Both the position numbers and the translations under genes were made by a program. Below are positions 1 through 43,579 of a DNA stretch of 43,579 nucleotides, one piece after another; position 1 is the stretch's first letter; each line of letters begins with the position of its first letter. The notes below the pieces were generated by a model, which saw only the letters and a list, made by a program, of their open reading frames with translations, searched no databases and was not told where the DNA came from. Origin of the DNA: an uncultured bacterium (GTDB taxonomy: Bacteria; Verrucomicrobiota; Kiritimatiellia; UBA8416; CAMZLY01); the NCBI GenBank assembly GCA_947311825.1, contig CAMZLY010000150.1:1-43579 (forward strand), in the 5' to 3' direction.

Positions 1-14
1 CCCCCCCCATAAAA

Positions 15-122
15 ACTATTCACTATTAGTTATTCACTATTCACTATTAGTTATTCACTATTCACTATTAGTTATTCACTATTCACTATTAGTTATTCAC
101 TATTCACTATTAGTTATTCACT
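15..122. repeat. 21-bp tandem repeat, unit TATTCACTATTCACTATTAGT, about 4-5 copies
   Basis: Read directly: identical 21-bp units at 31-51, 52-72, 73-93 and 94-114, with partial units on both sides. Confidence 0.95.
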
Positions 123-130
123 AACAAAAG

Positions 131-679
131 CTACCTCATAGCCAACTTCTCCCACCACCCGGCAGCTGCCTGAGTAGCACTGGCAGCACCCCTTAAATCA
201 TTGGCATCACCATTATAAACCGCCGCCGCAGCCTCACATACAATTGCCGCCTGACGGCATGCCGCAGTGCCTTTTCCACGCACTATAACAGATTTTGCCT
301 GAGTAGCAGCTTTATCCTCTATATCACCAAGTTTAGCGTATAGTTTAACCATTTTATTATAATTGTTGGCAGCTTTATCAAAATTACTAACTGCACTGGC
401 AAATGACCTAGAGGCATTGATATATATTTTTCCTGCACGACGAAATGCCGAACGCCGAGCGGTATCGGTTTCAAATAGTTCTTTAGTTATCGCTGTTGCT
501 TCCGCCTGCTGACTTTCAGCAGATTCCAATAGAGCACTACCTGCCCATTCGCGATTCATTGCCGCGCGATTCAGATTTTCTATTGTAGCACGTGCTTTAT
601 CGTTACCATCCGCACTTACCGCAGATGCCAACATACACATCACTCCAAATAAACTAAATATCATTTTCATGCTTCTCAT
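131..679 (-). CDS. small secreted Ala-rich helical protein of unknown function
   Basis: 182-aa ORF with signal-peptide-like N-terminus (MKMIFSLFGVMCMLASAVSADG); no recognised domain. Confidence 0.7.
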   Translation of the reverse strand: MRSMKMIFSLFGVMCMLASAVSADGNDKARATIENLNRAAMNREWAGSALLESAESQQAEATAITKELFETDTARRSAFRRAGKIYINASRSFASAVSNFDKAANNYNKMVKLYAKLGDIEDKAATQAKSVIVRGKGTAACRQAAIVCEAAAAVYNGDANDLRGAASATQAAAGWWEKLAMR

Positions 680-785
680 TTTTTACTATCCCAATTCCGT
701 CTTACTTTTCTTATTATTGGTACAATTATCGCACTACACAGAAGCAAGGTCAACCCCACAAGGTACTTATTTTAATTTTTTCTTT

Positions 786-949
786 GAGATGCTTGCAAAA
801 CTACTGTGCGAAGCAATTTTTAGCATTTCAGGTGAGCAGATTCTGTCTTTTTAGCAATTGAGCATACCCGTAGAGTCTGTAAAATTGCGAAAAAGCGGAA
901 TATGCCACATAAAATCAAAAAGTCCCGCAGATAGTTTTGCAAATGCCTC
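786..949. repeat. MITE-like interspersed repeat, copy 1 (164 bp)
   Basis: Ends gagatgcttgcaaaactact...agttttgcaaatgcctc form terminal inverted repeats; body is nearly identical to 31227-31425. Confidence 0.8.
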
Positions 950-1065
950 TTTTAATGAAAATTAATTTTTTTATTGTAAAACATCAATATTCAATGCGAT
1001 ACTTGATTTTCAGTCTGAATAGAATTCAGCATATTATAATAAAATAAATATCAGGAAATCAAAAA

Positions 1066-1911
1066 ATGGCTTGGTTTAAAAAATCACAAAAAAGTGAATC
1101 AAAAGAAAAATCAGAATTATGGAATATCTGTCCATCATGCAAAGCGCATGTCTATAAAGAAGAATGGATAGCAGGCTTAAAAGTCTGCCCAAAATGTAAT
1201 TACCATGACCGCCTTAATTATCAGGAAAGGTTAGACCTAATTTTGGATAATGGTACTTTCAAGGAAATTAATAGCGAAATCTCAACCAATGACCCCATCA
1301 ACTTTGTTGATGCAAAAGGAAGCTATGCCGAAAAAGCTAAAGCAGCCAAAAAGAAAACAGGCATGAATGAAGCCGTTGTTACCGGTTGCGGAAACATCAA
1401 CGACATTCCTGTAGTTGTCGCAGTTATGGACTTTAGATTTATGGGCGGAAGCCTTGGTAGTGGAACAGGAGAAAAAATATTGCTAGCGGCAGAATACGCT
1501 CTAAGAAATAAACGACCATATATAATCTTCTCCGCCTCTGGTGGTGCAAGAATGCATGAAGGTATTATCTCGCTAATGCAAATGGCAAAAACATGTGCGG
1601 CCATAGCACGTCTAAACAAAGCAGGCGTACCTTATATCTCTGTACTGACCCACCCCACTACCGGTGGTGTTTCAGCAAGCTTTGCCACTATCGGCGATAT
1701 AAATATCTCTGAACCAGGAGCACTAATTGGTTTTGCCGGCAGACGCGTGATAGAAGAAACTATCAAACAGAAACTCCCGAAAGATTTCCAAACCGCCGAA
1801 TATCTGCTTGAACACGGATTTCTTGACAAGATCGTTGCCCGTAAAGATATGAAAGAGTTCTTTACTCAATTTCTCCCCTACGCAATGAAAACACCGAAGC
1901 GGAGACGTTAA
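1066..1911 (+). CDS. accD: acetyl-CoA carboxylase carboxyltransferase subunit beta
   Basis: N-terminal zinc ribbon CPSCKAHVYKEEW..KVCPKC and carboxyltransferase motifs (GGSLGSGTGEKI, SASGGARMHEG, HPTTGGVSASFA). Confidence 0.96.
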   Translation: MAWFKKSQKSESKEKSELWNICPSCKAHVYKEEWIAGLKVCPKCNYHDRLNYQERLDLILDNGTFKEINSEISTNDPINFVDAKGSYAEKAKAAKKKTGMNEAVVTGCGNINDIPVVVAVMDFRFMGGSLGSGTGEKILLAAEYALRNKRPYIIFSASGGARMHEGIISLMQMAKTCAAIARLNKAGVPYISVLTHPTTGGVSASFATIGDINISEPGALIGFAGRRVIEETIKQKLPKDFQTAEYLLEHGFLDKIVARKDMKEFFTQFLPYAMKTPKRRR

Positions 1912-2315
1912 TGAATAATACTGTTATAGAAATAGATACTGCTGATGTCATAATTAAACGCTCGGTCAGAGAAAACCACGGCGACTTGCAGTCATTGGTA
2001 GCTTCTATTAAAAAAATTGGATTGATTTATCCAGTAATTATTGATAAAAACAACGTATTGATCTCCGGCAACAGACGCATCGAAGCTTGTCTTGAAGCAG
2101 AAATCATGACTATTCCTGCTGTTAGACTAGACTTAGAATACAACTCGCCGGAAGCTTTAGAAATTCAAGCGGATGACAATTTATGCCGTCTACCATTTAC
2201 AGTAGAAGACTTCGACAAACTAATCAATCTTAAAAAAGATGCCATACAGACTAATAATAAAAAAGGGATCATCTCTGGCATTAAAACAGTTTTTAACCAT
2301 AAATCTGATATATAA
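1911..2315 (+). CDS. ParB/Srx-like N-terminal domain protein
   Basis: 134 aa; DLQSLVASIKKIGLIYPVIIDKNNVLISGNRRIEACLEAEIMTIPAVRLD matches the ParB N-terminal fold pattern. Start ATG overlaps the accD stop (TAATG). Confidence 0.75.
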   Translation: MNNTVIEIDTADVIIKRSVRENHGDLQSLVASIKKIGLIYPVIIDKNNVLISGNRRIEACLEAEIMTIPAVRLDLEYNSPEALEIQADDNLCRLPFTVEDFDKLINLKKDAIQTNNKKGIISGIKTVFNHKSDI

Positions 2316-2363
2316 GAGTAACCACATTGTGTGGCGACATACCTTATTTGAAAGGAAAAGCAA

Positions 2364-3320
2364 ATGGACTTAGATTTTGAAGCACCACTATTAGAAGTAG
2401 AAGAACGTATCAACGAATTAGAAAAACTCGGAAAAGGTTCCGACATAAAATTTCGTTCAGAAATCACTGAACTAAAACGCAAGGCCAAATCTATCAGCAA
2501 AAAGATTTACAAAAACCTGACACCATGGCAGACCGTTCAGGTTGCCCGCCATAAAGATCGCCCGCTTATCAATAACTACATCAAAAATATATGTAGCAAC
2601 TTTATTGAACTGCATGGTGATCGGTGCTATGGTGATGATCAAGGCATCATCGGCGGATTCGCCACCATTGGGAATAGACAAGTCATGCTGATAGGACATC
2701 AAAAAGGCAACTCTGTAGAAGAAAACTTAAAATGCAACTTCGGTATGGCCAATCCTGAAGGCTATCGTAAAGCACTGCGCCTAATGCGACTGGCCGAAAG
2801 ATACAAACTTCCCATTGTATCCCTCATAGACACACCGGGAGCATATCCTGGACTCGAAGCTGAAGAACGCGGACAAGCAGAAGCTATTGCACGCAACCTC
2901 GCAGAAATGTCACAAATAGCCACACCTATCATTATTGTTATAACAGGTGAAGGCGGCAGTGGCGGTGCTATCGGTATTGGTGTTGGCGATGCCATTATCA
3001 TGCTAGAAAACGCCGTCTATTCAGTTATATCCCCAGAAGGGTGTGCATCAATTTTATGGCGTGACGGTGCCAAAGCCCCACTTGCAGCAGAAAACCTTAA
3101 AATAACATCTGACGAGCTATTAAAGCTTAAAGTAATTGATGAAATAATTCCCGAACCTGCAGGTGGTGCACACCGCGAAAGAGACGAAACCATGATTGCC
3201 GTCAAACAGACACTTGTTAAATATATTGATCGTTTAAAGCGTACTTCTACGTCTAAACTGGTTAACAAACGGTACGAAAAATTCGCAGCACTAGGTAGAT
3301 TTGGAAAGAAAAAACGCTAA
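2364..3320 (+). CDS. accA: acetyl-CoA carboxylase carboxyltransferase subunit alpha
   Basis: 318 aa; ELHGDRCYGDDQGIIGGFA, GMANPEGYRKALRLMRLAE, DTPGAYPGLEAEERGQAEAIARNL, GEGGSGGAIGI. Confidence 0.97.
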   Translation: MDLDFEAPLLEVEERINELEKLGKGSDIKFRSEITELKRKAKSISKKIYKNLTPWQTVQVARHKDRPLINNYIKNICSNFIELHGDRCYGDDQGIIGGFATIGNRQVMLIGHQKGNSVEENLKCNFGMANPEGYRKALRLMRLAERYKLPIVSLIDTPGAYPGLEAEERGQAEAIARNLAEMSQIATPIIIVITGEGGSGGAIGIGVGDAIIMLENAVYSVISPEGCASILWRDGAKAPLAAENLKITSDELLKLKVIDEIIPEPAGGAHRERDETMIAVKQTLVKYIDRLKRTSTSKLVNKRYEKFAALGRFGKKKR

Positions 3321-3322
3321 TT

Positions 3323-3394
3323 GTAGAGTTGGCTCTATGAGCCAAAACATGTAGCGTTGGCTCTATGAGCCAAACGTTGGACAAAGTCCAACGT
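3323..3394. repeat. three successive small hairpins: two copies of TGTAG(A/C)GTTGGCTCTATGAGCCAA plus CGTTGGAC-AAA-GTCCAACG
   Basis: Copies at 3323-3346 and 3351-3374; perfect 8-bp stem at 3376-3394. The same word recurs at 40177-40199. Confidence 0.9.
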
Positions 3395-3435
3395 ATAAAA
3401 CACGTAACATTTTTAATACTAACGGAGAAAATATT

Positions 3436-5445
3436 ATGCCAAAAGCAACTACTAAAAAGAAAACAGCGAAAAAGAAAGCTGTAGCTAAAAAATCAGTAAA
3501 GAAAAGTGCAGTAAAAAAGAGTACAGTAAAAGTTACAGAAAACAAAAAACCTGTAGCTGCAAAAAAACAGACTCCCCTACACTTCACAGACACAACCTTA
3601 CGTGATGCACACCAGTCATTATGGGCAACCAGAATGCGCACTGATGATATCATGGAAATCATTGACGTTGTAGACTCTGTCGGTTACTACTCCCTAGAAG
3701 TATGGGGCGGTGCAACTTTTGATGTATGCTTACGTTTTCTTCGTGAAAACCCATGGGAACGTCTACGTATGATCAAGGCACGTGCAAAAAAAACTCCATT
3801 GCAAATGTTGCTACGTGGTCAAAATGTTCTCGGCTACAAACATTATCCGGACGATCTGCTTGACCGCTTCGTTGCACTAGCATGCGAAAACGGTATGGAT
3901 ATTTTTAGAATCTTTGATGCACTCAACGATAATCGTAACCTGGAATCAGCAATCAAAGCAGTCAATAAATACGGCGGTCATGCACAGGGAACAATCAGCT
4001 ACACAATCAGCCCAGTTCATACCGTAGAAAAATATGTTGAAATTGCCAAAGAACAAGTCCAAATGGGGATAGATTCACTCTGTATCAAAGATATGGCTGG
4101 AATTCTTTCACCTATTGACGCAGAAGCACTTGTTGGTGCTCTTAAAAAGAATATCAATGTCCCTATCCAAATCCATTCACACATGACCAGTGGTATGGCA
4201 GTGGCAACTTATGTCGATAGTGTAAAAGCTGGGGCAGAAGCAATTGACTGTGCAATTTCACCAATGTCAGGATTCTCATCGCAGCCACCGGTAGAAACCA
4301 TGCTTTCTATCTTTGCCAACACCGAATTCAGTGCCGACCTAGATATTGATGCATTACGAAAAATAACTAAATTCTTTCTCGGTCTCGCACCCACACGTCA
4401 ACTTGCACATCATCCAACAAATATTATCGACCCAGAAGTCCTGCTCCACCATATCCCTGGCGGCATGATTTCAAACCTTCGTTCACAACTAGAACAACAA
4501 GGTGCGCTCGATAAACTGGAAGATGTAATGAAAGAACTTCCACGTACACGTAAAGACATGGGATATCCTCCACTGGTAACACCTACTAGCCAAGTTGTCG
4601 GCATCCAATCAGTACTTAATGTAATCTCCGGTGACCGCTACTCAATGGTAACGCAAGAAACAAAAGATTATGTCAAAGGACTATACGGCAAATCACCGGC
4701 ACCGATCCCGGCAAAAATAAAAAAGAAAATCCTCGGCAAAGACAAGCCAATAACATGTCGTCCGGCGGATCTCCTTGAGCCGATGTTGCCAACACTACCT
4801 AAAGATATAGATGCATCCTTGGTAAACGGCGAAGAAGACCTTATTTCATTCGCCCTCTTCCCTGAACCGGCACTAGACTTTTTCCGCTGGAGAAATTTAC
4901 CGGTTGGCGAACGCCCGGCAACACCAGCTGACCTTGAGCGCGAAAAAATAGACGAAGAAAACAAGCCTAAAGAGCCGGCAGAGCCACTAATGACCGATCA
5001 CGATTACTCTGAAATCAATAACCTCGTAGAAAAGGTTAACGAACTTGGACTAAGCGAACTTACAATCCGTCGTGACGACCTAACACTAAGCCTAAAAGGT
5101 TCAGGACTAAGCACTGAACGCAGTGCCGACGCTCCTGCAGCAGCAACACCAAGACCAGCAGCGAAAAAAGCAAAAGCCGCACCGGTTGCTGAAGAAGCTC
5201 CTAAAGGCCCATCCATTGATGCTCCATTAAACGGAACCTTCTATCGTTCCCCCGGACCAGGTAAGGAAAACTTCACAGAAGAAGGTGATAAAATTAACGA
5301 AGGAGATGTTGTCTGTATTGTAGAAGCAATGAAGCTCTTCAACCAAATCAAAGCACCATCAAAATGCAAAATCATAAAATTCCTTGTAGAACATGGTGAT
5401 GCAGTACAAAAAGGCCAGCCAATGGCTATAATCGAAAAATTATAA
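3436..5445 (+). CDS. biotin-dependent carboxyltransferase (PycB/OadA type) fused to an AccB-type biotin carboxyl carrier domain, with Lys/Ala-rich N-terminal extension
   Basis: LHFTDTTLRDAHQSLWATRMRTDDI...; QIHSHMTSGMAVATY; C-terminal APLNGTFYRSPGPGKE...CIVEAMKLFNQIKAP biotinylation motif. Confidence 0.9.
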   Translation: MPKATTKKKTAKKKAVAKKSVKKSAVKKSTVKVTENKKPVAAKKQTPLHFTDTTLRDAHQSLWATRMRTDDIMEIIDVVDSVGYYSLEVWGGATFDVCLRFLRENPWERLRMIKARAKKTPLQMLLRGQNVLGYKHYPDDLLDRFVALACENGMDIFRIFDALNDNRNLESAIKAVNKYGGHAQGTISYTISPVHTVEKYVEIAKEQVQMGIDSLCIKDMAGILSPIDAEALVGALKKNINVPIQIHSHMTSGMAVATYVDSVKAGAEAIDCAISPMSGFSSQPPVETMLSIFANTEFSADLDIDALRKITKFFLGLAPTRQLAHHPTNIIDPEVLLHHIPGGMISNLRSQLEQQGALDKLEDVMKELPRTRKDMGYPPLVTPTSQVVGIQSVLNVISGDRYSMVTQETKDYVKGLYGKSPAPIPAKIKKKILGKDKPITCRPADLLEPMLPTLPKDIDASLVNGEEDLISFALFPEPALDFFRWRNLPVGERPATPADLEREKIDEENKPKEPAEPLMTDHDYSEINNLVEKVNELGLSELTIRRDDLTLSLKGSGLSTERSADAPAAATPRPAAKKAKAAPVAEEAPKGPSIDAPLNGTFYRSPGPGKENFTEEGDKINEGDVVCIVEAMKLFNQIKAPSKCKIIKFLVEHGDAVQKGQPMAIIEKL

Positions 5446-5470
5446 AGCCCAGCAGTCAAAATAAAAAACA

Positions 5471-5500
5471 GGGCGAGTTCGCAAGAACTCGCCCTATTTT
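5471..5500 (+). terminator. Rho-independent terminator-like hairpin
   Basis: GGGCGAGTTC-GCAA-GAACTCGCCC, a perfect 10-bp stem, followed by TATTTTAT, about 25 bp after the carboxyltransferase stop. Confidence 0.85.
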
Positions 5501-5603
5501 ATGTCAATCCATATTCATCCACTCAAGTCCATGCCCGGCCATATCAATCCCCTCTTTTGTCCGTGTAAGTCCATACCAGTCCGTATTTGTCCGTGTTTTC
5601 CCC
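5501..5603. repeat. degenerate GTCC(A/G)T word repeat
   Basis: Repeated words: ...aagtccatgcc..tgtccgtgtaagtccataccagtccgtatttgtccgtg... Confidence 0.6.
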
Positions 5604-5704
5604 TCACAAAAACACCACCTATAAAAAAAATACAAATTATACAAGGTTTACATTGCAACTATTAAAACAGTTCTGTAGTATGCGTGTTTCAAATGTTGAA
5701 GTTT

Positions 5705-5781
5705 GGACCTGTAGCTCAGTTGGTCAGAGCAGGGGACTCATAATCCTCTGGTCGCTGGTTCAAGTCCAGCCGGGTCCACCA
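5705..5781 (+). tRNA. tRNA with CAU anticodon (probable Ile2/lysidine type; elongator Met not excluded)
   Basis: 77-nt cloverleaf: acceptor GGACCTG/CGGGTCC, D-arm TAGCTCAGTTGGTCAGAGC, anticodon loop CTCATAA, T-arm GCTGGTTCAAGTCCAGC, encoded CCA. C4-G69/C5-G68 and the T-arm resemble bacterial tRNA-Ile2. Confidence 0.93.
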
Positions 5782-5945
5782 AACTTTAATTGTATCGAAG
5801 CAATGGCAAGCAAACAAAATTACGCTTCTTATATATTTGCACCTAGATTAAGAAACACATTACTCCCATAAGTCTCATAAGTCACATACAACAACTTAAA
5901 ACAGGTCAACCTATTACAACAAAAGATAAAATCGAGAAAACAGAC

Positions 5946-6608
5946 ATGATTAAAGCTTATATTTTTGATTTAGATGGAACCCTAATGGACTCAGACATCC
6001 TATGGGTTAAAGCAACAAAGAAATACCTTGATGACAACAACTGTAATGTCACCGAAGACGAAACAATGGATATTGTCTATGGAAAATCATGGAGATCTGT
6101 TTACGAAAATATTGCCAAACGCTTCCCTAAACTGAATATTTCAATTGACGAAATGGATAGAGCCATATATCCAATATTTCTCGAACTACGAGACAAAGGA
6201 GATATACGCATAATTGAATCTATAAATTTATTAATAAGTCTCTCACATGACTATCCGGTATGTATTGTCTCCGGTGCATCACGCCGTGATATCGAACATA
6301 GTGCCAAAATTATGGGAGCAGAAGAAGTCCTCAGTTTTTACCTCGGCTCAGAAGATTATATACATGGAAAACCAAGCCCCGACTGCTTTCTGCTAGCCGC
6401 AGAAAAACTAGGCTTAAAACCATCCGAATGCCTGGTTTTTGAAGATTCAACCGCCGGAGTCAAAGCCGCAAAAGCCGCCGGCATGTTCTGCGTTGCACTT
6501 GCAAGAAAACATTGTCCTCGCCAAAATGTAGAAAATGCCGATATAATTCTAGACAGTCTCAGTAAATTCAATTTAGAACTGTTAGAAAGTAACAATAAAA
6601 ATGCTTAA
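5946..6608 (+). CDS. HAD family hydrolase (beta-phosphoglucomutase/phosphatase-like)
   Basis: FDLDGTLMDSD, VSGASRRD, GKPSPDCFLLAAEKLG, VFEDSTAGVKAAKAAGM. Confidence 0.93.
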   Translation: MIKAYIFDLDGTLMDSDILWVKATKKYLDDNNCNVTEDETMDIVYGKSWRSVYENIAKRFPKLNISIDEMDRAIYPIFLELRDKGDIRIIESINLLISLSHDYPVCIVSGASRRDIEHSAKIMGAEEVLSFYLGSEDYIHGKPSPDCFLLAAEKLGLKPSECLVFEDSTAGVKAAKAAGMFCVALARKHCPRQNVENADIILDSLSKFNLELLESNNKNA

Positions 6609-7290
6609 TGCAAAAGATATTCATAAAACATATAGCATGCGTCACAAAACCGTAACCGTTCTTAAAGGAGCAAATATAACTATTTCTCCCGGTGAATCTG
6701 TTGCCATCATCGGGCTTAGCGGTTCCGGTAAAACCACCCTACTCCACACTCTCGGTGGATTAGACAAACCAGATCAAGGAGAAGTATTTATTGAAAACAA
6801 ATCACTCTATAAACTTTCTGAAACAAAACGATCCGCCGTACGTGCCAATGAAATCGGATTCATTTTCCAAGCATATCATCTACTTCAAGAAATGACCGTA
6901 CTTGAAAATGTCATGTTACCGGCAATGGTACACGGAAACCTCTGGTGCAAAGCAACCGAAATTAGAAATCACGCAATGCACCTACTATCCACCGTCGGCC
7001 TAGAAAACCGATCAACCCACATGCCACTAGAACTATCCGGCGGCGAACAACAACGCATAGCCATGGCAAGAGCACTAATGAACAAGCCAAAAATTATCCT
7101 AGCCGACGAACCAACTGGTAATCTTGATGAAGAAACAGGAAGCCAAGTACTAAATATACTCTTCAAGATGACCACTCAAGAAAATCATTCACTCGTCATA
7201 GTAACACACAATAAAGATATCGCCATGAAGTGCGACCGCATACTTAAAATCAATGACGGACTTATTGTTGAAGAAACAGCAAATTCATAA
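6601..7290 (+). CDS. ABC transporter ATP-binding protein, LolD/MacB-like
   Basis: Walker [10 protein letters not shown], signature [15 protein letters not shown], Walker [13 protein letters not shown]. No permease gene adjacent. Confidence 0.92.
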
Positions 7291-8482
7291 AATCATCAGC
7301 CTTCATATCACCCAACGCCCCACTTAAACACGCACTTTCGCTAAACACATTAATATCATCCGGCTCTACACCGCCCATTCTAACCGCAACCGGCACTGGT
7401 ACTCTTGTATGCTTGCCCAAAGCTATTGGCACAGGATGATCAGGCAAAACAGCCACATTAACATCATCACCAACAGCAGCAAGCACACGTGCCACAACCC
7501 TAGAATCAAAATCCTCTATTGCCTGAATTTTCAGCTTTAAGTCTTGAGCATGTGACACCTCATCAATAGCTTCTATATGCAAATAAACCAAATCATGCGT
7601 TTTTATAGCCTCTATTGCCGCATCTGCTTTACCCTCATAGTTAGTATCAATATATCCCGTTGCTCCCGAAACATCTACAACATCCATACCAAGCAATCGA
7701 CCAATACCGAAAATAACATCTACCGCAGAAATAACTGCACTGCTTATACCATACTTTTCTTGTAATGTACGAAGATTTCCCGCCTTACCTGCACTCCACG
7801 GCCAAATTCCATTAGCCATCGGTTTCCCCTCTGCCGCCAATCTTTTATTAACAGCAAATTCTTCTAATACTGCAGGAGCATCTTTTATCAATTGTGACAA
7901 AACAGCCGCAATCTCTTCACCGGCAACAGATTTGGCCATCGGCAAATGTTCCAACACAACTTCACCATGACTATCGTCCGGTTTATCGGTCTTAACATCT
8001 GCTGTAAACTCAGAACCGCTTAAAACAAGAATATTTCTATAACTAACCCCCGGATAAAAACAAACCTTATCAGAGCCAAAAGCACCATTAAGTTCATCAA
8101 TAAGCTCTAACGCATCAGCAGGATCAATATGCCCCCCCGAAAAATCGGTTATAACACCATCAACCGTTGTAATAAGATTAACCCGTAGAGCCACATCATC
8201 AGGGCCAAGCACAATATTACGCCCAGCAGCCTCCACCGCACCACGCCCACAATATTCTGTAGGTAAGTCACAGCCCAAAACAGACATATTCGCCACTTCA
8301 CTACTAGTAGGAAATTCCTCCGGTAAAGTAAATAACGTCCCACTACGCCCATCACTAGCGATTGAATCCATTGCAGGTGTTGCCGCATATTCCAACGGAG
8401 TCGTCCCATTCAACTCCGCAATCGGTTCATCAGCCATCCCATCAGGTAAAAAAATTATCGTTTTATTTGCCATATCTATCAA
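7262..8482 (-). CDS. apgM: cofactor-independent phosphoglycerate mutase (archaeal/ApgM type)
   Basis: IIFLPDGMADEPIAELNGTTPLEYAATPAMD..., EAIDEVSHAQDLKLKIQAIEDFD, LPDHPVPI. Start may be internal (MANKTII). Confidence 0.88.
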   Translation of the reverse strand: MIDMANKTIIFLPDGMADEPIAELNGTTPLEYAATPAMDSIASDGRSGTLFTLPEEFPTSSEVANMSVLGCDLPTEYCGRGAVEAAGRNIVLGPDDVALRVNLITTVDGVITDFSGGHIDPADALELIDELNGAFGSDKVCFYPGVSYRNILVLSGSEFTADVKTDKPDDSHGEVVLEHLPMAKSVAGEEIAAVLSQLIKDAPAVLEEFAVNKRLAAEGKPMANGIWPWSAGKAGNLRTLQEKYGISSAVISAVDVIFGIGRLLGMDVVDVSGATGYIDTNYEGKADAAIEAIKTHDLVYLHIEAIDEVSHAQDLKLKIQAIEDFDSRVVARVLAAVGDDVNVAVLPDHPVPIALGKHTRVPVPVAVRMGGVEPDDINVFSESACLSGALGDMKADDFMNLLFLQQ

Positions 8483-8687
8483 TAACCCCTATTCTTAAAA
8501 TCAAATTCTGCACGAATATAACACACCACTCGGCAACATATACAGCTTTTTCTTATTTTTATTATTCCTCAGAAATCTGCGAAATCTGCGGATGTCTCTC
8601 TTTTTTCTTTATCAAACCATCATATATTTGCTATTAATATCAAATTACTTAAAACAACATAACTAAGAATATAAAAAGAGGATACAC

Positions 8688-9650
8688 ATGAGAGCACTTT
8701 CAGGAATACAACCGTCAGGAAAACTGCATATCGGAAACTATTTTGGGATGATGCTTCCGGCTATTGAGCTACAAAATCAGGGTGAAGCATTTTACTTTAT
8801 AGCCAACTACCATGCACTAACCTCCGTTTCCGACCCCAACAAATTACGCGAAGACACCTTAGATGTCGCACTAACATTCCTTGCCTGCGGACTAGATCCT
8901 GAAAAAGCGGTATTCTACCGGCAAAGTGACATACCGGAAATCAACGAATTAGCTTGGATACTTTCCATAGTTACCCCCATGGGGCTGCTTGAACGCTGTC
9001 ATTCCTATAAAGATAAAATTGCTAAAGGTATTCCGGCAAACCATGCACTCTTCGCCTACCCCGTTCTAATGGCTGCTGATATTTTATCTGTACAATCCAC
9101 TACTGTACCTGTTGGCAAGGATCAAAAACAACATGTAGAAGTAACCCGCGATATTGCAATAAAGTTCAACAACCAGTTTGGAAAAGTTTTCACCATACCC
9201 GAAGCAGCTATTCGTTCAGAAGTCGCAATAGTGCCAGGTATTGATGGACAAAAAATGTCTAAATCTTACGACAATCACATTGAAATATTCGGTGCCAAGA
9301 AAGCTACAAAAAAACGAATCATGAAAATTGTAACCGATTGTGCCGAACTAGAAGACGTAAAAAATCCAGACACCTGCAACGTAGTAGCCTTATATAAACT
9401 ATTTGCATCAGACACAGACATTGCAACTATGGAAGAGCATTACAAAGCTGGCGGATATGGATATGGAACAGCTAAAAAAGTACTGTTTGAAGCAATGTGG
9501 GAATATTTTGCACCATTTAGAGAAAAACGTGAAGAACTTGAAAATAATTTGGACTATGTGGAATCGGTTTTACAAGACGGTGCAACCCGTGCACGCACTG
9601 AACTCACAAAAACACTTGATGCAGCACGCAAAGCCGTAGGACTCTGCTAA
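8688..9650 (+). CDS. trpS: tryptophanyl-tRNA synthetase
   Basis: SGIQPSGKLHIGNYFG and KMSKSYDN class I signatures. Confidence 0.97.
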   Translation: MRALSGIQPSGKLHIGNYFGMMLPAIELQNQGEAFYFIANYHALTSVSDPNKLREDTLDVALTFLACGLDPEKAVFYRQSDIPEINELAWILSIVTPMGLLERCHSYKDKIAKGIPANHALFAYPVLMAADILSVQSTTVPVGKDQKQHVEVTRDIAIKFNNQFGKVFTIPEAAIRSEVAIVPGIDGQKMSKSYDNHIEIFGAKKATKKRIMKIVTDCAELEDVKNPDTCNVVALYKLFASDTDIATMEEHYKAGGYGYGTAKKVLFEAMWEYFAPFREKREELENNLDYVESVLQDGATRARTELTKTLDAARKAVGLC

Positions 9651-9653
9651 TAA

Positions 9654-9691
9654 AGTTATCAGTAACTTGTTATAACTGATGACTGATAACT
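9654..9691. repeat. ACTGATAACT word repeat forming a 10-bp inverted repeat upstream of scpA
   Basis: AGTTATCAGT (9654-9663) and ACTGATAACT (9682-9691) are exact reverse complements. Confidence 0.8.
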
Positions 9692-9706
9692 GAAAGCTTT
9701 AAAAAA

Positions 9707-10528
9707 ATGGCAACAACTGACTACAAAGTAGAATTAGAGGTGTTTGAAGGTCCCCTAGACCTACTGCTTTACCTAATCAAAAAAGATGAAGTTGATATAT
9801 ATGATATCCCTATTGAAAAGGTAACGGCTCAATATATGGAATACCTTAACCTAATGCGTATGCTTGATCTTAATATCGCCGGCGAATTCATTGTTATGGC
9901 GGCAACATTAATGCTAATTAAAAGTCGTATGCTACTTCCCGTAGAAGAGCGTACCGACGAAGAAGATGAAGAAGAAGGTGACGATCCACGCTGGGAACTG
10001 GTAAGGCAGCTTGTAGAATATAAAAAATTTAAAGATGCCGCCGGACGACTACAGGATAACGAGCTACACCAAGAAGATATTTTCGGCATTGGCGGACAAG
10101 TCTTATCATTGGCATCTGACGAAAGCAGTGTCGTTCTCCACGATGTAAGTATCTTTGATCTCATTGCGGCCTTTGATGACGTAATAAAAAATGCCGTAAC
10201 TAACGAAATCGGTGAAATTGTCGGGGACAGTATTACTGTCGCAGATAAGATTGATTACATTCTAAACATTGTCAAAGAAAAGGAAACAGTATCTTTCATC
10301 TCACTTTTCAAGGGAGAAGAAACACGCAATGGTATAATCTGTACATTTCTGGCTCTATTGGAACTTACCCGCTTACGGCAACTTGATTTAAAACAAAGTA
10401 ATACTTTTGGCGAAATCTTGATTTCAGGAACTGACGAAGAGAAAGAACTTAACGACACAAAAAATGAGGCCATAATCGAAACTCAAGAAGAATTGCAACT
10501 GGAGAACAACAATGAAGAAAATACCTGA
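9707..10528 (+). CDS. scpA: segregation and condensation protein A
   Basis: YKVELEVFEGPLDLLLYLIKKDEVDIYDIPIEKVTAQYMEYL is the ScpA/kleisin N-terminus. Confidence 0.95.
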   Translation: MATTDYKVELEVFEGPLDLLLYLIKKDEVDIYDIPIEKVTAQYMEYLNLMRMLDLNIAGEFIVMAATLMLIKSRMLLPVEERTDEEDEEEGDDPRWELVRQLVEYKKFKDAAGRLQDNELHQEDIFGIGGQVLSLASDESSVVLHDVSIFDLIAAFDDVIKNAVTNEIGEIVGDSITVADKIDYILNIVKEKETVSFISLFKGEETRNGIICTFLALLELTRLRQLDLKQSNTFGEILISGTDEEKELNDTKNEAIIETQEELQLENNNEENT

Positions 10529-11288
10529 ACTTAAACAAATTATTGGCTCTATGATTTTTGCGAATAAGCGACCATTAACTATTCGCGAAATAAGACGCTG
10601 TATAGTTGAAGTAGCTGAAGAACATGGCGAAGAAATAAAAATTTTTACCGACGTCAAAAATGCCGATATAAAAAATGCACTGGAAGAATTGGTCAAAGAA
10701 CTTGAATTACACCATGTCGGATTCACCATCAAAGAAGTAGCCGGCGGATACCGCCTACAAAGTGATGCCGACTGCGGTATTTGGCTAAAACACATGCTCG
10801 CCATTGACAAGCCCCATCGCCTATCCCGCCCAGCCCTAGAAACTCTTGCCATCATCGCCTACCGCCAACCAGTTGCTCGCTCAGAAATTGAAGGTGTCCG
10901 CGGGGTTGCCGTTGGACACATGATAAAAACACTAATGGAAATGCAGCTGGTAAAAATTGTAGGACGTAGCGATCTACCGGGACGACCACTACTATACGGA
11001 ACGTCACATACATTCCTAGAACATTTTGGACTTAAAGATCTAAAAGAGCTTAATCAAATCGAGCCAATGCTGGTATCTACCGATCTCGGCAAAAAAAAGA
11101 AAAACGATAAGCCAGATGCCGACAACCAAGAACTAGCATTTGAAGACGATGTCGAAGAAATAATAGAAGAAGTTTTAATAAAACCAAAAAAACTAGAAAT
11201 AGCAAGCCTCCCCGAAAAAGATAAGCCTGATCCGACCGATCAGACAAATCCGACCGATCAGACAGATCCGTCCGATACTGATAAATAA
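10512..11288 (+). CDS. scpB: segregation and condensation protein B
   Basis: RPALETLAIIAYRQPVARSEIEGVRGV is the ScpB signature; 17-bp overlap with scpA. Confidence 0.95.
   Translation: MKKIPELKQIIGSMIFANKRPLTIREIRRCIVEVAEEHGEEIKIFTDVKNADIKNALEELVKELELHHVGFTIKEVAGGYRLQSDADCGIWLKHMLAIDKPHRLSRPALETLAIIAYRQPVARSEIEGVRGVAVGHMIKTLMEMQLVKIVGRSDLPGRPLLYGTSHTFLEHFGLKDLKELNQIEPMLVSTDLGKKKKNDKPDADNQELAFEDDVEEIIEEVLIKPKKLEIASLPEKDKPDPTDQTNPTDQTDPSDTDK
11229..11280. repeat. 18-bp in-frame tandem repeat in the 3' end of scpB (ATCCGACCGATCAGACAA)
   Basis: Units at 11230-11247 and 11248-11265 plus a partial at 11266-11276; encodes DPTDQT-NPTDQT-DPSDTD. Confidence 0.9.
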
Positions 11289-11315
11289 CAACTGATAACT
11301 ATAAACTATATAAAC

Positions 11316-12176
11316 ATGAAAAAACTAAGCATCATAGGCCTTGGACTAATGGGCGGCTCACTCGGACTTGCGGCAAAACGCTGTAATATTGCCGATGAAG
11401 TATGCGGCTATGCACGTCGTGAAGAGACCCGTATCCAAGCACTGGAAATGAAGGCTGTTGACTCTACAACCGACTCCATATTAGAGTCAATCAAAGATGC
11501 TAATATCGTAATCTTCTGCCTGCCCGTCCTTACCATCTGTGATTTCATCAAAAAATCAGCAAACGCCTTTGCTCCAAACTGTATTGTTACAGACGTAGGT
11601 AGTACAAAATCCGAAATAATGAACACCGTATCACCTTTATTCCAAGACTCTAACGCCGAATTTATAGGAAGCCACCCTATTGCAGGATCAGATGAGACAG
11701 GACTGGCTGCCGCAACTATTGACCTTTATCAAGATGCAATGGTAGTTATAACCCCCCCTAAAAAAACTAGTAACAAAACAGAAGAACTAGTAAATTTCTG
11801 GGAGAATCTAGGTTCAATAACATCAATAATGAACGCTAAACAGCACGATCAGATAATGGCTAAAACGAGCCACCTCCCGCACATAATAGCTGCTATTCTA
11901 GTTGATACAGTACTCAATCCAAACAATAACAATCATGAACCAAACAACACGGCATCATTTTGTGGCGGTGGTTTTCTAGATACTACACGCATTGCCGGAG
12001 GTTCTGCGGAAATATGGTACGACATAGTAAAAAGCAATAAAACCTCCATAATCGAGGAACTTAACACCTTTTCATCTGTTATAAATAACTTTCAAACAGA
12101 CTTAGAAAATGATAACTTTGAAAAAATACGAACTTTTTTAGCCGATAACATGGAGAGAAGAAAAAAGATTAAGTAG
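11316..12176 (+). CDS. tyrA: prephenate dehydrogenase
   Basis: LSIIGLGLMGGSLGLAAKR, IGSHPIAGSDETGLAAA, LPHIIAA, GGGFLDTTRIAGGSAEIWYDI. Confidence 0.93.
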   Translation: MKKLSIIGLGLMGGSLGLAAKRCNIADEVCGYARREETRIQALEMKAVDSTTDSILESIKDANIVIFCLPVLTICDFIKKSANAFAPNCIVTDVGSTKSEIMNTVSPLFQDSNAEFIGSHPIAGSDETGLAAATIDLYQDAMVVITPPKKTSNKTEELVNFWENLGSITSIMNAKQHDQIMAKTSHLPHIIAAILVDTVLNPNNNNHEPNNTASFCGGGFLDTTRIAGGSAEIWYDIVKSNKTSIIEELNTFSSVINNFQTDLENDNFEKIRTFLADNMERRKKIK

Positions 12177-12250
12177 TTACCTATCTCTAAGAGGTAACAC
12201 CCTAGCAAGCTACAAAAAACTGCTGGACACTTAAATAAGGACTTAAACAA

Positions 12251-13591
12251 ATGAGCATAACAATTACGCCATCAAAAAAAATAAATGGAATCATTGAAGT
12301 ACCCGGAGATAAAAGCATTTCGCATCGCCTTGCAATGCTCTGCGCTCTGGCAAACGGAACATCAGAAATTAATAATTTCTTATGCAGCGAAGACTGTCTT
12401 AACACCTTACATGCCGTTGAAAAACTAGGTGCAAAAATCAAGCAACAAGACAAACATATAACTATTACCGGTACGGGCGGTAAATTCACCCAACCATCAC
12501 GCTACTTAGATATGGGTAACTCAGGAACCGGTATGCGACTACTCTGCGGTCTACTTGCCGGACAAGGCTTCTCCGCAACACTTATCGGTGACGAATCCCT
12601 TTCGTCAAGACCAATGAAAAGAATCAGCTCCCCATTAGAACTTATGGGAGCAAAAATAGAACTAACCGGTGACCGAGGCTGTGCCCCCATTAAAATTACC
12701 GGAGGAATATTAAATGGCATAACCTACTCGCTACCAATGGCTTCTGCACAGGTAAAGTCCGCAATATTACTTGCCGGACTATTCGCAAAAGGCACAACAG
12801 AAGTAATTGAGCCAAAAGAAACTCGTGATCACACAGAACAAATATTTAAAGCTATGGGAATACCTGTCAGAATAGACGGCCTTTCAGTTTCTATCATAGG
12901 CTATGCCGGAGGTTCAATTCCACTAACACCCGGCAACTGGCAAGTACCAGGAGACTTCTCATCTGCAGCCTTCTGGATTACCGCTGCCGCTTGTCGTAAA
13001 GGTGCAACCGTAACCATAAAAAATGTCGGACTAAATAAACGCCGCACAGCCTTGGTTGACGTTCTGCGTCGTATGGGTACTGATATTGAATGCATCCCTC
13101 ATGATACCGACAACTGCGAACCCATTGGCAATATAACTGTAAAAGGCAATCAACTATCCGGCACCGAAATATCCGGCAACGAGATACCAAACCTTATCGA
13201 CGAGCTACCACTAGTAGCCGTTGCCGGAGCTTTAGCCACCGGTAAAACTATTATTAGTGATGCCGCTGAACTCAGAGTAAAAGAAACCGACCGCATTGCA
13301 ACAGTTGCCACAAACCTGAAAAAACTGGGCGTTGCCGTAGAAGAAAAAGCTGACGGTATGATTATAACCGGCCCTAATAAAATCAACGGCAATATAACTC
13401 TGGATAGTTACGGAGATCATCGCATCGCCATGGCTATGGCTGTTTTATCACAACATGCTAATGCACCAGTACAGATAAACAACACTGACTGCATTGCCAC
13501 ATCTTACCCTGATTTTGAGAAAGACTTAATTTCATTAACCCAAACAAATCGGTCCAATCAGTCAGATCGGACAGATAATAACAGTTTATAA
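12251..13591 (+). CDS. aroA: 3-phosphoshikimate 1-carboxyvinyltransferase (EPSP synthase)
   Basis: GDKSISHRLAMLCALANG, LDMGNSGTGMRLL, KETDRIA, YGDHRIAMAMAV. C-terminal tail QTNRSNQSDRTDNNSL is repeat-derived. Confidence 0.97.
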   Translation: MSITITPSKKINGIIEVPGDKSISHRLAMLCALANGTSEINNFLCSEDCLNTLHAVEKLGAKIKQQDKHITITGTGGKFTQPSRYLDMGNSGTGMRLLCGLLAGQGFSATLIGDESLSSRPMKRISSPLELMGAKIELTGDRGCAPIKITGGILNGITYSLPMASAQVKSAILLAGLFAKGTTEVIEPKETRDHTEQIFKAMGIPVRIDGLSVSIIGYAGGSIPLTPGNWQVPGDFSSAAFWITAAACRKGATVTIKNVGLNKRRTALVDVLRRMGTDIECIPHDTDNCEPIGNITVKGNQLSGTEISGNEIPNLIDELPLVAVAGALATGKTIISDAAELRVKETDRIATVATNLKKLGVAVEEKADGMIITGPNKINGNITLDSYGDHRIAMAMAVLSQHANAPVQINNTDCIATSYPDFEKDLISLTQTNRSNQSDRTDNNSL

Positions 13592-13704
13592 CACTAACCA
13601 AAAGGAGGTAGAAGTCAGAAACCAGAAGTCAAAACAACCGGCAACGCTTTACATAGCAATGCAGATGTACCAACAACTCACAACTGATAACTGACAACTT
13701 TAAA

Positions 13705-14361
13705 ATGAACAATGTAATCGCAATAGACGGGCCAGCCGCATCAGGAAAATCAACCGTAGCCAAGCGTGTTGCAAAGATAACAGGAGGTCTATACGTAGAT
13801 TCCGGTGCACTCTACCGAGCAATAACTTGGCAAGCACTACAAGAAAACATTGATACCACAAACTTCGCTGCAAATGCTAAACTTGCACAATCAATCCAGC
13901 CAGACTTTTTCGTGCAAGATAATGCTGTTTGCTTTAAAATAGGCGGACAGGAACTTAACGAGGAACTACGAACACCGGACATCAATCATCATGTAAGTTT
14001 TATCGCCGCTACCCCGGAAGCAAGAGATGTAGTTGTTGCATGGCTCCGAAAAATGCCGGAACTAGGCAACCTTGTAATGGAAGGCCGTGATATTGGGACT
14101 GCCGTATTCCCAAATGCAAAAAATAAATTTTACCTCGATGCTTCACCGGAAGAACGAGCCAAGCGACGTCATGCAGAACAAGCCAGCAACGAAGGCAAAC
14201 AAAGTATAACCGAGATTAACTCATCATTACAACGTCGCGATAAAATAGACAGTAGCCGTAAAAAAGATCCATTAAAAATTGCCGATGATGCCATAACAAT
14301 TGATTCAACAGGCAAAAGTATTGACGATGTAGTCGATATTATTTGCAAAAACAGTAAATAA
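13705..14361 (+). CDS. cmk: cytidylate kinase
   Basis: VIAIDGPAASGKSTVAKRVAK, YVDSGALYRAITW, EGRDIGTAVFPNA. Confidence 0.97.
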   Translation: MNNVIAIDGPAASGKSTVAKRVAKITGGLYVDSGALYRAITWQALQENIDTTNFAANAKLAQSIQPDFFVQDNAVCFKIGGQELNEELRTPDINHHVSFIAATPEARDVVVAWLRKMPELGNLVMEGRDIGTAVFPNAKNKFYLDASPEERAKRRHAEQASNEGKQSITEINSSLQRRDKIDSSRKKDPLKIADDAITIDSTGKSIDDVVDIICKNSK

Positions 14362-14376
14362 ACAGATCAAAAGATT

Positions 14377-15138
14377 ATGAGCTGGACCTGCCCGCACCAA
14401 ATAAAAAGTAACTTCTGTAATTTACAGAGAATTGAATGTAAACCCGGCGTAGGTGGATGTGTTTTGGCAAAGAAATTTAATTTTGTTGAAGACAATATAA
14501 CAAAACAACAAAATCTATGCCCATTATGCGACAACAACAGCTCAATATTTTATCAGAACAACAAACAACTTTATTATCAATGTAAAAATTGCTATGGAAT
14601 ATTTGTCCCACCGGATCAACGCCCGAATAGAGAATCTGAGCTAACTCGCTACGAACAGCATAATAATAATGTCGAAGATGCTGGCTATCAAAAGTTTGTA
14701 TTCCCTATTACATCATCCATAATGCGTGATTTTCCCACAAATAGTACAGGTTTAGATTTCGGTGCAGGTACAGGCCCGGTAATTTCAAAAATATTAGATG
14801 ACAACAATTATTCCATAAAACAGTATGACCCATTCTTTCATAATCACCCAGAATTACTAAATAATAAGTACAACTATATCGCCTGCTGTGAAGTAATTGA
14901 ACATTTCTATAATCCAAATAAAGAATTCAAACTTCTAAACAATCTACTACTTCCAGACGGTAAACTATACTGCATGACTGATATATATAATAAAACCATC
15001 AACTTTGACAAATGGTACTACAAAAACGATCCGACACACGTGTTTATTTATCAACAAGAAACAATAAACTGGATAAAAGATAATTTTAGTTTCTCAAAGG
15101 TCACAATCGATAAACGGTTAATTACGTGGGAAAAGTAA
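14377..15138 (+). CDS. Cys-rich N-terminal domain fused to class I SAM-dependent methyltransferase
   Basis: N-terminal CPHQ..C..C..C cluster, second cluster CPLCDN..YQCKNCYGIF, and motif TGLDFGAGTGPVISKIL. Confidence 0.8.
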   Translation: MSWTCPHQIKSNFCNLQRIECKPGVGGCVLAKKFNFVEDNITKQQNLCPLCDNNSSIFYQNNKQLYYQCKNCYGIFVPPDQRPNRESELTRYEQHNNNVEDAGYQKFVFPITSSIMRDFPTNSTGLDFGAGTGPVISKILDDNNYSIKQYDPFFHNHPELLNNKYNYIACCEVIEHFYNPNKEFKLLNNLLLPDGKLYCMTDIYNKTINFDKWYYKNDPTHVFIYQQETINWIKDNFSFSKVTIDKRLITWEK

Positions 15139-15169
15139 ACTTATTGACAACACCACATACATATTTTAA

Positions 15170-15487
15170 CTTGAATACAGATACAAACAACTTCGTAGTG
15201 GAGAAATTAGCGTTGCCGACAAAAAAGCAAGAACAGGCTCTCTCTCATCATACAAAAAAGCTCCTCTTGTCATGGGGATCTTTTCAGGCACAGAAAAACT
15301 CAACAATGAACTGGCCTTCGTAATCGAAGAAGCCGACACCCCTCTCGCAATCTGCTCATCTTCAGGACGCATGGGGCATTCCACAAGCCTGGGCAACTGC
15401 GATCTTGCAACATTAGTTGCAAAAGGTGCGGCCCTAGCTGATGCCGCGGCTACGCAGGCAGCTAATCTTGTAAAAACAGACAGGTAA
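15170..15487 (+). pseudogene. C-terminal remnant of a UPF0280/COG2122 (ApbE-like) protein
   Basis: Open frame from 15170 has no obvious start and translates ...VMGIFSGTEKLNN...LAICSSSGRMGHSTSLGNCDLATLVAKGAALADAAATQAANLVKTDR, resembling the conserved TSSGTxGHSxSxGxAD...ALADAAAT core. The N-terminal part of the family is missing. Confidence 0.6.
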
Positions 15488-15681
15488 ACGATGTCCCAGT
15501 AGTCAACCCCGTATCCATAAGCTTAATCCTCACAATAAACGGCACAAATATCGGCCCAGAGAACCGATTTCCACCCCCGTACAGTGCTCTTGACAACGGT
15601 GTTCTGCACCGTTCCCTGTCACAACTCATCCCTACCGACCTTGTGTCGGTAGAGATAAAGATTTATAAAGAAAAATGATGA

Positions 15682-16818
15682 TTACTTTGCAAACAATCGC
15701 TTACCAGCAACCCAAGTTTCAACAACATCAATCTTATAATCATTATCAGGTCGCTTATAAACCGTAATCGAGGCCTCTTTCCCGACTTCGATTCCAAGTT
15801 TATCAGGTAACCCAACAGCCTTTGCCGACTGTATACTTGCAAGCGTCCAGCCTTGTGCATGAGATAAATCGGTAAGATTAACAACCTGCTCCACGCATTC
15901 ACGCAAATTACTTGAACTTCCGGCAAGATTTGGCGTTCCAGTAGCAACCAAACGCCCATTTGGTAATTTTTCAACATCACCATAAACCCCGGCCGGCATA
16001 CCACCTAGATCAACACAATCAGAAGTGATAACAGAACGCTCTAACCCTTTTGCGTGAATCATTGATGTCAGACATTCAGACGGCAAATGCTGACCATCCG
16101 AAATAAATGCCGCAAAAGTCTTTCTTGAAGCAAGCTGATACCAGATATAATTATTATGACGCTGAATCATATTATGTGCACCATTACCAAGATGAGTACT
16201 TAGCGTTACGCCAGCCTCAACCGCTCGATTCATTGACTCTCTATCAAGATCAGAATGTCCTATCGCAACAATAACACCGGATTCCACACACTTCTTTATG
16301 AAATCAATATTACCATCAACTTCAGGTGCAAGTGTAATATACCGTATCCTTCCACCACTAGCCTCTTGATACTGAACAAACTCATTCCAGTTCGCAGGAC
16401 GAACACAGTCCAACTTATGCACACCACGCGGGCCATCAACCTTAGAAATATATGGACCTTCTAGATGCAAACCTGGAATCGATTTCTCCAACTCAGAATC
16501 AGCATCAAGAGCTTTAGCTATTGAACGAAAAGATTGCAACAATGCTTCATGTGTATCGGTTATAACTGTCGGTATCCATAAGCCAACCCCCTGCTGAACA
16601 AACATATTATTTATTTCAGATAAAGCATCAGCATTATCATCAGTCATGCCCCATAAACTTTTACCACCATATCCATTTACCTGAATATCAAATAAAACAG
16701 GTCCTGCATACAGTTCTGTTTTAAATGAACTAGGATTAACGGCAACGATTTCATCACCGTTAATCTCAATATCAAATACCCCATCAAGTAGCGGCACATT
16801 TGCTGTAATCTTTGTCAT
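15682..16818 (-). CDS. nagA: N-acetylglucosamine-6-phosphate deacetylase
   Basis: FDIQVNGYGG, HLEGPYISKVDGPRGVHK, IGHSDLDRESMNRAVEAGVTLSTHLGNGAH, AFISDGQHLP. Confidence 0.88.
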   Translation of the reverse strand: MTKITANVPLLDGVFDIEINGDEIVAVNPSSFKTELYAGPVLFDIQVNGYGGKSLWGMTDDNADALSEINNMFVQQGVGLWIPTVITDTHEALLQSFRSIAKALDADSELEKSIPGLHLEGPYISKVDGPRGVHKLDCVRPANWNEFVQYQEASGGRIRYITLAPEVDGNIDFIKKCVESGVIVAIGHSDLDRESMNRAVEAGVTLSTHLGNGAHNMIQRHNNYIWYQLASRKTFAAFISDGQHLPSECLTSMIHAKGLERSVITSDCVDLGGMPAGVYGDVEKLPNGRLVATGTPNLAGSSSNLRECVEQVVNLTDLSHAQGWTLASIQSAKAVGLPDKLGIEVGKEASITVYKRPDNDYKIDVVETWVAGKRLFAK

Positions 16819-16835
16819 TTACAACCCCTTACAAG

Positions 16836-18095
16836 TTACACTAATTCCGCATGTGCATTTTCGCCATAAGTAATACGAGCCATCTGACCGTTATTAAGAA
16901 TAGATAAACGTGCTGCTTCCATAACAAGTTCATTAGAACTACTATTTGCAGGCGTTGCAATAATACGCTTCTCATCAACCTCTTTAATCATCTCTTGACG
17001 TTTTGCAAGGGATGCTGCATCGTCCATACCGTCAACCGCAGTTTCAATACGATGTGCCATAATCAAAGTTGCAACAACAGACTCATAACCATACCCTATC
17101 GGCTTATAACCTTCACCTTCCCAAGGTACTAAGCGATAAAAATCAGGATTAACATAATTAAATGTACTACCCGCACAACCAATACCCTCAAGATAACTAT
17201 GCGATACACCGCGGAACTGGTCGTTGTGCTTAATCATTCCCGTCTTACCTTCACCCTCACAATACATAGTTAAGCACTGCTCATTACTGCCCGCACCATC
17301 ATCAGGATAGCCAAGACCGTCAGTTACAGAAAGAATCCCACCATTTTCATAAATCACACGACCATTTGCCCACATATAGCCTTCATTACCATTTGGGAAC
17401 TTACCCTTAACCCCAGAAACACTTACTTCAACCGGTCTCAACCCCGTAATAAACTGAACCAAATCAACATAATGACAGCCAACATATACAAACGGGTCAG
17501 TACGATCCGCAGTAAACCAATTCTGGAAATTCGATGACCGATAGAAATACGGCTCAATCATTTTAGCCTCACCCATCACAAACTCACCAAAATTGCCAAG
17601 CTCATAATTGCGACGAGCCATTAAAGAACGCCGGTCAAAACGTTTATGATATTCAACTCCAACAAAAAGTCCCTTTTCGTAGGCTATTTTTTCAATTTCT
17701 TCTGCCTGTTCATATTCCAGTACCAAAGGCTTAACACATAAAATATGCTGATCATTCTTTAAAGCCTCCATCACAACCATATAATGAAGCTGATCAGGCA
17801 TTGCAACAACCACCAACTGACGTGGTGCCATAGATGCAATCACTTCTTTAAAAAGTTCAGGAAAATTCTTTGATGGATCCTCATTCTCATTTGGATATGC
17901 AGTAAATTCCTGCCCCGGAAACGCCTGCTTAAGCTCCTCAGATTCTTTCAAATCCTTCAACGGCGCACTATTCAATGCACATATATTTATTTTACTAACA
18001 ACACCTGCCCGTTGCAGATTGTACACCGAAGGCAATAACAAATCATTTGTTATCATTCCTCCACCAACTAATGTAAGTTCCAATGATTTTGACAT
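16836..18095 (-). CDS. Gfo/Idh/MocA family oxidoreductase
   Basis: VVVAMPDQLHYMVVMEALKNDQHILCVKPLVLEYEQAEEI, VEYHKRFDRRSLMARR. Confidence 0.85.
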   Translation of the reverse strand: MSKSLELTLVGGGMITNDLLLPSVYNLQRAGVVSKINICALNSAPLKDLKESEELKQAFPGQEFTAYPNENEDPSKNFPELFKEVIASMAPRQLVVVAMPDQLHYMVVMEALKNDQHILCVKPLVLEYEQAEEIEKIAYEKGLFVGVEYHKRFDRRSLMARRNYELGNFGEFVMGEAKMIEPYFYRSSNFQNWFTADRTDPFVYVGCHYVDLVQFITGLRPVEVSVSGVKGKFPNGNEGYMWANGRVIYENGGILSVTDGLGYPDDGAGSNEQCLTMYCEGEGKTGMIKHNDQFRGVSHSYLEGIGCAGSTFNYVNPDFYRLVPWEGEGYKPIGYGYESVVATLIMAHRIETAVDGMDDAASLAKRQEMIKEVDEKRIIATPANSSSNELVMEAARLSILNNGQMARITYGENAHAELV

Positions 18096-18227
18096 AATCT
18101 AAATCCCCTATATAATTCACATAATTTAAAAACATAACTTCTTTAATAAACCGCATTATAAAACCATATTACTGACAACAAGTACAGCCTCTTATTTGTA
18201 AAATTAAACACCGGTAGGGATCGAAAA

Positions 18228-19496
18228 TCAGACAAAGGTTTCCTGTTTTTCAAGAGATTCTAATTCTACAACCTTACCGGTACGCATAGATTCATTTGCA
18301 GCAATACCAATTAACACTGCTTGAAGACCATCTTCAAGCGTTGCTTTAGAATCACTACTCTCTCCCCCAAAAAGATCTTTACACATAAGTAAATCAGCAC
18401 CACCATGACTACCTTTAACTTCTGGGATTTTTACAGTTTCAACCGGTTTACCAAATTCTATAACCCTAAGAATCTGATAATGGCCATTGAGGTCTCCCTC
18501 ACTTTTACTTATATTAGGATCACTACTGTAAATCACCTCATACTCCAGTCGAGCAATAGTTCCTTCTATTTCAACCCTCATTGATTCAACGGCAGAATGA
18601 GCACAAAGTGTATAACATGCGTGAACTCCATTTTTATAACGAATACCAACACTAACATGATCAGTAATATCTATATCAGGAGAAAACACACATAAATCGG
18701 GAGTATAATCTCCTTTTTCTAAATTACTTTTATGCAAATAATAGCGTGGTCCGGTCAACTCCGTACGATAGCGACACTCTTCTTTAGTTTTTTGACATTT
18801 ATGACAATTATCAGCTATTTCATTTTTATCAAATGGACAATTATTTTCTCCATATGCTAAGAGATCACCATGAGCTGAAACATTTTTTGCATACGAACCT
18901 ATAAACCAATTAAGCATATCAAAATGATGCGAAGATTTATGAATTAGCAATCCACCGGATGCATTCATTGTACGATTCCAACGCTGAAAATAACTTGCAC
19001 CATGATCTACATCAAGGGTTTCGGTAAAATTTATTGATCGAACCTTACCAATTCTTCCCGAATCTAAAACCTCCTTTATCTTAAGTGATGCAGGGTGATA
19101 CCTCATATTATGTGCTGTTACTGCTTCAATATTAGGATATTTTCTTATTGCATCTCTAACGCGTTGACTCTGTTTGGCATCAACACATAACGGCTTCTCA
19201 ACAACAGAACGCACACCGGCAGCTAAAGTCTTTTCTAAATAATCAACATGTACACAATCGATATTCGCAATAACGGCAACATCAGGACGTACTTCAGCTA
19301 ACATTAAATCAAAATCATTATATGCTTTAAAGTTTTTATCTATATAACTATTCAAATCTTCAACTTTATCAATTGTAAGATCAGAAACCCCTGCAATTTC
19401 ATACTGTTCACCGTAATATTTCTGAATATTATTTATAAATCCATGCATAGCTCGATAACTTGCACCAACAATTACAATTTTTCTTTTATTTTCCAT
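18228..19496 (-). CDS. Gfo/Idh/MocA family oxidoreductase with a Cys-rich insertion
   Basis: KIVIVGASYRAMHG..., DVAVIANIDCVHVDYLEKTLAAGVRSVVEKPLCVD, insertion CPFDKNEIADNCHKCQKTKEECRYR. Confidence 0.88.
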   Translation of the reverse strand: MENKRKIVIVGASYRAMHGFINNIQKYYGEQYEIAGVSDLTIDKVEDLNSYIDKNFKAYNDFDLMLAEVRPDVAVIANIDCVHVDYLEKTLAAGVRSVVEKPLCVDAKQSQRVRDAIRKYPNIEAVTAHNMRYHPASLKIKEVLDSGRIGKVRSINFTETLDVDHGASYFQRWNRTMNASGGLLIHKSSHHFDMLNWFIGSYAKNVSAHGDLLAYGENNCPFDKNEIADNCHKCQKTKEECRYRTELTGPRYYLHKSNLEKGDYTPDLCVFSPDIDITDHVSVGIRYKNGVHACYTLCAHSAVESMRVEIEGTIARLEYEVIYSSDPNISKSEGDLNGHYQILRVIEFGKPVETVKIPEVKGSHGGADLLMCKDLFGGESSDSKATLEDGLQAVLIGIAANESMRTGKVVELESLEKQETFV

Positions 19497-19532
19497 CTTT
19501 CTCTTTCTTTAATTATAATTCCCATGACCTTT

Positions 19533-20693
19533 TTAAAGCGGACCGACACTACGGCGTAAGATTAAGGGTGCATCAAGAACCTTTTTCTCTATTGGTAATG
19601 TTTTATCACGAATTCTATCCAATAACATATCCACGGCAAGAGACCCAAGCTCTGTACATGGTTCATGAAAAGTCGTTAAAAATGGTTCTGTCCCCTCCCA
19701 ACTAACATCATCAAAGCCAATTACAGAAATATCGCGACCGACCTTCATTCCTCTTTCTGTAATATAACTACATACACTATTTGCTAATAAATCTCGTGCA
19801 GCAATAATAGCAGTAGGATAGTCTTCACGGTCTATAAGTTTTTTACAGGAAAGATAAGCATCTATAGCTGTAGTGTCTTCACAGAAAACTACCAACGATT
19901 CATCAACAGGTAAGTTCATCATATGCATTCCATCTCTGTAACCTTGCAATGATTTATCATAAAAATACACATTAGGTGCCGTACCAAGATAAGCAATACG
20001 TTCATGCCCAAACCCAGCAACTGTTTTTACTGCACGAACAGTAACATCTGCATGGTCAATACAAGTTGACGACACATCATGTTTTTCTTCCAAATTAGCC
20101 ACTACAAAAGGTAACTTCCTAGCAACAAGTTCATTAATAAAGGTTGCACCCGGTTGTTCCGGTTTATGAAAATACGAGCCTAGTTCAAGAAAAATAAATG
20201 CCGAGAACTCATCTAATAAACTTGATAAAGAGTCTACATTTACTGTTCTACTGTTTTCCCCAAGCGGACTACTGCTCTGCGATTTATCATGCAAACTAAT
20301 CTCGACAAAATCACATCTTAGTTGTTGCATACGGCACAAAATACCATCCCTAATATGTTGAGCCTCCATATTACCAGCCCTAAGCGGCATACGTATAACG
20401 GCAATAGTTGTACCACTTTCAACAAGCTTATTTTTTGTTACTACGCGTGTTCCGCGCCCACGACTTGATTCTATAAATCCTACTTTTGATAATCTTTTTA
20501 ATGCTAACCGTAGAGCCCAACGCGGTACATCCAGTGTCTCCGCTAATTGGCGTTGCGGAGGTAAAAATGAATTCTCCTCAAAAACATCTTGAATAATACA
20601 TTCGATAATATACTTTTCAGCCCATAAAGATGGGTTTGCCTCTTTCAAAGAAACTTTTTCTTCATATATAGTTTTTTTATCTAAGTCACACAT
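19533..20693 (-). CDS. transcriptional regulator: GntR-type winged HTH plus LacI-type periplasmic-binding effector domain
   Basis: N-terminal FLPPQRQLAETLDVPRWALRLALKRLSKVGFIESSRGRGTRV; C-terminal RIAYLGTAPNVYFYDKSLQGYRDGM..DISVIGFDDVSW. Confidence 0.9.
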   Translation of the reverse strand: MCDLDKKTIYEEKVSLKEANPSLWAEKYIIECIIQDVFEENSFLPPQRQLAETLDVPRWALRLALKRLSKVGFIESSRGRGTRVVTKNKLVESGTTIAVIRMPLRAGNMEAQHIRDGILCRMQQLRCDFVEISLHDKSQSSSPLGENSRTVNVDSLSSLLDEFSAFIFLELGSYFHKPEQPGATFINELVARKLPFVVANLEEKHDVSSTCIDHADVTVRAVKTVAGFGHERIAYLGTAPNVYFYDKSLQGYRDGMHMMNLPVDESLVVFCEDTTAIDAYLSCKKLIDREDYPTAIIAARDLLANSVCSYITERGMKVGRDISVIGFDDVSWEGTEPFLTTFHEPCTELGSLAVDMLLDRIRDKTLPIEKKVLDAPLILRRSVGPL

Positions 20694-20725
20694 CTATATC
20701 GGCTTACCTCAAAAAGCTTTTTTGC

Positions 20726-21862
20726 TTACAATTTATGATAAATATTAATAGAACTATACGTGGTCGTAACAATTAAATCAATTTTATTATCAGAGTTAAT
20801 ATCATCCAACAAGATATTATAAGCACGTTCTTTTATGACTTGTTCAGCATCTTTATAATCATCAACAAATCCACCACCCCGCTTCTGTAGAAAAATTCTA
20901 ACATAATGTGAGTTATTATCAATTGCCACTATATCATCTAGCTTATCGTTATTTATATCTGCAACTTTAATTTGTGAAAAATCACCGAGAATACGAAATG
21001 ATACTTCATTACTATTATACCCCAACGGTGCACTTTGAGTGATAAAGATGATTCCATCTCCAGGTACACACCCAACAATATCAGGACGAAAATCGTGATT
21101 AAAATCACCAATGCATATATTTTGTATATTACCCTTTAGACCCTTTATCTTGATTTTTTTATACTTAAATAACATTTGAGGACTAAGAATATCGCATGCT
21201 GTAAATGGTCCATAATATATAAACATAACATCATTATATGGATATACCAAATCCAATTCACCGTCACCATCCAGATCACCGGCTGCCGGAAACTCAGACT
21301 GATTATACGGCGGACGAGCAATATATGTTTGTGTAACTTTTCCATTCTTTGCAACACGCCACCAAACAGCTCTACCAAGTAAAGACGCTGATAATTTGTC
21401 ACTGATTGAGCTATTTAGATTAACCTCTAATAGCCCTGCTGAATACATATTAGTATCTTTAAAAGTTTTCGGTTTAAATCTATTTCTCGCATAGCATATA
21501 TGTAAACTTTTCTGCAGTTCCGTTATAATGATATCATTCCTATTATCATTATCGATATCTTTCACAACGATACCACGTGGTTCGGATATAGGAATAGAAA
21601 AACTCTCTTTTGATAAAAAACGTCCCTTTTTTTGACAAAACAGAAGCACAGATCCATCTACATCACCATGTTTATAATTACATACAATAATATCTTTAAT
21701 TTTGTCATTATTCACATCACCGGTATATGCTGCATATGGACGTACATCCTTTCCTAAAGTTATAGAATTGTTTGGAGTAGCATTATACATTCCCTCCCCT
21801 GTTACTATGGTTCGACATATAACAACCAACAAACCAAACATAATATAAAGTTTATTCTTCAT
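20726..21862 (-). CDS. secreted FG-GAP/VCBS repeat protein
   Basis: Signal-peptide-like N-terminus and repeats such as AAYTGDVNNDKIKDIIV, VKDIDNDNRNDIII, AAGDLDGDGELDLV, IGDFNHDFRPDIV. Confidence 0.85.
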   Translation of the reverse strand: MKNKLYIMFGLLVVICRTIVTGEGMYNATPNNSITLGKDVRPYAAYTGDVNNDKIKDIIVCNYKHGDVDGSVLLFCQKKGRFLSKESFSIPISEPRGIVVKDIDNDNRNDIIITELQKSLHICYARNRFKPKTFKDTNMYSAGLLEVNLNSSISDKLSASLLGRAVWWRVAKNGKVTQTYIARPPYNQSEFPAAGDLDGDGELDLVYPYNDVMFIYYGPFTACDILSPQMLFKYKKIKIKGLKGNIQNICIGDFNHDFRPDIVGCVPGDGIIFITQSAPLGYNSNEVSFRILGDFSQIKVADINNDKLDDIVAIDNNSHYVRIFLQKRGGGFVDDYKDAEQVIKERAYNILLDDINSDNKIDLIVTTTYSSINIYHKL

Positions 21863-21876
21863 GGATCTGTTCCTTT

Positions 21877-24171
21877 TTACTTGGTTGTTTTAGAAGTATC
21901 ACGTAAAACGGCATAATTTAACATAAAAAATGGAGGTCCACTTGTTGTATCTGATTTCGAAATGTTTGATATTGTCAAAACATTATTCCGCTTGAAAAAA
22001 TGACCGGGAATAGTAAACTTCTTAATGCTCCAATTCTTCCTTGAAAAAGGATTATCGCCAGAAAAGACTGTAGACCCGTTTAAGCATATTTTGATAGGAC
22101 ATTTTGCCTTTGCATCATCATCAAGACCTGAAATGATTAATTCATAATCTCCTGAAGGAGGAAATGGTGATATCTCAAATCTAGCTTCAAGACTAGATCT
22201 TATGCTTTGTTTACCATATATCCAAGTTGATAATCTTCGTTGAATATTTATCTTTTTGTCCTGATTTTTATAATTATAAAAATCAGGGCCCATTCCGCCG
22301 ACAAAACTTAATGCTGACAATAATATATCATTATCAGAGCTATAATTAACCTCTAATTTTGCTTGCTTTTTGGACTCCTGCTCTCCTTTTGAATACTTAT
22401 TGTAATTTGGATTTCTTAACGCCCGCTTTAATTCATTTTCCGCAAAATCTTTTGCAACATAAGTATTTAACCCCATCCAATAATCGTTGTTTGGATTCTT
22501 TTCCTCTAATATTTTTAACTCTTTATTTAATTCAACATCCGCTGCCGTTATCTCTTTTGCGTGCAAAACTGCATTAGGATTTATCGGGTTTGAGTAATAT
22601 TTATCAAATTCTGATAAAATTTTATTTATCGTCTTAACTGTCGGATATAGTTCAGGTCCTAATAATTTCTTTACAGCATCAATTATTACTTCATCAGGAT
22701 TAAATGATTTTTTGTTCCACGACCAATCAGCAATAGAAACCAAAACCCCACTATTATTATAATTTCCACCATTTAGAAAATATCCCTGAACATCATCCAA
22801 ATACGTGTCATAATACCAGTTAGTTAAATTGTAAACTGGATCACAGCCATAATGGTACTGATATATGTGCGGAAATCCTAAACCGTTCTGAAATATAAAT
22901 GGCTTCCGTTTTGTTAAATCTGAAAACCAGTTGACCGACTTTTTGGTAACCTTGCATCCCAATACTCTTGGACCTGTCCAATAAAAACTTATAGCATCAG
23001 GAAGTTCACCTATGGTTTCTAAATATTCTTCCCTGTTTTCAGGGTATGGACAACCTGAATCCGGTCCCCAATAAAATGGTGGGCAAAACAAAACCTTAAT
23101 CTTTGGATTGATTTTTTTTACCTTATTATACACTCTAAGCACAAAGTCATAATCAGCTTTTGCTGCTGAGCCAAACTTTTTTATATCATCGGGATGCACA
23201 GGAAAACGAACATCATCAAGGTGTATAGAGATATCACCACCAACCTCTGCTACCGGTTTAAAAATCAAATTATAGAAAAAATCGAAATCTTTATCATTAG
23301 AAAAATTAGCCTGAAATTTTCCATCACTTTTCTCTACTGCCTGTGCGGATTCGGGATTAGTCCCAATATACCACCTGATTTTTAACGAAGATAAAAGTTT
23401 TTTTGCAGCATCAATACTTTTCTGAAATTCCTCTTTATTAAAAGCACCAATCCCTTCTCTTGAACCAGGATCCAATGGATATACTGTGCCACCAGGTACA
23501 TGTCCAACAAAATCAACTTCATTGAATTTAAATGCAACCATAAAATGAGCATACCACTCTATTCCTATTCGCTTAGCATATCCCAACATACCGCGAACCT
23601 CCTTATCCGGCCAGTCTTCGGTGTCAAAAGATCGAACCACACTATTCCCATCTTTAATAAATATCATCTGATTAACAGAGCTTATTGCCCAAAGCAACCC
23701 TTGATAATCATTTCCTCTTAAAGCAATTCTTTTACCTTTCGATTTTACGACATATCCCTGTTTATGTTTTGGTGGTTCTAATGTCGTCGCATTAATTATA
23801 AAAACAGATGTGTGATTGCTAGTTGCTTCTTTTAACGGGTCATGTCCAATAAGCCTTTTTATCCACGATACTATTCCTTTTGATTTATCGGATCCGATAA
23901 TAAAGTTGTACTTTCCTCCATAACGAGTAATTCTGTCAGTCAAGTAAATAAGTCTGGGATCATCACTTGAAATATTATTTAAAACTATAGCTACATTTGA
24001 TAATGACAAATAGGTATCTTTATATTCAACTTGCTGTGGTGTAGGTATAATTTTCCCTGTATAATACGGCATCATATACTTATCATCAGATCCTCCCGCC
24101 ACATCTATTGCCGAACCGTACAACCTCATAGAGGTTAATATGAAAACGAAAAAACACAATATCTTATACAT
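21877..24171 (-). CDS. secreted GH84-like (beta-N-acetylglucosaminidase/hyaluronidase-like) glycoside hydrolase
   Basis: GH20b-like N-terminal domain (IIPTPQQVEYKD), SIHLDDVRFP, LPDAISFYWTGPRVLGCKV, C-terminal Gal-binding-like domain. Family assigned by motif recall only. Confidence 0.65.
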   Translation of the reverse strand: MYKILCFFVFILTSMRLYGSAIDVAGGSDDKYMMPYYTGKIIPTPQQVEYKDTYLSLSNVAIVLNNISSDDPRLIYLTDRITRYGGKYNFIIGSDKSKGIVSWIKRLIGHDPLKEATSNHTSVFIINATTLEPPKHKQGYVVKSKGKRIALRGNDYQGLLWAISSVNQMIFIKDGNSVVRSFDTEDWPDKEVRGMLGYAKRIGIEWYAHFMVAFKFNEVDFVGHVPGGTVYPLDPGSREGIGAFNKEEFQKSIDAAKKLLSSLKIRWYIGTNPESAQAVEKSDGKFQANFSNDKDFDFFYNLIFKPVAEVGGDISIHLDDVRFPVHPDDIKKFGSAAKADYDFVLRVYNKVKKINPKIKVLFCPPFYWGPDSGCPYPENREEYLETIGELPDAISFYWTGPRVLGCKVTKKSVNWFSDLTKRKPFIFQNGLGFPHIYQYHYGCDPVYNLTNWYYDTYLDDVQGYFLNGGNYNNSGVLVSIADWSWNKKSFNPDEVIIDAVKKLLGPELYPTVKTINKILSEFDKYYSNPINPNAVLHAKEITAADVELNKELKILEEKNPNNDYWMGLNTYVAKDFAENELKRALRNPNYNKYSKGEQESKKQAKLEVNYSSDNDILLSALSFVGGMGPDFYNYKNQDKKINIQRRLSTWIYGKQSIRSSLEARFEISPFPPSGDYELIISGLDDDAKAKCPIKICLNGSTVFSGDNPFSRKNWSIKKFTIPGHFFKRNNVLTISNISKSDTTSGPPFFMLNYAVLRDTSKTTK

Positions 24172-24220
24172 TTGCTGCCTTCCTGATTAATATTATAAAT
24201 ATAGCTACTATATATAGAAA

Positions 24221-24255
24221 TGCGTATTCTACTATTTTTCATAACAGAATACGCA
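24221..24255. promoter_or_regulatory. perfect 10-bp inverted repeat TGCGTATTCT-N15-AGAATACGCA upstream of the GH84-like gene
   Basis: 24221-24230 is the exact reverse complement of 24246-24255; located 50-84 bp upstream of the minus-strand gene at 24171. Confidence 0.6.
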
Positions 24256-24279
24256 AATCTTATAATACACTTATCAATA

Positions 24280-24373
24280 GAGGTGCTTGCAACTAAACTG
24301 CTTAGCTTTACACATTATTGAAGATTATTCCTGAAATTGGAAGTGCCCGTGATAAGCTATCTACAAGCACTTC
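24280..24373. repeat. short element bounded by GAGGTGCTTG / CAAGCACTTC, possible derivative of the MITE-like family
   Basis: Terminal words match the 31227-31425 element ends; the internal sequence differs. Confidence 0.5.
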
Positions 24374-24384
24374 ATTAATTTCAT

Positions 24385-25884
24385 TTATAAAACAATTACT
24401 AGCGTTCCCCTAGGTGGTACATAAACATGCTCATAACACCCAATATCATATGCTGTACTCCCGTCATGATTACCATCTTTTGGACGCAGGACACCATCAA
24501 GATCAGAAGCTGTAGCTCCGGTAGCTGTTCCTGCATCTATTGCTGGCGAATCATTTTCAACAGAAAAATGATAATTACCATTAGCCGCATCACGGAAAAT
24601 CGGATCTCCGGTTATGTTTCCACCACCATCGAATGCTTGTCCTGTAGGATCAGGTGATGTCAGACAGCTTACCATATATCCCATATTTGTATAATTATGT
24701 TCTATACCATCTGCACTGTTTGTATTTCCGTATACTATACAATTAATGGATGTCACTGCATTTACAGTATATCCGTCTAAACCGGCAGTTGCCCCAGAAA
24801 ATCCTGATTCATTATTTACTATGGTACAATTAACTAGTGTCACATAACCAAGTATTGTGCTGCCAGGAAGCCCACCGGCATAATTCTTGGTTATCAGGCA
24901 GTTATAAAGATAACATCTATTTGCTACCGAATCCAGCTCTTGAATAACTGAACCGTTACTGGCTGCAGAATTTCCTTTGATTATGCAATTACTTGCAATA
25001 CAGGATGCAGCCATAACACCAGCATATCCGGCTGGAGTGCTGTTGTTTATAAATTGACAATCATAAGCTTTACATTCATTATACATCGCTCCGCCATAAT
25101 CGTCAGCCATATTATTGCTAACTATGCAACTATGAAGCACGGAACTATAACAAGCTCCACCTTTCTTTGTAGCGTGATTAGCATAAATAGTCGAGTCCCA
25201 AACTTCCCCCCCGAGTCCGGCACCGCCTTCCCAACCAGTATTGCTGTATACATTACAATCGTATAAATAACTATATCCCCACGCTCCCCCACCAGAATTA
25301 GCTATATTAGAATATATCCAACAATTACTTGCTTGCCCGCTATGCATTCCTCCACCAACTTCATCATGTGGCCAGCTAGGCGATCCGCCGTTCCAAGTAT
25401 ATCCATTTCTCAGCGTAAAGCCAATCAGCCATCCCTGTATGCTTTGAACTTGTCCATTACCACAAAAACAACGAGTTGCATTAGGACCATTTCCACCTGT
25501 ACCAGGATCAGCAGCTCCCTCAATAATAGTTTCATCAAGCCCTTTATGTACAGCCTCTATCACAAGATTATACAGATGAGTTCCGATGGATACACGATTA
25601 CTCAAAGAGCTACTGCCATCATTAACAGCCCCACCCTTGTTGTAAACACCAGCTTCAACCCATATTTTATCATTATCACCCGCCTTATCAACGGCGGACT
25701 GAATATCACGAACTGCGGTCGCCCAATTTGTGGCTGCACCGGAATTGTCTATTTTAGATGCATTCACATACCATGTGGCAGCGAAACAATTACTAACAAA
25801 ACCAACCAACAACAAACTTACCGTAACAATCTTTCTCATCACTACTTCTCCTCTTTTTACCATCACAACATAACATTTACGCAA
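24385..25884 (-). CDS. secreted right-handed parallel beta-helix repeat protein
   Basis: Signal peptide (MRKIVTVSLLLVGFVSNCFA), AVRDIQSAVDKAGDNDKIWVEAGVY, many NCxIxxN turns, C-terminal LDGVLRPKDGNHDGSTAYDIGCYE. Confidence 0.85.
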   Translation of the reverse strand: MRKCYVVMVKRGEVVMRKIVTVSLLLVGFVSNCFAATWYVNASKIDNSGAATNWATAVRDIQSAVDKAGDNDKIWVEAGVYNKGGAVNDGSSSLSNRVSIGTHLYNLVIEAVHKGLDETIIEGAADPGTGGNGPNATRCFCGNGQVQSIQGWLIGFTLRNGYTWNGGSPSWPHDEVGGGMHSGQASNCWIYSNIANSGGGAWGYSYLYDCNVYSNTGWEGGAGLGGEVWDSTIYANHATKKGGACYSSVLHSCIVSNNMADDYGGAMYNECKAYDCQFINNSTPAGYAGVMAASCIASNCIIKGNSAASNGSVIQELDSVANRCYLYNCLITKNYAGGLPGSTILGYVTLVNCTIVNNESGFSGATAGLDGYTVNAVTSINCIVYGNTNSADGIEHNYTNMGYMVSCLTSPDPTGQAFDGGGNITGDPIFRDAANGNYHFSVENDSPAIDAGTATGATASDLDGVLRPKDGNHDGSTAYDIGCYEHVYVPPRGTLVIVL

Positions 25885-26228
25885 CTAAAAAGCCGACGTA
25901 ACCTAACAACACCTTCATCCCCTCCAAGTAAACGTATTCACATATAAAGATAATTTCTCTTTAAAACACGATCTATAGACCCTTTATTGTTCCTTATAAT
26001 ACCATTTAGATAATTATACGCAAGAGAAATAGCCTAAATTTTATTTTTTTTATGCTTTTAACCCACATAGACATTGCACTATATAATATCACAATTTTTA
26101 TCCCCCATTGGGTGGAATACTCCCAATATAAATATGGTTCTTTAAAATTGTCTTTTGACATCAATCAAACAATATGCAATTATTTTCTCTTTTATGGTAA
26201 TTCATGAAGTACAAAACAAGGATTTATA

Positions 26229-28862
26229 ATGCAAAAATCATCAACAGTTAATGTCAAAATAATATGGAAACATGCACCGTCCTCAGGAACAATTAAAGTT
26301 AAAAGCGGCTCATTACAAAACCTTGCCATCTGTTGCGGTGAAGGAAAGTGCGAGAACTCTACTTTTTACTTTGACAACAAACAAAATGGCGGGGTGGCAG
26401 TAAACATCTCCGATATAACACTAAACCACACCACATCCCCCACCCTCATTACAGTGCATTGTGATGATTCATCTTTTTCCTTTATTCTGCGTGATGCTCT
26501 ATTTCCTGAAAATCCAATTTACATTTCCGAGTATAACGTTTTAGCTGTTTGCGGTGATGATAAACGTAATTATAATGAAATTATTACGGATATAAATTCA
26601 ATCAAACGAAAATCCGATTTTGAAAGATTTGAATGCGAGGAAGAAGAAAGCTGGGAAACGGCAGTCTCAAGAAACAGAAAGCAGTATTCTCCTATTTGGC
26701 TATCAACAGCTAGGGATATAAGGATTTTCAGAGTTGGATATATTGAAGAAATGGGGTTTTGGGGTGAGATTATTCCTGTTTACCACTCTTTAGTGAATTT
26801 TTTTGATCCTGACACAAGAAGAAATATTGAAAAAATTCTTTTTGCTGTCGGACAAGGAAGTGCCTGCAGTATTAATATTTCCCGTCGCCTCGAAAATGGA
26901 ACATTACCCATCTTGAACTCTATTCAAAAAGAAGATTCAATAACATATAACCTAACAACATTTGCTACACTGGAAAGTACCCCATTAAATACCGGACAAG
27001 TTAAAGGGACTGATTTTTTGACCGGCTATGCACACTTTAGCGGTAACATGCTTAAAGAAGAAAATCAAAAAGAATTGATAGATTCTTTTCAAAAAGAACT
27101 TAAGGCTAATGAGGAAGAAATAATATGTCGCTTCCGGATTACTGCCGTCAATAAAAGTGAAAGCCCATCTTACGCATGGTTTAAAACTCCGTACTATGAA
27201 GAAGCAACTTATACTTTTGATGCTAAAAAAGGTTATTCATACAATAAAGATGGAGATGTATTCTCAATTGCCACAATTGACGGCAAACCGGTTTATAATG
27301 AAGAAATGGCTATACTGATTCAACCGAGAGATTCGGTCGTTTTTGAATTTATGGTCCCGCATTCACCTATTTCCCAAAAGCGTGCCGACAAGCTTAAACA
27401 ACAGAATTTTGAGAAACACCGTGATGGTGCAATAAAATATTGGCAAGATAAACTAGACTCAAAAGCCTCCATCTCTATTCCTGAACCGACAATTAACGAA
27501 CTTGTGCAAGCGGGCTTACTACATTGCGATATCGCCTCTATAGGAAGAGAACCAGACGGTCCCATCGCTGCTACAATTGGATGGTATGCACCTATCGGCA
27601 CCGAAAGTGCTCCTATAATTCAGTTCTTTGACTCTATGGGCTGGCATGATATTGCAGAAAGATCTATTGAGTTCTTTCTGAAAAGACAGCGTGATGATGG
27701 CTTTATTCAAAACTACCTTGGATACGAATCCGAAACAGGCCCCTTACTATGGACTATGGGTGAGCATTTTCGTTATACCAGAGATACCAAATGGTTAAAA
27801 CGAGTAAAACCGCATATTGACAAAGCATGTGAATACCTACTGGCCTGGCGCAACAAAAACAAAACTGAAGAATTACGAGGAACAAGGTGTTATGGCCTGG
27901 TTGATGGTAAGGTTGCCGATCCTGATGATTTCTACCATCAATTTTTCCTTAATGCAGGAACCTATGCCGGACTAAAACGTTGCGTTGAAATGTATGAAGA
28001 AATTGATGCCGAACAAGCTGATAAGCTCCGTAAAGAAGTTGCTGAATACCGCAATGATTTACGTAAATCATTTTATGCAACTATGGCAGAATCTCCAGTT
28101 ATACCAACAGGAAATGGAACTTGGGCACCTCTAATGCAATCTTGGGCCGATGACGTTGGTGCAACGGCACTATACACCAAAGAAGGAAAATGGTTCACTC
28201 ATGGCTCATTCCTAACCAGAGAAACATTGACAACTCCTCTTTACCTTGTTTTTCACGAAGTACTTGATGCCAATGAAATAGGAACAACTTTAATGCTTAA
28301 GGCAAATCAAAGTCCGGCAACAGTTGAAAACGCAGGCTTAAGCCAGCCCTATTATTGCCGCCATGACTTTGCCCATGTAAAACGAGGAGAAATAAAAGCA
28401 TTTCTAAAAATGTATTACAATCAATTAACAGGACTAATTGATCAAGAAACATATAGTTTTTGGGAACATTATCATCATGCAAGTCAACATAAAACACACG
28501 AAGAAGCATGGTTTCTTATGCAAACGCGTTGGATGTTATATATTGAAGACGAAAATGATTTAAAACTTTTTTCTGCTATACCAAGAAAATGGTTAAATCC
28601 AGGAGAAGAAATAAAACTAAATAATGTTGTCTCATACTTCGGAAAACTCAATGTTAAAGCAACCTGCTCAAATGATGGTAAATCCATATCCTGTGAAGTA
28701 AACATAGACAGTAATAGAATTCCTGAAAACCTACTTATCAGGCTTCCTCACTTTGACTTCCTAAAACCAGAAAACATCTCCGGCGGTACTTACGATACAG
28801 AAAATGAAACTATTACAGTAAGCAACTTTACAGGACAATGCAAAGTAACATTAATCTTCTAA
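26229..28862 (+). CDS. six-hairpin glycosidase-like protein (cytoplasmic, no signal peptide seen)
   Basis: 877 aa; (alpha/alpha)6-like region IAERSIEFFLKRQRDDGFIQNYLGYESETGPLLWTMGEHFRYTRDTKWLKRVKPHIDKACEYLLAWR. Confidence 0.65.
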   Translation: MQKSSTVNVKIIWKHAPSSGTIKVKSGSLQNLAICCGEGKCENSTFYFDNKQNGGVAVNISDITLNHTTSPTLITVHCDDSSFSFILRDALFPENPIYISEYNVLAVCGDDKRNYNEIITDINSIKRKSDFERFECEEEESWETAVSRNRKQYSPIWLSTARDIRIFRVGYIEEMGFWGEIIPVYHSLVNFFDPDTRRNIEKILFAVGQGSACSINISRRLENGTLPILNSIQKEDSITYNLTTFATLESTPLNTGQVKGTDFLTGYAHFSGNMLKEENQKELIDSFQKELKANEEEIICRFRITAVNKSESPSYAWFKTPYYEEATYTFDAKKGYSYNKDGDVFSIATIDGKPVYNEEMAILIQPRDSVVFEFMVPHSPISQKRADKLKQQNFEKHRDGAIKYWQDKLDSKASISIPEPTINELVQAGLLHCDIASIGREPDGPIAATIGWYAPIGTESAPIIQFFDSMGWHDIAERSIEFFLKRQRDDGFIQNYLGYESETGPLLWTMGEHFRYTRDTKWLKRVKPHIDKACEYLLAWRNKNKTEELRGTRCYGLVDGKVADPDDFYHQFFLNAGTYAGLKRCVEMYEEIDAEQADKLRKEVAEYRNDLRKSFYATMAESPVIPTGNGTWAPLMQSWADDVGATALYTKEGKWFTHGSFLTRETLTTPLYLVFHEVLDANEIGTTLMLKANQSPATVENAGLSQPYYCRHDFAHVKRGEIKAFLKMYYNQLTGLIDQETYSFWEHYHHASQHKTHEEAWFLMQTRWMLYIEDENDLKLFSAIPRKWLNPGEEIKLNNVVSYFGKLNVKATCSNDGKSISCEVNIDSNRIPENLLIRLPHFDFLKPENISGGTYDTENETITVSNFTGQCKVTLIF

Positions 28863-28928
28863 AAAGATAGAGCTACGCAAACGATAGGACGAACTGTCCC
28901 CGCGAGCCGAATCCTGGATAAATCAAAA

Positions 28929-29801
28929 TCACCCAGAGTGAACTTTATTAAACCAGCGAGAGAAGGTTCCTGGAGAAGAAAATCCTAGTATTTCAGATAT
29001 CTCATTTTTTCTATACCCTTTATTAAGTAAATCTCTACATTTTATAATGCGACATTGATTCACATATTCTCTTATAGATAAACCTGTACGCTCCCTAAAA
29101 ACCCTAAGAAGATGATACTTGCTGTACCCGGAGACAACAGCAAGTCTATCTAATGTAATTCCTGCTCCTGCAGCATCATATATATACTCTTTTATTGTAT
29201 CTACCACTTTATCCCGGCGTATAATAGCTTCAGTTTTACCCGTTATACTTCCAGAAAAACCTCTATGCACATATTCTAAAATTATATTTTCCACAGCAAC
29301 CTTCATCCTTGCACTTGCTAACGCTAACGGATAGCTATTATTTTTCTTGGTGCAATCAGTCCATATTCTCAAAAAAGAAGGGCAAATCTCCGGTAAATGA
29401 ATAATCGGTTCCTCCTTTTCATTTCGTTGATAATACTCACCCTGATTAATACAAATAATTCGTGGCATAATCGTCTCGTTCACAATAAAAAGCCATAAAT
29501 GGACACAACCATCTGTCCAGGGAGGATAGAACATGTCATGTTTTTCATTTTTATTAAAAAGCATAACCGTACCGGGAGTCACCTTATAAAAACTCCCCTC
29601 AAGGCTCATAACGCACTCTCCCTTAATAGCAAAAAGTATTTCTTTATGTAAATGCTGATCTAAATTTTCAGAATGCCACTTTTTATGAATAATATCAGCA
29701 GTTATAAAAACATCTTCATCAAAAAATGTACTTATAAACCTCCAACTCTGCGGAAACTTAAATAGTTCCAACCACTCATCCTGTAACAATCTATTATTCA
29801 T
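28929..29801 (-). CDS. AraC family transcriptional regulator with cupin-like N-terminal domain
   Basis: ITLDRLAVVSGYSKYHLLRVFRERTGLSIREYVNQCRIIKCRDLLNKGYRKNEISEILGFSSPGTFSRWFNK. Confidence 0.93.
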   Translation of the reverse strand: MNNRLLQDEWLELFKFPQSWRFISTFFDEDVFITADIIHKKWHSENLDQHLHKEILFAIKGECVMSLEGSFYKVTPGTVMLFNKNEKHDMFYPPWTDGCVHLWLFIVNETIMPRIICINQGEYYQRNEKEEPIIHLPEICPSFLRIWTDCTKKNNSYPLALASARMKVAVENIILEYVHRGFSGSITGKTEAIIRRDKVVDTIKEYIYDAAGAGITLDRLAVVSGYSKYHLLRVFRERTGLSIREYVNQCRIIKCRDLLNKGYRKNEISEILGFSSPGTFSRWFNKVHSG

Positions 29802-29973
29802 AATTTATATTTTAAAACTTAATATGAGAATCTATTTTTTATGCAAACAACTAAAGATACGACATATTATGTAAAAATAGCAATAAATGCAAAATAATAG
29901 CAATGTGGGCCCATTGTTTTTTTTACAATAAGATCATAGCATATATACAGTTTAATTATTTAGGAGAAATATT

Positions 29974-31164
29974 ATGAGTAATATACAAAAAGACAAGTTA
30001 AAAGCAGTATCAGACGAAATGAAATCAAAAGTTCCATCATGGCCAATCCCGCATACCGAAACAGCAGAATTATTAAAAGAAGTCTACATGTCCGGTAATT
30101 GGTCATTTAACGGAGATTACGAAAGACGTTTTTCTCATGCTTTTGCTCGGATGCACTCTGCAAAACATGGAATTGTTATGGCAAACGGAACAGTTACTCT
30201 CCAATGTGCACTTAACGCGGTCGGGGTTAAACCCGGTGACGAAGTTATCGTTCCGGCACTTACCTGGATGGCAACTGCTATGGCCGTACTTTATAATGGC
30301 GCTATACCGGTGTTTGTTGATATTGATCCTGAAACTCTCTGTTTAGATACCGATAAAGTACGCAAAGCAATAACAACCAAAACATCAGCCATAATACCTG
30401 TTCATATTTATGGTTCAATGGTCGACATGGAAGAAATGATGAATATTTCAAAAGAGTATGGAGTAAAAATAATAGAAGACTGTGCTCATGCCCATGGCGG
30501 AATATGGGATGGCAAAGGTATAGGAAGCATTGGGCATATCGGCTCATTCAGCTTTCAGCAATCAAAAACATTATCAAGCGGAGAAGGCGGAATATGCCTA
30601 ACAAATAGTAATGAACTATCTGAAAATCTTTTTAGACTAAAACATATTGGATATGACCTATCCTCCACGCAAGGAAATGTCGGGACACCACCACCTGAAG
30701 GTCTTATATGCCATAATTACAGATGTACGGAATTTCAAAGCGTTGTTCTTCTTGACAATCTTAAATACCTCCCAGATGAAACAATAAAACGAGATCATAA
30801 TGCCCAAATACTACGTAATGCCATTAGAGATATTAACGGCATTACCATACAAAAACGAGGACGTTTAGCTGATACTCAAGGATATTATTCACTTGTATTT
30901 TTAATAGATGAATCAAAACGAAATGGTAAATCTCTTGATGATGTTATAAAAGCACTTAGAAACGAAGGGCTATCTCTGGGTAAAACATACGGCTCTGTCT
31001 ATAAACATCCATTATGGTCTGTACCACAAAATATGTTCCGTAAGGAAAACTGCGAAATTGCTGATGATATATGCGAAAATCAAGCACTATGCCTAACTCA
31101 TGACTGGCTTCTTACCAATGAAAATGTTATGAATGGTATAGCTGAAGCTTTCAGAAGGTTATAA
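29974..31164 (+). CDS. DegT/DnrJ/EryC1/StrS family PLP-dependent aminotransferase
   Basis: GDEVIVPALTWMATAMAVLYNGAIPVFVDID, IIEDCAHAHG, SFSFQQSKTLSSGEGG (PLP Lys), NYRCTEFQSV. Confidence 0.93.
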   Translation: MSNIQKDKLKAVSDEMKSKVPSWPIPHTETAELLKEVYMSGNWSFNGDYERRFSHAFARMHSAKHGIVMANGTVTLQCALNAVGVKPGDEVIVPALTWMATAMAVLYNGAIPVFVDIDPETLCLDTDKVRKAITTKTSAIIPVHIYGSMVDMEEMMNISKEYGVKIIEDCAHAHGGIWDGKGIGSIGHIGSFSFQQSKTLSSGEGGICLTNSNELSENLFRLKHIGYDLSSTQGNVGTPPPEGLICHNYRCTEFQSVVLLDNLKYLPDETIKRDHNAQILRNAIRDINGITIQKRGRLADTQGYYSLVFLIDESKRNGKSLDDVIKALRNEGLSLGKTYGSVYKHPLWSVPQNMFRKENCEIADDICENQALCLTHDWLLTNENVMNGIAEAFRRL

Positions 31165-31226
31165 GACTATAAAAACACCATCTAATACAAAACGGAAAAT
31201 ATTTTAGTTAAAAAGATTAGACAAAA

Positions 31227-31425
31227 GAGGTGCTTGCAAAACCACTTGTGCGTGGCAATTTCTTGCATTTTAGGCGAGCAGATTCTGCCTTTTGAGCAAT
31301 TGAGCATACCCGTAGGGTCTGTAAAGTTGCGAAAAAGCGGAATATGCCGCATAAAATCAAAAAGTGCCCGCAGATCATACCGAAAGCTTCGCAATCGGGC
31401 AGATAAATAGTTTTGCAAGTACCTC
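31227..31425. repeat. MITE-like interspersed repeat, copy 2 (199 bp)
   Basis: GAGGTGCTTGCAAAAC ... GTTTTGCAAGTACCTC terminal inverted repeat; body matches 786-949 with a ~33-bp extra segment. Confidence 0.85.
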
Positions 31426-31481
31426 AAAACAGAAAAATTAGTGATAATATTTATAACAAGCACAAAAAGAGAGAATATATT

Positions 31482-32825
31482 ATGAAAAAGAATAGACTTT
31501 TAGTTGGTGTTGGACGGACAGATATTACACCTGAATTAGGAGTTCGTCTTGGTGGTTACGGACAAAAAGATAGACCCGCAGAGAAAATCAATGATCCATT
31601 GCACTCCACAACATTATATCTTATGCAAAACGAAGAGGAAGCAGCATTTATTAATCTGGACTGGCTTGCCGTTGAATTCAGTGAGGTATCGCTAATCAAA
31701 AATGCTGTTAATAAAAAAACAAAAATCCCTAAAGATAATATAGTGGTATCAACAACACATACACATACTGCACCTAATACATTAAATTTTAACGGATGGG
31801 GTAAAGTAGAATCAGAATATGTTAACTCTGTTTTAGCAACTATTGTTGACTCTGTAGCCACGGCAAAGAATACTGCAGAGCAAGCAACAACAGGAGTAAC
31901 AGATACTCGTAGCAAGACCGGTATTAACCGGCGTTTCGTAGCACTAAACAACTCTACGGAAATGCGAGGAGATGAATATAAACTTTATGACCCGTTTATG
32001 ACAATAGTAAGGTTTGAAAACGACAAAGGCAAACCAATAACAACCCTTATTCATTATGGTGCACACGCAACAGCTTGGGGTGATAGACCTGTAGTATCTC
32101 GAGATTGGCCCGGTGTCATGAAAGATCGTATAGAATCTCAAACTAAAGCTCCTGTAGTTTTTATAAATGGGGCAATTGGAAACGTTGGCCCACGCACTAA
32201 CTGCATGATAGTAGACAACAAACATGATGTCGGTTTCTCCGCAGGAACAGGAGATGGAATTGATTCTGTACGCGAAGTAGGATACCGTGCGGCAACTGAT
32301 GCACTACATGCATACGCATCAATAAAAACCTGGAATAAAAATCCGGAACTTGCTATCATTACAAAAGACATTATACTACCGTTCCAAAAACTTCCTTCAC
32401 TTGAAACAGCAAAAAAAGAAATAATTGCGGCATATCCTAATAAAGATAATTGGGGAGTTGATATGTGTAAATTCATGTACTGGGAAGATGTTGTAAATAC
32501 GCTGGAAAGCAAAAACATCAAAACAAAAACAGCTTTTCGCCAAACAATTATCACTATCGACGATATTGCCATCATTCCATTCCCCGGGGAGCTCTTTGCC
32601 GAAATATCATTACGTCTTCGACATGCCAGCCCATTTCGTTACACACTGTGTGCCAGCGTTACAAACGGCTCGTACGCCTACTTACCAGCCAGAGAAGCAA
32701 GACATCGTGGCGGATATGAAGTATGGATACCAAGAGGATATGGTGCCCATATTCTAGATGAAAATATTGATGATGTGCTTGTAAAAGAAAATCTACAACT
32801 CCTTGTTGATGTGAAACTTAAGTAA
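31482..32825 (+). CDS. neutral/alkaline non-lysosomal ceramidase-like protein
   Basis: LLVGVGRTDITPELGVRLGGYGQ, VVSTTHTHTAPN, HYGAHATAW. Start moved from 31413 to the in-frame ATG at 31482, because the upstream start lies inside the repeat. Confidence 0.8.
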   Translation: MKKNRLLVGVGRTDITPELGVRLGGYGQKDRPAEKINDPLHSTTLYLMQNEEEAAFINLDWLAVEFSEVSLIKNAVNKKTKIPKDNIVVSTTHTHTAPNTLNFNGWGKVESEYVNSVLATIVDSVATAKNTAEQATTGVTDTRSKTGINRRFVALNNSTEMRGDEYKLYDPFMTIVRFENDKGKPITTLIHYGAHATAWGDRPVVSRDWPGVMKDRIESQTKAPVVFINGAIGNVGPRTNCMIVDNKHDVGFSAGTGDGIDSVREVGYRAATDALHAYASIKTWNKNPELAIITKDIILPFQKLPSLETAKKEIIAAYPNKDNWGVDMCKFMYWEDVVNTLESKNIKTKTAFRQTIITIDDIAIIPFPGELFAEISLRLRHASPFRYTLCASVTNGSYAYLPAREARHRGGYEVWIPRGYGAHILDENIDDVLVKENLQLLVDVKLK

Positions 32826-32838
32826 AATAGGTCTAGAC

Positions 32839-33018
32839 TTACCTTACTTCAAAAACAAAACGAAGTTCTGTTATATGTGCTGGAGTATCAAACTTATATT
32901 TAACACTGCTACCTACCGGAGCTAACCATCCATTGTCAACATTATCAACAGGATGATCAACACCATTACGTAACGGTTCCGAGTCAGAGCTACTGCTCAC
33001 TAAGACATCCTCGTTCAC
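32839..33018 (-). pseudogene. orphan C-terminal fragment resembling PVC-type FAD-dependent oxidoreductase tails
   Basis: Minus-strand translation VNEDVLVSSSSDSEPLRNGVDHPVDNVDNGWLAPVGSSVKYKFDTPAHITELRFVFEVR*; not listed in the ORF track (59 aa). Confidence 0.4.
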
Positions 33019-33147
33019 AAAATAGATTTTTAATATTACGAGAATATAGGCTCGTGCATCCTTTCAAAATAAACCTTGACTATTATTCAGCTTAACAATA
33101 CTGTACACAAGTTAGTAGGTTTTATCGTTTGTTTAAAAGGATACCTC

Positions 33148-35393
33148 ATGTTTATTGCCATTTTAATAATAATAATCTTTTTACTAATAACTTCTATCAT
33201 TTTTATGCGAGTTAATAACACCAAAGCACTCAAAAAGTGTGCCGCCGAAACAAAAAATCTGAGTTCAAGAATCCGCAAACTGGCAACATCCCTAAATAAG
33301 GTAACTTTAGAAGCAAAAACAGCACAAACAAACGATGCTTGGCATTCTGAACTATTTTTACAATCACAGAATATCATTCTGGCATTTATGATTGATGATG
33401 ATATGCCTGGGAAAATTATTGCCGCCAACAATGCTGCATGTTTGGCACTGGAGTTCACCCGCGAAGAACTATACCAAAAGCCCATACTTGACATCGAAAT
33501 AATTGACGAAACATACCTCCAACAATCAGCCATCTCAAAAAGAAAAACTCCGATAACACTATCCAACGCCCTCAATCTCGGTAGCGACAGCACTACGGCA
33601 GGCCGAGCTATGCAGCTTACCATACAAAGAATAATAAAAGAAAAGAAAATTTCATATAAAAGTGGATACAAGACAAAAACCGGCAAACATATTCCTGTCA
33701 AAATCACCGCACAAATTTCATCCTATAATGGAGATAATGTTATAATTTGTAATACCCGCAACCAACTACCACAAACAGAATTAAAGAATGCTCTCTCCAA
33801 GACATAAGTCAACGCTACAAGGAATTCATCAATAATGCCCCTTTCGGGATAGCAATATATTCAGGAATTCGACATTTAACTGAAGTAAACTCTGCATGCC
33901 TGCACATGTTCGGGTTCCCTGATAAAACAGAGTTTGTTAACTTTAATATTTTTGATAACCAATTTTTATCAGATAAAGTTCGCCGTGATATTAAAAAAGG
34001 AGAGTCCACCAGCTTTACCATAAACGTAGACTTTGATATGGCAATCCAAAAAGGTCTTTTTATATCAAGCAAAACAAGAACCGGAGTTTATAAGGTTATA
34101 TTCAGTAATATGGGACACGACAAAGAATACAATGCACGTGGATTTCTCATTACGTTCCAAGACATAACACAACAATACAAAACTGAAGAGGCTCTTCGTG
34201 AACGAGAAAAAGAGTTACACCAAGCACGGAAAATGGAAGCTATAGGTGTTCTAGCTGGTGGTGTGGCTCATGATTTTAATAATATATTAACCCCCATACT
34301 AGGATATTCTCAACTTGGTGTTGAACTTTGCCAAGAAGGCGACCAGCTACATCAATTTATGACCGAAATCCTTTCATCCAGTCGACGTGCCAAAGACCTT
34401 GTCGGACAAATCCTGACATTTAGCCGCCAAACAGAAGGAACCAGCCATCCCATAAGTGTAACACCTATTATTAAAGAAGTAATCAAACAGACAGCAGCAT
34501 CACTTCCTAACGGTATAAATATCACACGCATACTCAAAACAGAAGATGACCTTATTTTGGCAACCCCCACCCAGCTTCACCAAATTTTAATGAATTTATG
34601 CACAAATGCTGCACATGTAGTAAAGAAAAAAGGCAGTGGTGAAATTCAAGTGCGATTAAGTAGCTTCATTTTAGGGCGACATCATAAGCGTGAGTTCCCA
34701 CAACTTGTCACACGTGGCTACCTACTAGACGAAAAAAGGCAAAAATATCTTCGTATATCTGTAAAAGACACCGGTGATGGAATAGATGAAGAAACAAAAA
34801 AACACATTTTTGAACCATTTTTTACCACCAAACCAAGCGGCGAAGGCACTGGCATGGGATTAGCGGTTGTACAAGGCATTATCACGAGTCTTGATGGTGC
34901 AATTTCACTTGAGTCTGAAGAAGGAGAAGGGGCGGTTTTTCACGTTGTACTCCCTGTAGTTGATGCCCCACACGTTAAGCTAGCAAAGAATATACCAACA
35001 GCTCCTTCAGGAACATATACAATACTTTTTGTTGATGATGAAGTTGGCATTGTAAAACTGGCAGAGCATATGCTTAAGTCAATGGGATACAACGCCATAG
35101 TTACAAGTAGTAGCATAAAGGCACTTAAGATTTTTAAAGAAGACCCAGAAATCTATGACGTAATAATAACAGATCAAGTAATGCCGGAATTAACTGGAGC
35201 AGAACTTGCAAAACAGACCATATCCATCCGCCCCGATATTCCCATAATCCTCTGTACGGGATTTAGTGAAAGCCTAACAAAGGAAAAAGCAAGCGAAATA
35301 GGAATAAGAGAAATCATAATGAAGCCAATTGAAATGGCTGAATTAGCACAAGCAATCAACCGTGCGATCACATCAATCAATAAAACAGACTAA
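33148..35393 (+). pseudogene. hybrid sensor histidine kinase (TM - PAS - PAS - HisKA - HATPase - REC) split by a frameshift into ORFs 33148-33807 and 33906-35393
   Basis: First ORF carries TM and PAS. In the second frame ...LQDISQRYKEFINNAPFGIAIYSGIRHLTEVNSACLHMFGF continues upstream of the annotated ATG, followed by ARKMEAIGVLAGGVAHDFNNIL, GTGMGLAVVQGI and REC VDDEVGIVKL...ITDQVMPELTG. Confidence 0.85.
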
Positions 35394-35394
35394 T

Positions 35395-35751
35395 CTATTT
35401 ATGAACATGTCCAGACACATTACATGTCGGATTAGTTCCAATAGGCTGATAAGTATAAGCACCGTCCGCAGGACATGTTGGCTCACCGCCCTTAATAAAA
35501 GAATCAATACCATCAGCTCCAGACTTGTCTGAATCCAATACAGTATAACCATCCCTTTTAAATGCACTTAAAGCCCATTGCTCTTTAGCTGAACTTATTT
35601 GCCGCAAACCACTTATACAGACATTTGTCTGTGACTTTGTACGAGCAGCCATAAATGCAGGAATCGCTATAGTCGCCAACAAACCAATAATCGCAACAAC
35701 TATCATTATTTCTAAAAGGGTAAATCCTTGTTTTTTCTTATTTTTATTCAT
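35395..35751 (-). CDS. type II secretion/type IV pilus pseudopilin
   Basis: KKQGFTLLEIMIVVAIIGLLATIAIPAFMAAR prepilin cleavage/methylation motif. Confidence 0.93.
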   Translation of the reverse strand: MNKNKKKQGFTLLEIMIVVAIIGLLATIAIPAFMAARTKSQTNVCISGLRQISSAKEQWALSAFKRDGYTVLDSDKSGADGIDSFIKGGEPTCPADGAYTYQPIGTNPTCNVSGHVHK

Positions 35752-36056
35752 TCCATCACCTACCGTTTCTTATTTCAGATTCGACAACTGAACTATACCT
35801 AGCACTTACAATGCCAATTCAATCAAAAGAACCTGTTACTTTATAAAAAAACACATTATATGAGCAGTTACAAGTAAAAAATATACTATTTTTTCATAAA
35901 TAAGAATAATTATCAAAAATAATCAATCTCTCAAAAATGACAACACAGGTTAGGCATGATTTAACAAATTTATGCCCGCTCATGCAGAAACGCAGGTTTT
36001 ACATGAAACTTTGCGGCAGCTAGCGGTAAACACATCGTTAATTGAAGTTTTATATT

Positions 36057-36635
36057 TTATTCAACACCATCTACGATGCGAAGAAAATTACGAAGTAAGC
36101 GTTTACCAGATGGTGTAAGTACTGATTCCGGGTGAAATTGAACACCATACGTTTTATGTTCTGCGTGATGCATCCCCATGATTTCTCCGTCATCACTGGT
36201 GGCATTCACAATAAGCACAGGCGGAAGCGTAGTTTTATCAACTACCAACGAGTGATAACGTCCGGCAATGAATGACTTTTTCATGCCTTTGAATATTCCG
36301 GTTCCATCATGGTCAATCGGAGATGTTTTTCCATGCATTATTCTATCAGCACCAATAATATCTCCGCCAAATGCTACCGCCATTGACTGATGACCAAGAC
36401 AAACCCCCATAACCGGAATTTTTCCTGAAAAATATTTTATAAACTCTACGGAAACCCCGGCTCTTTTAGGATTACACGGTCCGGGAGAAATAACAAGACC
36501 ATCAGGCTTCATTGCTATCGCCTCTTCTAACGTTATTTCATCATTGCGAAATATTTTTAATTCAGCACCCTGAGTTGCCATCATCTGCACTAGGTTATAT
36601 GTAAATGAATCGTAGTTATCTATCAGTAAAATCAT
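36057..36635 (-). CDS. trpG: anthranilate synthase component II (glutamine amidotransferase)
   Basis: MILLIDNYDSFTYNLVQ, PGPCNPKRAG, GVCLGHQSMA, GVQFHPESVLTP. Confidence 0.93.
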   Translation of the reverse strand: MILLIDNYDSFTYNLVQMMATQGAELKIFRNDEITLEEAIAMKPDGLVISPGPCNPKRAGVSVEFIKYFSGKIPVMGVCLGHQSMAVAFGGDIIGADRIMHGKTSPIDHDGTGIFKGMKKSFIAGRYHSLVVDKTTLPPVLIVNATSDDGEIMGMHHAEHKTYGVQFHPESVLTPSGKRLLRNFLRIVDGVE

Positions 36636-36681
36636 ATTTAAAATCCCAAGCTTTCAGTTCCATCAAAACCATACAGCCATA

Positions 36682-38115
36682 TCATATTTTCAATCCATTA
36701 GCAGCCATATCAATCGCCTGTAATAATGCTTTTGCTTTATGACATGTCTCCTCATATTCCATATCTGGGTCAGAGTCATAAACAATTCCGGCGCCAGCTT
36801 GAACAGAAACTCTACCATCACACACATCAAGTGTACGAATAGTTATCGCAAGATCCATATTACCATTATAGCTTATATACCCCAATGCACCTCCATAAGC
36901 ACCACGCGGCTCCGGCTCTTGCTCATTAATTATCTCCATTGCTCGTATTTTTGGTGCACCCGATAATGTTCCGGCAGGGAATGTTGCCTTTATTACATCA
37001 TAAGCATCGAACTCTTTACATAAAACACCTTGAACATGCGAGACCAAATGCATTACATGGCTATAACGTTCTATCACCATATAATCAGTAACTTGAACGC
37101 TACCGTGTTCAGCTATACGCCCAAGATCATTACGACCAAGATCAACCAGCATCACATGTTCTGCCCGCTCCTTCTCATCTGAAAGTAGTTCATCGGCAAG
37201 TTTGCGATCCTCCTGCTCTGACTTTCCACGTGGTCTGGTTCCAGCAATAGGCCGTACCTCAACTTTACTACCGGTTAATCGTACCATAACCTCCGGCGAC
37301 GAACCAACAAGTGTCTGTTCACCTATTTTAAGAAAAAAAGTATATGGCGATGGATTTAACAATCGTAATGCACGATAAATCTGTAATGGCGGCAATTCTG
37401 TTTTTGCACTGAACTTTTGGCTTAACACAACCTGAATAATATCACCGTCAAAAATGTACTCTTTAGCATTTTTTACCATATCTTTGAATTTATCACGATT
37501 CATATTAGAACTGAACTCTACGGTAGGATATTTTTCAATCGTGGTAGTGGAATGTGCCATAATCTGTGCAGCTATTTTATCAATTTCGGCAATGGCGTCA
37601 TTATAAGAATCTTCGACAGAGGCTTCCTTTGATGGCGTAGTGCAAACGATAATCTTTATAGTATGACGCAGATTATCAAAAGCAATTATTTTATCAGCTT
37701 TAAGGAATCGTGTTTTTGGCACCATCCCATTTACGCCTAATTTCGGCTTAGGCATACGCTCAAATTCGCCTATAGACTCATAGCCCAAAAAGCCAACTGC
37801 ACCACCAAAAAAAGGCGGAATCCCCGGAACTTCTGCAACTTTAATATTTTTATATACATCACGAAGCGTTTCCACTTCGCTACGCCCCTCTGCCGAATGA
37901 TTGACCTCGAAAAGCAGTTCCGGATCAACACCTAGAAATGAGTATCTTCCCCAATTCTCACCGCCCTCAAGACTTTCAAGCAAAAAAGCATTTTGATGCT
38001 CAACCATACGAGCTAACACAGAAACAGGAGTTTCCATATCGGAAAGAATCTCCCGATAAACCGGTATTAAATCATATTCTTTAGCAAATTTTATATATTC
38101 TTCTAGCTTTATCAA
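36682..38115 (-). CDS. trpE: anthranilate synthase component I
   Basis: IQVVLSQKFSAK, GSSPEVMVRL, RPIAGTRPRGKSEQED, DLGRNDLGRIAEHGSVQV, FPAGTLSGAPKIRAMEII. Confidence 0.95.
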   Translation of the reverse strand: MIKLEEYIKFAKEYDLIPVYREILSDMETPVSVLARMVEHQNAFLLESLEGGENWGRYSFLGVDPELLFEVNHSAEGRSEVETLRDVYKNIKVAEVPGIPPFFGGAVGFLGYESIGEFERMPKPKLGVNGMVPKTRFLKADKIIAFDNLRHTIKIIVCTTPSKEASVEDSYNDAIAEIDKIAAQIMAHSTTTIEKYPTVEFSSNMNRDKFKDMVKNAKEYIFDGDIIQVVLSQKFSAKTELPPLQIYRALRLLNPSPYTFFLKIGEQTLVGSSPEVMVRLTGSKVEVRPIAGTRPRGKSEQEDRKLADELLSDEKERAEHVMLVDLGRNDLGRIAEHGSVQVTDYMVIERYSHVMHLVSHVQGVLCKEFDAYDVIKATFPAGTLSGAPKIRAMEIINEQEPEPRGAYGGALGYISYNGNMDLAITIRTLDVCDGRVSVQAGAGIVYDSDPDMEYEETCHKAKALLQAIDMAANGLKI

Positions 38116-38270
38116 AATAGCTGTTTCCTGTTTTTATTAGAGGTTGCTTCCAAAACTACTGTACAAACTCCTCATTAGTTTTCGGTAAGAACAGTAGCAT
38201 GATTGAAAAAAATTACAAGTCACAAAACCACATAACTTACAGCTATTGCTATAAGAGTGAAAAAAGTTTC

Positions 38271-39323
38271 CTACTCCTCAAAGCCACGTTTTTTGCTATA
38301 AAAGTAAAAACTACCGATAATTGCGGCCCCAAAAACAGCCGTTACCAATGACATTATCTCAACAGAACCAAATGATTCAGGAATAAGATTGCATGGATAA
38401 ACAGTATCGCTATAACCCCCTGTAACCACAACAACGACTTTCTTGAACGGCCACAACACATAAAGCGAGCCGACCATCAAACCAATCATAAATGCCATCG
38501 TTATATTATAAAGTTTTTCCAATAGAAAATTCATAATCCTAGAAAAAACAAGCAATCCCACGCCAAGCCCCAAACAAAATACAGTCAACACAATCACTTG
38601 CCGGTCGCTGATAGCATGCAACACATCAAAATATGCACCTAGTAATAGTAGCACAAAAGAGCCACTAATCCCAGGCAACACCATCGCAGAAATCGCCAAC
38701 GCTGCAGCAAAGAACAAAAATACCAACCGTTTCACTCCCGGATGCTCAAAGCTAATAAAACCACTTTCGTCAGAGGTGGCAACAGCACCATCCAGCGATG
38801 CTACTTCTGCTTTTGCCACATCTTTTGCCATTGTCAACTCCTGCTTCGCCTTGACCTTTTCTACTTGCTCTTCTTCACTCACCAAAAAAGTCAGAGACAC
38901 CGTCATAACTAAAGCTAAAACAAATGATATTACTTCGCGCCACGACCTGCGTTTTAGATATTTATAAGGAAAAATAATAGAAACCATTACTAAACCAAAG
39001 AAAAAGGCATAAGATTGTGAATGATAATTCTCTAACATATTTTCCATTAGTTTTGATGTAGCAAGAATGGCAACAACCGCACCAACACCGATAATAGCCA
39101 TAAAACCGGCATCAATACGCTTCAACTCTGCACCCAAGTCTTTAAATGCACCCTTCTTAAACATAACAACAGCAAGTAAGGCTCTAACTAACGGCATCCC
39201 AACATTATGCAAAGCACCTATCATACGTTTATAAATACCCAGAATTAACGCCAGTGTTCCACCACTAACTCCAGGAATAATATTTGCCAGCCCAATCAAA
39301 AACCCTTTAAAAAAATTTATCAC
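38271..39323 (-). CDS. DUF368 domain membrane protein (polyprenyl-phosphate transporter family-like)
   Basis: FFKGFLIGLANIIPGVSGGTLALILGIYKRMI and second half-repeat VLPGISGSFVLLLLGAY. Confidence 0.9.
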   Translation of the reverse strand: MINFFKGFLIGLANIIPGVSGGTLALILGIYKRMIGALHNVGMPLVRALLAVVMFKKGAFKDLGAELKRIDAGFMAIIGVGAVVAILATSKLMENMLENYHSQSYAFFFGLVMVSIIFPYKYLKRRSWREVISFVLALVMTVSLTFLVSEEEQVEKVKAKQELTMAKDVAKAEVASLDGAVATSDESGFISFEHPGVKRLVFLFFAAALAISAMVLPGISGSFVLLLLGAYFDVLHAISDRQVIVLTVFCLGLGVGLLVFSRIMNFLLEKLYNITMAFMIGLMVGSLYVLWPFKKVVVVVTGGYSDTVYPCNLIPESFGSVEIMSLVTAVFGAAIIGSFYFYSKKRGFEE

Positions 39324-40012
39324 TTCCTATTTTCCTTTCTGAACTTCCTCAACATTCTAAAAAACCGCACCGTATCTTTTACCGGATTAATTTTACTCTT
39401 TTCATCTCCATAAATAACTTTTATCGGAACAGAACCTATTACGGCACTTTTCATTGCCAAAATCATTAATATTTCTGATTCTGCATTAAAACGTAACGAA
39501 CGACATTTTACATCTTTTATTACAGAACATTTATATAACCTATACCCACTTTGAGTATCAGGCACTTTCTGTTTCATTTTACGACTCAACAACCAGCTCA
39601 TAACTTTATTGGTAATTCGGCGAACGAACGGCATCTCTTTACTATTCCACATTCTATTACCAATCAATACATCATACTTACCATCTTTACAGGCAGATAA
39701 AAAAGAAGGCAAATCCTCTGCCGCATGTTGTCCATCGCCATCCATAGTTATAAGAAACTCATATCCATTATCATGCGCCCACTTAAATCCAGACTCAAGA
39801 GCAACTCCTTTGCCGCTATTATAATCCAACTTAACAACAACAGCACCAGCACTAGTGGCCTCCTCAGCAGTATTATCATTAGAACCATCATCAACAACTA
39901 CTACGCAATCAATATACGCTTTAACAGATTGGACAACCTTAGCAATCCGCCTTTCCTCACAATATGCAGGAATAACCACGCAACAGTCAGCTTTTTTATT
40001 TATAATTGTCAT
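39320..40012 (-). CDS. glycosyltransferase family 2 (DPM1/dolichol-phosphate-mannose synthase-like)
   Basis: CVVIPAYCEERRIAKVVQSVKAYIDCVVVVDDGSNDNTAEEA, TMDGDGQH. Start moved from 40051 to the ATG at 40012, since MRKFDVGC upstream is encoded by an intergenic repeat. Confidence 0.88.
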   Translation of the reverse strand: MTIINKKADCCVVIPAYCEERRIAKVVQSVKAYIDCVVVVDDGSNDNTAEEATSAGAVVVKLDYNSGKGVALESGFKWAHDNGYEFLITMDGDGQHAAEDLPSFLSACKDGKYDVLIGNRMWNSKEMPFVRRITNKVMSWLLSRKMKQKVPDTQSGYRLYKCSVIKDVKCRSLRFNAESEILMILAMKSAVIGSVPIKVIYGDEKSKINPVKDTVRFFRMLRKFRKENRK

Positions 40013-40028
40013 TTTCTTTCTTTTTAAA

Positions 40029-40336
40029 CATCCAACATCGAATTTTCTCATTCAGAATTGGATGTTGAATGTTGGATGTTCGACGTTCATTTTATTTTTA
40101 CACAACTAGTTCTTCGCACGTCGCTTTCGGCTCACAGAGCCGACACTACATCTCACTCACTCATTCTTAATTTTTTGTAGCGTTGGCTCTATGAGCCAAT
40201 CTTTCCCACAGGTAAGCTAGCCTTCAGGCGAGTTCGCATCCGAACAGCCACCATTCAAGCCTTTCGTAATCTGACGAATCAGACATATCGGACTGATCTT
40301 TCGCCTACCTCGCCCCTCCGCCCCTCCGCCCTTCCG
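40029..40336. repeat. composite intergenic repeat island (four or more repeat families)
   Basis: ATGTTGGATG words (40029-40088), inverted and direct copies of the GGCTC hairpin (40127-40149, 40177-40199), TCAGAC/ATCGGACTGATC words (~40262-40302), CGCCC(C/T)TCCGC words (~40308-40336). Confidence 0.8.
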
Positions 40337-41542
40337 CTACCCCCCCGTCCCAAGCTGAAAAATAGGCATAAGCATAGCAGAGACAATGAACCCTACAAGA
40401 GCTCCAACCACAAGAATCATAATAGGCTCCACCAACGAAACGGCCAACCGACCCCGCTGTTCGCACTGTTTTTCATAATATATCGCAACTTCATCCATGG
40501 CTTCATCAAGCGTCCCGCCTTCCTCGCCAACTGCCGCCATATTAGTAACCATCGCCGGAAAATAGGTACTCCGTCGCAAGCCAGAAGAAATAGTTTCGCC
40601 ATTTTCAACAGTATTCTGTCTCACCACGTCAAGCTCATCACGTAAAACCACATTATTCACCGCCTGTGCACTCATATCCAAAGCACGGTCAATAGACATA
40701 CCGGCTCTAATTAACAATGAAAAAGTTCGTGCAAATCTGCTTATTTCAGACTCGGCAACAAAACGTCCGACAAACGGTAGCCGTAATTTTAGCGTATCAA
40801 AAAACAGACGCCCCTTTTCGAGAATGGCTATACGCTGAATAATGGCGCCTATTAACGCCAATATTATAAGAATCCAATACCAGTTAGCCGAGAAGAAATC
40901 ACTAGTTCCCATTAGAATTCGTGTAGGTAGCGGTAAATCATTATAATCCCTAAACAACTCCACAACACGTGGTAGAAAAAAGGCCAACAACCCAAAAACA
41001 GTTGCCAAACCAACCACAATAATTAACACCGGATACGCTAATGCGGCCTGAAGCTGACGTTTGATATCCTCTTCTTTCTCTCGCGAATCTGCCACTCGCA
41101 ACAAAATTATATCCAACGCCCCAGAAGCTTCGCCAGCCTGAACCATACTAATATATAGTTCCGGAAAATATGTAGGATAATCAGCCAAAGCAGCCGACAA
41201 CATATTTCCGTCTTTAATGGAGCTTTCAATACCACCGACAACCTTACATAGTTTAATATTTTCAGTCTGATCCGCTATAATAGACATAGCACGTAAAATA
41301 GAAACCCCAGCCTTAAGTAAGCTGGCCAACTGTCCGGTAAAAAGAGTAATATCCCTGAACTTTATCCTCTTACCAAATCCCAAATGATAATTCTTCTTTG
41401 CCGACGGTGCTTCTTTGACCCATACCGGCATCAGCCCCTGCATATCAAGCGACGCAATAACCGCATCGCGACTATCAGCATCCATAATCCCCGTTACAGC
41501 CTTACCAGGGCCGTCTTTAGCTTTATATTCATATTTCGGCAT
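40337..41542 (-). CDS. gspF: type II secretion system inner-membrane protein F
   Basis: MPKYEYKAKDGPGKAVTGIMDADSR; T2SSF domains (QLASLLKAGVSILRAMSII, FSLLIRAGMSIDRALDMSA). Confidence 0.93.
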   Translation of the reverse strand: MPKYEYKAKDGPGKAVTGIMDADSRDAVIASLDMQGLMPVWVKEAPSAKKNYHLGFGKRIKFRDITLFTGQLASLLKAGVSILRAMSIIADQTENIKLCKVVGGIESSIKDGNMLSAALADYPTYFPELYISMVQAGEASGALDIILLRVADSREKEEDIKRQLQAALAYPVLIIVVGLATVFGLLAFFLPRVVELFRDYNDLPLPTRILMGTSDFFSANWYWILIILALIGAIIQRIAILEKGRLFFDTLKLRLPFVGRFVAESEISRFARTFSLLIRAGMSIDRALDMSAQAVNNVVLRDELDVVRQNTVENGETISSGLRRSTYFPAMVTNMAAVGEEGGTLDEAMDEVAIYYEKQCEQRGRLAVSLVEPIMILVVGALVGFIVSAMLMPIFQLGTGG

Positions 41543-41601
41543 ATTTATAAACCCAATCGCAACTCAACAACCGCTAATTGCAAAGTTTTTTGTTGACCTC
41601 A

Positions 41602-41662
41602 ACTTCTCAAATACTCACGCAGTCGGGAAGATTTCCCGACCATAAAATACTTTTTGAGAAGT
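41602..41662. repeat. nested hairpin: outer 10-bp stem ACTTCTCAAA/TTTGAGAAGT, inner GTCGGGAA-GAT-TTCCCGAC
   Basis: Exact complementarity: 41602-41611 with 41653-41662; 41622-41629 with 41633-41640. Confidence 0.85.
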
Positions 41663-41670
41663 CATCTCTC

Positions 41671-41750
41671 CAGAACCCTTTTATAACTCCCTTAGAACCC
41701 TTTTAGAACCTTTTTTAACCCTTTTAGAGCCTTTCCTGAACCTTTTTTGC
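41671..41750. repeat. AGAACCCTTTT degenerate tandem repeat
   Basis: ccagaacccttttataactcccttagaacccttttagaaccttttttaacccttttagagcctttcctgaacctttttt. Confidence 0.75.
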
Positions 41751-41758
41751 CCCCCACT

Positions 41759-43420
41759 TTAGAATGAAGTAACTCGCAAAATTTCTTCTTGCGTAGTAAC
41801 TCCAGCCCTAACCTTTTTATTACCATCCTGCTGCAAAGTCTCATATCCAAGCTTGTCAGCTTCCGCACGAATATCCGATGCCGAACGTTTTTGGATAATA
41901 AGTTCCCTAATAGATGCTGTCAGCGGCAAAATCTCACTAATAGCGATCCGCCCCGAATATCCACTATTGCCACACTTACGACATCCGGCTCCACGATAAT
42001 AAATTTTTCCGTCTTTTTCGTAATTTTCCTTACAATACTCACATATAACCCGAACCAGACGTTGTGCAACAAAACAAAGAACCGTCGTAGCAATCAAGTA
42101 CGGTTCCACTCCCATATCAATAAGTCGCACCGCAGCACTGGCGGCATCATTTGTATGCAAAGTACTAAGCACCAGATGACCCGTCATAGACGTCTGTACT
42201 GCAATCTCGGCGGTTTCAGCATCACGCACTTCGCCAACCATCATTACATCGGGATCATGTCGCAACATACTGCGTAAAGAGCGACTGAATGTCAGTCCAA
42301 TTTTCTCATTAACCTGTGTTTGAGTTATACCAGGCAACTCATATTCTACAGGATCTTCAATGGTAATAATTTTACGCTCACGTGTATTTAGGCGGCTAAG
42401 ACATGCATAAAGAGTAGTACTCTTTCCGCTACCGGTAGGACCAGTAACAAAAATAATGCCATGCGGTTTAGAAACAAGGTCAATCAGCAGGTCATATTGT
42501 TTTCCCGAATAACCCAAACTTTTTAAATCAAACAACATAGATGTCGGCAAAATACGGATCACAATATCTTCACCATGAATAGCCGGCACTACCGACACCC
42601 GTAAATCATATTCATTTCCGGCAACATTAACCCGCGCCCTACCATCCTGAGGTAGCCGGCGTTCAACTATATTCAAGCCCGACATAAGCTTTATGCGCGA
42701 AACAATAGAAGGATATAAAATACGCATATTATCAGAAATTCTAGTATCATATAGAATCCCATCAATTCTGCGCCTAGTAACAACCTGATCACGGGTTATT
42801 TCAAAATGAATATCCGTAGCTCTATCATTAATAGCATCCTTTAAAAGCTGATTAACCAATCGCACCACTGATGCATCATCAGTACCACCCGTTAAATCAT
42901 GCGACACATCGCCACTACCAATATCATCTCGATCAGTGCCATCCGCAAGAATACGTTCGACCGTCGCAACCCCCACCCCGTAATATTTTCTCAGCGCCTT
43001 TGCAATATCAGACCGACAAGCAAGTATGCGTTCTACATGAAACCCGTGATTTACTTCAATATCCTCAACCACCGCCATATCCATCGGATTAGACACCGCA
43101 ATGGTAAGAATATTATTAGAAAGTTTTACCGGAACAATATCATAGTGTGAGGCCAATTTAGCAGAGACATTCCTAATAGCATTAGGGTCAATATCAACAT
43201 CCTCAAGATCAACAAAAGAAAGACTATACTGCTTTGCAAAAAACTTAAGCAAAACAACTTCATCAACCAGATTATCACCTAACAATACGTCAACCAGCGA
43301 CCGACGCTTCATCCTCGCAGTAATCTTTGCCTTCTCAAGCAGACCGCCAGAAACCAAACCATCCGCAACTAATCTATCCTCAAGTAATCCCATTCCCCCA
43401 TCAGCCTTTCCTGCAATCAT
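41759..43420 (-). CDS. gspE: type II secretion system ATPase E
   Basis: N-terminal GspE domains; Walker A FVTGPTGSGKSTTLYACL; DPVEYELPGITQTQVNEKIGLTFSRSLRSMLRHDPDVMMVGEVRDAETAEIA. Confidence 0.95.
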   Translation of the reverse strand: MIAGKADGGMGLLEDRLVADGLVSGGLLEKAKITARMKRRSLVDVLLGDNLVDEVVLLKFFAKQYSLSFVDLEDVDIDPNAIRNVSAKLASHYDIVPVKLSNNILTIAVSNPMDMAVVEDIEVNHGFHVERILACRSDIAKALRKYYGVGVATVERILADGTDRDDIGSGDVSHDLTGGTDDASVVRLVNQLLKDAINDRATDIHFEITRDQVVTRRRIDGILYDTRISDNMRILYPSIVSRIKLMSGLNIVERRLPQDGRARVNVAGNEYDLRVSVVPAIHGEDIVIRILPTSMLFDLKSLGYSGKQYDLLIDLVSKPHGIIFVTGPTGSGKSTTLYACLSRLNTRERKIITIEDPVEYELPGITQTQVNEKIGLTFSRSLRSMLRHDPDVMMVGEVRDAETAEIAVQTSMTGHLVLSTLHTNDAASAAVRLIDMGVEPYLIATTVLCFVAQRLVRVICEYCKENYEKDGKIYYRGAGCRKCGNSGYSGRIAISEILPLTASIRELIIQKRSASDIRAEADKLGYETLQQDGNKKVRAGVTTQEEILRVTSF

Positions 43421-43439
43421 AGTTAAAAGTAGCTAAAGT

Positions 43440-43579
43440 CGCCCTTCCGCACTTCCGCACTTCCGCCCTTCCGCTAAAGTCGCCCTTCCGCTAAAGTCGC
43501 CCTTCCGCTAAAGTCGCCCTTCCGCCCTTCCGCCCTTCCGCTAAAGTCGCCCTTCCGCACTTCCGCCCTTCCGCTAAAG
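43440..43579. repeat. CTTCCGC heptamer / TAAAGTCGCCCTTCCGC composite tandem repeat reaching the window edge
   Basis: Direct reading: repeated cgcccttccgc(taaagt) units from 43440 to the end. Confidence 0.95.

Follow-up and report, generated by a model that had tools for sequence, protein, structure and literature searches.

Among the closest described counterparts of the element reported here are type II MITEs such as Chunjie of Geobacter uraniireducens and QMITE2 of Coxiella burnetii. These are 150 to 240 bp long, have terminal inverted repeats (TIRs) and direct repeats, and are present in tens to more than 100 copies together with partial derivatives (PMC10969869). Correia elements of Neisseria and ERIC sequences of Enterobacteriaceae are short intergenic repeats also classed as MITEs, with about 100 copies or more (PMC10969869). 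For ISPse1, a member of the IS1182 family captured on a trap plasmid, inverted repeats of 16 bp are listed along with a duplication of 4 bp (PMC3281130). IS1272, of the same family, reportedly takes the place of palindromic target sequences and leaves no target site duplications (TSDs) (PMC5678879).

The window analyzed here, the whole 43,579-nucleotide stretch of DNA from an uncultured bacterium of the Kiritimatiellia, contains two copies of a MITE family that is new and of a well-known kind. Copy A (Table 1) is very probably a type II MITE copy moved by an IS1182-like transposase that recognizes its ends. The family resembles Chunjie and QMITE2 in size, TIRs, direct repeats, copy number, and partial derivatives but differs from them in sequence and driver. 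It is like Correia and ERIC elements in being a short intergenic repeat present at about 100 or more copies; functions have been proposed for those elements, whereas none is attributed to the host MITE. The ends of Correia and ERIC elements also differ from those of the host MITE. Inverted ends of the same kind as those of the MITE (GAGCYTCTTGCAAAA) are found in the IS1182 element ISUnCu17 and at related transposase loci, and the MITE has a 4-bp TSD, as does ISPse1. IS1182 elements contain a transposase gene, whereas the MITE has none and has only the ends in common with them. IS1272 lacks TSDs, but half of the MITE copies have one. No report of such MITEs from the host's class was found in a literature search.

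Copies in the window

The preliminary description had reported two copies that share sequence and inverted ends and lie upstream of genes (a ceramidase-like gene for copy A and accD for copy B), and these observations hold at the positions in Table 1. It had also noted short A- or T-run duplications in the flanks. The duplications are real, but they are 4-bp TSDs rather than vague runs; the two flanks of copy B match at three of four positions.

Table 1. Positions of the MITE copies and their parts in the window, and of MITE remnants elsewhere
Feature	Position	Strand	Evidence
MITE copy A, long form, 199 bp	31227-31425	+	BLAST, copy alignment
Copy A left TIR GAGGTGCTTGCAAAACCA, one mismatch to GAGGYRCTTGCAAAACTA	31227-31244	+	TIR-pattern search
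Copy A right TIR, GAGGTACTTGCAAAACTA on the minus strand	31408-31425	-	TIR-pattern search
Copy A left TSD, AAAA	31223-31226		Flank comparison
Copy A right TSD, AAAA	31426-31429		Flank comparison
33-bp extra piece of copy A, CATACCGAAAGCTTCGCAATCGGGCAGATAAAT	31376-31408	+	Copy alignment
MITE copy B, 164 bp	786-949	+	Copy alignment
Copy B left TIR	786-803	+	TIR-pattern search
Copy B right TIR	932-949	-	TIR-pattern search
Copy B left flank CTTT, probable decayed TSD	782-785		Flank comparison
Copy B right flank TTTT, probable decayed TSD	950-953		Flank comparison
Remnant locus L054	C41:60157
Remnant locus L241	C72:3049
Remnant locus L233	C48:7917
Remnant locus L039	C16:1695
Remnant locus L246	C81:59347
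Remnant locus L060	G001 C114

The first 149 bp of copy A are 91 to 97% identical to about 38 other copies. Copy A exceeds the typical 166 bp by an insert of 33 bp, which lies close to the right end and can itself form a small hairpin. This piece sets a minority of long-form copies apart from the 166-bp majority and is also present in the long-form copies on contigs C8, C41, C97 (two copies), C111, C121, and C3, of which that on C8 is the most diverged copy of the family (78% identity to the consensus). It also occurs outside any MITE in a congener, G001 (loci L274 and L275). A small hairpin repeat, CATACCGAAAGCTTCGCAATCGGGCAGAT, is similarly located outside MITEs in G001 (L274, L275, and L276) and inside the long-form copies of the host, in the window at positions 31376 to 31408.

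The congener keeps the gene order at accD, and window positions 131 to 678 and 958 to 1200 align to its accD region with 72 and 76% identity, respectively. The 164-bp copy B is absent from the orthologous region upstream of accD in G001, a comparison of one locus in one congener, and the insertion polymorphism between related genomes that is expected of MITEs is accordingly seen at this locus only. Nothing in G001 matches the ceramidase-like gene next to copy A. The congener carries another element, 132 bp long, that has like ends and the 4-bp duplication ACTA (L099:1387-1518, contig C84).

Genome-wide distribution

The draft genome of the host comprises 2,497,075 bases in 214 contigs and is 88% complete. 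TIRs matching GAGGYRCTTGCAAAACTA with at most two mismatches were found at 244 sites genome-wide (129 and 115 on the two strands), compared with 0 for the reversed-pattern control, and complete, near-exact copies were identified at 28 places with a strict two-ended pattern. The preliminary description had stated that the mobile-element interpretation would fail if these were the only two copies in the genome and their termini were inconsistent, or if the ends differed from copy to copy; this is not what was found. Within the window, the GAGGYRCTTGCAAAACTA end had four matches with at most three mismatches, compared with 0.10 expected from shuffling. A BLAST search of the draft genome with the 199-bp copy gave 197 candidates, of which 40 copies were scored. 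The family amounts to about 120 element equivalents spread over many contigs; the copy statistics given here rest on about 40 full copies, with places beyond the first 100 TIRs listed covered in part.

The 40 aligned full copies are 163 to 199 bp long, usually 163 to 168 bp and typically 166 bp. They form two groups, one of near-identical young copies with TTGGAGC at the loop and one of older, more diverged copies. No reading frame of the consensus exceeds 55 codons, and the interior has no room for a transposase gene. In being short (less than about 600 bp), multicopy, dispersed, and devoid of a transposase gene, with conserved 18-bp TIRs, the family has the attributes by which MITEs are recognized. 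The exact loop pattern had no match in the genome-contig database, and the TIR pattern had four matches in viral contigs, all single and unpaired and mostly chance-like.

One forward and one reverse frame are open throughout the 166-bp consensus, and insertion could therefore extend a protein. A 552-codon open reading frame (ORF) at C25:10156 appears to begin within a MITE copy, and a long-form MITE end lies in frame after a phosphoesterase-like C terminus (L031/L066; C3:5547), the latter judged by eye only. An isolated exact MITE end (L042; C23:3644-3661) has as neighbors a hairpin-rich stretch and a gene judged by eye to look Rpn-like (PD-(D/E)XK).

Exact 4-bp TSDs were present in 16 of the 34 full copies for which both flanks were available, while shuffling of right flanks gave a mean of 0.93 and a maximum of 6 in 5,000 trials. 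A 5-bp duplication was found in none of the 34 copies, and other registers gave almost none.

Matching ends around IS1182-like transposases

A relaxed form of the end, the 16-bp signature GAGSYNCTTGCAAAAC, was searched for in 346 genomes of the host's class and matched in 91 of them, several with tens of sites; the reversed control gave very few. G033, a Lentisphaerales metagenome-assembled genome, contains on contig JAUXFM010000003.1 a 1,516-bp element with GAGCCTCTTGCAAAAC at both ends. The transposase encoded by this element is 363 residues long and has the domains DUF772 and DDE_Tnp_1. Homologous transposases bounded by ends of the same type, 1.2 to 1.7 kb apart, were found at about 20 further loci. 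Two plasmid elements annotated as IS1182 have such ends: ISUnCu17 from Aeromonas caviae (GAGCCTCTTGCAAAAG and GAGCTTCTTGCAAAAC), with ATGA as its TSD, and one from Comamonas plasmid pBHB, with TGGT. Among IS-sized end pairs, 7 of 23 had an exact 4-bp duplication, compared with 0.41 expected. Both the matching ends and the 4-bp TSD of the captured family member are thus found with the MITE, as mobilization by this family would require. The MITE has no sequence similarity to the IS elements beyond the ends. The G033 transposase scored 75.8 bits against the NCBIfam IS1182 model, below the curated cutoff of 270, and is 43 to 49% identical to the annotated IS1182 plasmid homologues; the term “IS1182-like” is used because of this low score, and the assignment rests mainly on those homologues.

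The earlier suggestion of a mobilized nonautonomous element is supported: the termini are consistent, the 4-bp TSD is specific to one register, copies are numerous, the congener has an empty site, and relatives have transposases with matching ends. In the proposed mechanism, the DDE transposase of an IS1182-like element would recognize the 16- to 18-bp inverted ends (GAGGYRCTTGCAAAACTA), move the gene-less MITE, and insert it at another target by joining staggered by 4 bp; a 4-bp duplication would result. Mobilization in trans probably took place in the host lineage through such a transposase. The search for a transposase with matching ends that the preliminary description had proposed succeeded in relatives, where it is IS1182-like, but found none in the host genome. 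No PF01609 domain was found in the 88% complete host draft, and no IS1182-like transposase homologous to that of G033 was found in the drafts of the host or G001, both of which are incomplete. An autonomous element with matching ends was likewise not found in the MITE's own, incomplete draft genome. Isolated TIRs were considered as ends of autonomous elements and rejected; they were truncated copies, copies at contig ends, or 32- to 47-bp remnants, and no transposase was seen. Not every MITE has an autonomous partner in the same genome, and drivers are often lost. Since no such transposase was found in the 88% complete draft, the driver has presumably been lost or is unassembled or external, e.g., on a missing replicon.

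Alternative explanations

Over its whole length, the consensus is predicted to form a single, imperfect, and very stable hairpin (−84.8 kcal/mol; z = −10). This stability and the location of both window copies upstream of genes speak for the dispersed structured RNA or cis-regulatory module also envisaged in the preliminary description, with the palindrome kept for RNA structure or for regulation of the downstream gene. The substitution pattern argues against this, as pairs were kept in 23 of 72 single substitution events, compared with 23.6 expected by chance, and only three types of double-compensatory event were seen. An Rfam scan of the window matched only a tRNA and nothing in the MITE, and copy A had no excess of terminator- or promoter-like features. 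Where genes were called to the left and right of a copy, their orientation showed no preference (16 tandem, 6 convergent, and 5 divergent), although this is weak evidence because gene calls were a rough ORF selection. An RNA or regulator would also leave the TSDs and the IS elements with the same ends unexplained, and we consider it very unlikely. The MITE is ∼74% identical to its own reverse complement, and its arms therefore look like an old inverted duplication, from which the long hairpin would most simply have resulted. Palindromy, high copy number, and the mostly intergenic location of the copies (by the same rough ORF selection) are also properties of REP/BIME-type repeats moved by a Y1 (RAYT/IS200-like) transposase. 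REP elements are expected to lack TSDs, and the exact 4-bp TSDs contradict such an origin; together with the precise 16- to 18-bp inverted termini and the DDE-type IS elements with the same ends, they are features of DDE transposition, making a REP/BIME origin extremely improbable.

Two further alternatives accept transposition by a DDE enzyme and concern its identity or its mode. A different DDE transposase with similar ends, e.g., of IS5 type, might be the driver, as no IS1182-like gene was found in the host genome and IS5 models also match the G033 transposase, again below the cutoff. Nevertheless, IS1182-like genes in numerous unrelated genomes lie between these same ends, part of them with a 4-bp TSD, and another driver is therefore improbable. 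The second alternative arises from the distribution of TSDs, which are present in most older copies but mostly missing from the near-identical young subfamily. The TSD-less copies could be products of inverted-repeat-replacing transposition, as proposed for IS1272, instead of ordinary insertion, and IS1272 is a precedent for movement without TSDs (PMC5678879). The simplest explanation is the mis-joining of flanks of near-identical copies in the draft assembly, which is favored because the copies that lack TSDs resemble one another most closely and about 37 sampled contig ends fall 50 to 166 bases inside the MITE. TSDs are also lost when copies recombine with one another (PMC11708052), which may be another cause of their absence. 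Inverted-repeat replacement thus appears highly doubtful, and insertion by an IS1182-like transposase with a 4-bp duplication is the preferred reading for the family.

Remnants of 32 to 34 bp, in which one MITE end is joined to a few terminal bases of the other, were observed with exact 4-bp duplications (TTTA, TTTT, TGAT, ATTA, and GCTT in the host and AGTA in G001). They probably arose when the interior of the hairpin was deleted between short repeats within it, such as GCAC, and the long hairpin may also explain why they recur.

Related elements and significance

In a poorly studied bacterial class, a MITE family can now be named together with its likely driver. Near-identical copies recur about once per 20 kb, and the MITE is probably one cause of the fragmentation of the draft assembly, since many contigs end inside it; such repeats are a warning when gene neighborhoods are read in similar drafts.

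The signature GAGSYNCTTGCAAAAC picks out many further MITE families in the host's class. Short elements of about 100 to 300 bp in other genomes of the class have the same ends and interiors unlike that of the host MITE. An exact 4-bp TSD was found in 16 of 34 short elements, nearly all from other genomes, compared with 0.72 expected. The transposase was present in 10 of 35 genomes with at least four ends and in 21 of the remaining 311 (Fisher p = 3e-4, with relatedness ignored). There is a small chance that, across the class, one subgroup of IS1182-like transposases has repeatedly founded MITE families that retain only the 16-bp ends and have unrelated, genome-specific interiors, with the palindrome aiding spread and the TSD-less young subfamily formed in an IS1272-like manner. 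Examples with the same ends and different interiors include L092, L097, L098, L101, L107, L127, L134, and L147 to L161, and some of the short elements across the class repeat one interior many times within a single genome.
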